Positions 1-64,000 of a DNA stretch of 64,000 nt are shown in pieces. The translations under genes and the position numbers were made by a program. This DNA comes from Tubulanus polymorphus (lineage: Eukaryota; Nemertea; Palaeonemertea; Tubulaniformes; Tubulanidae), in contig NC_134031.1 in the NCBI RefSeq assembly GCF_964204645.1, positions 4,757,001 to 4,821,000 on the forward strand, written 5' to 3'. Under the pieces are notes generated by a model. It was not told the origin of the DNA, searched no databases, and saw nothing but the letters and a program-made list of their open reading frames with translations. Within the stretch, counting starts at the first letter, position 1, and the number at the start of each line of letters is the position of its first letter.

Positions 1-3000
1 TCTTCCGCAGCTCGCTGAAGTTTTTCAAAGCTCAGAAGGTTCGTCTCGTGCTCTCGTTAGCTCAACAAACTGTAACTGATGCTCGCGACATCTTAATTAA
101 CCTTTTCGATAAAATTTTCTAGGTCACAGAAATTATGGAGATCTACTTAGTCAAATACTGATGGAGGCGTTGCTGCAGATTCACTGCGGACAAAATCCAT
201 TCACGAAAGTTAAAGAAAACAAAAAACTCAGCGCATCACCGATGAAATATGGATCAAGCCCGAGCAGGTAAATTGTTAATGGGCGGCCCAGGGATATTAT
301 TTCAGGGCCCCTATGACTCCTTGATTTCATAAAAACTCCTAAGCAGAAAGTGCTTTTAAAGGTGCTTTGTATCTCCCTTGAGTTTTGAATTTGAGCGAAA
401 TGTCCAAGACTCCTTCAGTTTTGAGGAATAGGCTACTGGAAATGTTTTTAGTTGTACAGTAGACTAACGCCTAATTCAGTACAGTTAGGACCAGGATTTT
501 TCTTAACCCAATTATGCAGTTATTACCAAAATCTGAGTTCAGTAGTGTAAATGATAATAAATGCTCACAAAACTACCAGTTAACCAGATAAACGGTACCG
601 ATTTAGGAGTCTACAGTAATTGGGATATAAAAGTGATGCAGATACTTTTTATCTTTCAGCGGATTTTTATCGGGAAACAATTCGCGACCGTTTAACGAAC
701 ATTTCACTCCGGAGAAATGTTTAGAATCAGAGCTTCTGGCCTATCTGCTCGAATCATATGAGCGCGTTTACATCGAAGAACGAACTGCACCAAAGGTCAG
801 TGAAATATTCTTACCGTTTGATAGGTTGTTTTTTGTTCAACGAGTCTTTGTTCATTGGCACATCAACTTCTACTTCTGCAGTCATTCTTATGTGTTAATT
901 GATTGGATTCTTAGCAGATCAAGTCAGGGAAAATTGGCAGGGTTGAAAAATTGCAGTACTAACAATGATTTTATTAAATCTCTACGTTTTTAGAGAGCCA
1001 GTGCTCCACCTCTCAGTCAAGTGATGGCTGAAGCGAGATGTCAATGCGTTTCACACGCTACATTAGTTTTAAGAGGCTCATTTACACAACCGAGGTAAGA
1101 AACCAATTGAACATCGTATATTATGCAGTATAATTCATGAACGTTTAGTTTATATCTATGTCCTTTTTGTTCAGATCACCTGCTAAGCCGTCATTACTGC
1201 TGCCCTATATGCTAGCGCATAACTTGCCTAGAGGTTTCCTACAGGAACTTCTGAACTCTACTAGTCATGACCAGGAGGCATTTTCAGAGGTATTATTGCA
1301 CAACACATGTTTGTATTTTGATTCCTTTCAAATTGGGAGTATTCTGACCCAGAGACTTACAAAATGATTTTCTTTATACAAAAAAAAAGGATATTTAATC
1401 GTTTGATACGATTGAAAGCAGTAATAAGTGAGATGTTCTGTTGTAGGTGTTCACCCCTGTCATTCAGGGCCTCTTGCAACATATACGCCACCTGTCTTTC
1501 GATACCGATTCCTTCAAGCTGCCACTCGAAGTTCTGAGCGAGCTTTGTGAAATCAAATTGTGCGGAACGAACACGAGACCAATTTGTAATTTGGTAAGAA
1601 ATACCGATTTTGTAGCTCTACAACTTTGATTGTATCAGGGTCCCTGACTCCTTGATTCCCTAGAATTTGAAAATTTCTCCTTTAAAACTCCTTATATTTA
1701 GAAATTACTGGTTTATAGGAACCCTGATGACCCCTGTGACGGTGACGAATTTAAATCGATTTAACACTTGTTTCATGAAATATTTTGCACAGATTGTACA
1801 ACAGCCCAATTGGCTTCCTAAAGCTATGACGGCAGCTGAAGGAATGGAATTTGAAAAACTAACATTCCTAGGACCCTTCTTCAGCTTGTCTGTTTTCGCC
1901 GAAGATGATGTGAGTAGATCCATTCGGAATAACAATCGGAAAATACTTTTGATCAGTTGAAACAATTGGTACTTCTTGAATTGTTATATTTGAATATCCT
2001 TGAATATAAGTTCCGCGATCACGAAGGCAATAAGTAAAAAAGTCAAAATGTTAAGATCTATTTTGAAAACCCGAATTCCACTAAAAACCATGATCGAGGA
2101 ATGAATCAATTCTAATCGATTTTAACTTTTAGACTTATTAACTTTTCACCTTCGTGAATCTGGCACTTATACTGAACTCTTCATTCTCGACTTATCGTGA
2201 AGTTTTACCTTTACTTTAATACCCTCGTTTCAGACCAAAGTCGTCGATCGATTTTTCTCTGGCACACAAGTAACGACGGAAAGTGCCCGTATTATAAATC
2301 AGTCATTACAACACGCTATGGAGTATACCAGGGTAATTATCATTAACGCAATCAATATTTATTACTAGTAATCACCAACATCACCGTGAATTTCAATTGC
2401 CGGTATTGCAGTAGGGTACATGACCTACCCCTGAATATGGGTACTAGTATTGCCCAGTATCTCGGCAAACAGGGTGGCCACTGACTTGGAAAGAATCTAG
2501 AAAATATTAATAAATTTCACCCAAAAATCTGGAAAACTCAGGCATGTAGAATATGCTATTGACCACGCATTTCCTTATCCATAGAGGATTCATGAAAAAT
2601 TAATGAATTTTCACATTTTAAATGGAGAAATTTTTCTGATCCATTCGGAGAATATTGTGTAATCAGAAAAAAATCTTGGGAAAACTTGGGAAATTTGTGA
2701 ATGGGCTGAAAGTAGCCACCCTGGCTAACGCTTCAACAGTGAAAAAAACTGTAACGCTATCTAGCTTCGAGCTATAATTGTAATGCATATTTTTCAGGGC
2801 GAGCTGTATAAGATATTGCACGCGTTGCTCGTTTATGGTGAAACAAGAGAAAAAGCAATGGATTTCGTAAAAATGATGATTGAAACAAACAGCAAACGTT
2901 CGCAGTTACAGGTAAAGCATCTATTTCAACCCCTGTCACAATGAAATCTATGGCAAATCAATATGAGATGAAGAATTTGTATTTTCTCTCGCGCGCAGAG

Positions 3001-6000
3001 TGATGAAAGATTGGTCGCCGGTGAAGGATTCATGTTGAATTTCTTGGCCGTTTTACAAAAACTATCCGTCAGAATCAACCTGGACAAAGTCGATCCGATG
3101 TACCCGCATCACCCGAAATCACGCGTGACAATTAAAGAGGAAAGTCGTTTGAAAGCCAGTCCGCAGGAAGTGAGTGACTGGATCGCTGAACTCGGTACGA
3201 TATGTTTACTTTCTCACAAAAACGTTCTTGCTATTCAATGCATAATACATGATAGATTAATTCGGTAATTCGATATAGCATAGCTGCCAACTGTTCCTGA
3301 TTTTCAGTATTTGTTTCTATTTTGTAATGATGAATACTGATTTGATTTGCTTGATGCGTACAGAAATAGAAAAGATGTTACGTTACATGATGGATTAAGT
3401 TGATGATTTAGGAACAGTTTTTGGACAATCTTTTTCAAACCGCTATAAGTGATTTGTAGCAAGTCTATGTAGTGGTTCTTTCTGGAAAATTTTGTTAAGG
3501 CTCCCTGATTTATTGATTTATTCTTATTTTTCACACAAATGTCAATAACTGCTGATAAGTGCTACTGTATAGCTTTTAATCTGAGAAATTTTTGTCACAG
3601 CAGTCCTAATCGTGATACTAAGTGTTGATCAAATAATCACTCCCTAAATTATTGATTTATTGTCGCTTATAGAAAAGAATGCCAGTTTTAAATGGTCAGA
3701 CCCTCGCTTCCCGACCGAGTGCTTCTTCCTGACGTTGCAGTGCCATCACCTATCAGTCGTGCCGGTGATGAGGAAATATCAGCGTCGATTGCGCGCGATC
3801 CGCGATCTCAGTCGTATGGTCGAAGAGATGCAGCAGGGCGAGAGTCAATGGAAGAATTTGCCGGTCGCCAGTAGAAACCGCGATTTACTGAAACGCTGGA
3901 AATCTCAGGTTAAGGTACGATACGCGATGGAAGATACTCGGTTCTCCTTCAAACTGAAAATACTCCTTCAAATATCATATTATACATGCTATGCATGAAA
4001 CTGAGTATTCAGGTGGTTTTTTCAATGCATCAATTCAACAGCTTCTTATATTCACGATTGATAGAACTCTATATCCGTGTTGACGCGATGTAGAGAGAAT
4101 CCCACAATTATAACGAAAAAGTCCGAAAATGTATTTTTCTGCATTTTTTCACAGCGCCTTCAAAAAGGCAAACTATGCGCGGATGCAGGTTTAATGGACG
4201 AGCAGCAACTCAGTCGATGTCTTCAGTTTTACAGCTCCACAACTCAGGTTTTACTGAAAATTATCTCACCAAATGGGTAAGACTCATCGCAGCGCGAACA
4301 AAGAGATGTCGCGTATTTCTCGTGTAATGCTCTATGCCTGATCTCGTTCCAGACCAACTTTACCTCTGCCAGAGGAAATACCAATGGCATTCAGCGCTCT
4401 GCCGGAATTTTATATCGATGATCTGGCAGATTTTCTTCTATTTGTCGTGCAGTAAGTTTTCAAAATTTTAAGTCTGTACTAATTATGAATTATGCTTACG
4501 TAATTTTGGGCCAGGGACACCTGAGTGAACACACTCACAAATCTGCAAGACTTTAAACAGTCTCCTTGCCATAAACTCCTTCAATTTTGAGAAAAAACCA
4601 TCAGGAATTTTTGTCTAGCTTATTGTTGTACAGTAAACTACGCCTAAATCGCAACAGATGGGAACAGGATTTGTTTTTACCCAATTAGGCGGTTACCGAA
4701 TTTGAAACTGAGTTACGTAGTCTATAGGAAAAGAGTTTGCTTACAAAACCACAGAATTAATAGTTTACTGCGATGAACAGTACTGATTTAGGAGGAATCT
4801 ACAGGAGGGATATGAAAGTGATGCAGACACTTCCTTGAAATTTGTAATTTTCTCCTTTGAAACCCCTTGAAAACTGACTTATATTTTGTATGTTACGCGT
4901 TTCAGATTCACGCCGGCAGTCCTTGAAGATGCCAGTATGCAGCATATTATCACGTTTCTCATAATGATGATCTGCAGCTATCATTATATCGGCAATCCTT
5001 ATCTGGCAGCTAAACTCATCGAAGTGATGTTTGTACTGAATCCATTCGTGCAGCCGAGAACAGAACACTTACATGAAATGATTCTAACACATCCGTTGGC
5101 CTTAGAACACCTTGTGCCTGCTTTAGTTTGTTTCTATACAGGTATGTCATTTGGGACGTCTGGGTCCAGTTCCACGGTTCGGAGTTAAGATTTGACCCTG
5201 AGTTAACTCGTTGAAAATGAACTAATTTTAACTCAGAGTTAACTCTAACTCACAACTGTGGAACTGGGTCCTGCTCTCCTTCAGGCAGTTATATATAGTT
5301 ACCGGTTAAGTTTGACTGAATGGAGTAAAAATTGGTACATTTCAAATGTTTTGATCTTGAAATATGGATCATCCCTCAAATTTAATAGGTAGATTTTATT
5401 TTAATTTGTTTCTATTTGGCGTCCCTTACAAACCCACCACACTTGTCGCAGCTAAACAGCGGGTTTGATTTTTCAGTACAGAAATAGTTATGCGATCCAC
5501 GGTCGAATTTACAGAATTTCCACATTTTTTAGTCAAATCTTAAACCGAGCACTATGGAACTGGGCTCTGTTCTTCTGTAAAAAAGACTTCAATTGAAATT
5601 GTTGAAGCCCCATTAACTGAGAATTTTGTATTTCAGTTATTGAAACGACTGGTGCCAGCAGTGAATTCTATGATAAGTTCACTATTCGCTATCATATAAG
5701 TATCATATTCAAAGCAATATGGGAATGTTTACCACACAGGATGAATTTCATTACACAGGCTAAGTAAGTGTTTATGGTCGACTACTGTTTTCTCCATGGC
5801 AAATGGGGGTAATTCAGTGAATTTAATTGAAGGGGCTTTTACAGCCCTTAACCCTTTCAGTGCATCTACACCGCAGTGCGGTGTATGAATCGGTGATGGA
5901 TTTTGCTAGTACACTGCACTGTGGCGTATTGATGTAGGTAGTAATTCGTTTTTATCTCTATTGAAAGATGGCAGCACCTGTCAAACATAGTGAAATATTA

Positions 6001-9000
6001 GTAACTAACGATATACTGCGCCAGGGTGTAGATGCACTATAGTGCTATTCCCGTTATTCAACACACTAGGGTGGAATTTTTCAAAATTTTCAAATTATCT
6101 CCAGCACTATAGGGTATTGATTAGTCAGCACTGAAAGGGTTAATAGAAATAACTTGTCATGTATCAGATAATTAGGTGGTTTATAAGCTGTAGAGGCTAT
6201 TTCCACAGGACGTACCAATTTCTTTGCAGAACGTTAATTCGATGCTCCTTAGTTTACTTGCAATGATCCTTCAAACGTGACCCTGTTTTCTGAAATTTCA
6301 GTTCCTCGAATAAAGACTTCGTAAAGTTTGTGAACATGTTGATGAATGACACGACGTTTCTGTTGGATGAAAGCCTCGATTGTTTGAAGAGAATACACGA
6401 AATTCAAGACACGTTGGAAAACACCGAGGAGTGGGAAAAACTTTCAAGAGTAAGTGTCATTCGTTTAACAGGTGAACGATCTGAGAAGAGATTTGTTGTG
6501 AGTTTACTTTTTTGGAAAAATTTGTGAAGGCCCTGATTTGTGCTTTTCACAAAATTGTCAATGAGTGCTGAAAAGTGCTTATTTTTGACTTGCGATCCAT
6601 CTGAAAAAATGTTTGTCACAGCGTTCATAATTCTGATTCTAGCTGTTGCCAAGCATCTTTACTTATAGGTAATTAATGTGTCCTAGTGCATGAATGATAT
6701 ATGTGATAGGTCCATAGATTATTGTTACGATTCAAAAAAGCATGATGAGCAGTTGCATCATGTCTATCATGGGCGCAACTCTTTTATCCACACCTCAAGT
6801 GCTGAGAAGTGCTTTCTTTCACGTAAGAGTTCCTGCTACCAACTGTTGAGTCAATTATCATAGGTCTCAATGGGTTTAACTGACGTATAATGGAATTTTT
6901 ACAGAATTTTCGTGATTCAGTGATGTTTCATTTCATATTGTTTAGGAACAGCAGCAGAGTCGCCAGCGACAGCTTTCTACCGACGAAAGACAGTGTCGAT
7001 CGTATTTAACACTCGCGTCAGAAACGGTAGAAATGTTCGATTATCTAACGGAACGCATTAAGAAGCCATTCCTTATTCCGGTGAGTTAGTGTTTATTGGA
7101 CGCAGTTTACAGTTGTCAGTTATGTCGAGATCAAAAGATTTTTCGATTATTTGATGCTTAAAACGAAGTTCAAGAATCGGAAAAGCGCATCATTATTTAT
7201 TTGTTAAGATGTAAAGAGACTTCTCCCTGTGGCCACAATCACTAAGTTTTGATTTGAAATCCTCTAAATACAGTCGACTCCATTTGCCTTGGATCTCTTG
7301 GGACCAATAAATTTACTCGGAGTCGAGTGAATTCTGGGGGAGTCAGGGCCACATCGCATGAATTTTGTTAGGAAGATTTTTGCTGTGCATGTGATAATCT
7401 AAGACTATCGCAACCGTAGCAAGCGGAGACGACTGTTTGTTATTTCGCGGTTTATTTCGTCACATTAAAACAAAGCTCGTCGTGTTCATCTTGCAGGGTC
7501 TGGCCGAACGTCTAGCCGCGATGTTGAACTTCAATTTGCAACAGTTGTGCGGGTCGAAGTGCAAAAACTTGAAGGTCAAAAACCCGGAAAAGTACGGCTG
7601 GGAGCCGCGCAAATTGCTCAACCAACTGACGAACATATACCTACATTTAGACTGTGATGACTTCGCGAAGGCGATCGCGAACGACGAACGATCGTACCGG
7701 AAGGCGTTATTCGACGACGCCATTTCGCGTATGGTGAAAGCTAACATTAAAACCGAAAGCGAAATCGCGCAATTCCGTAAACTGCAGGAAACGGTCGAAG
7801 ATCTCGTCGTCAAGAAAGCGAAAATGGAACGCGATTACGGCGAAGTTCCCGACGAATTCAAAGGTTGGTTTTTTTTTTTAAAGAAAGCTGCCGATGACTT
7901 CTTATTTTATGAATCGAGGGTGGCCACTCACCTAGAAATCGGAGAATTTTCTTTTCTTTTAAAAAGTCAGAGAATAGTCAGGGAATTTTGTAAAAAAGCT
8001 AAGAATCAGGTAAAAGTCTGGGGAAATATGTTGAGATAGTTATATCATGCGTAAAATGAAACAGATTCCATCTATATGACTGTGTTCATTGATTGGATCC
8101 TTAGCAGAAGTCAAGGAAAACAACATGCATTTCATGGAATAGTCAGGGGAAAAGCGAGTCAAATAAAAGTGGCCACCTTATCTTCAACAAATGAGATTAA
8201 ATCTGAGCATTTCGTGAAATAATACTGTCAACATTGCTCAAAATTTTGGATGATTTCAAAGCATTGGGGGTGAATAGGAAGTTAGCAAATTCAACTAAGC
8301 ATTAATAGAGATCTCTTAGCAAGGTTGTATCCGAGTTCAGTGAAGTTTTCCGTATGGTATTTGTTCTTGCACTCGATTGAACCGACCCTGACAGCTTGAA
8401 TAAGGTTTCACCAATTGCATTAAAATAACAACACTCGATATCCAGGCGTTAATCAGAATTTCTGTGTACGATTTCCTTGTTGTAGATCCTTTGATGGATA
8501 CTCTAATGAGAGAACCCGTATTACTGCCTACTAGCGGTAACATAATGGATCGTCCGATCATCATGAGACATCTACTGAATTCGCAGACGGATCCATTCAG
8601 TCGCCAACCGTTAAAAGAGGAAGATCTTCAACCAGGTATCTATTACAAATATCAGATCGGGACCCTGTCCAGGTTCGGATTTTTAATCAGCTCTCGCGAT
8701 TGGAAATGAATTATTTCTAACGCTTAAGTGTCGAACTGGTTTTGGTTTTTCAGACCAGTTCTTACTTAAAACCTGGTGTTACCCCATTTGACCTAACAGT
8801 TAACCTTGACTGAAAACTGGTCTATAAGGCTAAAGAAAATGATACCTTTTTTCTCCTAATCGGCTGGGTCATTTTCTGAACTGCAATAAAGTTTGTAATT
8901 AGTTCATTTCTATAACTGCCGGGTCTGTTATGGCTAACTTGATCATGACTTAAAAATAAGTAATGTACAGGGGAGATAGGCGGCCGAATAGGAGGCCGGG

Positions 9001-9214
9001 TCAAATTCTAAGCTCAGCAGAAATGAGAAACAAGGTATCAATTCTTTTTAGCTTTATAAACCCTTATATGAGAGCCAGTGTGCTAGAACTATATAATGAG
9101 CAGTTCTCGTTTCCATTCTGCCTGTAACGATTCTGATTTCTTGTCTCGTTTTTTCTAGTTCCAGAGTTGAAGGCAAAAATCGAAGCTTGGGTGAAAGAAA
9201 AGGAAACGTCTTGA
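1..9214 (+). CDS. UBE4B: UBE4B, ubiquitin conjugation factor E4 B (3' part, 20 exons)
   Basis: U-box E3/E4 ligase that extends ubiquitin chains together with an E2; known UBE4B partners include the p97/VCP ATPase. Exons read: 1-38 (partial), 123-267, 660-795, 994-1094, 1175-1289, 1447-1593, 1793-1909, 2234-2332, 2798-2911, 2999-3194, 3673-3914, 4155-4276, 4353-4451, 4906-5141, 5637-5763, 6302-6449, 6946-7080, 7497-7863, 8486-8635, 9159-9214. All are GT-AG and every junction keeps frame, giving 962 residues and a stop at 9212-9214. Family landmarks in order include [48 protein letters not shown] and [14 protein letters not shown] in the elongating core. The C-terminal U-box spans the last two exons ([15 protein letters not shown], then [14 protein letters not shown] and TDPFSRQ). 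The N-terminus lies left of the window. Introns hold many small transposons. Identity is very secure; the 1-38 exon is the least certain. Confidence 0.96.
300..655 (+). repeat. interspersed ~380-bp repeat, copy 1
   Basis: Shares an ordered set of blocks (GACTCCTT, AGTTGTACAGTA, GATTTAGGAG, GGGATATAAAAGTGATGCAGA) with 4505-4890 and 51585-51995. Shorter relatives lie at 1637-1735 and 41570-41760. It fills most of the UBE4B intron 268-659 and ends only a few bases before the 3' splice site. No coding capacity seen. Confidence 0.75.
1637..1735 (+). repeat. short internally deleted relative of the ~380-bp repeat
   Basis: Begins CAGGGTCCCTGACTCCTTGA and ends GGAACCCTGA, so it keeps inverted ends (CAGGGTCC with GGAACCCTG) and the CTCCTT blocks but lacks the middle. 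It sits in the UBE4B intron 1594-1792. Confidence 0.45.
2471..2722. mobile_element. AGGGTGGCCACT inverted-repeat element, copy 1
   Basis: Opens with AGGGTGGCCACT and closes with AGTAGCCACCCT, near-perfect terminal inverted repeats. It is about 250 bp, AT-rich and has no ORF, so a non-autonomous DNA transposon (MITE) is likely. It lies in the UBE4B intron 2333-2797. The second full copy is at 7917-8178. Confidence 0.75.
4053..4131 (+). mobile_element. fragment of the Penelope-like element family
   Basis: In the UBE4B intron 3915-4154. The stretch from TCACGATTGATAG through TCCGTGTTGACGCGATG and GAGAATCCCACAA to AAAGTCCGAAAATG matches the left end of the insertion at 49914-50497 with a few differences. 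It stops before the hammerhead segment, so this is a truncated or decayed copy. A weaker reverse-strand resemblance occurs at about 54530-54575 in XPR1 intron 6. Confidence 0.7.
4505..4890 (+). repeat. interspersed ~380-bp repeat, copy 2
   Basis: Same block order as 300-655, including TTGTACAGTAAACTACGCCT, ACAGTACTGATTTAGGAGGA and GGATATGAAAGTGATGCAGA. It occupies the UBE4B intron 4452-4905 and ends just upstream of the 3' splice site, as copies 1 and 3 do. Confidence 0.75.
5161..5271. mobile_element. small inverted-repeat element (GGGTCCAGTTCCAC)
   Basis: Left end GGGTCCAGTTCCACGGTT and right end GTGGAACTGGGTCC are inverted repeats around a palindromic GAGTTAACTC core. Decayed related sequence lies at about 5475-5575. 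It belongs to a loose superfamily of short foldback elements also seen at 10042, 29697, 39864 and 46403. It lies in the UBE4B intron 5142-5636. Confidence 0.65.
5852..6139. mobile_element. piggyBac-type MITE flanked by TTAA
   Basis: A 288-bp element starting CCCTTTCAGTGC and ending GCACTGAAAGGG, exact terminal inverted repeats, flanked by TTAA at 5848-5851 and 6140-6143. TTAA duplication and CCC ends are the hallmark of the piggyBac superfamily. No transposase ORF, so non-autonomous. The interior contains a CACCGCAGTGCGGTG palindrome. A reverse-orientation relative lies in XPR1 intron 9 (56567-56815). Confidence 0.85.
7917..8178. mobile_element. AGGGTGGCCACT inverted-repeat element, copy 2
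   Basis: Begins AGGGTGGCCACTC and ends AGTGGCCACCT; same family as 2471-2722. An internal block (CATTGATTGGATCCTTAGCAG) recurs at about 895-925 as a solitary fragment. It lies in the UBE4B intron 7864-8485. Confidence 0.75.
8486..9214 (+). other. UBE4B: UBE4B U-box coding exons
   Basis: Exon 8486-8635 carries almost the whole U-box, the RING-like fold held by salt bridges rather than zinc that recruits the E2. It starts DPLMDTLM after a codon split across the intron and ends at LQP. Exon 9159-9214 adds [18 protein letters not shown] and the stop. Intron 8636-9158 contains a TGATACC element (8840-9040). Only the last exon and its flanks, not the main U-box exon, were copied to 26.3-27.7 kb. 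Confidence 0.93.
8840..9040. mobile_element. TGATACC MITE, copy 1
   Basis: About 200 bp, from TGATACCTTTTTTCTCC to GAGAAACAAGGTATCA, forming terminal inverted repeats. Near-full copy at 59794-59983 and a left-truncated copy at 26330-26500. It lies in the last UBE4B intron. The duplicated UBE4B tail at 26.3 kb begins inside this element. Confidence 0.8.
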
Positions 9215-9546
9215 ATACCCGTGCATTTAGACATCGTATCATTTTCACTTAATACTTATATCTACATTATTTATTATTTACGATTCTTGTGTCGTTTTGC
9301 TTTAATTTTTCCTGATTGAAATAGAAATTGTCTCCTCTTTTTGTCTGATGATAATGTAAAAAAACCTATAAATGTCCTTCATTCTTTTCTTAGAAAACTT
9401 GAGAAAAATTTTCACAGATTTGCTGTATTTATTTTTCTGTGTGAATTTTCTACATAGAATAAGACTAGATATGGGCTGTCTTAGAGCCAAACATTTTTTA
9501 CTCTGCCCAACTCATTCAAATTTGAACTGAGAAAGCGCCATTTGCT

Positions 9547-9693
9547 AGGGCCGTATTTAGCAGGAAGGCAGTTGCACCCCTAGAAATTTTGGGAAAGTGC
9601 CCTTTTTGCAAGTATAATTGTCATATCCGATAGAACTGCCCCTTTTCGGATTTCTCCCCCCCCCCCTAAAATTAAAGTGCTAGTTACGGCCCT
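9547..9693. mobile_element. AGGGCCGTA MITE, copy 1
   Basis: Ends AGGGCCGTA and TACGGCCCT; about 147 bp with an internal poly-C tract. The duplicated flank at about 27010-27030 runs from GCGCCATTT into unrelated sequence without the element, so the locus exists with and without it. Second copy at 46564-46803. Confidence 0.8.
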
Positions 9694-10041
9694 GGTTGCG
9701 ATTATTTTTTGTGTCGGAATTGAAAAGGAACTAGTTTTTTTAATCCTCGATTGAGTCAACTGTGGAATTGAATCACACTCATCAAAAGAGTCTTCATTCC
9801 GCCGGTCTTAACCTGAATTTGATTTATGCGCAAGCGTTAAAGGAATGGGTTATTTTTTCGATCTGGCAGGAATTTAACTTACAAATTCCTCCTGAGATTT
9901 CGCTACATGTATTTTTCTCTAAGCTACAGTTTTATCAATCTCATTGGCTCATAGAAATCGGTACAATTACTGAAGTGTTCAACTAGATACATAGTTCAGG
10001 AGCCAGTTTTATAGATCAGTTTTAACTTTGAAACGCCTGCG

Positions 10042-10168
10042 GCCAGTTGGACAGTCATGCCTTAGATTTAAAACCAGTCTAAGAACATCGCCAATCTAAC
10101 AAGTTAAGAACAGTCTTAAAGATTTAAGACACTGTTGGCCTTAAGTCACAACTGTGCAACTGTACCCT
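10042..10168. mobile_element. small foldback element, TAGACTTAAGACCAGTC family
   Basis: Left GGCCAGTTGGACAGTCATG and right CACAACTGTGCAACTG are degenerate inverted ends. The middle block CAATCTAACAAGTTAAGA matches the elements at 39864-40001 and 46403-46542. Confidence 0.65.
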
Positions 10169-10169
10169 A

Positions 10170-10553
10170 CAGCCAGTTGCTCAAAAGTTGGGTTAACCAG
10201 TGGATATTTGACATAGTGACAATTAGCAAGCCAGGTTGGACAAGACACCCCAGGCAAGACACTTATCCTCATTGCCTCTCTCGACCCAGGAGTAAATAGG
10301 TACCTGGTCTGATTGACTCCTGAGCGCCTAGCGGCTGCTCGGATGTTACTTCTCCCCAGGGAGAGATGACAGATACATGGAATAGAGTTATAGGCTGGGG
10401 GTTATAATACCAATTTAATGGAAAGCGCTGTTGAACATGGTGTCACAGTTAAAAGGGCGTTATTGAAATTGAATAGCTATTACTATTACAATTAAAAGTT
10501 CATTGTTACTATATCCACCGGTTATCTTTAACCAGCTTTTGAGCAACTGGGCC
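10170..10553. mobile_element. inverted-repeat element with a nested SINE-like insert
   Basis: Left arm CAGTTGCTCAAAAGTTGGGT and right arm CCAGCTTTTGAGCAACTGGG are inverted repeats, continuing with TTAACCAGTGGAT against ATCCACCGGTTA. The interior (about 10225-10400) is unlike the arms and looks like a separate insertion. Confidence 0.65.
10225..10400 (+). repeat. SINE-like block
   Basis: Contains GGCAAGACACTTATCCTCAT, GCCTCTCTCGACCCAGGAGT and AAATAGGTACCTGG. I recall this kind of block from SINE-type repeats of many marine invertebrates, but could not check it here. No clear pol III boxes or A-tail, so classification is tentative. Confidence 0.35.
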
Positions 10554-10863
10554 CAGTTTAATCGATGGTCACTTGATATTATCCGTGGGTATGTATGGAA
10601 ACTGATCTTTAAAACCGGGACTAACTGTTGATAATTCTGTTGTAAATCATCATTATCAGAATGTCGTCTATTTTTCACAACCATCCATGAATGAAAAACG
10701 TATTTATGACGAATTGTAAATATATATACATATGAATATTAGTATCGTAGAATGTATGCACTGATTGTGAGTGGAATAAGATGAAAAAATAAATCAACAA
10801 TATTGTATGTGATATCGTAGCGTATTTTTGGTTTACCTTTGTCAGCGATATGATGTTGGCATT

Positions 10864-10983
10864 GAGCCAATTCATGTAAAATCGCGGTACGTTTTTTTAT
10901 GTGAGCATTTGTTTCATTGGTTCTTGGCTTAAAAGACGTATAATCGATGCGATTGAAGACATGGCGAACCTCCGTCGATGACA
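10864..10983 (-). CDS. possible first coding exon of an unidentified small gene
   Basis: On the minus strand an ATG at 10981-10983 opens a polar, basic reading frame (MSSTEVRHVFNRIDYTSF, then KPRTNETNAHIKKRTAIL and HELAQCQHHIADK). It ends at a consensus donor AAAG|GTAAAC near 10864. The composition looks more like real protein than the surrounding AT-rich DNA. No family recognised and no convincing second exon found before UBE4B, so this could be a decayed gene or chance. Confidence 0.3.
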
Positions 10984-11355
10984 TGGTCAACTGAGTTAAA
11001 ATTCTACGAAAAACTGTTTTTGGCGGGAAAATTCTTAGCTCTCGCGTATAAAATTGCAATGACCTCGATTGGGGGGGGCGTTGTCTCTACGAACAAATGG
11101 GATTGTTTTTTGGATATACGGGGAATTCCGGCGCTACTAAAATTATGGGAAAGCCATAGAATGGTGTACGTTTCATTGGACTAGGTGCCGTATACGTGCC
11201 GATTTCAAATGCTCATTGCTGGTGAGGATGTAATTATTTCACTCATCTGCCATAGGTATTGTTTCATTTTAATACCCGGTGATTGTTTTGATTGACATTG
11301 AGGTGTAAGCGAATATTCACTTACACGAGGCCTCCACATGCACGCGGAGTGCTAC

Positions 11356-11382
11356 ACCACACACACACACACACACACACAA
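11356..11382. repeat. (CA)n microsatellite
   Basis: An uninterrupted run of about 13 CA dinucleotides in intergenic sequence. Confidence 0.9.
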
Positions 11383-11706
11383 GCTCGTACAGTACACTAC
11401 GGTGATGCTGTAACGCGTGAACGTTTGATATGAAAATAGGCTGAATAATCATAGCAGAAGATGAGCGCTGTGTTTTCTGTTCGATAGAATTTGTAATAAA
11501 TTGTAATTTCTTGTGACCTGAAAATACTAAGCAGCAAACTAAAAGGTCTGTCGAGGTCTGAATATTGTAGTGGTAAATTCCAGGACTTAAAACGATCTAA
11601 TAGCCGATTTCTTCTGTACCACCGATATTTTAGCTTCCGTGGCCAACATTGGAAGAGGTTTCCAAGACCCAATATTCAGCCACCCTCTGATATGTGATGA
11701 ATTTTA

Positions 11707-12276
11707 GGCCATCCCAAAATAATGGTCTGTTTGCCGTAACCCGACCAACCTGACTTCAGAGGTACCGAGTGAAAACTTTTTTCTAGGATTCATTGAAATA
11801 AATTTTATTTTTGATAAAAACAGCCGACCGACTATGAGCTACGTATGTTTGAATTCTAGTGTGCATGGTGTGAAAACATGCCTTGACATGTGGCCTAGTT
11901 TAAGTTTCCAGGAAACTGGCAGTGTTCCAATAAGCTGCCATTCATTCTAATAGTGACTAAATTGACTGAATAGCTGGTAACGTGAAAGCGCGCACATATT
12001 CAATGTACCGTTTCATTTTTAAGACAGAGATGACGCTCTGGACGAAGTTATAATTTTAGAATAATTCTTGAAATCTACGCTATTAGACAAATTTCCTGTG
12101 CGCAACGTAGATGATTTTTTGCGATATTGTTTCCATGTAAAAAAGCCCAAAGGTGAAAAATTTGTTTTTTTTTTTTGCCCAAAAATTTTGCAAAAAAAAA
12201 ATTCTACCTACCTACCGACTCATCCTGAAAAGTTGAGTCGGTGTTGCAGCAAACAGACAATTATTTTGGGATGGCC
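11707..12276. mobile_element. PIF/Harbinger-type MITE with TTA target duplication
   Basis: 570 bp. The left end GGCCATCCCAAAATAATGGT and its continuation CTGTTTGC pair with the right end GCAAACAGACAATTATTTTG and GGATGGCC, 28 bp with one mismatch. TTA flanks both sides (11704-11706, 12277-12279). A 3-bp TWA duplication is typical of PIF/Harbinger. No transposase ORF inside. The 27.3-kb duplicate of this flank lacks the element. Confidence 0.8.
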
Positions 12277-13213
12277 TTATTTGAATATTTTTTCATATCA
12301 TATTAAACATATTTTTTTGAAAATATAAAATAGTTTCCCTGCCGTGCCTACCTGTACCCTACAAACTTTTAGACGTGGACCGCAAACAAATGTATATCTT
12401 TGGTCTTATTTGACTACAAAATAATTCTTTAGGAAAGATAAAATACAATATAAACTGTGGATCTTTGAAGTCACGAATTAAAAAGATTTTTCAAGCAATG
12501 CCCTTACTCCAAACAACCTCTAGCTTTCAAGGTAAACCACACTTTGCCCATGGGCAATTTATTTTGTATTCATTTCGATGGTTGTTATTATGCGCGACCC
12601 ACGTACAGTGTCCCTTCGTCGTTTCTTCACATCATCGCAAGTGCTGGATTGGCGCAAAATGTTTTGGATTCGAGGACAAGACCCACAATTCGACCGATAT
12701 GTTTTTGGCCATAGAGGAACATCTTATTACTGAGTAAAAACTAATGTTTGATTAAGGCAGTATATTATTATATATCATTTTGGCGAGATATTGGGGACAG
12801 GGGTTCATTTCAGTTGGAATCTAAAAGGTGGATTATGAAAATTTAGTTTAGACTATTATAAAAAGTCATTCGCCCTCTGACACCACCCGGCGTTCCCAAA
12901 ACAACTAGGGATATCCACGTGATTTGTAACACGGTATTTGGCGTGACCGTGTGCAATTAAGTAGTGTCGCAAGAGCTCCCATCAAACTCGGACAAACCAT
13001 AATGGACTCTGAAACCAGTTTCTTCAGAGTTCATGGACAAACATTGGAACCGGAGAGACGATCTCGTTGCAGCGGGCATTTGCATATATTACAAAGATAT
13101 GCGATACTCGCAAGAATATTGATTATGTGAATCTAACAAAACAAGCGAAAAGAACTAGTGTAAAAACTATTAAAGACAGAAAAATGAAGTCTTGTCTAAA
13201 AAACGTGCTTTTT

Positions 13214-13333
13214 AGGGCATCGGCCTCTTCTATGGCTTGTCGATGTCCTCTCTATGCATTGATTGCCATTATAATGTTTAGATTAATTATATGTAACTTA
13301 TTATGCTTAGATAAATAAAGATTATTATCATTG
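13214..13333 (+). mobile_element. 5'-truncated LINE-like insertion
   Basis: About 120 bp ending TAAATAAAGATTATTATCAT, the AATAAA plus ATT-rich tail common at non-LTR retrotransposon 3' ends. It is absent from the duplicate copy, where GTCTTGTCTAAAATAAGTAC runs directly into TTGCCTTTA (about 27560), an empty-site comparison. No coding part retained, so the clade cannot be named. Confidence 0.55.
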
Positions 13334-13440
13334 CCTTTAATGAAAAAAACGTACACGTTAATTCTGACCACATCAACAGGAACAAAGAACGACGTCGCCC
13401 TTGGAAATTGACATATGACACATCCTCTGTTTACAAGGAA

Positions 13441-16129
13441 ATGAAACGAAATTGTAATGAAAGAGAATTAATGGTAATTTCCGAAGTATTTCATTTATTC
13501 AAGATTCCAGATCACTTTGTCTCATCAGGTCCACCATTGATATTGTGATATATTGAAGAATTTCATATGATATGAAATGAAACGATGATATAAGCTTCAG
13601 TCAGGATTTATTATTGGATGAACTTTAACGTTCGTCGAACATATGGATATTTTTGGCTTTGCCTGTAATAAACTCGTTGATTGTAAAATTAATTTCATTC
13701 TTAGTTTTATTCATGATGGACTCTAGATAGTCCACAAAGATTCTATCGTAGTTTGTATATCAACGCAATCTGCATTCAATTAGCTGCGTTGAAGACTTTT
13801 TCACGTGCAATACTTTGGAAAAATAATTGGGGAAAACAACAAACTCGAGGTATCAGAAATTCTATCACAAAAAACTTATCGTCCAGTGTTTGAAGGGGTA
13901 CCAGGCATCAGATTGAAAGGCTCCGAGTGCTTAGCACGTGTTTCTTCTACAGTGTTTGTAAATATGATACTCGCTTCCCTGTGCATACTATCAATCATAA
14001 ATCGGTCAAACTTTAACTATCAGAAGATTATCCACAAAAGTTGTACCATGCCGGATCGAAATTGAATACCCTGTGTTTTTATAAGGCGTAAAAATAGAAT
14101 TATCCAAGAAGTATACCTGTGCGGATGGAATAAATGCGCCCTTCGTATAGACTGGTTGCCTTGAAGATAGAGACTGGTAACCAGTCTACCCTTAGTATAA
14201 AAGCGTACAGCAGACGTACATGGGCTGAATGTATAGTTGTGGTCACTGTTGCGCGAAATACGAACTAGACTTCAGACACACGGGCCACGACGCCGTGCCG
14301 AGCCGATCGTTCTTCGAATCAATCATCAAAACCTTACCTCTAAATGTTTACTACGAATGCGACATGGCCCGATGGTATTGAAAAGTTGAATCCCATGGAA
14401 CATCTATGAAAGTAAGCATGATTCTCGAATTTCGTCAAAACTAGAAATTATCATAATGAGATAAAATGTGTACATTGTATCAGTTTTGAGTTTGTTACTT
14501 GCTGTTCATTACACCAATCTCAAATTCTCAAACTCTTTAGGCAAAAACTGTGTTCAATTGTTCTTTTTTGAATTGATATATCTAATCTATCCCCAGAAAT
14601 ATTCAACATCAAATGTGTTCATCCATATTTAAAGCCTGTGTTTCATGGGTTTCATTCAATAGTGAAATTCGCTGTAAGATTCATGCAAATAACTATTATG
14701 TAGTATTGATTCAAGATGTTTCGAAGATATCATAATGTATAACTGTGGATAGCAACATTTCTTAAAATCTATTTGATTTTGTTCTGTGCACAGGTTCGCT
14801 GACTTCATGTGACATTACATGCTTCAATGAACTTCTATGAACTCAATGACGCGACCTTGAGGACATTGTTTGACAATAGCTAGAATGTTTCCAACTGAAC
14901 CACTGGTCCACACACAGAACTACATAACTGTATAATGTTTCAAAACTGATCCAATATGGTGAGTATAAACCATTTATATTTTTTTTGCAGTTTAAGGTAA
15001 TTAATTCTATCCTCCCTGGTTTTCATTTCTAAACTGATAGTATGAAAAGAACATAAGCCTTTTTGATAAGTCAAATAAGAAGCCCTCATGTGTACATTTA
15101 GGAACAAGCGCATTGAAGCGTTTTATCTCGGGTCATTCATAAACAAGTGATGGACTTTACCATTTATGCAGTTTGTGAAAGAATTTTAAAGGCATTTGAA
15201 GCATTGATATTTCTAATCAGAACCAGCAAGTTGATCTGATGAACATTTGTATTGTGGCCAGAAAAAACATTTGAAGTATTTAAAAGCAACGTGTATTGTT
15301 ATTAGTTATTACATATATAGCTTTTACTGTTTGAGTTGATGCATTTTGAAACGTTAACACAGAAAATTGGTACATGATACATTTAATCTTTCTTAGAATG
15401 ATATATTTATCTATCTTTTCACTGAAGGTATTTTGAATCTTTTTTCGCTGTAATTCTAAACATATTTCTTCATTTGGATTTTTTTCAATAATCATGATAT
15501 AACACACAAGCAACTAGATCAACATAATTTTTCGATATCGAGTATTGAGACTTTATTTTATGTAAAATTTATATTTCTTTCTTTCACGCGCTTGTCTATT
15601 CAAGATGAGCTCATGCAGAAACATTCTAAAACATATTTCGAAATGGTTTCTTGTCATTTTAAGGAAGCTATTTAAATGCAAACTTTTATGGTTATATTTA
15701 GCCATGAGTAATGCAAAGCAATCACTTCATCAGGACGCAATGTACCTTGTTTTAGATAAGAAAAAAGAACATAGACCCTTAAAGACAAGTCCAATTACAC
15801 ATATAAATGCTTTCATAATGATGATAATTATAAAATGATTATAATAATAATAGCAATAGTATTAATAGCAATCACAATAGTAACAGTAATCATAATCGTT
15901 AAGACAAATTCATGTCGCTCGTCAATTTTGAAGAAAGCAAAACGTTTCTATATCACTGGACAATCGCATCAACGGTTCATGGAGTATATCGTGTAAAAGA
16001 TTTTTTTAGGATATTTGTAGCATTTAAATTCCTAATCATCATAGCAAGCAACTTGAATTGATGTATGTTCATTTTGTAGTTACCTGTACAATACTATACA
16101 CATTTGAAAAAAACATGTGCCATATCTTT
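13441..16129. other. AT-rich intergenic DNA without a recognisable gene
   Basis: Contains a short perfect-ended hairpin at 14147-14188 (TAGACTGGTT pairing with AACCAGTCTA, same family as 33629-33760). A TATAAAAG at about 14198 is followed by a less AT-rich stretch to about 14400, a possible promoter for a non-coding transcript. A low-complexity AAT/ATA tract lies at 15836-15896. Degenerate relatives of the array monomer begin near 16100. ORFs here are short and AT-driven. Confidence 0.5.
14147..14188. repeat. short hairpin (TAGACTGGTT family)
   Basis: TAGACTGGTTGCC near the left end and GGTAACCAGTCTA at the right end form an inverted repeat around about 18 bases. Similar hairpins occur at 33629-33683 and 33701-33760. 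Confidence 0.6.
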
Positions 16130-17506
16130 AAATGGTGAAATCTTTTTTAGTTAATGAACAAAATGTGCACCTTTATGAGATGAAACCTCATTCCCTACTA
16201 AAAGATGAAATCTTAGACGAATAGCTACATGTTCGCAGTGAAATCTACAGTCACCTATGGTGAACATACAAAAATGGATCTGTTTTTGCGTTTCCTCTCC
16301 ATTTAAATGTTTTATCATCCTTTTCACTAATTTTTCGGCAGGTTTTGCAAGTCCCCTCTCTCTCTGCACTGTTTACAGCCCCGTTCAGATCATTCTGGTT
16401 TCAACCCAAGGATATTTATCAGGCCGTAATTGCTGAAACTTCAATTCTCGAAAATTTTCCGGTGATGATTCCAGAATTTAATACAATTTAGTGTAGGCAA
16501 TTACATCATTGGTTCATAGCATGACAGCACTCCCAGACTTCACAGACAAAATACGACACTATCAGCAATCATAATTCACTCATTTAAATTTGAAAAAAAA
16601 CAAATCGCGCCATTTTTAAGATGAAATCTCTGAAGATCGAATGACCAAAGTGCATCAAGACTACACAGTGTCAAGGTAGGTTTAAGTGCAAAAAATATGA
16701 GATCTTGGATGAATAACTACATCTCCTCATTATAATCTAGTGTCGTCAACTATGGCGACCACGAACATACATACAAAAAATGCATTTGTTTTTGGGTCTC
16801 CTCTCTCTCTTCTCTATGACTGATTTTTCAGCAGGTTTTGCAAGTCCCCTCTCTCTTTGCATTGTTTTAGGTCCAGGATCGTTCATTGGCTGGTTTCAGC
16901 CCAAAAAAAACTATATAATCATAATCGCTGATATTTAAAGGTGACAGCCCTCCCCAAAAAACCACACTACCAATAATCCTGCTTCACACATTTGATGAAG
17001 CCTCGCGCCATTTTAGTCGATGATATGTTATTGTATCCTTTAAAAATTTTGGGGAAAAAAACTCGCGCCATTTTTGAAGATGAAATCACTAAATAATAAC
17101 CATGCAAATTGTATCAAAACTACACACAGCGTCTTACATAATTTTGAATTGAATTGTACATTAGGGTTCTATCGCCTTTGATTCGCAGATAAAAGACCAC
17201 AGTGAAAGTACCCATACTCGATACATTTGATAAAAACAATAGCCATTTTATTAAATGAAAATCTACACCATTTGATTAGACAAAATCTCATGAATTACCG
17301 CAATACGTCGACATAACTACACAGTACCGATAAAAGGTACTTTACAGGTTTTAGATGACAGCACTCCCAAATCTCCCAAATTGAATTTTCATAGAATGCA
17401 GACAACATCAGAGCTGTATCGGGAATCTAACCCCACAGCCTGAAACCTTCACGGCCGCCAACCCGACTGCTGGCTTCAAGCCCGACTGTATGACGCTGAA
17501 CAGGAA

Positions 17507-17848
17507 ATGTATCGGTCAGACAGGGTCAGTTGGTGGTTTCCTGGCCTTAGTTTGATGAATCTTGCCAGTGTGCTCCGCCGGTGCGAGCCAGATACTGGTC
17601 CAGGGTTCACACGGTTTTCATCGGTAGGTCTGGGGAGGGGGCCAGACAATCCAGCACGGGCCGCTGTCGGGAGGAGTCAGCTAAAGTTAGTGAAGGGCTG
17701 CAACATTTCTCAGAAAGTCATTACATTTGGACCCTTTTTACTGTTTAATTTGACTTATTTGAAGCATTTGCACAGAAAATCAGTTTCGAAATCAACATAT
17801 TTACTTACGATGATACGCTTTGAAAAGTATCATTCGGGATATTTTTGA
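17507..17848 (+). other. 113-codon ORF in array unit 1
   Basis: Opens MYRSDRVSWWFPGLSLMNL and ends IRFEKYHSGYF. The first two thirds lie in a GC-rich island (about 17425-17700) within AT-rich repeat. There is no signal peptide, membrane segment or family I recognise. V22 is unique to this copy; the others have alanine. Near-identity among copies at DNA level means conservation of the ORF alone does not prove translation. Confidence 0.3.
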
Positions 17849-19290
17849 ACACATAATCTCTGATTAATTAGTTACGTTTTAGATTTTGGCAGACAACACT
17901 CAAACTTTACAGATAAATGTACAACTCAATCGCGCCATTTTTAAGATGAAATGTCACAGTGCATCATGACTACAGAACAGTAAGGTAGGTTTAAGCGAAA
18001 AGATGAAATCTAAGATGAATGACCACATACCCCCGGTGTAATCTACTGTCACCTATGGCGATTATCCATACAAAAATGGATTTGTTTTTTTGGTCACCTC
18101 ATCCTCTTTGACTGACTTTTCGGCAAGTTTTGCGTTGCAAGTCCCGTGGCCTATCTCTTGCACTTTTTTCAGTCCAGTTCAGGTCAGTTTGTTTTCAGCC
18201 CAAGGACATTTATCTGGTCATAATTGCAGAAACTTCAGTTAGTCCTCGAAAATTTTCCAGTGATGATTTCAGAGTTTAACACGATTTGGTGTAGGCAATT
18301 ACATCATCGGTTCATAGCATGACAGCACTCCCAGACTTCACAGACAAAATACAACACTATCAACAATCATAATTCACTCTCATCTAATTTTGAAAAAAAA
18401 ACAAATCGCGCCATTTTTAAGATGAAATCTCTGAAGATCGAATGACCAAAGTGCATCAAGACTACACAGTGTCAAGGTAGGTTTAAGTGCGAAAAATATG
18501 ACATCTTGGATGAATAACTACATCTCCTCATTATAATCTTGTGTCGTCAACTATGGCGACCACGAACATACATACAAAAAATGCATTTGTTTTTGGGTCT
18601 CCTCTCTCTCTTCTCTATGACTGATTTTTCAGCAGGTTTTGCAAGTCCCCTCTTTGCATTGTTTTAGGTCCAGGATCGTTCCTTGGCTGGTTTCAGCCCA
18701 AAAAAAACTATATAATCATAATTGCTGATATTTAAAGGTGACAGCCCTCCCTTAAAAACCACACTACCAGTAATCCTGCTTCACACATTTGATGAAGCCT
18801 CGCGCCATTTTAGTCGATGATATGTTATTGTATCCTTTAAAAATTTTGGAAAAAAAACTCGCGCCATTTTTGAAGATGAAATCACTAAATAATAACCATG
18901 CAAATTGTATCAAAACTACACACAGCGTCTTTCATAATTTTGAATTGAATTGTACATTAGGGTTCTATCGCCTTTGATTCGCAGATAAAAGACCACAGTG
19001 AAAGCACCCATACTCGATACATTTGATAAAAACAATAGCCATTTTATTCAATGAAAATCTACACCATTTAATTTGACATAATCTGATGAATTACCGCAAT
19101 ACGTCGACATGACACAGTACCGATAAAAGGTACTTTATAGGTTTTAGATGACAGCACTCCCAAATTGAATTTTCATAGAATGCAGACAACATCAGAGCTG
19201 TATAGGGAATCTAACCCCACAGCCTGAAACCTTCACGGCCGCCAACCCGACTGCTGGCTTCAAGCCCGACTGTATGACGCTGAACAGGAA

Positions 19291-19632
19291 ATGTATCGGT
19301 CAGACAGGGTCAGTTGGTGGTTTCCTGGCCTTAGCTTGATGAATCTTGCCAGTGCGCTCCGCCGGTGCGAGCCAGATACTGGTCCAGGGTTCACACGGTT
19401 TTCATCGGTAGGTCTGGGGAGGGGGCCAGACAATCCAGCACGGGCCGCTGTCGGGAGGAGTCAGCTAAAGTTAGTGAAGGGCTGCAACATTTCTCAGAAA
19501 GTCATTACATTTGAACCCTTTTTACTGTTTAATTCGACTTATTTGAAGCATTTGCACAGAAAATCAGTTTCGAAATCAACATATTTACTTACGATGATAC
19601 GCTTTGAAAAGTATCATTCGGGATATTTTTGA
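19291..19632 (+). other. 113-codon ORF in array unit 2
   Basis: Same frame and length as at 17507, with EPFLLFNST in place of GPFLLFNLT. Shares these variants with the copy at 24657, suggesting exchange or shared ancestry between non-adjacent units. Confidence 0.3.
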
Positions 19633-21083
19633 ACACATAATCTCTGATTAATAAGCTACGTTATAGATTTTGGCAGACAACACTCATTTTTTACAGATAA
19701 ATGTACAACTCAATCGCGCCATTTTTAAGATGAAATGTCACAGTGCGTCATGACTACAGAACAGTAAGGTAGGTTTAAGCGAAAAGATGAAATCTTAGAT
19801 GAATGACCACATGCCCCCGGTGTAATCTACTGTCACCAATGGCGATCATCCATACAAAAATGGATTTGTTTTTTTTTTTGTCACCTCATCCTCTTTGACT
19901 GACTATTCGGCAAGTTTTGCGTTGCAAGTCCCCTGGCCTATCTCTGCACTGCACTGTTTTCAGTCCAGTTCAGGTCAGTCTGTTTTCAGCCCAAGGATAT
20001 TTATCTGGTCATAATTGCAGAAACTTCAGTTAGTCCTCGAAAATTTTCCAGTGATGATTTCAGAGTTTAACACGATTTGGTGTAGGCAATTACATCATCG
20101 GTTCATAGCATGACAGCACTCCCAGACTTCACAGACAAAATACAACACTATCAACAATCATAATTCACTCTCATCTAATTTTGAAAAAAAAACAAATCGC
20201 GCCATTTTTAAGATGAAATCTCTGAAGATCGAATGACCAAAGTGCATCAAGACTACACAGTGTCAAGGTAGGTTTAAGTGCGAAAAATATGACATCTTGG
20301 ATGAATAACTACATCTCCTCATTATAATCTTGTGTCGTCAACTATGGCGACCACGAACATACATACAAAAAATGCATTTGTTTTTGGGTCTCCTCTCTCT
20401 TCTCTATGACTGATTTTTCAGCAGGTTTTGCAAGTCCCCTCTCTCTTTGCATTGTTTTAGGTCCAGGATCGTTCATTGGCTGGTTTCAGCCCAAAAAAAA
20501 CTATCTAATCATAATCGCTGATATTTAAAGGTGACAGCCCTCCCCAAAAAACCACACTGCCAGTAATCCTGCTTCACACATTTGATGAAGCCTCGCGCCA
20601 TTTTAGTCGATGATATGTTATTGTATCCTTTAAAAATTTTGGAAAAAAAACTCGCGCCATTTTTGAAGATGAAATCACTAAATAATAACCATGCAAATTG
20701 TATCAAAACTACACACAGGGTCTTTCATAATTTTGAATTGAATTGTACATTAGGGTTCTATCGCCTTTGATTCGCAGATAAAAGACCACAGTGAAAGCAC
20801 CCATACTCGATACATTTGATAAAAACAATAGCCATTTTATTCAATGAAAATCTACACCATTTAATTTGACATAATCTGATGAATTACCGCAATACGTCGA
20901 CATGACACAGTACCGATAAAAGGTACTTTATAGGTTTTAGATGACAGCACTCCCAAATTGAATTTTCATAGAATGCAGACAACATCAGAGCTGTATAGGG
21001 AATCTAACCCCACAGCCTGAAACCTTCACGGCCGCCAACCCGACTGCTGGCTTCAAGCCCGACTGTATGACGCTGAACAGGAA

Positions 21084-21425
21084 ATGTATCGGTCAGACAG
21101 GGTCAGTTGGTGGTTTCCTGGCCTTAGTTTGATGAATCTTGCCAGTGCGCTCCGCCGGTGCGAGCCAGATACTGGTCCAGGGTTCACACGGTTTTCATCG
21201 GTAGGTCTGGGGAGGGGGCCAGACAATCCAGCACGGGCCGCTGTCGGGAGGAGTCAGCTAAAGTTAGTGAAGGGCTGCAACATTTCTCAGAAAGTCATTA
21301 CATTTGGACCCTTTTTACTGTTTAATTTGACTTATTTGAAGCATTTGCACAGAAAATCAGTTTCGAAATCAAAATATTTACTTACGATGATACGCTTTGA
21401 AAAGTATCATTCGGGATATTTTTGA
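21084..21425 (+). other. 113-codon ORF in array unit 3
   Basis: Same frame and length; carries SKSKYLL where units 1, 2 and 5 have SKSTYLL, a variant shared with unit 4. Confidence 0.3.
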
Positions 21426-22869
21426 ACACATAATCTCTGATTAATAAGCTACGTTATAGATTTTGGCAGACAACACTCAAACTTTACAGATAAATGTACA
21501 ACTCAATCGCGCCATTTTTAAGATGAAATGTCACAGTGCATCATGACTACAGAATAGTAAGGTAGGTTTAAGCGAAAAGATGAAATCTTAGATGAATGAC
21601 CACATGCCCCCGGTGTAATCTACTGTCCCCTATGGCGATCATCCATACAAAAATGGATTTGTTTTTTTTTTGGTCACCTCATCCTCTTTGACTGACTTTT
21701 CGGCAAGTTTTGCGTTGCAAGTCCCCTGGCCTATCTCTGCACTGCACTGTTTTCAGTCCAGTTCAGGTCAGTCTGTTTTCAGCCCAAGGATATTTATCTG
21801 GTCATAATTGCAGAAACTTCAGTTAGTCCTTGAAAATTTTCCAGTGGTGATTCCAGAGTTTAACACGATTTAGTGTAGGCAATTACATCATCGGTTCATA
21901 GCATGACAGCACTCCCAGACTTCACAGACAAAATACGACACTATCAGCAATCATAATTCACTCTCATCTAATTTTGAAAAAAAGCAAATCGCGCCATTTT
22001 TATGATGAAATCTCTGAAGATCGAATGACCAAAGTGCATCAAGACTACACAGTGTCAAGGTAGGTTTAAGTGCGAAAAATATGACATCTTGGATGAATAA
22101 CTACATCTCATTATAATCTAGTGTCGTCAACTATAGCTACCACGAACATACATACAAAAAATGCATTTGCTTTTGGGTCTCCTCTCTCTCTTCTCTATGA
22201 CTGATTTTTCAGCAGGTTTTGCAAGTCCAATCTCTCTTTGCATTGTTTTAGGTCCAGGATCGTTCATTCAGCCCAAAAAAAACTATCTAATCATAATCGC
22301 TGATATTTAAAGGTGACAGCCCTCCCCAAAAAACCACACTGCCAGTAATCCTGCTTCACACATTTGATGAAACCTCGCGCCATTTTAGTCGATGATATGT
22401 TATTGTATCCTTTAAAAATTTTAGAAAAAAAAACTCGCGCCATTTTTGAAGATGAAATCACTAAATAATAACCATGCAAATTGTATCAAAACTACACACA
22501 GCGTCTTACATAATTTTGAATTGAATTGTACATTAGGGTTCTGTTGCCTTTGATTCGCAGATAAAAGACAACAGTGAAAGTACCCATACTCGATACATTT
22601 GATAAAAACAATAGCCATTTTATTAATTGAAAATCTACACCATTTAATTAGACATAATCGTATGAATTACCGCAATACGTCGATATAACTACACAGTACC
22701 GATAAAAGGTACTTTATAGGTTTTAGATGACAGCACTCCCAAATTGAATTTTCATAGAATGCAGACAACATCAGAGCTGTATCGGGAATCTAACCCCACA
22801 GCCTGAAACCTTCACGGCCGCCAACCCGACTGCTGGCTTCAAGCCCGACTGTATGACGCTGAACAGGAA

Positions 22870-23211
22870 ATGTATCGGTCAGACAGGGTCAGTTGGTGGT
22901 TTCCTGGCCTTAGTTTGATGAATCTTGCCAGTGCGCTCCGCCGGTGCGAGCCAGATACTGGTCCAGGGTTCACACGGTTTTCATCGGTAGGTCTGGGGAG
23001 GGGGCCAGACAATCCAGCACGGGCCGCTGTCGGGAGGAGTCAGCTAAAGTTAGTGAAGGGCTGCAACATTTCTCAGAAAGTCATTACATTTGGAACCTTT
23101 TTACTGTTTAATTTGACTTATTTGAAGCATTTGCACAGAAAATCAGTTTCGAAATCAAAATATTTACTTACGATGATACGCTTTGAAAAGTATCATTCGG
23201 GATATTTTTGA
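22870..23211 (+). other. 113-codon ORF in array unit 4
   Basis: Same frame and length; has TFGTFLLFN where unit 3 has TFGPFLLFN. The frame remains open despite indels elsewhere in the unit. Confidence 0.3.
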
Positions 23212-24656
23212 ACACATAATCTCTGATTAATGAGCTACGTTATAGATTTTGGCAGACAACACTCAAACTTTACAGGTAAATGTACAACTCAATCGCGCCA
23301 TTTTTAAGATGAAATGTCACAATGCATCATTCTACAGAACAGTAAGGTAGGTTTAAGCGAAAAGATGAAATCTTAGACGAATGACCACATACCCCCGGTG
23401 TAATCTACTGTCACCTATGGCGATCATCCATACAAAAATGAATTTGTTTTTTTTTGGTCACCTCATCCTCTTTGACTGACTTTTTCGGCAAGTTTTGCGT
23501 TGCAAGTCCCCTGGCCTCTCTGCACTGTTTCAGTCCAGTTCAGGTCAGTCTCTTTTCAGCCCAAGGATATTTATCTGGTCATAATTGCAGAAACTTCAGT
23601 TAGTCCTCGAAAATTTTCCAGTGATGATTTCAGAGTTTAACACGATTTAGTGTAGGCAATTACATCATCGGTTCATAGCATGACAGCACTCCCAGACTTC
23701 ACAGACAAAATACAACACTATCAGCAATCATAATTCACTCTCATCTAATTTTGAAAAAAAACAAATCGCGCCATTTTTAAGATGAAATCTCTGAAGATCG
23801 AATGACCAAAGTGCATCAAGACTACACAGTGTCAAGGTAGGTTTAAGTGCGAAAAATATGACATCTAGGATGAATAACTACATCTCCTCATTATAATCTA
23901 GTGTCATCAACTATGGCGACCACGAACATACATACAAAAAATGCATTTGTTTTTGGGTCTCCTCTCTCTTCTCTATGACTGATTTTTCAGCAGGTTTTGC
24001 AAGTCCCCTCTCTCTTTGCATTGTTTTAGGTCCAGGATCGTTCATTGGCTGGTTTCAGCCCACGAATATCTATCCAATCATAATTGCTGATATTTTAAGG
24101 TGACAGCCCTCCCTTAAAAACCACACTACCAGTAATCCTGCTTCACACATTTGATGAAGCCTCGCGCCATTTTAGTCGATGATATGTTATTGTATCCTTT
24201 AAAAATTTTAGAAAAAAAAACTCGCGCCATTTTTGAAGATGAAGTCACTAAATAATAACCATGCAAATTGTATCAAAACTACACACAGCGTCTTACATAA
24301 TTTTGAATTGAATTGTACATTAGGGTTCTATCGCCTATGATTCGCAGATAAAAGACCACAGTAAAAGTACCCATACTCGATACATTTGATAAAAACAATA
24401 GCCATTTTATTAAATGAAAATCTACACCATTTAATTAGACATAATCTTATGAATTACCGCAATACGTCGACATAACTACACAGTACCGATAAAAGGTACT
24501 TTATAGGTTTTAGATGACAGCACTCCCAAATTGAATTTTCATAGAATGCAGACAACATCAGAGCTGTATCGGGAATCTAACCCCACAGCCTGAAACCTTC
24601 ACGGCCGCCAACCCGACTGCTGGCTTCAAGCCCGACTGTATGACGCTGAACAGGAA

Positions 24657-24998
24657 ATGTATCGGTCAGACAGGGTCAGTTGGTGGTTTCCTGGCCTTAG
24701 TTTGATGAATCTTGCCAGTGCGCTCCGCCGGTGCGAGCCAGATACTGGTCCAGGGTTCACACGGTTTTCATCGGTAGGTCTGGGGAGGGGGCCAGACAAT
24801 CCAGCACGGGCCGCTGTCGGGAGGAGTCAGCTAAAGTTAGTGAAAGGCTGCAACATTTCTCAGAAAGTCATTACATTTGAACCCTTTTTACTGTTTAATT
24901 CGACTTATTTGAAGCATTTGCACAGAAAATCAGTTTCGAAATCAACATATTTACTTACGATGATACGCTTTGAAAAGTATCATTCGGGATATTTTTGA
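24657..24998 (+). other. 113-codon ORF in array unit 5
   Basis: Same frame and length; matches unit 2 at the EPFLLFNST variants. The unit is truncated about 1290 bp after this ORF by the junction with the duplicated UBE4B tail. Confidence 0.3.
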
Positions 24999-26329
24999 AC
25001 ACATAATCTCTGATTAATAAGCTACGTTATAGATTTTGGCAGACAACACTCAAACTTTACAGATAAATGTACAACTCAATCGCGCCATTTTTAAGATGAA
25101 ATGTCACAGTGCGACATGACTACAGAACAGTAAGGTAGGTTTAAGCGAAAAGATGAAATCTTAGATGAATGACCACATGCCCCCGGTGTAATCTACTGTC
25201 ACCAATGGCGATCATCCATACAAAAATGGATTTTTTTTTTTTTTTTGGTCACCTCATCCTCTTTGACTGACTTTTCGGCAAGTTTTGCGTTGCAAGTCCC
25301 CTGGCCTATCTCTGCACTGCACTGTTTTCAGTCCATTTCAGGTCAGTCTGTTTTCAGCCCAAGGATATTTATCTGGTCATAATTGCAGAAACTTCAGTTA
25401 GTCCTCGAAAATTTTCCAGTGATGATTCCAGAGTTTAACATGATTTGGTGTAGGCAATTACATCATCGGTTCATAGCATGACAGCACTCCCAGACTTCAC
25501 AGACAAAATACAACACTATCAACAATCATAATTCACTCTCATCTAATTTTGAAAAAAAAACAAATCGCGCCATTTTTAAGATGAAATCTCTGAAGATCGA
25601 ATGACCAAAGTGCATCAAGACTACACAGTGTCAAGGTAGGTTTAAGTGCGAAAAATATGACATCTTGGATGAATAACTACATCTCCTCATTATAATCTTG
25701 TGTCGTCAACTATGGCGACCACGAACATACATACAAAAAATGCATTTGTTTTTGGGTCTCCTCTCTCTCTTCTCTATGACTGATTTTTCAGCAGGTTTTG
25801 CAAGTCCCCTCTCTCTTTGCATTGTTTTAGGTCCAGGATCGTTCATTGGCTGGTTTCAGCCCAAAAAAAACTATCTAATCATAATCGCTGATATTTAAAG
25901 GTGACAGCCCTCCCCAAAAAACCACACTGCCAGTAATCCTGCTTCACACATTTGATGAAGCCTCGCGCCATTTTAGTCGATGATATGTTATTGTATCCTT
26001 TAAAAATTTTTGGAAAAAAAACTCGCGCCATTTTTGAAGATGAAATCACTAAATAATAACCATGCAAATTGTATCAAAACTACACACAGCGTCTTACATA
26101 ATTTTGAATTGAATTGTACATGAGGGTTCTATCGCCTTTGATTCACAGATAAAAGACCGCAGTGAAAGTACCCATACTCGATACATTTGATAAAAACAAT
26201 AGCCATTTTATCAAATGAAAATCTACACCATTTAATTAGACATAATCTTATGAATTACCGCAATACGTCGACATAACTACACAGTACCGATAATAAATTT
26301 TGAAAAAGAACTTGCGCCATCTTTAAGAT

Positions 26330-26500
26330 TTTATGTTTCTCCTAACAGATCGGGTCATTTGTGGACTGCAATAGAATACGTTAACAGTTCCTATCGGGTC
26401 TGTAATGGTTAGCTTGCCCATGACTTAAAATTAGGTAATGTACAGGGAAGAAAGGCCGGATCTACATTAAAGCTCATCAGAAAGGAGAAACACGGTATCA
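26330..26500. mobile_element. TGATACC MITE, copy 2 (left end lost)
   Basis: Interior and right end (GAGAAACACGGTATCA) match 8840-9040. The left terminal repeat is reduced to TGTTTCTCCTAA and abuts the last array monomer. It marks the left breakpoint of the duplicated segment. Confidence 0.75.
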
Positions 26501-26638
26501 TTTCTTTACATCATCATTTTTTTCATTTTCATACAGTCCCTAGAGAGCCAGTGTGTTAGAACTATTATAATAAGCAGTTCTCATTTCCATTCTCCCGGTA
26601 ACGATTCCTTCTGTTTTCTGATTCCTTGTTTTTTCTAG

Positions 26639-26702
26639 TTCCAGAGTTGATGGCGAAACTCGAAAAATCGAAGCTTGGGTGAAAGAAAAGGAAATTTCTT
26701 GA
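26639..26702 (+). pseudogene. UBE4B: frameshifted copy of the last UBE4B exon
   Basis: Preceded by the same TTTTTTCTAG acceptor as the functional exon at 9159. The coding text diverges after VPEL: an 8-bp insertion shifts frame and gives an early TGA, although the original KEKE..S stop context (GAAATTTCTTGA) survives out of frame. No upstream U-box exon is present here, so this is a dead exon copy. Confidence 0.85.
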
Positions 26703-27668
26703 ATACCCGTATCATTTTCACATAAACATGTATCTACATTATTTATTATTTACGATTCTTGTGTCGTTTTACTTAAACTTTTCCTGATTGAAATAGAAAT
26801 TGTCCGCTCTCCTTGTCTGATAATTATGTTAAAAAAACTATATCAAAATGTCCCTCATTCTTCTCTTAGAAATTTTTTTTTACAGATTTGCTGTTTTTAT
26901 TTTTCCGTCTGAATTTTCTGCATAAAATAGGACTAGATATGGGCTGTCTTAGAGCCAAACATTTTTTACACTGCCCGACTCACTCACGATTTGAATTGAG
27001 AAAGCGCCATTTTCATCGTTTGGAACTACCAGGTAATTGGTGAATCCTCGATTGAGTCAACTGTGGAATTGATCATTTCATTTCGTTCCGCCGGTCTTAA
27101 ATTTTATATATGCGTAAGCGTTTAAGGAATGGGTTTTCTTTAAATTTTGTAGGGTTATAACCTAGAAATTCCTGAGATTAGTGTATTTCATGTATTTCTC
27201 TGAGCTATAGATTTATCAGTCTCATTGACTCATAGAAATCGTTACAATTTTCAACTAGATACCTGGCTCTTGAACTATAGTTCAAGAGCCATTTTATAGA
27301 ACAGTTTTAACTTAAACAAGCAAGAGCTGCCTCGCATCAACAAACCATGGACATGGACAAACCATGGACTAGCCCGACTTAAGACTCGTCGATGTTTAAA
27401 GACCATTTAAGCAAACCAAACCACAGAGCTCTCGTTCTTAAAGGTACATATTACAAAACTATGCGATGTAAGAAATACAAGAATATTTTGTGAATCAAAT
27501 AAAACAAAGCGAATAAAAACTATTGAAGTCAGAAAAATGAGTCTTGTCTAAAATAAGTACTTTGCCTTTACTGAACAAAAAAAAACATACACGTTTATTT
27601 TGACCACTTATAGCAACAGAAGAACAAAGATCAATGTCGCCCTTGAAAATTGACATAATGACACATCT

Positions 27669-28021
27669 GTGTATGAATAAATAGTGCCTTTGGAAACTTG
27701 ATTAAGATTGATGATGAGGTTAAAAACGTCGATGTAGTTTGTAGTTCGAGTTCATGTCTTTCTGTCACCTGATTACACGCTGCGTCAATATGTCAGAGCC
27801 ACGAAGATGGAAACAATAAGGTGTACCTGAAGAAAGTAGGCTAGATTACTGATTAACCCAATAAGAACATCAGCTCCAAAATATGGTTTCATATATTCAT
27901 TCGTATATATATATATACACGTACATTATTTTGATCGGTAAATGGATGAAACCGTAAGATTTCAAAGATATCCAAATTACCGGTACCACCCCAAAGCGTA
28001 AATACAGCCGAATAAAGAATG
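27669..28021. other. spacer between the UBE4B duplicate and the LRR gene
   Basis: Contains a short (TA)n run at 27906-27917. Part is probably the 3'UTR of the minus-strand LRR gene; AATAAA on the minus strand is seen only further left, at about 27594. No gene seen. Confidence 0.4.
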
Positions 28022-29257
28022 TTAGTAAATGTTTACGAACAAGGCGAGCATCAATGCGCTGCAGAAAAAATCCGGGATCTTGAAAACCGTTGCTCCAGAC
28101 TCAACGAATTTGTACGCGGTACAGTTTCCTCGCATTTTCATGAAGTCTCGCGGTTTACGCCATATTTTACAGTCACAATCGTAGTCCATACCCAGTACTT
28201 TATTACCGCCGCATTTTTTCGAGGCGTACCGCAAAAACGGTATGACGAACGGCTGGAAAATGTGTTTATTAAACAACAAATCGTATCTCTCGAATTCGTC
28301 CGGGGTGTGGCACACCCCTCGTACTGTGAATGTTTCGTATTTCAGAAGGTCGTACAACTCGCAACCGCAATGTATCGGGTTGTCGTCCAGGTAAAGGGTC
28401 GAATGCTCAAATCGACAAGGGTCGGTGACGAAATTAACTGACGTTAGATTGTTCGAGCTCAGATCGACGAAGATCGGCAAAGATGCGTTGGCGAATGCGG
28501 CGTCGGAGATGGACGACATCCCGTTCGAGGAGAACCCGTAATGAGTGTGTTTGTTGTTCGGTAGACCGGCTAGCGAATCGTTGTCCAAATATAGAATCGA
28601 GTTGTAACTTAAATCAATCCAATCCAGACTTCGAAGCGGCGATAGCGATTCTCTGGGTACGTCCCTAAGCCTCGTTCCTTGCAAGCATATCGACGTGAGG
28701 CTATTTTCGAGACCGCGAAAAGATGCGGACGTGAGGGTTAACGGGTTAAAACTGATATCGAGCCGGTCGAGATTTCGTACGGACATGAAAGCTCCGTCTG
28801 GAATGTTGGTGATGAAATTCTGACGCAGGTCTAGTCTGGTCAAATTAGGCGTATGTTGAAAAACGACGGGGAATGCGTTCATACGACATTTCACCATACT
28901 GAGCTTTTGGAGTCCGTCGATTCCGGCAAAAGCTTCCGCGTCGATTCGCCGTATCGGATTGTTATCTAGATTGATTTCTTTGATACTCATTCCTTCGAAT
29001 GAGAATCTATCGATGGTTGTTATGTGATTGAAGTTCAATTCGAGACTCGTAACCGGCAACGAGAAATTACGATATTTGAGATTCGGAACGTGACTAAGAT
29101 TTCGATACCTACAGCTGACGATGCGCTCGACTTTGCGGTTAAGCATTTTCTGGGTAGTACAGTCGCAAGGTCGAACGTCTGTGCAACCAGCACTTATCAG
29201 AATCTGCATCGATAAAATGAGCAGTGAAAAGAACTCAAATGTTTTTGACGATGCCAT
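28022..29257 (-). CDS. secreted or GPI-anchored leucine-rich-repeat protein
   Basis: One 411-residue uninterrupted ORF. Residues 1 to about 24 form a signal peptide (FFSLLILSMQILIS core) and are followed by a cysteine-rich LRR N-cap (CTDVRPCDC..VSC). About seven LRRs follow (LELNFNHITTIDRFSF, INLDNNPIRRIDAEAF, LDLRQNFITNIPDGAF, LDISFNPLTL, IDLSYNSILYLDNDSL, VDLSSNNLTSV). An LRR C-cap begins NPIHCGCELYDLLKY with later cysteines, then a second Cys cluster (YDCDCKIW). The last residues (FFCSALMLALFVNIY) are hydrophobic with no basic tail, which suggests a GPI-attachment signal rather than a transmembrane receptor. Such proteins usually act in cell adhesion or innate recognition; the ligand cannot be inferred. 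N-glycosylation sites (NLT, NAS, NCT) fit secretion. Stop TAA at 28022-28024. Confidence 0.88.
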   Translation of the reverse strand: MASSKTFEFFSLLILSMQILISAGCTDVRPCDCTTQKMLNRKVERIVSCRYRNLSHVPNLKYRNFSLPVTSLELNFNHITTIDRFSFEGMSIKEINLDNNPIRRIDAEAFAGIDGLQKLSMVKCRMNAFPVVFQHTPNLTRLDLRQNFITNIPDGAFMSVRNLDRLDISFNPLTLTSASFRGLENSLTSICLQGTRLRDVPRESLSPLRSLDWIDLSYNSILYLDNDSLAGLPNNKHTHYGFSSNGMSSISDAAFANASLPIFVDLSSNNLTSVNFVTDPCRFEHSTLYLDDNPIHCGCELYDLLKYETFTVRGVCHTPDEFERYDLLFNKHIFQPFVIPFLRYASKKCGGNKVLGMDYDCDCKIWRKPRDFMKMRGNCTAYKFVESGATVFKIPDFFCSALMLALFVNIY

Positions 29258-29696
29258 TTTTTGTCTTTAAGAACTACTCGATGTCAGACTCAATCATCCA
29301 TAATTACGCATTCTTTGTTTTCTGAAAGAAAAAATCCGATGGTTAATGCAGAGTCAGGAATGAAATAGTCTTCATAGCCCGGGGTCAGTTCCTATTCAAT
29401 TCAAGATACGACAGGATCGGCGAGGCAAACGCGCAGCTACGATGCCGATGGTACGCTTACACGTGTAGCACTTATGGTATAATTGCTAATCGTTTTTAAT
29501 TACAATCTGGCTTCTGAATTCGAAACATAGCTACAGGAAACATCTCCGACTTCATAAAACTACGGCTAATTGCGATAAACACGACACTGAAGGCGTTTTC
29601 CTTTCATATAGCAGCGCACTGGGTCGATCAACTGCGATATGGTTTTTCAGAAGAATAAATTGTGCGGTTAAGAAAATGCACCGTGCCTAAAAACCT

Positions 29697-29814
29697 GGGC
29701 CCGGTTTTATAGACTGGTATTATCTTTAAGCCGCGGGTCAACTCGACTGAACATGAATTAAGTTACCCCCCCCCCCCTGAGTTAAAGTTAATACCAGTCT
29801 ATAAAACCGAGCCC
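29697..29814. mobile_element. foldback MITE (GGGCCCGGTTTTATAGACTG)
   Basis: 118 bp. Left arm GGGCCCGGTTTTATAGACTG and right arm CAGTCTATAAAACCGAGCCC pair with one mismatch, continuing GTATTA/TAATAC, around a poly-C loop. A related fragment begins at about 60829. Confidence 0.85.
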
Positions 29815-30354
29815 TGATTATTTTCCATCCCCAAAATCCCAACTCGATGAAGGTCTCGAAATACTTTTAAGGCGTTCACGCCGCTGTTAGCGACTGTATA
29901 ATTGTCACGGCTTACGTTGTAATATTATATTTAATTTGATCAGTGGTATACCCGGTATAAGAGTGCGGTCAAATTATTAATTTCCGTCGCAACTCTTAAC
30001 GTCTTAATATCAGTGAGTCCGCAATAGAAGTACCCGCCTAAACCCGGTTACACACAGCGAAACTAGAATTTTGTATAAAAGCAGATTTCAGAAAAAAAAA
30101 CAAAGTCAAGGAATTATCGTCGTATATTTGCCGATTCATAGATCACGTAATGAATTCAATTCGATACATTTTCAATCGGAGGGCCCGACCTTTAAAATAC
30201 AAAATGCTAAATTTTCATCAACTATTGAATAAGTTAATAAGACCGTGCGCCGCACGAAGCAACACAAAACAACGAATTCAAACGTCACTTCGTTGAATGC
30301 ATTGGAGGTAACCTTCAAGGAATCCTTATTGTTATGAGGATTGGTTTTGAGACG

Positions 30355-30620
30355 AGATGCGATATAATAATAATAATATTTTATTTACAAATTAAATTAC
30401 AATATAAAGTTGTAGGATTTACAAAATATTGTAAAATAGGACGTTGGACGACGGGTGAAGTTAAAATAAACTTATTACCTGAGAGGCCCAGTCGCCCACA
30501 CACTCACATTCACGCCCCATTCATACATACAAGTTACATGACAAAAACATTCAACATAGAAAATATGATGATTCCAGGATATACAGTGTATTAGATTGAT
30601 CAATTAGAAGTACATAATTT
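30355..30620 (-). repeat. possible non-LTR retrotransposon 3' tail, reverse orientation
   Basis: Starts with an (AAT)n run and ATTTTATTTACAAATTAAAT, which on the minus strand reads as an A/T-rich 3' end with a microsatellite tail. A GC-richer body follows (GAGAGGCCCAGTCGCCCACA). No reverse-transcriptase remnant visible. Confidence 0.3.
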
Positions 30621-30977
30621 CATCTAAACATATTGGGAAATGAGATAATTTTTTTTTTACACTGCTTTTGTTTTTTCATCATGAATGACGCAGCCTGATT
30701 CTTGAGTTTCCGAAAACCCGTATAAAACGTTAACTTTCGTGTTGATTGGTTATATTTAAAACGTGCCCTTTTTGTTCCTTTCCAAAGGATCGCGAGGAAA
30801 GATTTATATCGCAATGATTTTTGGCGATGGGCAGCATCAGCGGGTATTTCAATTTTACCGTGAATCTTTCCTTCCGTGAATCTACTGTTTTTAGTACATG
30901 TTTGCGTGGGCTCAGAATTTTCGGCGAGGTCTATTTTCTAGGTATTATTGTTATCATCAGGTGCTAACAATCTATTA

Positions 30978-31252
30978 TTACCTCCTTGAGCACTGCGCCT
31001 TTACTGCCTCGGAGGTTTATGAGAGACTGGGCAGACCTACGAGTAATCAGGTCAGACATCGTTCCGTATGATAATCCACTAGTCAGTTCATTGAAAATGA
31101 AAAGCAGTTCACGCTCGGTGCTGAAGATTCTGAAGAATCGACGATTCAAGGAATCGGACATTTCATTGCTCATTTTCATTCTTATCACATGCCTGTTCGT
31201 CCGAGTCAACATTCATGAATTCTTTATTGCGAAGAGCTTTGGCACCCGATGC
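30978..31252 (-). other. coding-like island of unknown identity
   Basis: On the minus strand an acceptor-like TATTTTAG (edge near 31252) and a donor-like AAGGAG|GTAATA (edge near 30978) bracket an open frame from ATG 31210-31212. It reads RRFFRIFSTERELLFIFNEL, then TSGLSYGTMSDLITRRSAQS and LINLRGSKGAVLKE. Composition resembles protein more than its surroundings. It could be an exon of a nested gene, an alternative first exon, or a transposon scrap. Confidence 0.28.
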
Positions 31253-32275
31253 CTAAAATACCTACTCGATTTATATATAATAATTATAATGTTGGATTTC
31301 TCTGATAATTGGATTCGCGAAATTAAGTATTTTTTCACGCTAAAATAGTATCATAAACGATAAAAACTTCTTGAGGGTCTATATGTTTTCAAAAATAGAA
31401 ATATCACGCTCGAGCTTATTTCCATGCAATATTGATGACCGAACTGATCGAATTTTACGAGGTTCATCTTCGAGTTTATCATCAGATTTATCTGGCGTTA
31501 TGTGTGCATTATTAAAACAGCAACTGTGCCGCTGAAATATTACTGCGTCGTAAATCGTACACTACACGCGGTTGTGTACCCGCGACACCATCCGCGTCAG
31601 CGTTCGGTGACAAAATGAAAAATGGTGAAATTGACCTTGTTCCGATCGGGGAGAACACACGTAGATAGCAGACGAAAAGAAGTGATTCTAGTGCTCCTAT
31701 TAGATGTTCAATAAAAGCGGCATTGAGAACAAAAAACCGGCCGGATCACGGCGTGGAATAAACACAAATTTTACACTCGATTTACTAACATTATGACGCG
31801 CACTCAATCAAACCTTTTACTCGCTATCCGACTCAAACTAAAAACGTCGAAAACACACTTACAATCTATACACGGGGATATAAACTTCGGTCTGGTATCG
31901 ACACACATATTCTGTTAAAAAAGAAAACGTTCCAAAATCGACCGAAAAAAAATCATTTTATCGTATAGTACTAAAAAGATAAGAAATCAATGAAACTGCA
32001 AAACAAATTTAAACAGATCTGGAGGTTGCGCTAACTAGCGCCATTCATAAGCAAAACTGCCCACTCAAACACGAATTACAGACATTAATAATTAATTATG
32101 AGATCATATTTTCAAAAACAAAAGTGAAAATTCGAACGAAGGATTTGGCAATTTCTGAATGAATAATTAGAGCTTACGTATTCTGCATTTCTTATCCAAA
32201 AGAAAACCACTAAGATTTAATTAAGTCGACATTTAATACTTTGACTTAGAATGAAGTTTTCAGACGGGTACTTAC

Positions 32276-32470
32276 CATATTCCCGTTTGACGGCAGGAAA
32301 CCGAGTGAATGTCTTTCTGGTGTATCAGTCACACTTAAACTGTAAATGCCACGACGCTTCGATCAAGAATCCCGGCCGTAGAACTTAATTGCGCCACAGC
32401 CGCAGAAAAACAGACTCTCTAACAAGTACTGCAAATTTACAGTTTCTCACCACGAAAAAATGTTTGCGGC
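32276..32470 (-). promoter_or_regulatory. probable 5'UTR exon and promoter of the LRR gene
   Basis: On the minus strand a strong donor (ATATG|GTAAGT, exon edge 32276) faces a strong acceptor (TTTTTTCTTTCAG, exon edge 29321) 64 bases upstream of the LRR start codon. TATATAA lies at 32501-32507 in the right orientation, about 30 bases before the presumed start. This would make a two-exon transcript with a ~2.95-kb 5'UTR intron. The pairing is inferred from signals only. Confidence 0.5.
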
Positions 32471-32507
32471 GAAACGAAACAATTGGTCTCGAGAAATTAG
32501 TTATATA

Positions 32508-34300
32508 TGGGTATCGTTAAATGGCTGATCATGCTTTGGTCAAGGTTAACGCGTCCTGTTTTTCAGGTCAATCCTAATCGTGACCTGTGATTTTCGTTAA
32601 AATCCATCAGCGAAACCGAGAATCAACAACATCCTCCGGAACGACAAATTATCGTCGTCCACACATCAGAGATTATTCCCTGGAGTAAAACGTGACTAGT
32701 GTAAGAAGACTAAACAACGGGTTCGCGCGCGTATTGCCTTAATCAAGAAGGAAAGGGATCCCGTCGCATCGGCAATGCACGCGAGAATCGTATATTTTTG
32801 TTTTCTTTTGATTTTACTTAGCGCCGATGCCCGTAAAGCGGACAATTTTTAAAGCTTGAACAAAATATCAGACGTTTCTGAATTTTATTGTCGCGTCACA
32901 TCACGCGTATGTCTTTACAGCAGATATTTGTAGCCGCCATTGCCGAACGCCGCGGACAGTTGGTTGATGTCTAATAATCTCACTCGGTGCAGAATCGAAC
33001 GTGTTGATTTGGCTTTATCATCATTCAAATACCACCGGACATCATCGAATTAGCCGACATCGACGACATATAGATCTTATTAAACTAACTATCTTTCCAG
33101 GCCCAGTCGAAGGGGCTTCGGGGATAGCGAACGAACCCCATGATATGAAATAAGGGTTTCACAGTAGTCAAATTTGTATCTCATATTTATCAGTAAAATA
33201 ACATATTCACAGGCAGCATGAGATGGTTTGTAATAGACACTATATTAGTTTAGTTATAATTAACATTGCAGTCATCAGGGTTTAACAGTTTTAGCTTCAC
33301 CCCTAAAATTTTCAAAATATCCTTCAAAAGGTCAGTGTTAAAACATTCGGGTCACGATTTTTCAAAATTTTGATATGATTTTTATATTTTTTAGAAAATG
33401 AAAAGTAATCCATTCTCTGCTACAAATTTAGATTATCTAAAAAATCATATTCAAGATCTGTCATTTCTTTTTCAATATGAAAGTGCCCCCTTTTCACAGT
33501 TGAAAAGTGTCAACTCCCCTTCCCCCAAAAAATTAAGATCGGCACAGGCTGCTTCCCGTCACCCGTCAAGGGATTCGATCTTCGAACTCACTAGCTATAG
33601 CCGTTCCCTGGACCCTTTGACCTGGTGATTAGACTGGTTGCCTGCGTTCGCAAACTGAAGGTAGACACCGGCAACCAGTCTACATCGCGAGTCATTACTA
33701 GTAGACTGGTGACCGGTCTCTACCTTATTGAATGTGACAGTCAACCAGTCTATATCATTGCGCTTGTAATAAACGACATCAGGCTTCTGTTGGATTTCCC
33801 GTTAAATGGACCAATCAGCGAACGTTTTAGTGAACAAGGAAGAATTTCACAAGTTGATATATGACGTCATGCGCAAAAGTGCCAGTAATGGAACCACGCG
33901 GCGGGGGCTGGTGGAAGCGAGTTCGGGAGCGAAACTGGGTCCCTGGCAAGCGAGGATATCTTGGCCATTTCAAACTGTGAGATAATGCTCAAAGAAAATA
34001 TATTTCATTCTCGTATAGGTCTATACATCGAGATCTCTTTTCGAATAATAGAAAAATAAATGGTTTTAACCAGGGTGAAATTTTATTCTTTTATACGTGC
34101 GCCGATACAAATAGAAATCAGTATCATTGAAATCAATCTAAACTAAGAGAATCATTAAATCATTGATTCTTACTACAATTATTTTACAATTTATGGTCAG
34201 AAATAAACTCAGAAAGTAGATAATTTTAGGTTACAAAATGTTTATACCTCACTACAGTTTTGACAACGACTACAAGACAATATGAGTATGAATTTACATT
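32508..34300. other. intergenic region between the LRR and TRIM genes
   Basis: Apart from hairpins at 33629-33760, nothing with coding or repeat structure is evident. The ORFs at 33398-33864 are AT-driven or run through the hairpins. Confidence 0.45.
33629..33760. repeat. two adjacent AGACTGGTT hairpins
   Basis: AGACTGGTTGCC pairs with GGCAACCAGTCT (33631-33683). TAGACTGGTGACCGG pairs imperfectly with CAGTCAACCAGTCTA (33701-33756). Same family as 14147-14188. Confidence 0.65.
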
Positions 34301-34305
34301 AACGA

Positions 34306-34311
34306 TTTATT
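34306..34311 (-). terminator. polyadenylation signal AATAAA for the 34462 exon
   Basis: Minus-strand AATAAA about 150 bases after the TGA at 34462-34464. It supports this exon being a true 3' terminal exon. Confidence 0.5.
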
Positions 34312-34461
34312 TGAGTGTATTTGATTCGTATGAATAACGTTAAATCGTTACAAATTCTAAAATGATTCGAAATAACGTCGTTATCGTATCATAATCATTA
34401 CTAGTTACAGTGCCGGAAACCACGTATCGCATCAGAACTTGGTGAGTAAATGACTACAAGA

Positions 34462-36985
34462 TCAGAACAACGAAGATGGCGAACGATACATGAGTGGAGA
34501 ACCTCTGGCTGGTAGAATTGTCGTGATGGATAGACTGTTGGGTGACGTCTTGTCGTGTAGATGTGAGGGTAAACTCGTGTAAGACTTCTCCAAAGCTTTG
34601 TATTCATCTTCGGTGAGGAACTCAGAGCCGCCGCGGCCGACCGCCCTCCAGAATTTCGAAGACAGCTCGTGTCTAGGGCCGATACATTCCTCTAAACTAC
34701 CCAGTATCATCATACCTTAAATATACCGCCGAAAAAAGGTGACATATACGTGCGCTAAATTCAACATCATAATTACATTGAAATAAATGGCGATGGTCGA
34801 ATATTAAATCTGTATATTTCTGTGTGAAAACTAGCAGCTTATAGAGGTAAATATTCAAATGTCTTAAGTAAGATTCGAATGTATTTCCACTGAGCTCGAC
34901 TTCGCGTGGGATAGACTGGTGGGATTCGCATGAGTATATCCACTGAACTCGACTTCAACGAATGCGCACCCCGATACGCACACGAGCGCGTGCAATTAAG
35001 GATATACTGATGTATTATCAGTGCAAAAGCTAATGAATAGTCCCATGATGTAATAATCTGTACATTGATGGGATTTATCATTAGTTTTAGAATGAATAAA
35101 ATCTGTCATCAGGACATGATGATTATAGATAATGGTGCTTATTGAGCTACGTACGTCATCAGCTGCGAATGTTTTCTTCCGACTGTAGATTCCCAAAACC
35201 TATCGACTTCGGTCGGACCAATGATTCAACAAATCAGTTCCACCAAAATTCGTAATTTTCAATTGCGAATGAAATAGAAATTCTAGCTCAACATCGGCGG
35301 AATTCAACGGTTCAAATGCCGTGAAAATGCATCTTATTTCAAAGATTTGAGAAAAGTTCGCTCCATCAATCCCCCGGTCGTACCAATCCCAAACGAATCC
35401 CGCCCCCGAGATCCCGCCGGCCCTGCCAATGTCGTGTTTTAACCTAATGCCCGATTATACAACAGTCGTAGAGCGACGGAGATCAATGCGGATACAGACC
35501 ACTTCTCCAGGACTGGGTGAATGTTTTATGTGACCAATCAGCCTCTCATGAAATGAACAAAGTTTGTACCATAACTTAAGGAATCTTAAGTCCGGAATAG
35601 GTCAACACAGACAAGTCTGGTCTTTCCAAACATAATACTATGCGTATTAAAAATAGATCATCAATTCTAATGTTTACAAGAATCGATGTACTTTCACATC
35701 ATCATAATTAGCCTCCCTGGAACTCCGGATTTAGGGTCCCTGGTTTATGGGTTAATTGCACGTATGGTCTATTATATCGAATAATTTGTGAGCAAATAAC
35801 GAGGAGGTCGAGTTATTCATAGAAATATTCCATTAGTTACCTCTCGAAATCGTGTACCCTGGCAATAGCAAAATCTGGTGAACCCAAAATACACGTACCT
35901 GGGGTAAATCTAAGCACATGTTTGGTCATCGCGTCTACTGGTTTAGGTTCGGATATTGTGGCCCCGACTGTAGAAGTCAGCTCGTCCAAATGAGCCATTC
36001 TCGTTGACATGGTTGATACTGAGTCTTCTGCTGCCAGTATGTATTTCGCTTGCTCGGCGTACTTCATCAGCTTCTCTTTGTACGCTGTCAATGCATCCTG
36101 GTCGCCGTCAAGGTTTTCTGTGTGGTTCTTCTCGCGGTCGTCCAGCTCTAGCAGTAGTTTTCTCTCCTCTTCTTGAATGTCAGCTATTCGTCTGGCCGCG
36201 TGGGTGCGAATATCGTTTCTTAGCTTGTCGAATGTGTTGTTCACGGATCCCTGGTCGTTCGTTATGGCATCTAAAGTGTTGTCTATGTCGGTGATCTGGC
36301 ACTTGATTTCCGCGAGGAGTCTTTTCATTTTGTCTTGCTGTTTCGTTAACCCTTCTCCGACGTCGATGACTCGGTGGTTTTCGTGCTTCGTCATCGTACA
36401 AATTGTGCAGATGCCGACTTCGCAGATGTCGCAATAATATTTGATCATCTCGATCTGATCCGCGTGCTCTTTGCAGATGATTTTTGATTTATCGCGTTCA
36501 TTCAAGTTTACGATTTCGTGCTGCACGAAAAGTTTTACTTTGTCGTGAACGGCGAGACACGGGTTGCAGAAGTACTTATTGCAAATGTTACAGAAGACAT
36601 CGGCGGCGATCGTATGATCGGACAGTTTGCAAACCTGACACGCTTTGGTCCAGCCGTGGTCGGTGTCTAGTTCTTTCAAAATATCCGCGAATTTCGTGAC
36701 TTTGAAATCGTGTCGGAATCCGGTTATCCCCTTCGCTGGTACTTCGATCATCTCGCGACAAGTCGGACACGGTAGCTGACCGGCTATTGAAGTCGACTGC
36801 ATCTGGTAAACCTGCAAGTGCCTCGCCAGGCAATCTTCGCAAAACGTGTGCAAACATGGTAGCTGCCGAGGCCGAACGAACTGACCGTAACAGATCTGGC
36901 AACAGAGAACCTCCCTGGTGAAATCCTCCGGAAAACGGCATGTTTTGTTGCAGCAGTCCTCGACTTCCTTGCACATCGACGACAT
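34462..36985 (-). CDS. TRIM-type E3 ligase (RING, two B-boxes, coiled coil)
   Basis: Exon 1 (36985-35841) encodes 382 residues. The RING zinc ligands are C29, C32, C44, H46, C49, C52, C73 and C76 (CQIC..CLHTFCEDC..CPTC). B-box 1 spans about C116-H156 and B-box 2 C171-H204 (CKEH..CDICEVGICTIC..H). A coiled coil runs from about 215 to 330 (LAEIKCQITDIDNTL, QEEERKLLLELDDREK). The frame stops at TAA 35837-35839, but that codon overlaps a donor AG|GTAACT. Splicing there to the acceptor GGTAG| at 34697 keeps phase and adds a second exon (34696-34462; LEECIGPRHELSSKFWRAV) ending in TGA, with AATAAA at 34306-34311. That acceptor has a poor pyrimidine tract. No NHL, filamin or PRY/SPRY domain is present, so the substrate-binding module is missing or unusual. 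RING ligase activity is inferred from intact ligands. Confidence 0.85.
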
Positions 36986-39297
36986 AGCTTCAGCGAACTC
37001 GCTACACGAGTTTCCTATGCTGCGCAGTTTTCACGCACTCCCGACCAGAGCTTTCGTCACATGAAATATAGACAATTAGATATGTACATTTTGTCGTGTT
37101 TACTATTACAATTAAATTGAGGCATATCTCATAACGTCACAGATGGAAAATGATAATCGTTTTCGTAACGGAAAAATAGGCCAGTGATATCCAGTGCAAG
37201 AGAAGTTGGCGCTGCATGCTTTCACATTTTCACAGGGAGCTAACTACGTGTCCTAATTATGAGACAGCAATTAATTACAATCAGGCACAGAATTCCGAGA
37301 CTAATATTAATGAAAACAATGCCCAAAATTCGACCCATACAAGATTTGTTTTTTAATTGCCGCATTTGGTCATTGGAATAATGATCCGATCTCAATACAT
37401 ACAATAGACAGTGGAATAATGATGATGTACGTGAAGTAATGAATAAATTACAAACGAGAATGAGCCAAAACCTACATTTTAAACGAAGATTTGAAATTGA
37501 GCCAAAAAATTTGTTAAGTTTTGAAATCAAACCAATGAGGTGTTCAATCTAAAAATATATGGCAAAATAAGATTTTCGTCAACGAACGGCGAAGTATGAT
37601 CAAAGTTACTTGTACCGAAAAATGTAACTTTAATTGCACCGTGTGAAATGAAAATTTACTTACCAACCCTATACGTAGCATATGAAAGCACATGAAACCT
37701 ATTGCGCGTCTAGGGCTAAACGCAAAATCTGTGGTGACTATTTGGATAAATGGCGCAATAAGTAAATATCACGTGGAAACAAGTACTTGGCAATGGTTTA
37801 CCTAAAAAACACTACTCATAGACAAATTACATCAGTCAGCAATTATCAAACACAAAGTTAATGGGAGTGATAATTTCGGTATGAATGCTGGAGAGCTATG
37901 ATTTATCTGTAAAAGAATGTGCCGTTATATATTATTATGTACTCAGCTGTGTGTTTTGAAAGGCATTGGTTGTCATAACCGACGCAGCGAATAAAGCTAT
38001 ATTTTTCCTATCTATTTCATTTTCTATAAAATCACATTCAAATGGTACCGCCGTTTGTCTTTTTTTTATTTTTAGATTCACTGTTTCTTCGTGTACCCGA
38101 AACCTATATATCCGCGGTGCCGGCCATTGTGATAAAATCTGGGTCGATATGAAAAGTCACAGGGGCGAACCCGGGGGCATTTCCAGACAGTATTTGAAGG
38201 AGAAATGGTTAACCAGGGTGTGTGTATTTCCATATTTAATTGGCACGTGTATACAATGAGTCCACAATCCATGTCTTGCGAGCGCCAATGGCACGAAGCC
38301 GATAAGGGGTTTTTGTTGCATTCTGGTGTATGTCTGACAGTCATTTACCCCAACAGATCCACAGAATTTGTGCCGATTAATTCGTCGGACTTTCGGAAGG
38401 CCCCAAAAAATTCGACCGTTATTTTGGAACAGGTACGGGCGCACGGGGTCAAGTTTCAATCACTTCCAAACGCGTGCCAAAATTAAGGCTATGCAAAATT
38501 AGATAGCGCGTTTCGCTATTCCATTAGGATCAATACCATGAGCGACGAGGCATCTTCGAAAAAGATCAATTCTATATCTATTGAAAACATTTTATCCATC
38601 ATACACGGAAAGCTAGGCGGCAACCAAAATCGCTTAAAAAATTTGATCGTGTAATTATTCTAGATTGCTTACGGCCAAAATCTCCAAGATGAGAGATTTA
38701 AAAAAAGAAACGACTCAATATATCAAAGTGACAAAACTATATTTAATTATTTTAAAAATAAATTTCAGATCTATAACAACACTCGTTTTACAAAAAGCAA
38801 ATCAGCTCTAACAAGGTGTGTATAAATACATTGAGGTAAATCACTAGATTGGCAGGTTCTTTAATAAATACTTTAAGCCGAAATCAAGCAGCTGGAAAAC
38901 CTACCTGCGGTGTCAATCAATATCATAGATTAATTTATGAATTATTTAGATGATTTAGAATAATCAACAGATATTCTATGAATTTTCTACTGATTTTCAT
39001 CAAATAAACAAGCTTTTCAATCAGGATTCCATATAATTGGGTATAATTTAATCAGCTCAAAATCCGGCATTAAGTTCAGGGTAGGCTACAATCTAAACAC
39101 TTTTATCCAATTGCCCGGCGGCAGGTTATTATTATACTTGTCCACCTGGCTAGTGCATTCTTATGTCTCAAAGCTTTTTCCTAATTGATACAGCAGATGA
39201 TTGTGCCACCAGTGTAGGGCAAGTAGATTTTTAAGGGGGCAAGTGAAATGTCAGATGCTTACCCCCGCGCAAGTGGGAATCAGGGTTACATTTATCC
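36986..39297. other. intergenic region between TRIM and CISD3
   Basis: Mostly AT-rich with no gene. An exception is 38100-38490, a GC-richer block open in several frames on both strands (for example a minus frame 38157-38459), containing GGGGCGAACCCGGGGGCATT. Frames open on both strands with no splice signals suggest a repeat or chance, not a gene. I could not classify it. Confidence 0.4.
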
Positions 39298-39731
39298 CTA
39301 AAAGTCAGGTACCCAGCCACACCCTGTGCATAGTTTAGTATCAGTTTTATGACATTCTGTTCGTTTTGAACAATTTTCTATTCGTTCTTTTACAATTAAA
39401 GGTAATGAACAGTGAGAACCGTCGCAGAGAGGAGCTGATTTTGTATGTTTACAGCCGCATAGTTCCCAAACCATTTGCTGTTTTTCAACTTTCCATCGCA
39501 TTGGCTTTATTCCCGTTCCAGCGTGTGAACCTGTTAAATTAAATAAAAGCGCGATAGTCTTTTCAAGTCATTGATTGAAAATCAATCAATGACAGATTCA
39601 GGGAATTCGGAAAGAAAAGCGACTCTAATTACCATCACACCAGGGCTGTTTCTTGCTGAGGCCGCATCTACACCAATATTTAGTGTCACCAATCTTCAGT
39701 TCATCGGAGATATTATATGGACCATACTAGA
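39298..39731 (-). CDS. CISD3: CISD3-like mitochondrial protein with two CDGSH iron-sulfur domains (5' end not found)
   Basis: Binds two [2Fe-2S] clusters, each held by three Cys and one His; vertebrate CISD3 (MiNT) is a monomer in the mitochondrial matrix. Exon A (39731-39633) carries the first motif up to the split glycine codon (YWCRCGLSKKQPWCDG). It ends at GATG|GTAATT and joins acceptor TTTAACAG at 39531. Exon B (39530-39298) begins SHAGTGIKPMRWKVEKQQMV and has the second motif CGCKHTKSAPLCDGSH. The split codon gives CDGSH exactly. Both motifs keep C-X-C-X2-(S/T)-X3-P-X-C-D-G-S-H. The tail after the second motif (about 36 residues with four more cysteines) is longer than the tail I recall for vertebrate CISD3. 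The presequence exon lies between 39731 and about 40250; 39830 downward (acceptor TTATTTCAG) is a candidate. Confidence 0.85.
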
Positions 39732-39863
39732 ATAGTTTATAAGGGATGATATTTACACAAGATTAAGGGTAACAGATTTCACAAGCATGTCATCAATCCG
39801 GGCCGCACTGCTGGACAGATGATGACCGACCTGAAATAATGCACTTAGACTTAGACAGTGTCC

Positions 39864-40001
39864 AGGGCCCAGTTCCATAGTCATGGCTTAGACTTACGAC
39901 CAATTTACGAACATCTTAGTTCTTTAACCAATCTAACAACTTAAGACCAGTCTTTGCGACCCTTTTTGGACTTTGAGTCTAACTAAGGAACCAGCCCCTG
40001 G
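39864..40001. mobile_element. foldback element, TAGACTTAAGACCAGTC family
   Basis: Left GGGCCCAGTTCCATAGTCAT, middle CCAATCTAACAACTTAAGAC, right GGAACCAGCCCCTGG; closely related to 46403-46542. It lies between the CISD3 exons and COX5B. Confidence 0.7.
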
Positions 40002-40540
40002 TCCTAATAAATAATATTAGAAATTATTGACAACAAGCAAGCTTCAATTCAAATCTATAGACATAAACCTGAGCAACTTTTGAATGCAAATTTGTCTCAT
40101 TTCCTTCATCCATATCGTTATTAGACGCGAAAATACACTCGAAATATGAGAAACGTCAAAATTTCGGACTGCGGCCCGGTTTTCCAGTAGTCCGAAGAAA
40201 ACCGAAGCGGTTTCAGTCGTTAATTAGTGCGGTGGTGTGCGTGACCCCGGAGAAAACTTTACTTCCTTCTTCTTGTTAAAGATTCATATCCGTTTCTATT
40301 CCACGAAAAGTATGTAGTTTTACAGCCTATTTCAAACTGGGGTTTAAAAAGTACATGTTTGTCAGTAATACTAGGCGCTGATGGTCGAAAAATGTCATTA
40401 TTTTTTTATGGTTTCGCGTATTTTACCGTCAAAATTTCACTTCACAGGTGGCGCTGCCAGTCGGCAATAAAATGCCTTTATCTTTTTATATATAACAATC
40501 TAATCGGTCGTTTTGATCTAAACCTTTTTCAGGTCAAACA

Positions 40541-40969
40541 ATGGCATCGATGTTGTGTGCTAGAGTTATCTCGGCTGTCCGTCGCCCGCTCCTAGTGACG
40601 GCGGTACGTTGCGGCGGATCGGGCGGACCCGTCGTCGATCCGATGAAGGGCAAGGTCGTGTCCGATAACGTCACGATGCCTGACACGCTAGGACATTCGG
40701 TCGGCGCTGAGCGATACGAATTGCTCGCGAAACTCGCCGGAAACGAAGATCCATTCGAGATGAACGTCAAAATGCGCGGAGCCGGTTCGAAAGAAGAGCC
40801 GAATTTAGTGCCGTCCATTTACGAAAAGAGGCTGGTCGGCTGCATCTGTGAAGAGGACGCGACTTGCATCAACTGGATGCATCTATATAAAGGCGAACCG
40901 AAACGCTGCGAATGCGGACATTGGTTTCAATTATCCGAATTAAAATCAGTCGATTATACACAGCAATAA
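40541..40969 (+). CDS. COX5B: COX5B, cytochrome c oxidase subunit 5B
   Basis: Nuclear-encoded, zinc-binding peripheral subunit of respiratory complex IV on the matrix side. It has 142 residues in one exon. Residues 1 to about 25 form a basic mitochondrial presequence (MASMLCARVISAVRRPLLVT). The conserved core contains DPFEMNVKMRGAGSKEEPNL, VPSIYEKRLVGCICEEDA and the zinc site C101, C103, C123, C125 with RCECGHWFQL, in the form I recall from insects. The exon starts at 40533 after CTTTTTCAG, so the upstream intron is in the 5'UTR and the first exon is unassigned. AATAAA overlaps the stop (40965-40970); the working signal is more likely 41277-41282. CISD3 is transcribed divergently upstream. 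Confidence 0.96.
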   Translation: MASMLCARVISAVRRPLLVTAVRCGGSGGPVVDPMKGKVVSDNVTMPDTLGHSVGAERYELLAKLAGNEDPFEMNVKMRGAGSKEEPNLVPSIYEKRLVGCICEEDATCINWMHLYKGEPKRCECGHWFQLSELKSVDYTQQ

Positions 40970-41276
40970 AAGGAGCACTTTGAATGGAGGGATGGCGCCT
41001 TTTTTTTTCTGTGTGAAACTTCGGGAACAATCAAATCTTTACCTCCTATTATTTTATTAGTTTACGGAATATATCGAAATGAATAGATTTATTGCAGGGC
41101 AGTTGTGTGTGTTTAAGAAAGAATTAATTAATTCATATAAGGAACTACATCGATTGGACAAGTTTTCATTCTTTTCTGCATCTTAGCCGACAATGTAAAC
41201 TCATAGAATGAATAATGGATAGATTATTATTAACTCACTGATTAATCGGTTGAATTTGGTGTTTTATTTACGTATG

Positions 41277-41282
41277 AATAAA
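41277..41282 (+). terminator. COX5B: probable COX5B polyadenylation signal
   Basis: AATAAA about 310 bases after the stop, in an AT-rich 3'UTR. The earlier AATAAA at 40965 overlaps the stop codon and would leave almost no UTR. Confidence 0.5.
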
Positions 41283-41414
41283 ATTAACTGTTGTGTAAAT
41301 TTATATCGAATAATTGTGTTCGTTACATTGGAATTGTTCATGGAGAATGAGAGAAATCATCATAGAGTAGTCGGTATCATTCCACTGCTTAAAGCCACCC
41401 TTCCTGATTTATTA

Positions 41415-41566
41415 TAGTAGAACTCGCTAAATTTAGATATTCCAAACCGGATTTTCACTTCATACGGATGAAATATTTGGTCCATTTAACCTGGAATCAT
41501 GTAAACTATTATTCATAATTCGGATTTACTTGATTCAAAGAAATCTGAATTAACTGAGTTCTACTA
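41415..41566. mobile_element. small TIR element (TAGTAGAACTC)
   Basis: Left TAGTAGAACTCGCTAAATTT and right AACTGAGTTCTACTA form inverted repeats around an AT-rich core of about 150 bp. Resembles the TAGTAGAACCTC ends of Tc1/mariner-pogo MITEs. Confidence 0.6.
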
Positions 41567-41569
41567 TTA

Positions 41570-41760
41570 AACAGACAGGGTCCCTTTTGACTGGGAAAAT
41601 ACTCCTAAAGGAGCTTGAAATTCCTTTAATATGAGCAAAAAGCCTGAATATTGAGAAATGGGTGATAAGAAATTTCGGAAATAAACTACTGGTACAACTA
41701 AAATCGGTACAGTTGGGATTTGTTATGTAAGTGTGGTCATTTAATGATAATCGGTAGTCT
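41570..41760 (+). repeat. partial copy of the ~380-bp interspersed repeat
   Basis: Contains CAGGGTCCC, ACTCCTAAAGG, GAGAAATGGGTGATAAGAAAT and GGTACAGTTGGGA in the same order as 51585-51995. Confidence 0.5.
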
Positions 41761-43973
41761 ATTTGCTAAAAATCTTAAGTGATGTTCTGTGCGCTGGTGG
41801 AGCCTCAATCAAAAATTGTAAGAATGGCTATAATAGAGGATCTTGGATTCTTCGCTAATTTGCCCAAAAAATGGGCTCATTGACGTTGATCTTTGATATT
41901 GTGGAGGCGCTTGTATATCTTTCTTTAGTGCAGTAAACTATGCATAAGTCACAAAATCGCTGCTGAAGTCGGAGGAAAATGTGGGGGTCCTGTTTTATTG
42001 TTTTTCAATTTTCTGTACCAAAGTCAGAAACTCGCCTAAGGACGTATTAAAATCAGAAGCTGTAAGCCTGAGAATGAAAATCGAAAAGTCAGTAATCTAA
42101 CAAACCATATCCACATTTTATTTTTACCAGAAAATATTTTTTATAAACATTATTCGCCATCAGGAAACAGATCACCTAAAAAACAAAGAGAACATATCCC
42201 AGAAAATATCGAATGTTCCATACTTAATAACACAATGGGAAAATCATTATTCCATTTCTAGAACATTTGATATCAAATTTTGACTCAAGAATAACCTATT
42301 TTACACGTTAATAAGTAAAACTTAACTTTGCTTGGAAGTACAATAAAGATTACATAGCACAGACTGAACATTATATTCAAATTTCTCATTTCCGGGCCAA
42401 ATTGTACCTTTTTGCAGTAGAGATCATAATTCGTTTTACAAATGAACCTGATGAATACTGACAGGCCCCCAGGTTTATGCCACGAATGAAATATTGAAAT
42501 AGTGTCGAAGAATTGTATAGATATAGAAATAGTTAACCCCGATCTATCCAGATCATTTAATCATGCGAAAAATCTGGGATCGATGGCTCAAAAGTCGGTT
42601 AGACCTAACCAGTGGAAAGATGCCATAGTGACAGTTGAATTAACATTGTTACTGTCCCATTTAGCTTTTACCAACTTATGGGCAACCGGCCACAAGATTA
42701 CCGGTAAATATTTCATAAATTGGGAGCGATTAAGAAACCCCAACTATATCCTGATTATGTGTATCGGCCTCACAGAAGCAAAATATAAACTTTAAAAAAA
42801 TCCCTAGAAAATACAATGTACACAGTACATGTAAATATACTACAACACTCAATTCATTAAAGCTAGCATAGATCGAGCCTGTTTTCATGTGATTATGAAA
42901 TAGGCTGTGCTCTGCCTAAGACTTGTGTATTAATGTGAAACAGCAATGAAGATACTTCGGGCTGTGAACCGCCCCGCTCATTGACAAAGTTCTGCCCAAA
43001 TGCCAGCCTTATGAAAATTTGAGCATCATTTTCAAAAGATTGGCAACACTTTTTCATTCGTTTTTGTTCAAAATATGCGCACATGCTTCCTAACTTAATT
43101 GATCTGAGGCAACACAGGGAAAATAAGCAAGATTCTCACCCCAAATATGCTAAAACTTGTGAAATTGCTTTGCATTTAATTTTCAAAGATCTTCTGCACG
43201 AGTACTCCCAGGACCCAACATTTGCGTGGGTAATTTACAAAAAGTTCCACTTTCATGAAAATTGAAGACATGGTTGGCTATAGGCCTGATACTGGTTTAT
43301 ACGGTTGAGTGAAATTCTACAACTAAATAATGAGTAAGAATTCAGGAAAAGGTTCAATAGAAACCGCTGAAAGTCTCCATTGTGGGATTCAATTTTTTGC
43401 TTAAAAAACCTCGCACAGCAAAGTCTCATAGGCTTTATTTGATATTGGCTAAAATCGCCTTTATCAAATAGTGCTACAAAACTGATCAAGATTTTTCCAC
43501 GGCCAGCATAAATCTAAAAACCATGGAAAATGACCCTTTAAAGCATTACTAAAAATTAAAAACATTCGAGTCAACGTCAGGGATTGTTCAATCAATGTCA
43601 GGGATTGTCATGTGAACTACAAGTGGGATTTACGTTTTTGTTCTAAGATTAATTGAAGAGCTATCTTACATAGTAGAACAAAAATGTGTTCTGTTGACAA
43701 AAAAGAACATGATGGACCCATCAAAAATGAAACTTCAGTGTGACTTTAAAACCTCAAATATGAGTTCGTTATGTACCGAAATCATCATAACTGATCTTGT
43801 AAATAAACAACCGACCATGCACTAGAATCCAGAACAATGAGCCAAGTCAAATCACGCGTTACCTTAAGAGCCATGAACTCAATTCTCTACCAACAAACTG
43901 TCAAAAAAACCCGACGAAATATTGAGATATAACACGTAGAAATGATGATATCACGAATTACTCTCGCGCAATG
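41761..43973. other. intergenic region between COX5B and SLC35E2
   Basis: AT-rich with no splice-supported exon on either strand. Part near the right end must be the SLC35E2 3'UTR; a minus-strand AATAAA at about 43434 is a candidate end. Confidence 0.4.
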
Positions 43974-47942
<3,969 letters not shown>

Positions 47943-48276
47943 ACGAATGAAAACTCTTTTTTCTCGGCCGGTAAGACTCTGCTGGTTATTCGTAACAACA
48001 AATCATAATTTTGTTATTTCTGCATCTGAAAGAGACATCTTACGCGTATTACAGTAAGTTAAATGAGGTCTAAGAAATTATAGGATCGGCCGTTCCCTTT
48101 CAAAGTCAATTTGCCCTGGTTTTTTGACACGGCCAAAAATAAAGTTTATATACATTGATACCTAGTATGCATTATTTAAGGGGTTCTAATGTGTACTATG
48201 TCATCAATATTTGCGTTTAAGAATAACAATTACTTTTGGTTTTTGACCCCCCGGAGCTATCGTGACAAGCCCCTGG

Positions 48277-48300
48277 GCCTGTGGTGGTGGTGGTGGTGGT
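48277..48300. repeat. (GGT)n microsatellite
   Basis: Short uninterrupted GGT trinucleotide run in the inferred SLC35E2 5'UTR intron. Confidence 0.85.
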
Positions 48301-48706
48301 TCTAAGATGGCTGACACTGTTAAATGCGTTAAGAACGAACCATAGTGAATCCAGTTATCAGCTCCAACCACAAGTCAACTTGCAAAACTATTTTGAAAAC
48401 AGAAGTTCGCCTTTTTTATAGCAAGCCAGCTGGATAAAGAAATTCTGCTAATTAACTTAACCTAATTAACAAAACATTCAGTTTATCCCACGGAGAATAC
48501 CTGCTGACTGGCTATAGCTCCGAACACCAAGCTGCATGACAAATACCAGTCGACAGGAGCATTAGATTTAAAAAACGAGACCAATTTACCGAGCAATTTG
48601 TCCGCACACGTCTCCGCATCAAAGGACCACCGCCGCCATTTTGACAACTCGGCATAGAGCGTAAAACTGTCATGTGACCAAAAACAAAATGGCCGCAATG
48701 TTTACC

Positions 48707-48794
48707 TCGGAGATTACATCCGACTGACAAAAATAGGTCACTAAATCGTGATTTTCGGCCTTACATATGATCACAATAATAGCAGACGAAAGCT
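48707..48794. promoter_or_regulatory. divergent promoter of SLC35E2 and XPR1
   Basis: The XPR1 start codon is at 48795. On the other strand a donor (CCGAG|GTAAAC, edge 48706) could end a 5'UTR exon of SLC35E2 that joins the acceptor at 48026. If so the two transcripts start within about 90 bases of each other. No TATA box is obvious. Start sites are inferred, not mapped. Confidence 0.45.
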
Positions 48795-51700
48795 ATGAAG
48801 TTTGCGGAACACTTGGGAGCCCATATAACGCCGGAATGGCGCAAACAGTACATCAACTACGAGGTAATTTCTGTTCGTTTCTCGCTTTTCATTTCGCCAA
48901 TTCTTTCAAAATCGTGCTAAGTATCGAAATGGAGCTACGCAATCCACGCGTTTTGTGTCTCCAAGGCTAGGCTTCTGCTCATAAGCGATCAGGAACCGTA
49001 AATTGACATTCGAACAAATCTTAACTCACCTCGCTCAGGTGATATGTAATAACCTGTCTCCGGTCCCGATCCCACCCGCTGTCACTGAATTTAATGAAGT
49101 TAGTGAAGAAAAAGGGTAGGGTTAGGCCCTAACAGAAATTCAAAAGGATATTGATTTGAGATCTTTCTTACCATCGAAGCGGTATCGATAGTCAGTCACT
49201 ACATATTCAGCGACACCTTATTTAAGGGCATGAATTTTTTATTGAACCTCCAAAATCTGCAAAACATTCATCAGTAATTATATGATGCATAGTACACGGA
49301 ATACTACATGGGAGTTCTATCAAATGATATTCAGTATATTACAAAATGATAAGTTCAGTGGTTGAAAGTCAAGAGAAAATACAAACAAATACATTTTTGT
49401 CGATCGCAATATTGACTTATTCAAGTACTGTCTGTATACTGGACGATCTAACAGGTAAACCCGAGATCTTATGGGTTACCCTTTCCTTTGTCTCCATATG
49501 GACAGCTAGATAATAATTCGTGTAGCCCTTTGTCTCTTTGGTGACCTCAGACAGTTGAAGAACTTCATGTTATAAAGTCTTTTTATCCTATTTTCGTGTT
49601 TCTTAACATTCGTTATCTAGGCATATCATTGATTCTATTACCCCAATATGCTAGCGGTCAAAATGTCACAGTAGGTCTAGTTGAAATGAATGGCATTGTG
49701 GATAAAGTCTTAACTTTATTTCTGTTATAGACTGGATTTCTACCTAATAAATAGGACAGATAAAAGACAAATTTGAAATGTTCCCATTCCTTGAATTAGA
49801 ATTATCCAAAGTCTTTCTTTTTCGCTTTCCTTTTCGCGATAAAACTTGATGTTTGATGTCTGTATGATGAGCTTTTGACGAGCTCAACTTGTCATGAAGT
49901 ATTGTATAGCCCTCACGATAGGTAAAACACAATATCCGTGTTGACGCGATGAGGAGAGAATCCCACAATGATAATAAAAAGTCCGAAAATGAAACTTCGA
50001 GATAGTAGTTTATTCAACGTTTCGACTATATCCTAATAGTCATCTTCAGGAATAATGAGATACTACAGAAATTATGAGATATATATACAATCCAGGGACA
50101 AAGAGACTAATTCAAGTAATCAGAGATGATACAAACTAAAGGAAAATTAACGTAGAAACAGTTACACGCTAAAATAGATTAAAGGGAAGCAAACTAAGGG
50201 GTGATTATAAACAACAATAGTGAGTATAAATATAAATGAAACTTAAAGTCAGTAGTAAAAAGAAAGACAAACTAAGGGGCACTAAATTAAAACAAAGGTG
50301 AATACAAGTTAAGTCAGAGACGAAATTGATGAGAGAACAAATTACAAATAATCAAAGGGGAATATATATCTCATAATTTCTGTAGTATCTCATTATTCCT
50401 GAAGATGACTATTAGGATATAGTCGAAACGTTGAATAAACTACTATCTCGAAGTTTCATTTTCGGACTTTTTATTATCATTGTGGGATTCTCTCCTCATT
50501 GTATAGCCCTATTCATCGAACATCGTTTATGGCTCATGTACCAGAAAACTCAGTTTTGATTTTTGTTTTTGGTTGGAATTTAGAAATAATATTTCGAGCC
50601 ATTTTTATCGAGAAAAAATCATGATGAATAAGACCCAATCAAAAATAAATGGTTTTGTTTAATTTAAATTGAAATTTTTGACCTGGGGACACCGCAATGC
50701 AACCATTCTATCAGAGAAAGAGTTTTAAATGCCTGACCCATGAGCTGTTGTAGGCCCTGAGACACGTTCTCATGTCTTTTATAGAAAATGAAAGAAATGC
50801 TGTACAAAGCACAAGAGGAACAGCCATCGCCGGAAGGTATCTTGAACAAATGTCTCAAGCCGCTGACTTCATATTGAATTTACAGAATGATAAATGATTA
50901 AATATTTAACATTGTTTGTACCCGTTGTCGGTCAATGGTGTTTTCTCATCATTTCAGAATCACATCCCAGCGCGATCGAACGTTATCTAGTTCGATTTCA
51001 TGACTATTTCCTTCACTTTTGTCAAAAAGAACTGGCAAAGATAAATACGTTCTTCTCAGGTAAATGATTGACAGATCATTAAAACACTTCTGATGATATA
51101 GTCAAATTTGAGAGGGTTTTTTGAAGATTCACAATACCCATTATCCGAAATTATGGAAAATATTAATCTGAATTCTTGTTTAGATGTATAGATACATGTA
51201 GGCCTATGTTCGTCAATTGTTTAAAATCAATTTCTCATTGTTTTCTCAGAAAAACTCGCCGAAGCGATTCGAAAATATTCGACGCTGAAAGCCGAATTGA
51301 TGTTACACCAAGAAGCGCAGAAACGCAATAAACAACATCACCACGGCAACAAGAACAAACAGGATCCGTCGTCACAGTTGCGGCACCGCAGCAGCGTGTT
51401 CGCGGTGCTCGAAGAAAAAGAGCAAGTCGTTCAAACTCGTAAAATGCACGATTTGAAATTGGCGTTCAGCGAGTTTTATCTCAGTTTGATCTTATTGCAA
51501 AATTACCAAACTCTCAATTTCACCGGCTTTCGAAAGATTCTCAAAAAACATGACAAGGTAATAATGGTATAAGTCTATGTACAGAGTCCCCAAAACTCAG
51601 TGATTTCTTAAAAACTCCTTTTAAACAGGAATTGCTTTTAAAAGTGCTTGAAACTCCTTTGTTTTGAACAAAATGCCCTCTCAATTTCTGAGAAATGGGC

Positions 51701-54700
51701 AATTAGAAATGTTTGTAGTTGTACAGTGAACTATGCCTTAATCGATACAGTTGGGACCAAGTTTTGTTTTTACCCTATCAAGTGGTTACCGAAATAGAAA
51801 CTGAGTGGTGAAAAGTTAGTGTAAAGGATGAACATTTGCTTACTTAATGGTTTACCGAGTTAAACAGTACTGATTTAGGAGGAGTCTACAGTAATTGGGA
51901 TATGAAAGTGATGTAGACGCTTCCTTGAAATTTTCTCCATCAGAACACCTTGAGAACTCATTGTATCTAGGAATGACTGATCTGTAGGGACAGTGCACAA
52001 TTCCTCTTTGAGTTTTACGTAATGCGCAGAATATGCGGAGGATTTTTTATATTCGCTTTATTACAGCTGTACGTTACTGATCTTGGTTCGCAGTGGAGAA
52101 TGGAACACGTGGAACCAGCACCATTCTACACCAGTAAAGACGTTGATCAACTCATATCCAAAGTTGAGGTTCGTGTCAATTTCTTTGTGGATTATTTGAG
52201 TTGCCCTAAATACATAATTTGTAGTGGCTGAAACATGGATGAGTCGTCCATAATCGAATCAGTTTATAAGTTGGAAGATTTTATGATTTTTGCTTAGGGA
52301 TTTGAATAGATACTAGCCATCCAATGTTTAAATGCTCTTTAGGCCTTAAAATACCCTTTTTCGTGTAAAAAGACCGTCAACTTTACGCTTGAGGTATAAG
52401 TGATATTCTGACTATTTAATAGTTTTTATTCCGAGCTAAGACAAATAATCCAGTCTGATTTGATAAGTTGGAAGGATTTTATGAGCTGTGTTACTTTGTA
52501 AAGGGGATTTCAATGAACCACCCTATCTTGAAAACTATTTCAAATTTTTTCATGGGGAATAAGCGGTATTCCGATTGTTTGTTTTAATTAAAAGAGCAAT
52601 TATCCAGTCTTTGACGAATATGTGGTAATCGCGTGCATTCTTTACTGCAAATATAAAACATCAGACGCTTCCTCCGTCTATCTTCAGGCTTTGTTTACGA
52701 ATGAATTGGAGGGAGGAAATCGTCAGAAAGCGATGAAAAGATTGCGCGTACCGCCGCTTACCGAACAGGTACGTAAACTACTAAATTTTTATCATCGACA
52801 CTGCCCTCTGGTGGTTCGTATATAAGACTGACCTTGAAAAAAGTTTGTTATCTTGAAAAAACTGATACAATTTGAAAAAAAAGTATTGTTCTGAATCGTG
52901 ATATGCACATGACTGATTTATGATTATGTACTTAAAGAAAGACTACTTTTGAATTAACAATTTATGGAGTGATTTTTCTGATAACGTATTCTTTTCTTAT
53001 CTCAATCAAACGCTCTAATAAATGGCATTACTTGATAAACGTGAACGGTGATATTGAATTTTTTTACGCTGCGATGATTACGGTGAAAAAGTTAAAAGCT
53101 TCGCCATTGAAACGTTGTAAGAATGTGGAAATGCTTTCAAAAAGCTCGGAAATCAATAATGGTTTTAGATTATAATGGTGTGCAGCCATGGGTTTTAGTT
53201 TGAATATGAAAATTATGTAACTGCGTTTGAGCAAATCCGCAGAGCTTTAACAATGTCCACCACAAGGCCACTAGTCTACACTGCAATGTATTACCGTACG
53301 TACTGACATTTTCAGTGCACTACTTGACAGACTGACTTGTTTATCCAGAAAACATTTGAATCGCTACATTAAGGATGAAATATACATCAAAAGGACTAGA
53401 TTTAAAGGAGTTTGTTTAAAAGAGAATATATACCCTGGATGCACCGACAATGAGCAGTTTGTTATAGGTCATGTTTAGTATTACACACATGTATCTGTGT
53501 AACCACACTGCTGTAGCAATGCTTGATGCGTTAATGGGATTTCGATTGTTACTCGAATTTGGGAATGCCGCGATTTAAGAATGTAATGCAGAAGGAATGG
53601 GAGAATAGAAATGGGACTTCTCATTCGCTAATATCTCTTATCAGTTATCAATAAGGACATTGCGACATAAATAATGTGACCGTTCTGTCAGTCGATCACT
53701 TATAAAGAAAGTGTGTTATGAATCTCTGGTTCAAAGTTCGCTTCAGCTTATCTGTGTATTGATAATGTAGTAACCGGGCGAGCTGGACTGGTAAAATTGA
53801 AGTGTTCTTTATACCAGTAGTGATATTATTATATTCGGGCCGTGTATCGACTTTTTCGGATTTCGACTTCTGCGTTCGCTAACGCATACATGGCAATTCG
53901 TTCTATTCTACGTATGATATTTTCGCTGGTAAAAACCGCTCGTCGTCCGCGCGAGAACAACCCACGATGAATAATCGACCGCCGTGTTTCACGATCCAAA
54001 CGCCGGTTCGAGACGATGAGGAAGGAGAATCGTCGCAACAGCTGCCGTTTATTCCGAGGCCGCGGCGTACGACTTTAGCCGCCGAGCTGATCGAGAACTT
54101 CACGTCGCCGTTCGGTTCGCCGGCGCCGGTCTGGTTGACGATGTCGGACAGTTTCGCCGACAACGAGGACAGCGAATCGGACGATCTCAGCGACCGCATC
54201 GGCGCGATCGGATTTACACACGACAGCGGCAACGAGTCGGAGACGTCGCAACAGGAACGGTCATCGAGCGATACGCCGATCAGCGACGACGACGACGAGA
54301 ACTCGCCGTTAGTCGGGTCGTATTACGAGAAAAACACGGTTCGTTTCGAACCGTATATCAGTCGTTATGTGCTCGCCCATGAAAAACCGGTGGAAGTAAG
54401 TGCATTTCATCACGAGCGGAGAGAGAAATGGGAAATACAGCTGAAAAACGGTTACGAGCTAAACAAATTAAGGCAAACCGAAACTAGGGGGTATTATCGA
54501 AATAATTAGTGTAGTAATTACATCTAAGTAATTGTGTGGGATTCTCTATAAAGCTATCGTCACAACGCGGACATCAATGGTTTCAATGGTTACACGTACT
54601 CGGTGTTACTGCAGTAGGCAGTTCAGTAGGTTACAGCACCATTAACTAATCATTTTCATCTACTAATTTCCCCTATGCGACAATCGCAACTCTTCATAGT

Positions 54701-57700
54701 GGATGTAGCTCGATATTTTTCTGTTCATAGAAGTAGGTCATTTGACACCAAACAATGAAGATTTTTTCAGTATAGCCACATGTTTTAGATCTTGTTATCA
54801 AAAAGGAATTATGATCCATCCCAAAAGGGGTGGATCCAGAATTTTCAAAGGGGGATGCTCAGCTGGTCATCCCAAAAGAAAGTTTTGAAACATCAGTCTT
54901 ACCGGTAATTCTCATGCATTCTGCGCATTTCACTCAAAAACTGTGAATAGATAGTGCATTTTCCAAAGAGGGATGTGCTGTAGCACCTCAAGCACCCCGG
55001 CTGGATTCGCGCCTGATGAAAGGTGTAAAAAATATCTTTCCCCTATTTTCAGCCCTCTCCCTGATGATGAAGTATTTTACAATTTAATCTTGGTTCCTAG
55101 GCTCTTAAAAGATTTCTATGCTTTTCTTTGCAGTTAATGAATTTTGTTTTTGTGTATGGAAAAAGATAATTTGAAAACCCTGACTCCATCGAAATGTTGT
55201 GTTAGAAAAAGATCAATAACCTTATTAACATTTCTTTCTCTACCCTCACAGCAAAATCCATGGACTACGTTTCGAGTGGGCTTTTATATTGGTGTCTTTG
55301 TTGTACTTATTTCTATATTATGTATATCTGGTAAGTAGATATTCTAGTTGCAAATTTAGTCCCGATTTTCAGTATTTGTTACTTTTTTTATAACAACAAA
55401 TACTGATTTGTTTGATGCGTACAGAAATATGAAAGATAATTCTGAGGGTCTTACTGTTGATTACTGATTTGAACAATTGAACAATTTCTTTCATATTTCA
55501 ATGAACTTTTACTGAAAAATTCTTACTGATGGCACTTTTCAGAGGTTGGCTGCCAATGGCAGCCCTAGAATATCATTGTAGCCTATTTCCTAATTAAGAA
55601 AACCAGTTAAAAATATACAAAGCACACATTAGCTTCAACTTCGATAGACCTTTTATTTCATCATTGCGAAAAAATGATCAGAATATTGATGAATTATTTT
55701 TCAGCTCCATTATTGAAGATCGATGTCCCGTGGGTTCCAGCGTTGATCATGTACCGCGGTACGTTTCTAATCGTATTTTTCTTGGCACTGATCAGCGGAA
55801 ATACGTACGGCTGGAGAACATCGGGTGTCAACCACGTTCTGATATTCGAAATCGATCCTAGGAATCATTTGTCGCATCAGGAACTGTTAGAGGTACGGGA
55901 AATTTCATCATATACGCAGTCGTGCTGAATGAAGGCATTTTAAATACGTTTTATGAATCCATGATTTAGTAATTTAAGAAACCACTTAATTTTGAATGCA
56001 AACTTTCTACAGGGTGTCTCAGAAAATGTGATACACCTACTTCAGCTTGTAATAAAGTTCGCCAATCTTAAGAGAATCAATTAAAGCTCAGTCATGCATG
56101 AAGGAGTTGTTACCCTAATTACGCGGCATGGAGATCCTTAGCAAGATTTTAAGAGATCCTCCTGATTTAAGATATCCTACTGATTATCTGGAATACGAAC
56201 AAAAGAAGGTTTCATTAAATCACATTTTCTGAAACACCCTGTAGTGAGAGTGATTTATTCAACTACAATGTACCACTAATAGAGTGGATGCTACACTGGT
56301 TAGCATCCAAAATGTTGTGTTTTTTCAAGAAGAATGTTTCAGCTGTGATTATTATCTAATTTCAGATGGCAGGATTTTTCGGTGTGATATGGGGATTGAG
56401 TGTTATCGGTTATTTGTTTAGCAGTCTGATTCATATTCCAGTATTCGCGAATCCGCTTGCCTTGGTCGCTTTTTATGTGATTTACCTGCTGAATCCGATT
56501 AAAATTCTACATTATAAAGCACGTTTCTGGTTGCTCAGGGTACTCGTAAGTATCAACAATGGCGTGGTCACCCTTTCAGTTCTGACTCATTAATACCCTT
56601 AAGTACTGTACATAATTTGAAAATTTCGCTATATTGCGTCTACACTGCAGTGCGGTGTATCATTAGTTACTTATATTTCATAATGTTCGATAAGGTGCTG
56701 CCATCTTTCAAAAGAGATATAAACTAATTACATCAATACACTATGATGCGGTGTACTGCAAAGTCTATCACTGGTTTGTACACCGCGGTGCGGTGTAGCA
56801 ATGTAGCGACCTGAATAACAAAAGGACTCTGATTGATGTATGCATGTGTATGTATTTTTTTTCTTTTGTAGTTTCGAATCTTTACCGCTCCTTTCCATTA
56901 TGTGAGCTTTCCCGATTTCTGGCTGGCTGATCAGTTGAACAGTTTGGCCGTCATCATGCAGGATTTCGAGTTTTTCATCTGTTACTATGCATTTGAAGTT
57001 GACTGGCTAGGTGCTGATCGTAAGTACTTCTGAAACGAATACGCACAAGATAGTTAGTAGTCTAGTATCTAGCCGTCATTCCCAAACAACCATTGAAGGG
57101 GAACCCACATACATCGTCTGGTATTCACACTAGATAAGGAGCTGCAACCTCCAAGAAATTAATGGGTTTAGACTGATGCTAGGACCAGTTTAAGAATTGA
57201 GCTTGAAAACACTTGAAGTACTATAACATAACTAACATAAACGAGTTAGACATTAAGTTTCCCAATTTGGCCCTGGTAACTAAACCTTATAATGTCTACG
57301 CTATTTCTTTTAATCTAGGTCCTGAAGTGTGCAATAAGGTTACTTATGGAATCCGCCCTCTTGTTGCGCTGCTTCCCGCTTGGTTTCGGTTTGCTCAATG
57401 TCTACGACGTTATCGTGATACGAAACAAGCGTTTCCACATTTAGTCAACGCCGGCAAATATTCGACTACATTCTTTGTTGTGGTGTTTTCATCCTTAAAC
57501 AAGTATTATATCGGTAAGTATGAAGATCTCTTTTGTAGACGGCGATCCAGATAAGACCGGGCTTAATTCTAATTCCGCAAAACAGGTTTAGTCTTATACT
57601 ATTGATTACGAAAATCAATAGTATAAGACTAAACCTGTTTTGCGGAATTAGAATTAAAGACACACTCTCAGAGATGAGCATAGCTAAACTTCATTTCATC

Positions 57701-60700
57701 CTATTATCTCCATCCTCCACCAGCTGGGATCCGAAACTGATGGCGTTGCTAGACTCACCCCCGGCACAAAACCCTGCCACACTAGTCCTTACAGCAAATC
57801 TCCACATATATCTGCACAACCAGTCTAGTGTGGCAGAGTTTCGTACTGTGGCGAGTCTTGATGCCATCAGGTTCAAATCTCTGGGGGAGGATGATTATCT
57901 CAGAATTTAGAAAGGTCTTGAATTATCACCATAAGCATTTGAGTTAATGGAATGATAATGAAATGAACAACAAGCGAATTTCAAAATACTACTAGATCAT
58001 TTAGAAGTATAGAAAGTTGACGCGAAAGAGTCAAATTGTAGAAAAAAATTGTAAATCATAACTTCTTCTAGATCATCACGGAGACCATTGGAAACAGATC
58101 AATGCATTCTTCTATTTGTGGATCGCTTCGTGCATCGTTAGTTCCTGTTACACGTACACGTGGGATATAAAAATGGATTGGGGATTGTTCGATAAAAACG
58201 CCGGTGAAAATCGCTTTCTACGCGAGGAAATCGTCTACGCGTATAAGGTATGAACATGAGGAAGAAAACCTTACATAACTGATGAAATCACTGATTACTA
58301 ATTACCTACTGATTTGCTGTTGCCGATGGGTTTATTGTTCATCAATCGAATAATTTGGAATCTCTGATAAACTTTTCTGGATATTTTCTAGATAATTGAT
58401 ATGATCCAGTTACCTTACATGATTGATCGTATATACCGTATATATCTTATTGTCTATAGCTATTGGTCTTATTGTCTAAGTCTAGTTTTCAGGTCTGTGT
58501 ATTGATGAAGCTTCCAATCCCCCAATGAATTTATATATCGAGATGTTTCTCTCTGTTTTCCAGGGTTATTATTATTTCGGAATTATTGAAGATTTTATAC
58601 TGAGATTTGCGTGGAGTATTACGGTATCTGTTGGTGAAGGTGGTCTCATACACGGTGAAATACTCAAAACGGTTCTAGCTGTGTTTGAAGTCGTCAGGTT
58701 AGAACAACACCGTAATTACAATAGATAGTTTTAAATGCATCCTCGCTTGCCAGGGTTTGATTGACTCCCGCCGAAGCTCATACGAACAAAAACCATGACC
58801 CGATTCATTCTTCTATTACACCGCTCAAGATTTCTTGGGTGGACAGGTTGCTGCTCAGCGGCCACCAGTCCATATATCTAGCCAATCAGATGTGTTGTTT
58901 TGATAGAGCAAATCTGCTGGTGATAACAATGCATCTGACTTCATACATGGACTGGTGGCCACTGAGCAGTAAGCTGTCCGCCCAAGAAATCTTGGGTGGT
59001 GTAATAGACCAACGAAGGGTCTGCGGCTAGGGTTTGTTTTGGCTTAGGTGGGAGGCAATCAAACCCCCCTGTTTTGAATGCTAAGATACCACGATATTAT
59101 CAGTAGTTCTCATTGATTTTACAGACGTTTTATCTGGAACTTTTTCCGATTAGAGAATGAACATTTGAACAACTGCGGTCAGTTCCGCGCCGTACGGGAT
59201 ATATCTATAACACCGATACACGCGAATGATCAGGCATTACTGGAGAATATGATGGACAACGACGACGGCGTACAAAACCGAATGAAACATAAAAAGAAGA
59301 AAACTAGGTACTTATTAGATTTTATTCGCTAATCAAAGGCAATACTAGACAATTATAGACAAAATCACGAGCCGTAAATTCATCCTTAATTCACCCACTC
59401 GCATCCAAACAACCTTGAAAATTGATTTTGTATTCAGGGCGCAGTTAACAGATTTACGCAAGTTAATTAAAGGAGAATTGATTTTCAGGCAAAGATCACG
59501 GACGTACAAACCAGTTGAAGTCGAGCCGCATAGGTGGCCCTCTAACAGGTTGGATTGTCATTAGAATGTCTGATATAACTTTCACTTCCGTCTGCATGAT
59601 CCTCGATGTCCCTATCTCTGAACTTCAGGGTTACATCTGATTTCACATTTCTTTTCATCAAGTTTCTTCCAAATCTTCTCTTTACCTGGACTACAGCTAT
59701 ACATTTCGAGAATGCTTTTCATCACGTTCATGGGTTGTGGTAGTTGTGAGCTGTTGGTGCAATGATCACTACAAATGTTTGGCTGAAATAAAATGATACC
59801 TTGTTTCTCCAAATCGGCCAGGTCATTTTGTTAACTGCGATAGAATTTGTAATTAGTGCATTTCTATTACTGCTAGGTCTGTTATGGTTAGCTAGATCAT
59901 GATCTTAAAAAATATGTACAGGGTCGACAGGCAGTTGGCCGTGTCGACTTTTAAGCTCTGCAGTAATGCGAAGCAAGGTATCAATTATTATAGCCTTATA
60001 CATACTGCTTATTTTCGCTAATATTGAATTCAGATTCAGATTTGTTACGGGTTTTATTAGATGCTGGTGTGCTGAAAGTGGAAATAACATATTGTAATCG
60101 TATTTTAATCATTTGTAGAAATAGGAAATGATGTGTAAGTTACAGCGATGTTGAAATGAGTGCGTTTAAACAATGGTGCAGGAATGATTCCACATGAATT
60201 TCACTAACGTTTTGTTTTTGTTTCTGTGACCTAAAACAACACTATCAGTTTTAAAACAACAATAGATATGTAATATGTTTAGTTGATATATTGTTGTAAC
60301 TGGTGACTGGTTTGTATTTCTCTATATATAGACTCGCTAAAGTTCAGGAGTTACGCAGAGTGTATGGTAAAATCGGAGGGTAAGTTTCACTTACGTCGTG
60401 AAGCATATTCATTGATTGCTTGATAATTGTTCATCGTGTCATCGGTTTGATTATCCCTTCCAATGATAACTGTGAATTCTTCCCACGTACACATATCGCT
60501 CTATATATTTCAACGCGTTGCAAAAATCGAGCATAGCCGATGCAGATAAGGCCATCTTTAGTTACTGTTTTCTTCACTTGTCTACACACTGGGTATGGGT
60601 CCATATTATCGAATATTGAGCATATCTGACTCAGATAAGGCCATCTCCTTTCATAGCTTTCAGAAGAATTAAAAACCACTGTTGATACTCACAGCATTAG

Positions 60701-62585
60701 CTCAGATGTTATGAAATCTGGTTTTTTCAAGTTATGCATTTACACTGTAATCAAATCCTTGATAAAATTGGGAAAATGATGCCAGTCATCTCTGTCCCCA
60801 TCTCCGACCAATAGTACAAATATCTAGGCCTGGTTTTATGAACTAGTATTAACTGAACACATGGCGTATCTTGAGAGAGTTAGTTTTGGTTTTTCATGAT
60901 CAATATATAGAAAAATCTTATCTCGGCTATTACCCAGCGCTGAGGTCCTAAACATTGAAAATCAAAGCTTAGATAATTCTTCCTGCTGTGGCTGTAGTGT
61001 ACATAAGTGTCGTTCTATATGTATATATATATATGAATAATGATTCAAATTGTAGCTGATAATTGTAATTTCTTACAGCCATCTGTATCACCGTGGTCCA
61101 CATGTTAAAATTGTTTTCTGAGTGGTAAGGCGCGCATGCTTGTGTGTGTATAGTATGTGAGTGAGTGTAACCCCGACCCTACCCTACCCTACCCTCTACC
61201 TTTTCTCTTCATTCAAGACAAAGCAAAAATTCATGGAACTGTTGTTACTCTTTTACCGTATATGAGTTGCTTTACACATGTAAGGCTAGATATAATCTCA
61301 TTTCTTTAAATCATGACGGCATGTTGCCAGAATTTTTAAACCGAAAATATCTGGAAGGAACATGTACTTCATAGATCAACATTTTTTAATTGGCTGCCAT
61401 AGGCAACTGTTGCTCGTAACCTGAATTTGTTTTTGTCGACCTCACCCTGACTCCTAGCATTTGAGTGTTGTTGTCTGATGATCGATATGCTATAAAGTCC
61501 AACTTGTAAACAAGGCGGAGGATTAAATTCATAATCTTCAATATTAAAATCACAACTTTATATTCATTTTGCACAACTTAATTAATCAATTTGAGTTCTG
61601 TAATCAGTTGCTTGAAGTACTTTTTTCAGGGTTCATAGCAGTCCTCGAAGGTCTTTAAAAGTTTTTGATTGAGAATGGGTCTGTTCAAGGCCTTGAATAT
61701 CATCGAATGGGCTCTTAAGTTCTTATATCAGTGCCATGGTCCTTGAATGTCATCAGTCATAAGTTATCATCTGCAGATCCAAGATACAAGTTCACTGTTG
61801 CAGCTCTTAAATTCTAATTATAAAAATGCCTGGAAAATGTAAATTTCAGGATTCCTGGCTTAAACATGTCGATCATATATAAGTCCTGGAATTGGGAGTG
61901 AAAAAGTCATTAAATGAGATTGGTCGTGGACACTATGAACCCGTATGTTATCTAGGAGCTTGTGCAACTGCTTTGCGAACGGTTTTACATTTTCAGTTTT
62001 TATTACGTACCAGTTTATTTTCTAGGTTCACGGTAGTTTGATTTATTTTTAGATGAAATTGTATTTTAACGATATGTAACTACTAGTCTGTTACATTATA
62101 TTCTATACGGAGATTCGGTAGGGCATGAATCACTCTCTTATGACAGGTCTTTCGTTGTATTTACAGGATTTCTTAATGCATTTAAATATTTAATCTAAGT
62201 ATAGTGCTCTTTCTGTGTTGATGGTGCATTATCTAATTGTTTATCAGTAGTTAGTACACTCTGGTATAGTTTAGCTTCCTCATTCAACTAGCGCCTTGTT
62301 TAAATCAGATCTTTCTTTTCTCTTTTACCTGGTACAGACTTAACAAACTGATCTTAAAGATAATACAATAACAACCTGTATTGTAAGGATAACGTTTTTT
62401 GCCGATCGGTCTGTGTTTAAACAAGGTTATTACTTTCGCGTAGAACACCTTTAGAACAGGTTTCAAATTACCGGTAGATCAAATCCCACACATCGCCGAA
62501 CATCGTCGTCATTAAACCTATTCTTCATTCTCATTTCAGGAGGAGGAGTTCGAAGTATCTATTGGAGGACGATCCGGAGACTTGA
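48795..62585 (+). CDS. XPR1: XPR1, SPX-EXS phosphate exporter
   Basis: Plasma-membrane inorganic phosphate exporter; its SPX domain senses inositol pyrophosphates. The vertebrate orthologue is also a retroviral receptor. Coding exons: 48795-48863, 50785-50836, 50958-51059, 51250-51557, 52067-52168, 52688-52768, 55252-55330, 55705-55892, 56366-56545, 56872-57019, 57319-57513, 58072-58247, 58564-58697, 59125-59307, 59489-59548, 60332-60379, 62540-62585, totalling 716 residues with every phase matching. The SPX domain covers about residues 1-210 ([29 protein letters not shown], with the lysine cluster used for ligand binding). Membrane helices follow ([36 protein letters not shown]). The EXS domain has [50 protein letters not shown] and [20 protein letters not shown]. 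The acidic/basic cytosolic tail is less conserved. Polyadenylation signals at 63323 and 63477. Confidence 0.97.
50010..50055 (-). ncRNA. hammerhead ribozyme motif, left arm
   Basis: Exact reverse complement of 50393-50438, so the same core and stems read on the minus strand. Confidence 0.62.
50393..50438 (+). ncRNA. hammerhead ribozyme motif, right arm
   Basis: Stem I strand TTATTC (50393-50398) pairs with GAATAA (50433-50438). Core CTGAAGA lies at 50399-50405. Stem II GACTAT/ATAGTC (50407-50412, 50419-50424) is capped by TAGGAT. Core GAAA is at 50425-50428. A minimal stem III and cleavage triplet GTT (50430-50432) follow. This is the type I layout with a nearly absent stem III, seen in Penelope-like elements, which may need a dimer to cut well. 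Confidence 0.65.
51585..51995 (+). repeat. interspersed ~380-bp repeat, copy 3
   Basis: In XPR1 intron 4. Shares TTGTAGTTGTACAGTGAACT, TACTGATTTAGGAGGAGTCT and GGGATATGAAAGTGATGTAG with 300-655 and 4505-4890. It ends about 70 bases upstream of the exon at 52067. Confidence 0.75.
53967..54395 (+). CDS. candidate alternative first exon of XPR1 or nested gene
   Basis: In the 2.5-kb XPR1 intron 6, a CpG-rich segment carries an open frame from ATG 53967. The first 143 residues ([19 protein letters not shown]; acidic-serine stretch [39 protein letters not shown]) end at a consensus donor GGTGGAA|GTAAGT at 54395 in phase 0. The next XPR1 exon (55252) also starts in phase 0, so a product with a disordered acidic N-terminus instead of the SPX domain would be in frame. 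Unspliced, the frame runs to a stop at 54507-54509 (180 residues). No known family recognised. Synonymous CpG-rich codons resemble the flanking real exons rather than the AT-rich intron. Confidence 0.5.
55345..55560. repeat. decayed interspersed repeat (TTTTCAGTATTTGTT family)
   Basis: TTTTCAGTATTTGTT, AATACTGATTTG and TTTGATGCGTACAGAAATA blocks recur in the same order at about 3290-3450 in a UBE4B intron; looser relatives lie at 6480-6640. XPR1 intron 7. Confidence 0.5.
56567..56815. mobile_element. piggyBac-type MITE relative, reverse orientation
   Basis: Reverse complement of 5852-6139 across most of its interior (ATTAGTTACT..ATTTCA, GGTGCTGCCATCTTTCAA, CATCAATAC, CACCGCGGTGCGGTGTAG). The terminal TTAA structure is degraded. 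XPR1 intron 9. Confidence 0.7.
57563..57657. repeat. perfect 45-bp inverted repeat with 5-base loop
   Basis: Left arm 57563-57607 and right arm 57613-57657 are exact reverse complements, from TTAATTCTAATTCCGC to TATACTATTGATT, separated by ACGAA. It lies in XPR1 intron 11. A perfect hairpin this long is unlike a normal metazoan miRNA precursor, which has mismatches. Confidence 0.9.
57690..57905. repeat. imperfect foldback element next to the perfect hairpin
   Basis: Left arm (CATCCTCCACCAGCTGGGAT .. CCTGCCACACTAG) and right arm (CTAGTGTGGCAGAGTTTCGT .. CTGGGGGAGGATG) are imperfect inverted repeats of about 75-80 bp. The frame open across it (57602-57910) follows the repeat and is not a supported gene. 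Confidence 0.65.
58751..59071. mobile_element. long foldback element in XPR1 intron 13
   Basis: Arms of about 130-140 bp: GGGTTTGATTGACTCCCGCC, CAAGATTTCTTGGGTGGACA and GGCCACCAGTCCAT on the left. On the right TGGACTGGTGGCCACTGAGC, TGTCCGCCCAAGAAATCTTG and GGGAGGCAATCAAACCC. Arms are diverged, so this is an old foldback MITE or inverted duplication. Transcribed XPR1 pre-mRNA would form a long imperfect duplex here. Confidence 0.75.
59794..59983. mobile_element. TGATACC MITE, copy 3
   Basis: TGATACCTTGTTTCTCC left, GCGAAGCAAGGTATCA right, 190 bp, interior colinear with 8840-9040 (TGCGATAGAATTTGTAATTA, GGTCTGTTATGGTTAGCT). XPR1 intron 15. Being unlinked to the UBE4B duplication, it shows the element moves on its own. 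Confidence 0.85.
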
Positions 62586-63322
62586 TTACAGTAGAATTTA
62601 TTCAATGAAACGATGATGATACTCTCTTTATAGCGATTTACCCGAGATCTGTCTATTCCTGGAGAAACTTTATTCAATCTCTTTATTCCGTAGATAGCAC
62701 ATACAAAATCCGTACGGTGACGCATTGAACCGGGACAAATCGTTATCGAAGTTTTCCACTTTCTAATGAAAATGATTAAGGTTTGAATCGTGGACTATAA
62801 ATGGTTTAATCATTGATTTCTGGTAAAAGCTGCGAAGTTTTTTTTTTTATGGAGAAACTGTCTTTTTTGCATACAAGTCAATTTCTATGTTTGTATACGT
62901 GTTCTAAGGTTGTATAGTTATAGCAGTGATCAAATTTCTGATTCTTTACCAGAGTACTGATTCTTCTTGACCTCTATGTTAATGTGTTAAATACGGTGTC
63001 AAGAATGTTCATGTTAAACTAGCCAGTGGTTTTTTAAGCAATTTGCTGAAGAAATGAGTGTTGTCTCCATTTGTAAATTTGATTTGACTCGTTAAGTATG
63101 GATAATTGTGTATGAACATATTTCGGGGTATTCAACTTTGGAAATGGGTCCCGGAGATTTAGACGTGACGAGTCAGTATAATTGGACTGTAGTTTAATAG
63201 TTTCACGATTATCGGATATTTACACAATGAACCATGTTGGTTTAACCCTATCCGATAATGATTAGGTCACTAGCTAGAGTCACATGTCCCTGGTGAAGTT
63301 GTACATACGGTATGATAATGTA

Positions 63323-63328
63323 AATAAA
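63323..63328 (+). terminator. XPR1: XPR1 polyadenylation signal
   Basis: AATAAA about 740 bases after the stop, followed by a T/G-rich stretch (TTTTGTTTGATAA). A second AATAAA lies at 63477-63482. Confidence 0.55.
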
Positions 63329-63711
63329 TTCTAATTAAGTTTTGTTTGATAATTTCCTTTGTTTATTGAGTTTATGGCTTCAAGGAACGGTGTCCGCTAG
63401 GCTTTTGAGGAGACCCTATCTCGTAGGGATATTTCGGCATCCTCCTTCAAACCCGAAATAACCAGTGACGAAAAGCAATAAACACTTGAGTTCATCGAGT
63501 TTATTCACTACTGTGAAATACATGTTTACATACGCAATTATTACTAAAATGTTTTAATTAAGACATAATAATTTTACCGAAATAGGAAGATTGATAATGA
63601 TTGCAAATCTATTTAGCACAATGCGACAAGACATTGAGGATTTCATCCAACAGCTTGTCTTCCATTTCGAAATCACAGATTTGTCAAGAATGTATGATCC
63701 CGATCATTCCA

Positions 63712-63837
63712 TCATTGAATGACGGAGGAGTTTTTCTTTTCGATGTCTTTATCACAGCTAGTGTCTATTCGAGGAGCGTTCAGTACAAAGGTCTCGGCTA
63801 CTAACAGCGGAAATAACAACGAAGCTTCTCCATAAAT
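63712..63837 (-). CDS. last coding exon of an unidentified gene convergent to XPR1 (partial)
   Basis: On the minus strand a good acceptor (TTTTTAATCGTTTCAG, exon edge 63837) opens a 41-codon frame (IYGEASLLFPLLVAETFVL then NAPRIDTSCDKDIEK and KNSSVIQ) ending in TGA at 63712-63714. Minus-strand AATAAA lies at 63500-63505, about 210 bases later. The rest of the gene is right of the window. A hydrophobic segment is visible but no family is recognised. Reverse-strand EMEDKLLDEILNVLSHCAK, ending near 63615, is an alternative coding end if a further intron exists. Confidence 0.4.
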   Translation of the reverse strand: MYGEASLLFPLLVAETFVLNAPRIDTSCDKDIEKKNSSVIQ

Positions 63838-64000
63838 CTGAAACGATTAAAAAGCACATTAATCATAAAATGAATTTCATTTGATATTCATACAAAGTGG
63901 CCACTTTCCCATATTTCCCCATGTTATAACACAAAATACCCTGAGCGAATTCGAGACATTTTGTGATTTAAGATGTTATAATGAATCGAGTATTGATAAA
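63838..64000. other. window edge, intron of the convergent gene
   Basis: Contains AAAGTGGCCACTTTCCCATA at about 63894, resembling one end of the AGGGTGGCCACT element; the rest is outside the window. Confidence 0.3.

Follow-up and report, generated by a model that had tools for sequence, protein, structure and literature searches.

Higher-order repeat satellites, such as human alpha satellite, are built of units that each comprise several diverged monomers, the units being far more alike than the monomers within them. Repeats can also make up a functional transcript, as in Drosophila hsr-omega, whose RNA is a scaffold composed of repeats. Satellite arrays in euchromatin are broadly the topic of PMC11049206, and hsr-omega and satellite long non-coding RNAs (lncRNAs) that of the reviews PMC10505914 and PMC9032817; our literature search on composites of SINEs and satellites found nothing specific.

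We found one tandem array in the window, by which we mean the whole stretch of 64,000 nucleotides of Tubulanus polymorphus that was analysed (C7:4757001-4821000). Long-period TRF and self-BLAST place it at 16200-26293 on the + strand, with ~5.6 copies of a ~1.79-kb unit, and TRF on the array gives a period of ~1793 with 96% matches. Cut in B-to-B register (segment B is listed below), full units measure 1777-1801 bp, which bears out the ~10-kb extent and the regular period claimed in the sequence-only reading. The flanks of the array bear genes, those in the window comprising Ufd2/UBE4-like, LRR, TRIM-like, COX5B and TPT-like exons, a content of animal type.

16605-18405, + strand: unit r1, 1801 bp, B-to-B register
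18406-20196, + strand: unit r2, 1791 bp
20197-21988, + strand: unit r3, 1792 bp
21989-23765, + strand: unit r4, 1777 bp
23766-25564, + strand: unit r5, 1799 bp
25565-26293, + strand: partial unit r6, 729 bp, without the GC-rich module
26296-26345, + strand: degenerate monomer word at the right edge, TTGCGCCATCTTTAAGAT

With higher-order repeat satellites this array shares head-to-tail units of several monomers and a likeness between units that exceeds the likeness within them. It differs from them in having fewer than six copies, in its gene-bearing region, and in a unit that is partly unrelated sequence and whose monomers have no single regular length. The array behaves like a higher-order repeat, yet it is composite, and its unit does not come whole from one monomer family. 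Like the euchromatic satellites that PMC11049206 takes as its topic, it is a tandem array that probably lies outside heterochromatin, but it shares a 1.5-kb left flank with its genomic relatives. The likeness to hsr-omega and satellite lncRNAs lies in tandem repeats that come after a putative promoter-exon-intron-exon head, and the difference in a repeat unit that varies between the loci of the family.

Four CGCGCC-type words per unit restart segments in a fixed order (A at 17930, B at 18406, C at 18800 and D at 18859), as had been noticed in the letters themselves.

17930-18405, + strand: segment A (example); further A starts at 19714, 21507, 23293 and 25080
18406-18799, + strand: segment B (example); further B starts at 16605, 20197, 21989, 23766 and 25565
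18800-18858, + strand: short segment C (example)
18859-19030, + strand: segment D (example), right end approximate

Since shuffled controls average 88% identity under free-end-gap alignment, segment identities were taken from local alignment, scored against the best of 300 shuffles. A unit devoid of internal similarity, which was to have spoken against the earlier reading, is not what was seen: A and B inside a unit are 82.6% identical over 356 aligned bases (score 281 vs a shuffle maximum of 74), and B and D score 103 vs 65. A and D align at chance level (52 vs 60), while C and D, at 28 vs 24, are at most barely over chance, C being too short for firm placing. Judged by these alignments, the sub-monomer relationship is firm for A, B and D and weak for C. 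Across units, like-positioned segments reach 97.2% (A), 97.6% (B) and 96.8% (D). In a tree that covers five loci with 197 monomer cores, the window's A segments form a clade with a support of 0.994 that includes the orthologous C6 copy, the C and D clades have supports of 0.994 and 0.98, and the window's B segments group with two C6 copies only, at a weak 0.64. Alignments and tree thus place segments of the same position in different units closer together than neighbours within a unit, the very pattern that had been named as support for a higher-order logic. This homogeneity (97% vs ~82%), together with the position-specific clades of A, C and D, supports a composite higher-order repeat.

The final ~500 bp of each unit (e.g. 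19180-19710) is centred on a GC-rich module, and this part shows no relationship to B and D and a chance-level score against A (74 vs 72, local alignment). The idea of a unit built from related sub-monomers consequently holds for A, B and D, weakly for C, and fails for the module part.

19187-19431, + strand: GC-rich module, common to ~15 other loci
17403-17647, 20980-21224, 22766-23010 and 24553-24797: further module copies in the window

The module occurs at ~16 loci, with five copies in the window, seven on C12, three on C1, incomplete ones inside the C5 and C11 arrays and single copies elsewhere. At many loci its left boundary is fixed and its right end variable. Its reverse complement contains GGTTCGAATCCC, which resembles a tRNA B box. 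We rejected two candidate identities for these sequences, a coding exon array and a known non-coding RNA or tRNA. A coding exon array finds no backing in the 134-aa module frame, which has no Pfam match, or in the putative head exons, which when hand-translated share no frame between loci. As for a known non-coding RNA or tRNA, Rfam and ARAGORN searches returned no known RNA match, and 14 module copies give no stable consensus structure, their joint fold being weak at about -16 kcal/mol for both strands. A tRNA-derived SINE would call for a tRNA-related head, and the module offers the B-box-like word only, with no ARAGORN or Rfam match at E values up to 5.

Divergence between array units is 1.5-3.0%, with 27-50 substitutions between full units, and among the 22 sites that set two units against three the groupings change along the unit in conflicting blocks (2+5, 2+3, 2+5, then mostly 3+4). 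Such a mosaic is what gene conversion or unequal exchange should leave behind. It also bears on the suspicion that the copies are an assembly artefact, few-copy kilobase repeats being typical sites of assembly error. We consider this explanation very improbable in view of the substitutions and mosaic blocks, the presence of unit-specific singletons, the distinct array edges, and several independent arrays of the family elsewhere in the genome; on the sequence, an assembly duplication as the source of the copies is disfavoured.

To the left, the array passes into older sequence and a region that is common to several loci, here called the head.

13785-15365, + strand: head, common to loci on C3, C4, C5, C6, C11 and C12 (weakly C9), ~8 loci
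15150-15294 and 15997-16079 (within 15150-16080), + strand: old diverged repeat copies that resemble C5 array units
16200-16604, + strand: A-type segment at the left edge, degenerate; identity ~83% with other units and 93% with the C6 copy
8850-10028, + strand: old direct repeat, left copy, 73.7-76.8% to 26336-27313
26336-27667, + strand: old direct repeat, right copy, part of which matches 13086-13424

Further degenerate words extend left of the array to ~16117. The left edge had been described as decayed monomers, which is correct for this A-like stretch and these words but leaves out the shared head. Window positions 14230-16200 match C6:10026216-10028211 at 93%, and between the degenerate first unit (16200-16815) and its C6 counterpart identity is again 93%, vs only ~83% to the window's other units, which suggests that it is an older unit predating the C6/C7 duplication. 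The old direct repeat brackets head and array, so the locus has been duplicated at more than one scale.

We sought relatives in the 268-Mb, 77-contig assembly, and the search for other arrays, proposed along with the first observation, was productive: related monomers and modules form arrays of differing build on C1, C5, C6, C11 and C12. Monomers of the A/B/D type are arrayed on C6, where a 22-kb stretch has 122 related core words, and on C11, with 48 such words; array periods are 521 on C1, 762 on C5, and 425/700/1127 and 1665 on C11. Growth from an older monomer, as had been proposed, is supported by the diverged monomers at the locus, but the monomer is not confined to it, given the arrays on C6 and C11. 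The C3 locus carries the head, followed directly by an A-tail, B and the module start, in a single copy and in the order of the window, and this unamplified unit indicates that the composite order is older than the amplification. The C6 relative (C6:10026216-10029902) holds fewer than two units; it has a 2-kb left flank and the degenerate first unit in common with the window, both at 93%, and a further ~1.1-kb stretch of unit that is 94.5-95.1% identical. A second higher-order array lies at C12:2890500-2906500, with ~1766-bp units that each contain ~3.4 copies of a 111-bp subrepeat and the GC-rich module.

We judge the window array likely to be a short, non-coding composite higher-order tandem repeat that arose by local expansion of an old composite block through unequal crossing-over and gene conversion. 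This reading builds on the array and its composite unit, the homogeneity of same-position segments, the mosaic variants, the one-copy C3 relative, and the short C6 relative with its shared left flank. The old block would have been single-copy at first, a monomer in two or three diverged copies with the GC-rich module after it; unequal crossing-over may then have amplified it at the window locus to ~6 copies, which unequal exchange and gene conversion could have kept alike. The array probably has no function. Head and array are CpG-poor (0.85 and 0.76) with raised TG/CA (1.27 and 1.24), and the array at C11:8.87 Mb is the exception among related arrays, most of which show this too; the pattern is compatible with a methylated repeat. 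The depletion suggests methylation in the germline, whether of a repeat or of a transcribed body.

The latter possibility leads to a competing interpretation, in which a small lncRNA gene family has its promoter and initial exons in the head and the arrays are repeat-rich transcribed bodies, similar to hsr-omega. In an alignment of the heads, putative GT donors and a putative AG acceptor are retained (in the window ~14412, ~14793 and ~14959), with donors GTAAGT/GTAAGC, the acceptor GTGCACAG/GTTCGCAG and the donor GGTGAGTA. A core word resembling TAGTTGTGGTCACTGTTGCGCGAAATACAAACT is retained as well, and the window and C11 heads also have TATA-like words. Several head loci bear their own arrays, which come after the head in the same orientation. 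These splice-like and core-promoter-like sites count against a functionless repeat, and the CpG signature of head and array would fit a transcribed, body-methylated gene as well. The low number of head loci (~8) is small for an inert repeat, and the likeness of the module to its consensus (76-94% across loci, although the surroundings differ) could mean constraint. The identity along the head (66-93% across loci, roughly 66-78% for C3, C4, C5, C11 and C12) is nearly even, however, with putative introns as conserved as putative exons, the C6 copy has a disrupted first donor, and the C3, C5 and C12 heads lack the TATA word. Moreover, the C4 heads are found within a cluster of duplicated HES genes and have no array of this kind. 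The promoter and exon-intron-exon character of the head is suggestive only, and we regard the lncRNA family as improbable. Its stronger form, about eight dispersed non-coding genes with a promoter-like head whose bodies each expanded independently into their own array from a common kit of monomers and modules, is decidedly improbable; if true, such independent expansion would suggest that selection favours repetitive RNA and not a particular repeat sequence. Should the heads be transcribed, these loci would form a natural series for asking whether selection keeps repeats in repeat-bodied RNAs.

The arrays could also be repeats inside a non-autonomous, Helitron- or SINE-like transposon of low copy number, with the module as its mobile piece, as its boundary pattern and the B-box-like word might indicate. 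The 5' homology boundaries of the head vary from locus to locus, though, and termini common to copies, as a Helitron or other DNA transposon should have, were not found in the loci compared; the homology boundaries differ at each of them, which argues against a transposon with fixed ends, and common target duplications of the whole were likewise not found. With its few copies and the absence of tRNA likeness in ARAGORN and Rfam, we think this origin quite unlikely.

Understood as a composite higher-order repeat, the array is a small version of satellite growth of a well-known kind, in which about eight distant loci with a common left flank are mildly notable. One genome displays stages of this growth, namely the single-copy composite on C3, the short C6 copy and the six units of the window, with the monomer-type arrays on C6 and C11 as a further stage.

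Several minor observations accompany these results. Over window positions 14000-26300, CpG observed/expected is ~0.75 with TG/CA raised, vs ~1.5 across the neighbouring LRR gene, so that this stretch resembles a methylated domain. On C4, the sequence that matches the head is flanked by tandem HES-type bHLH genes, identified from the bHLH and WRPW motifs that their translations show; C4:22108500-22118499 contains at least three such HES/hairy-type genes at ~3.2-kb spacing, with partial head copies between them. A short hairpin element, TAGACTGGTTGCC...GGTAACCAGTCTA, occurs in the window at 14148-14188 and 33630-33682 and also at the C5 and C6 loci, in the C6 copy exactly at the homology boundary. 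Bordered in the window head by CCCTTCGTATA/CCCTTAGTATA and missing from C3 and C11, it looks like an insertion with a target duplication of ~9-11 bp. Finally, the window contains a perfect 138-bp inverted repeat (49949-50086 and 50362-50499, loop 275 bp), and a relative of it, at 92-94%, adjoins the C6 copy (~C6:10030687-10031099), which points to a dispersed element.
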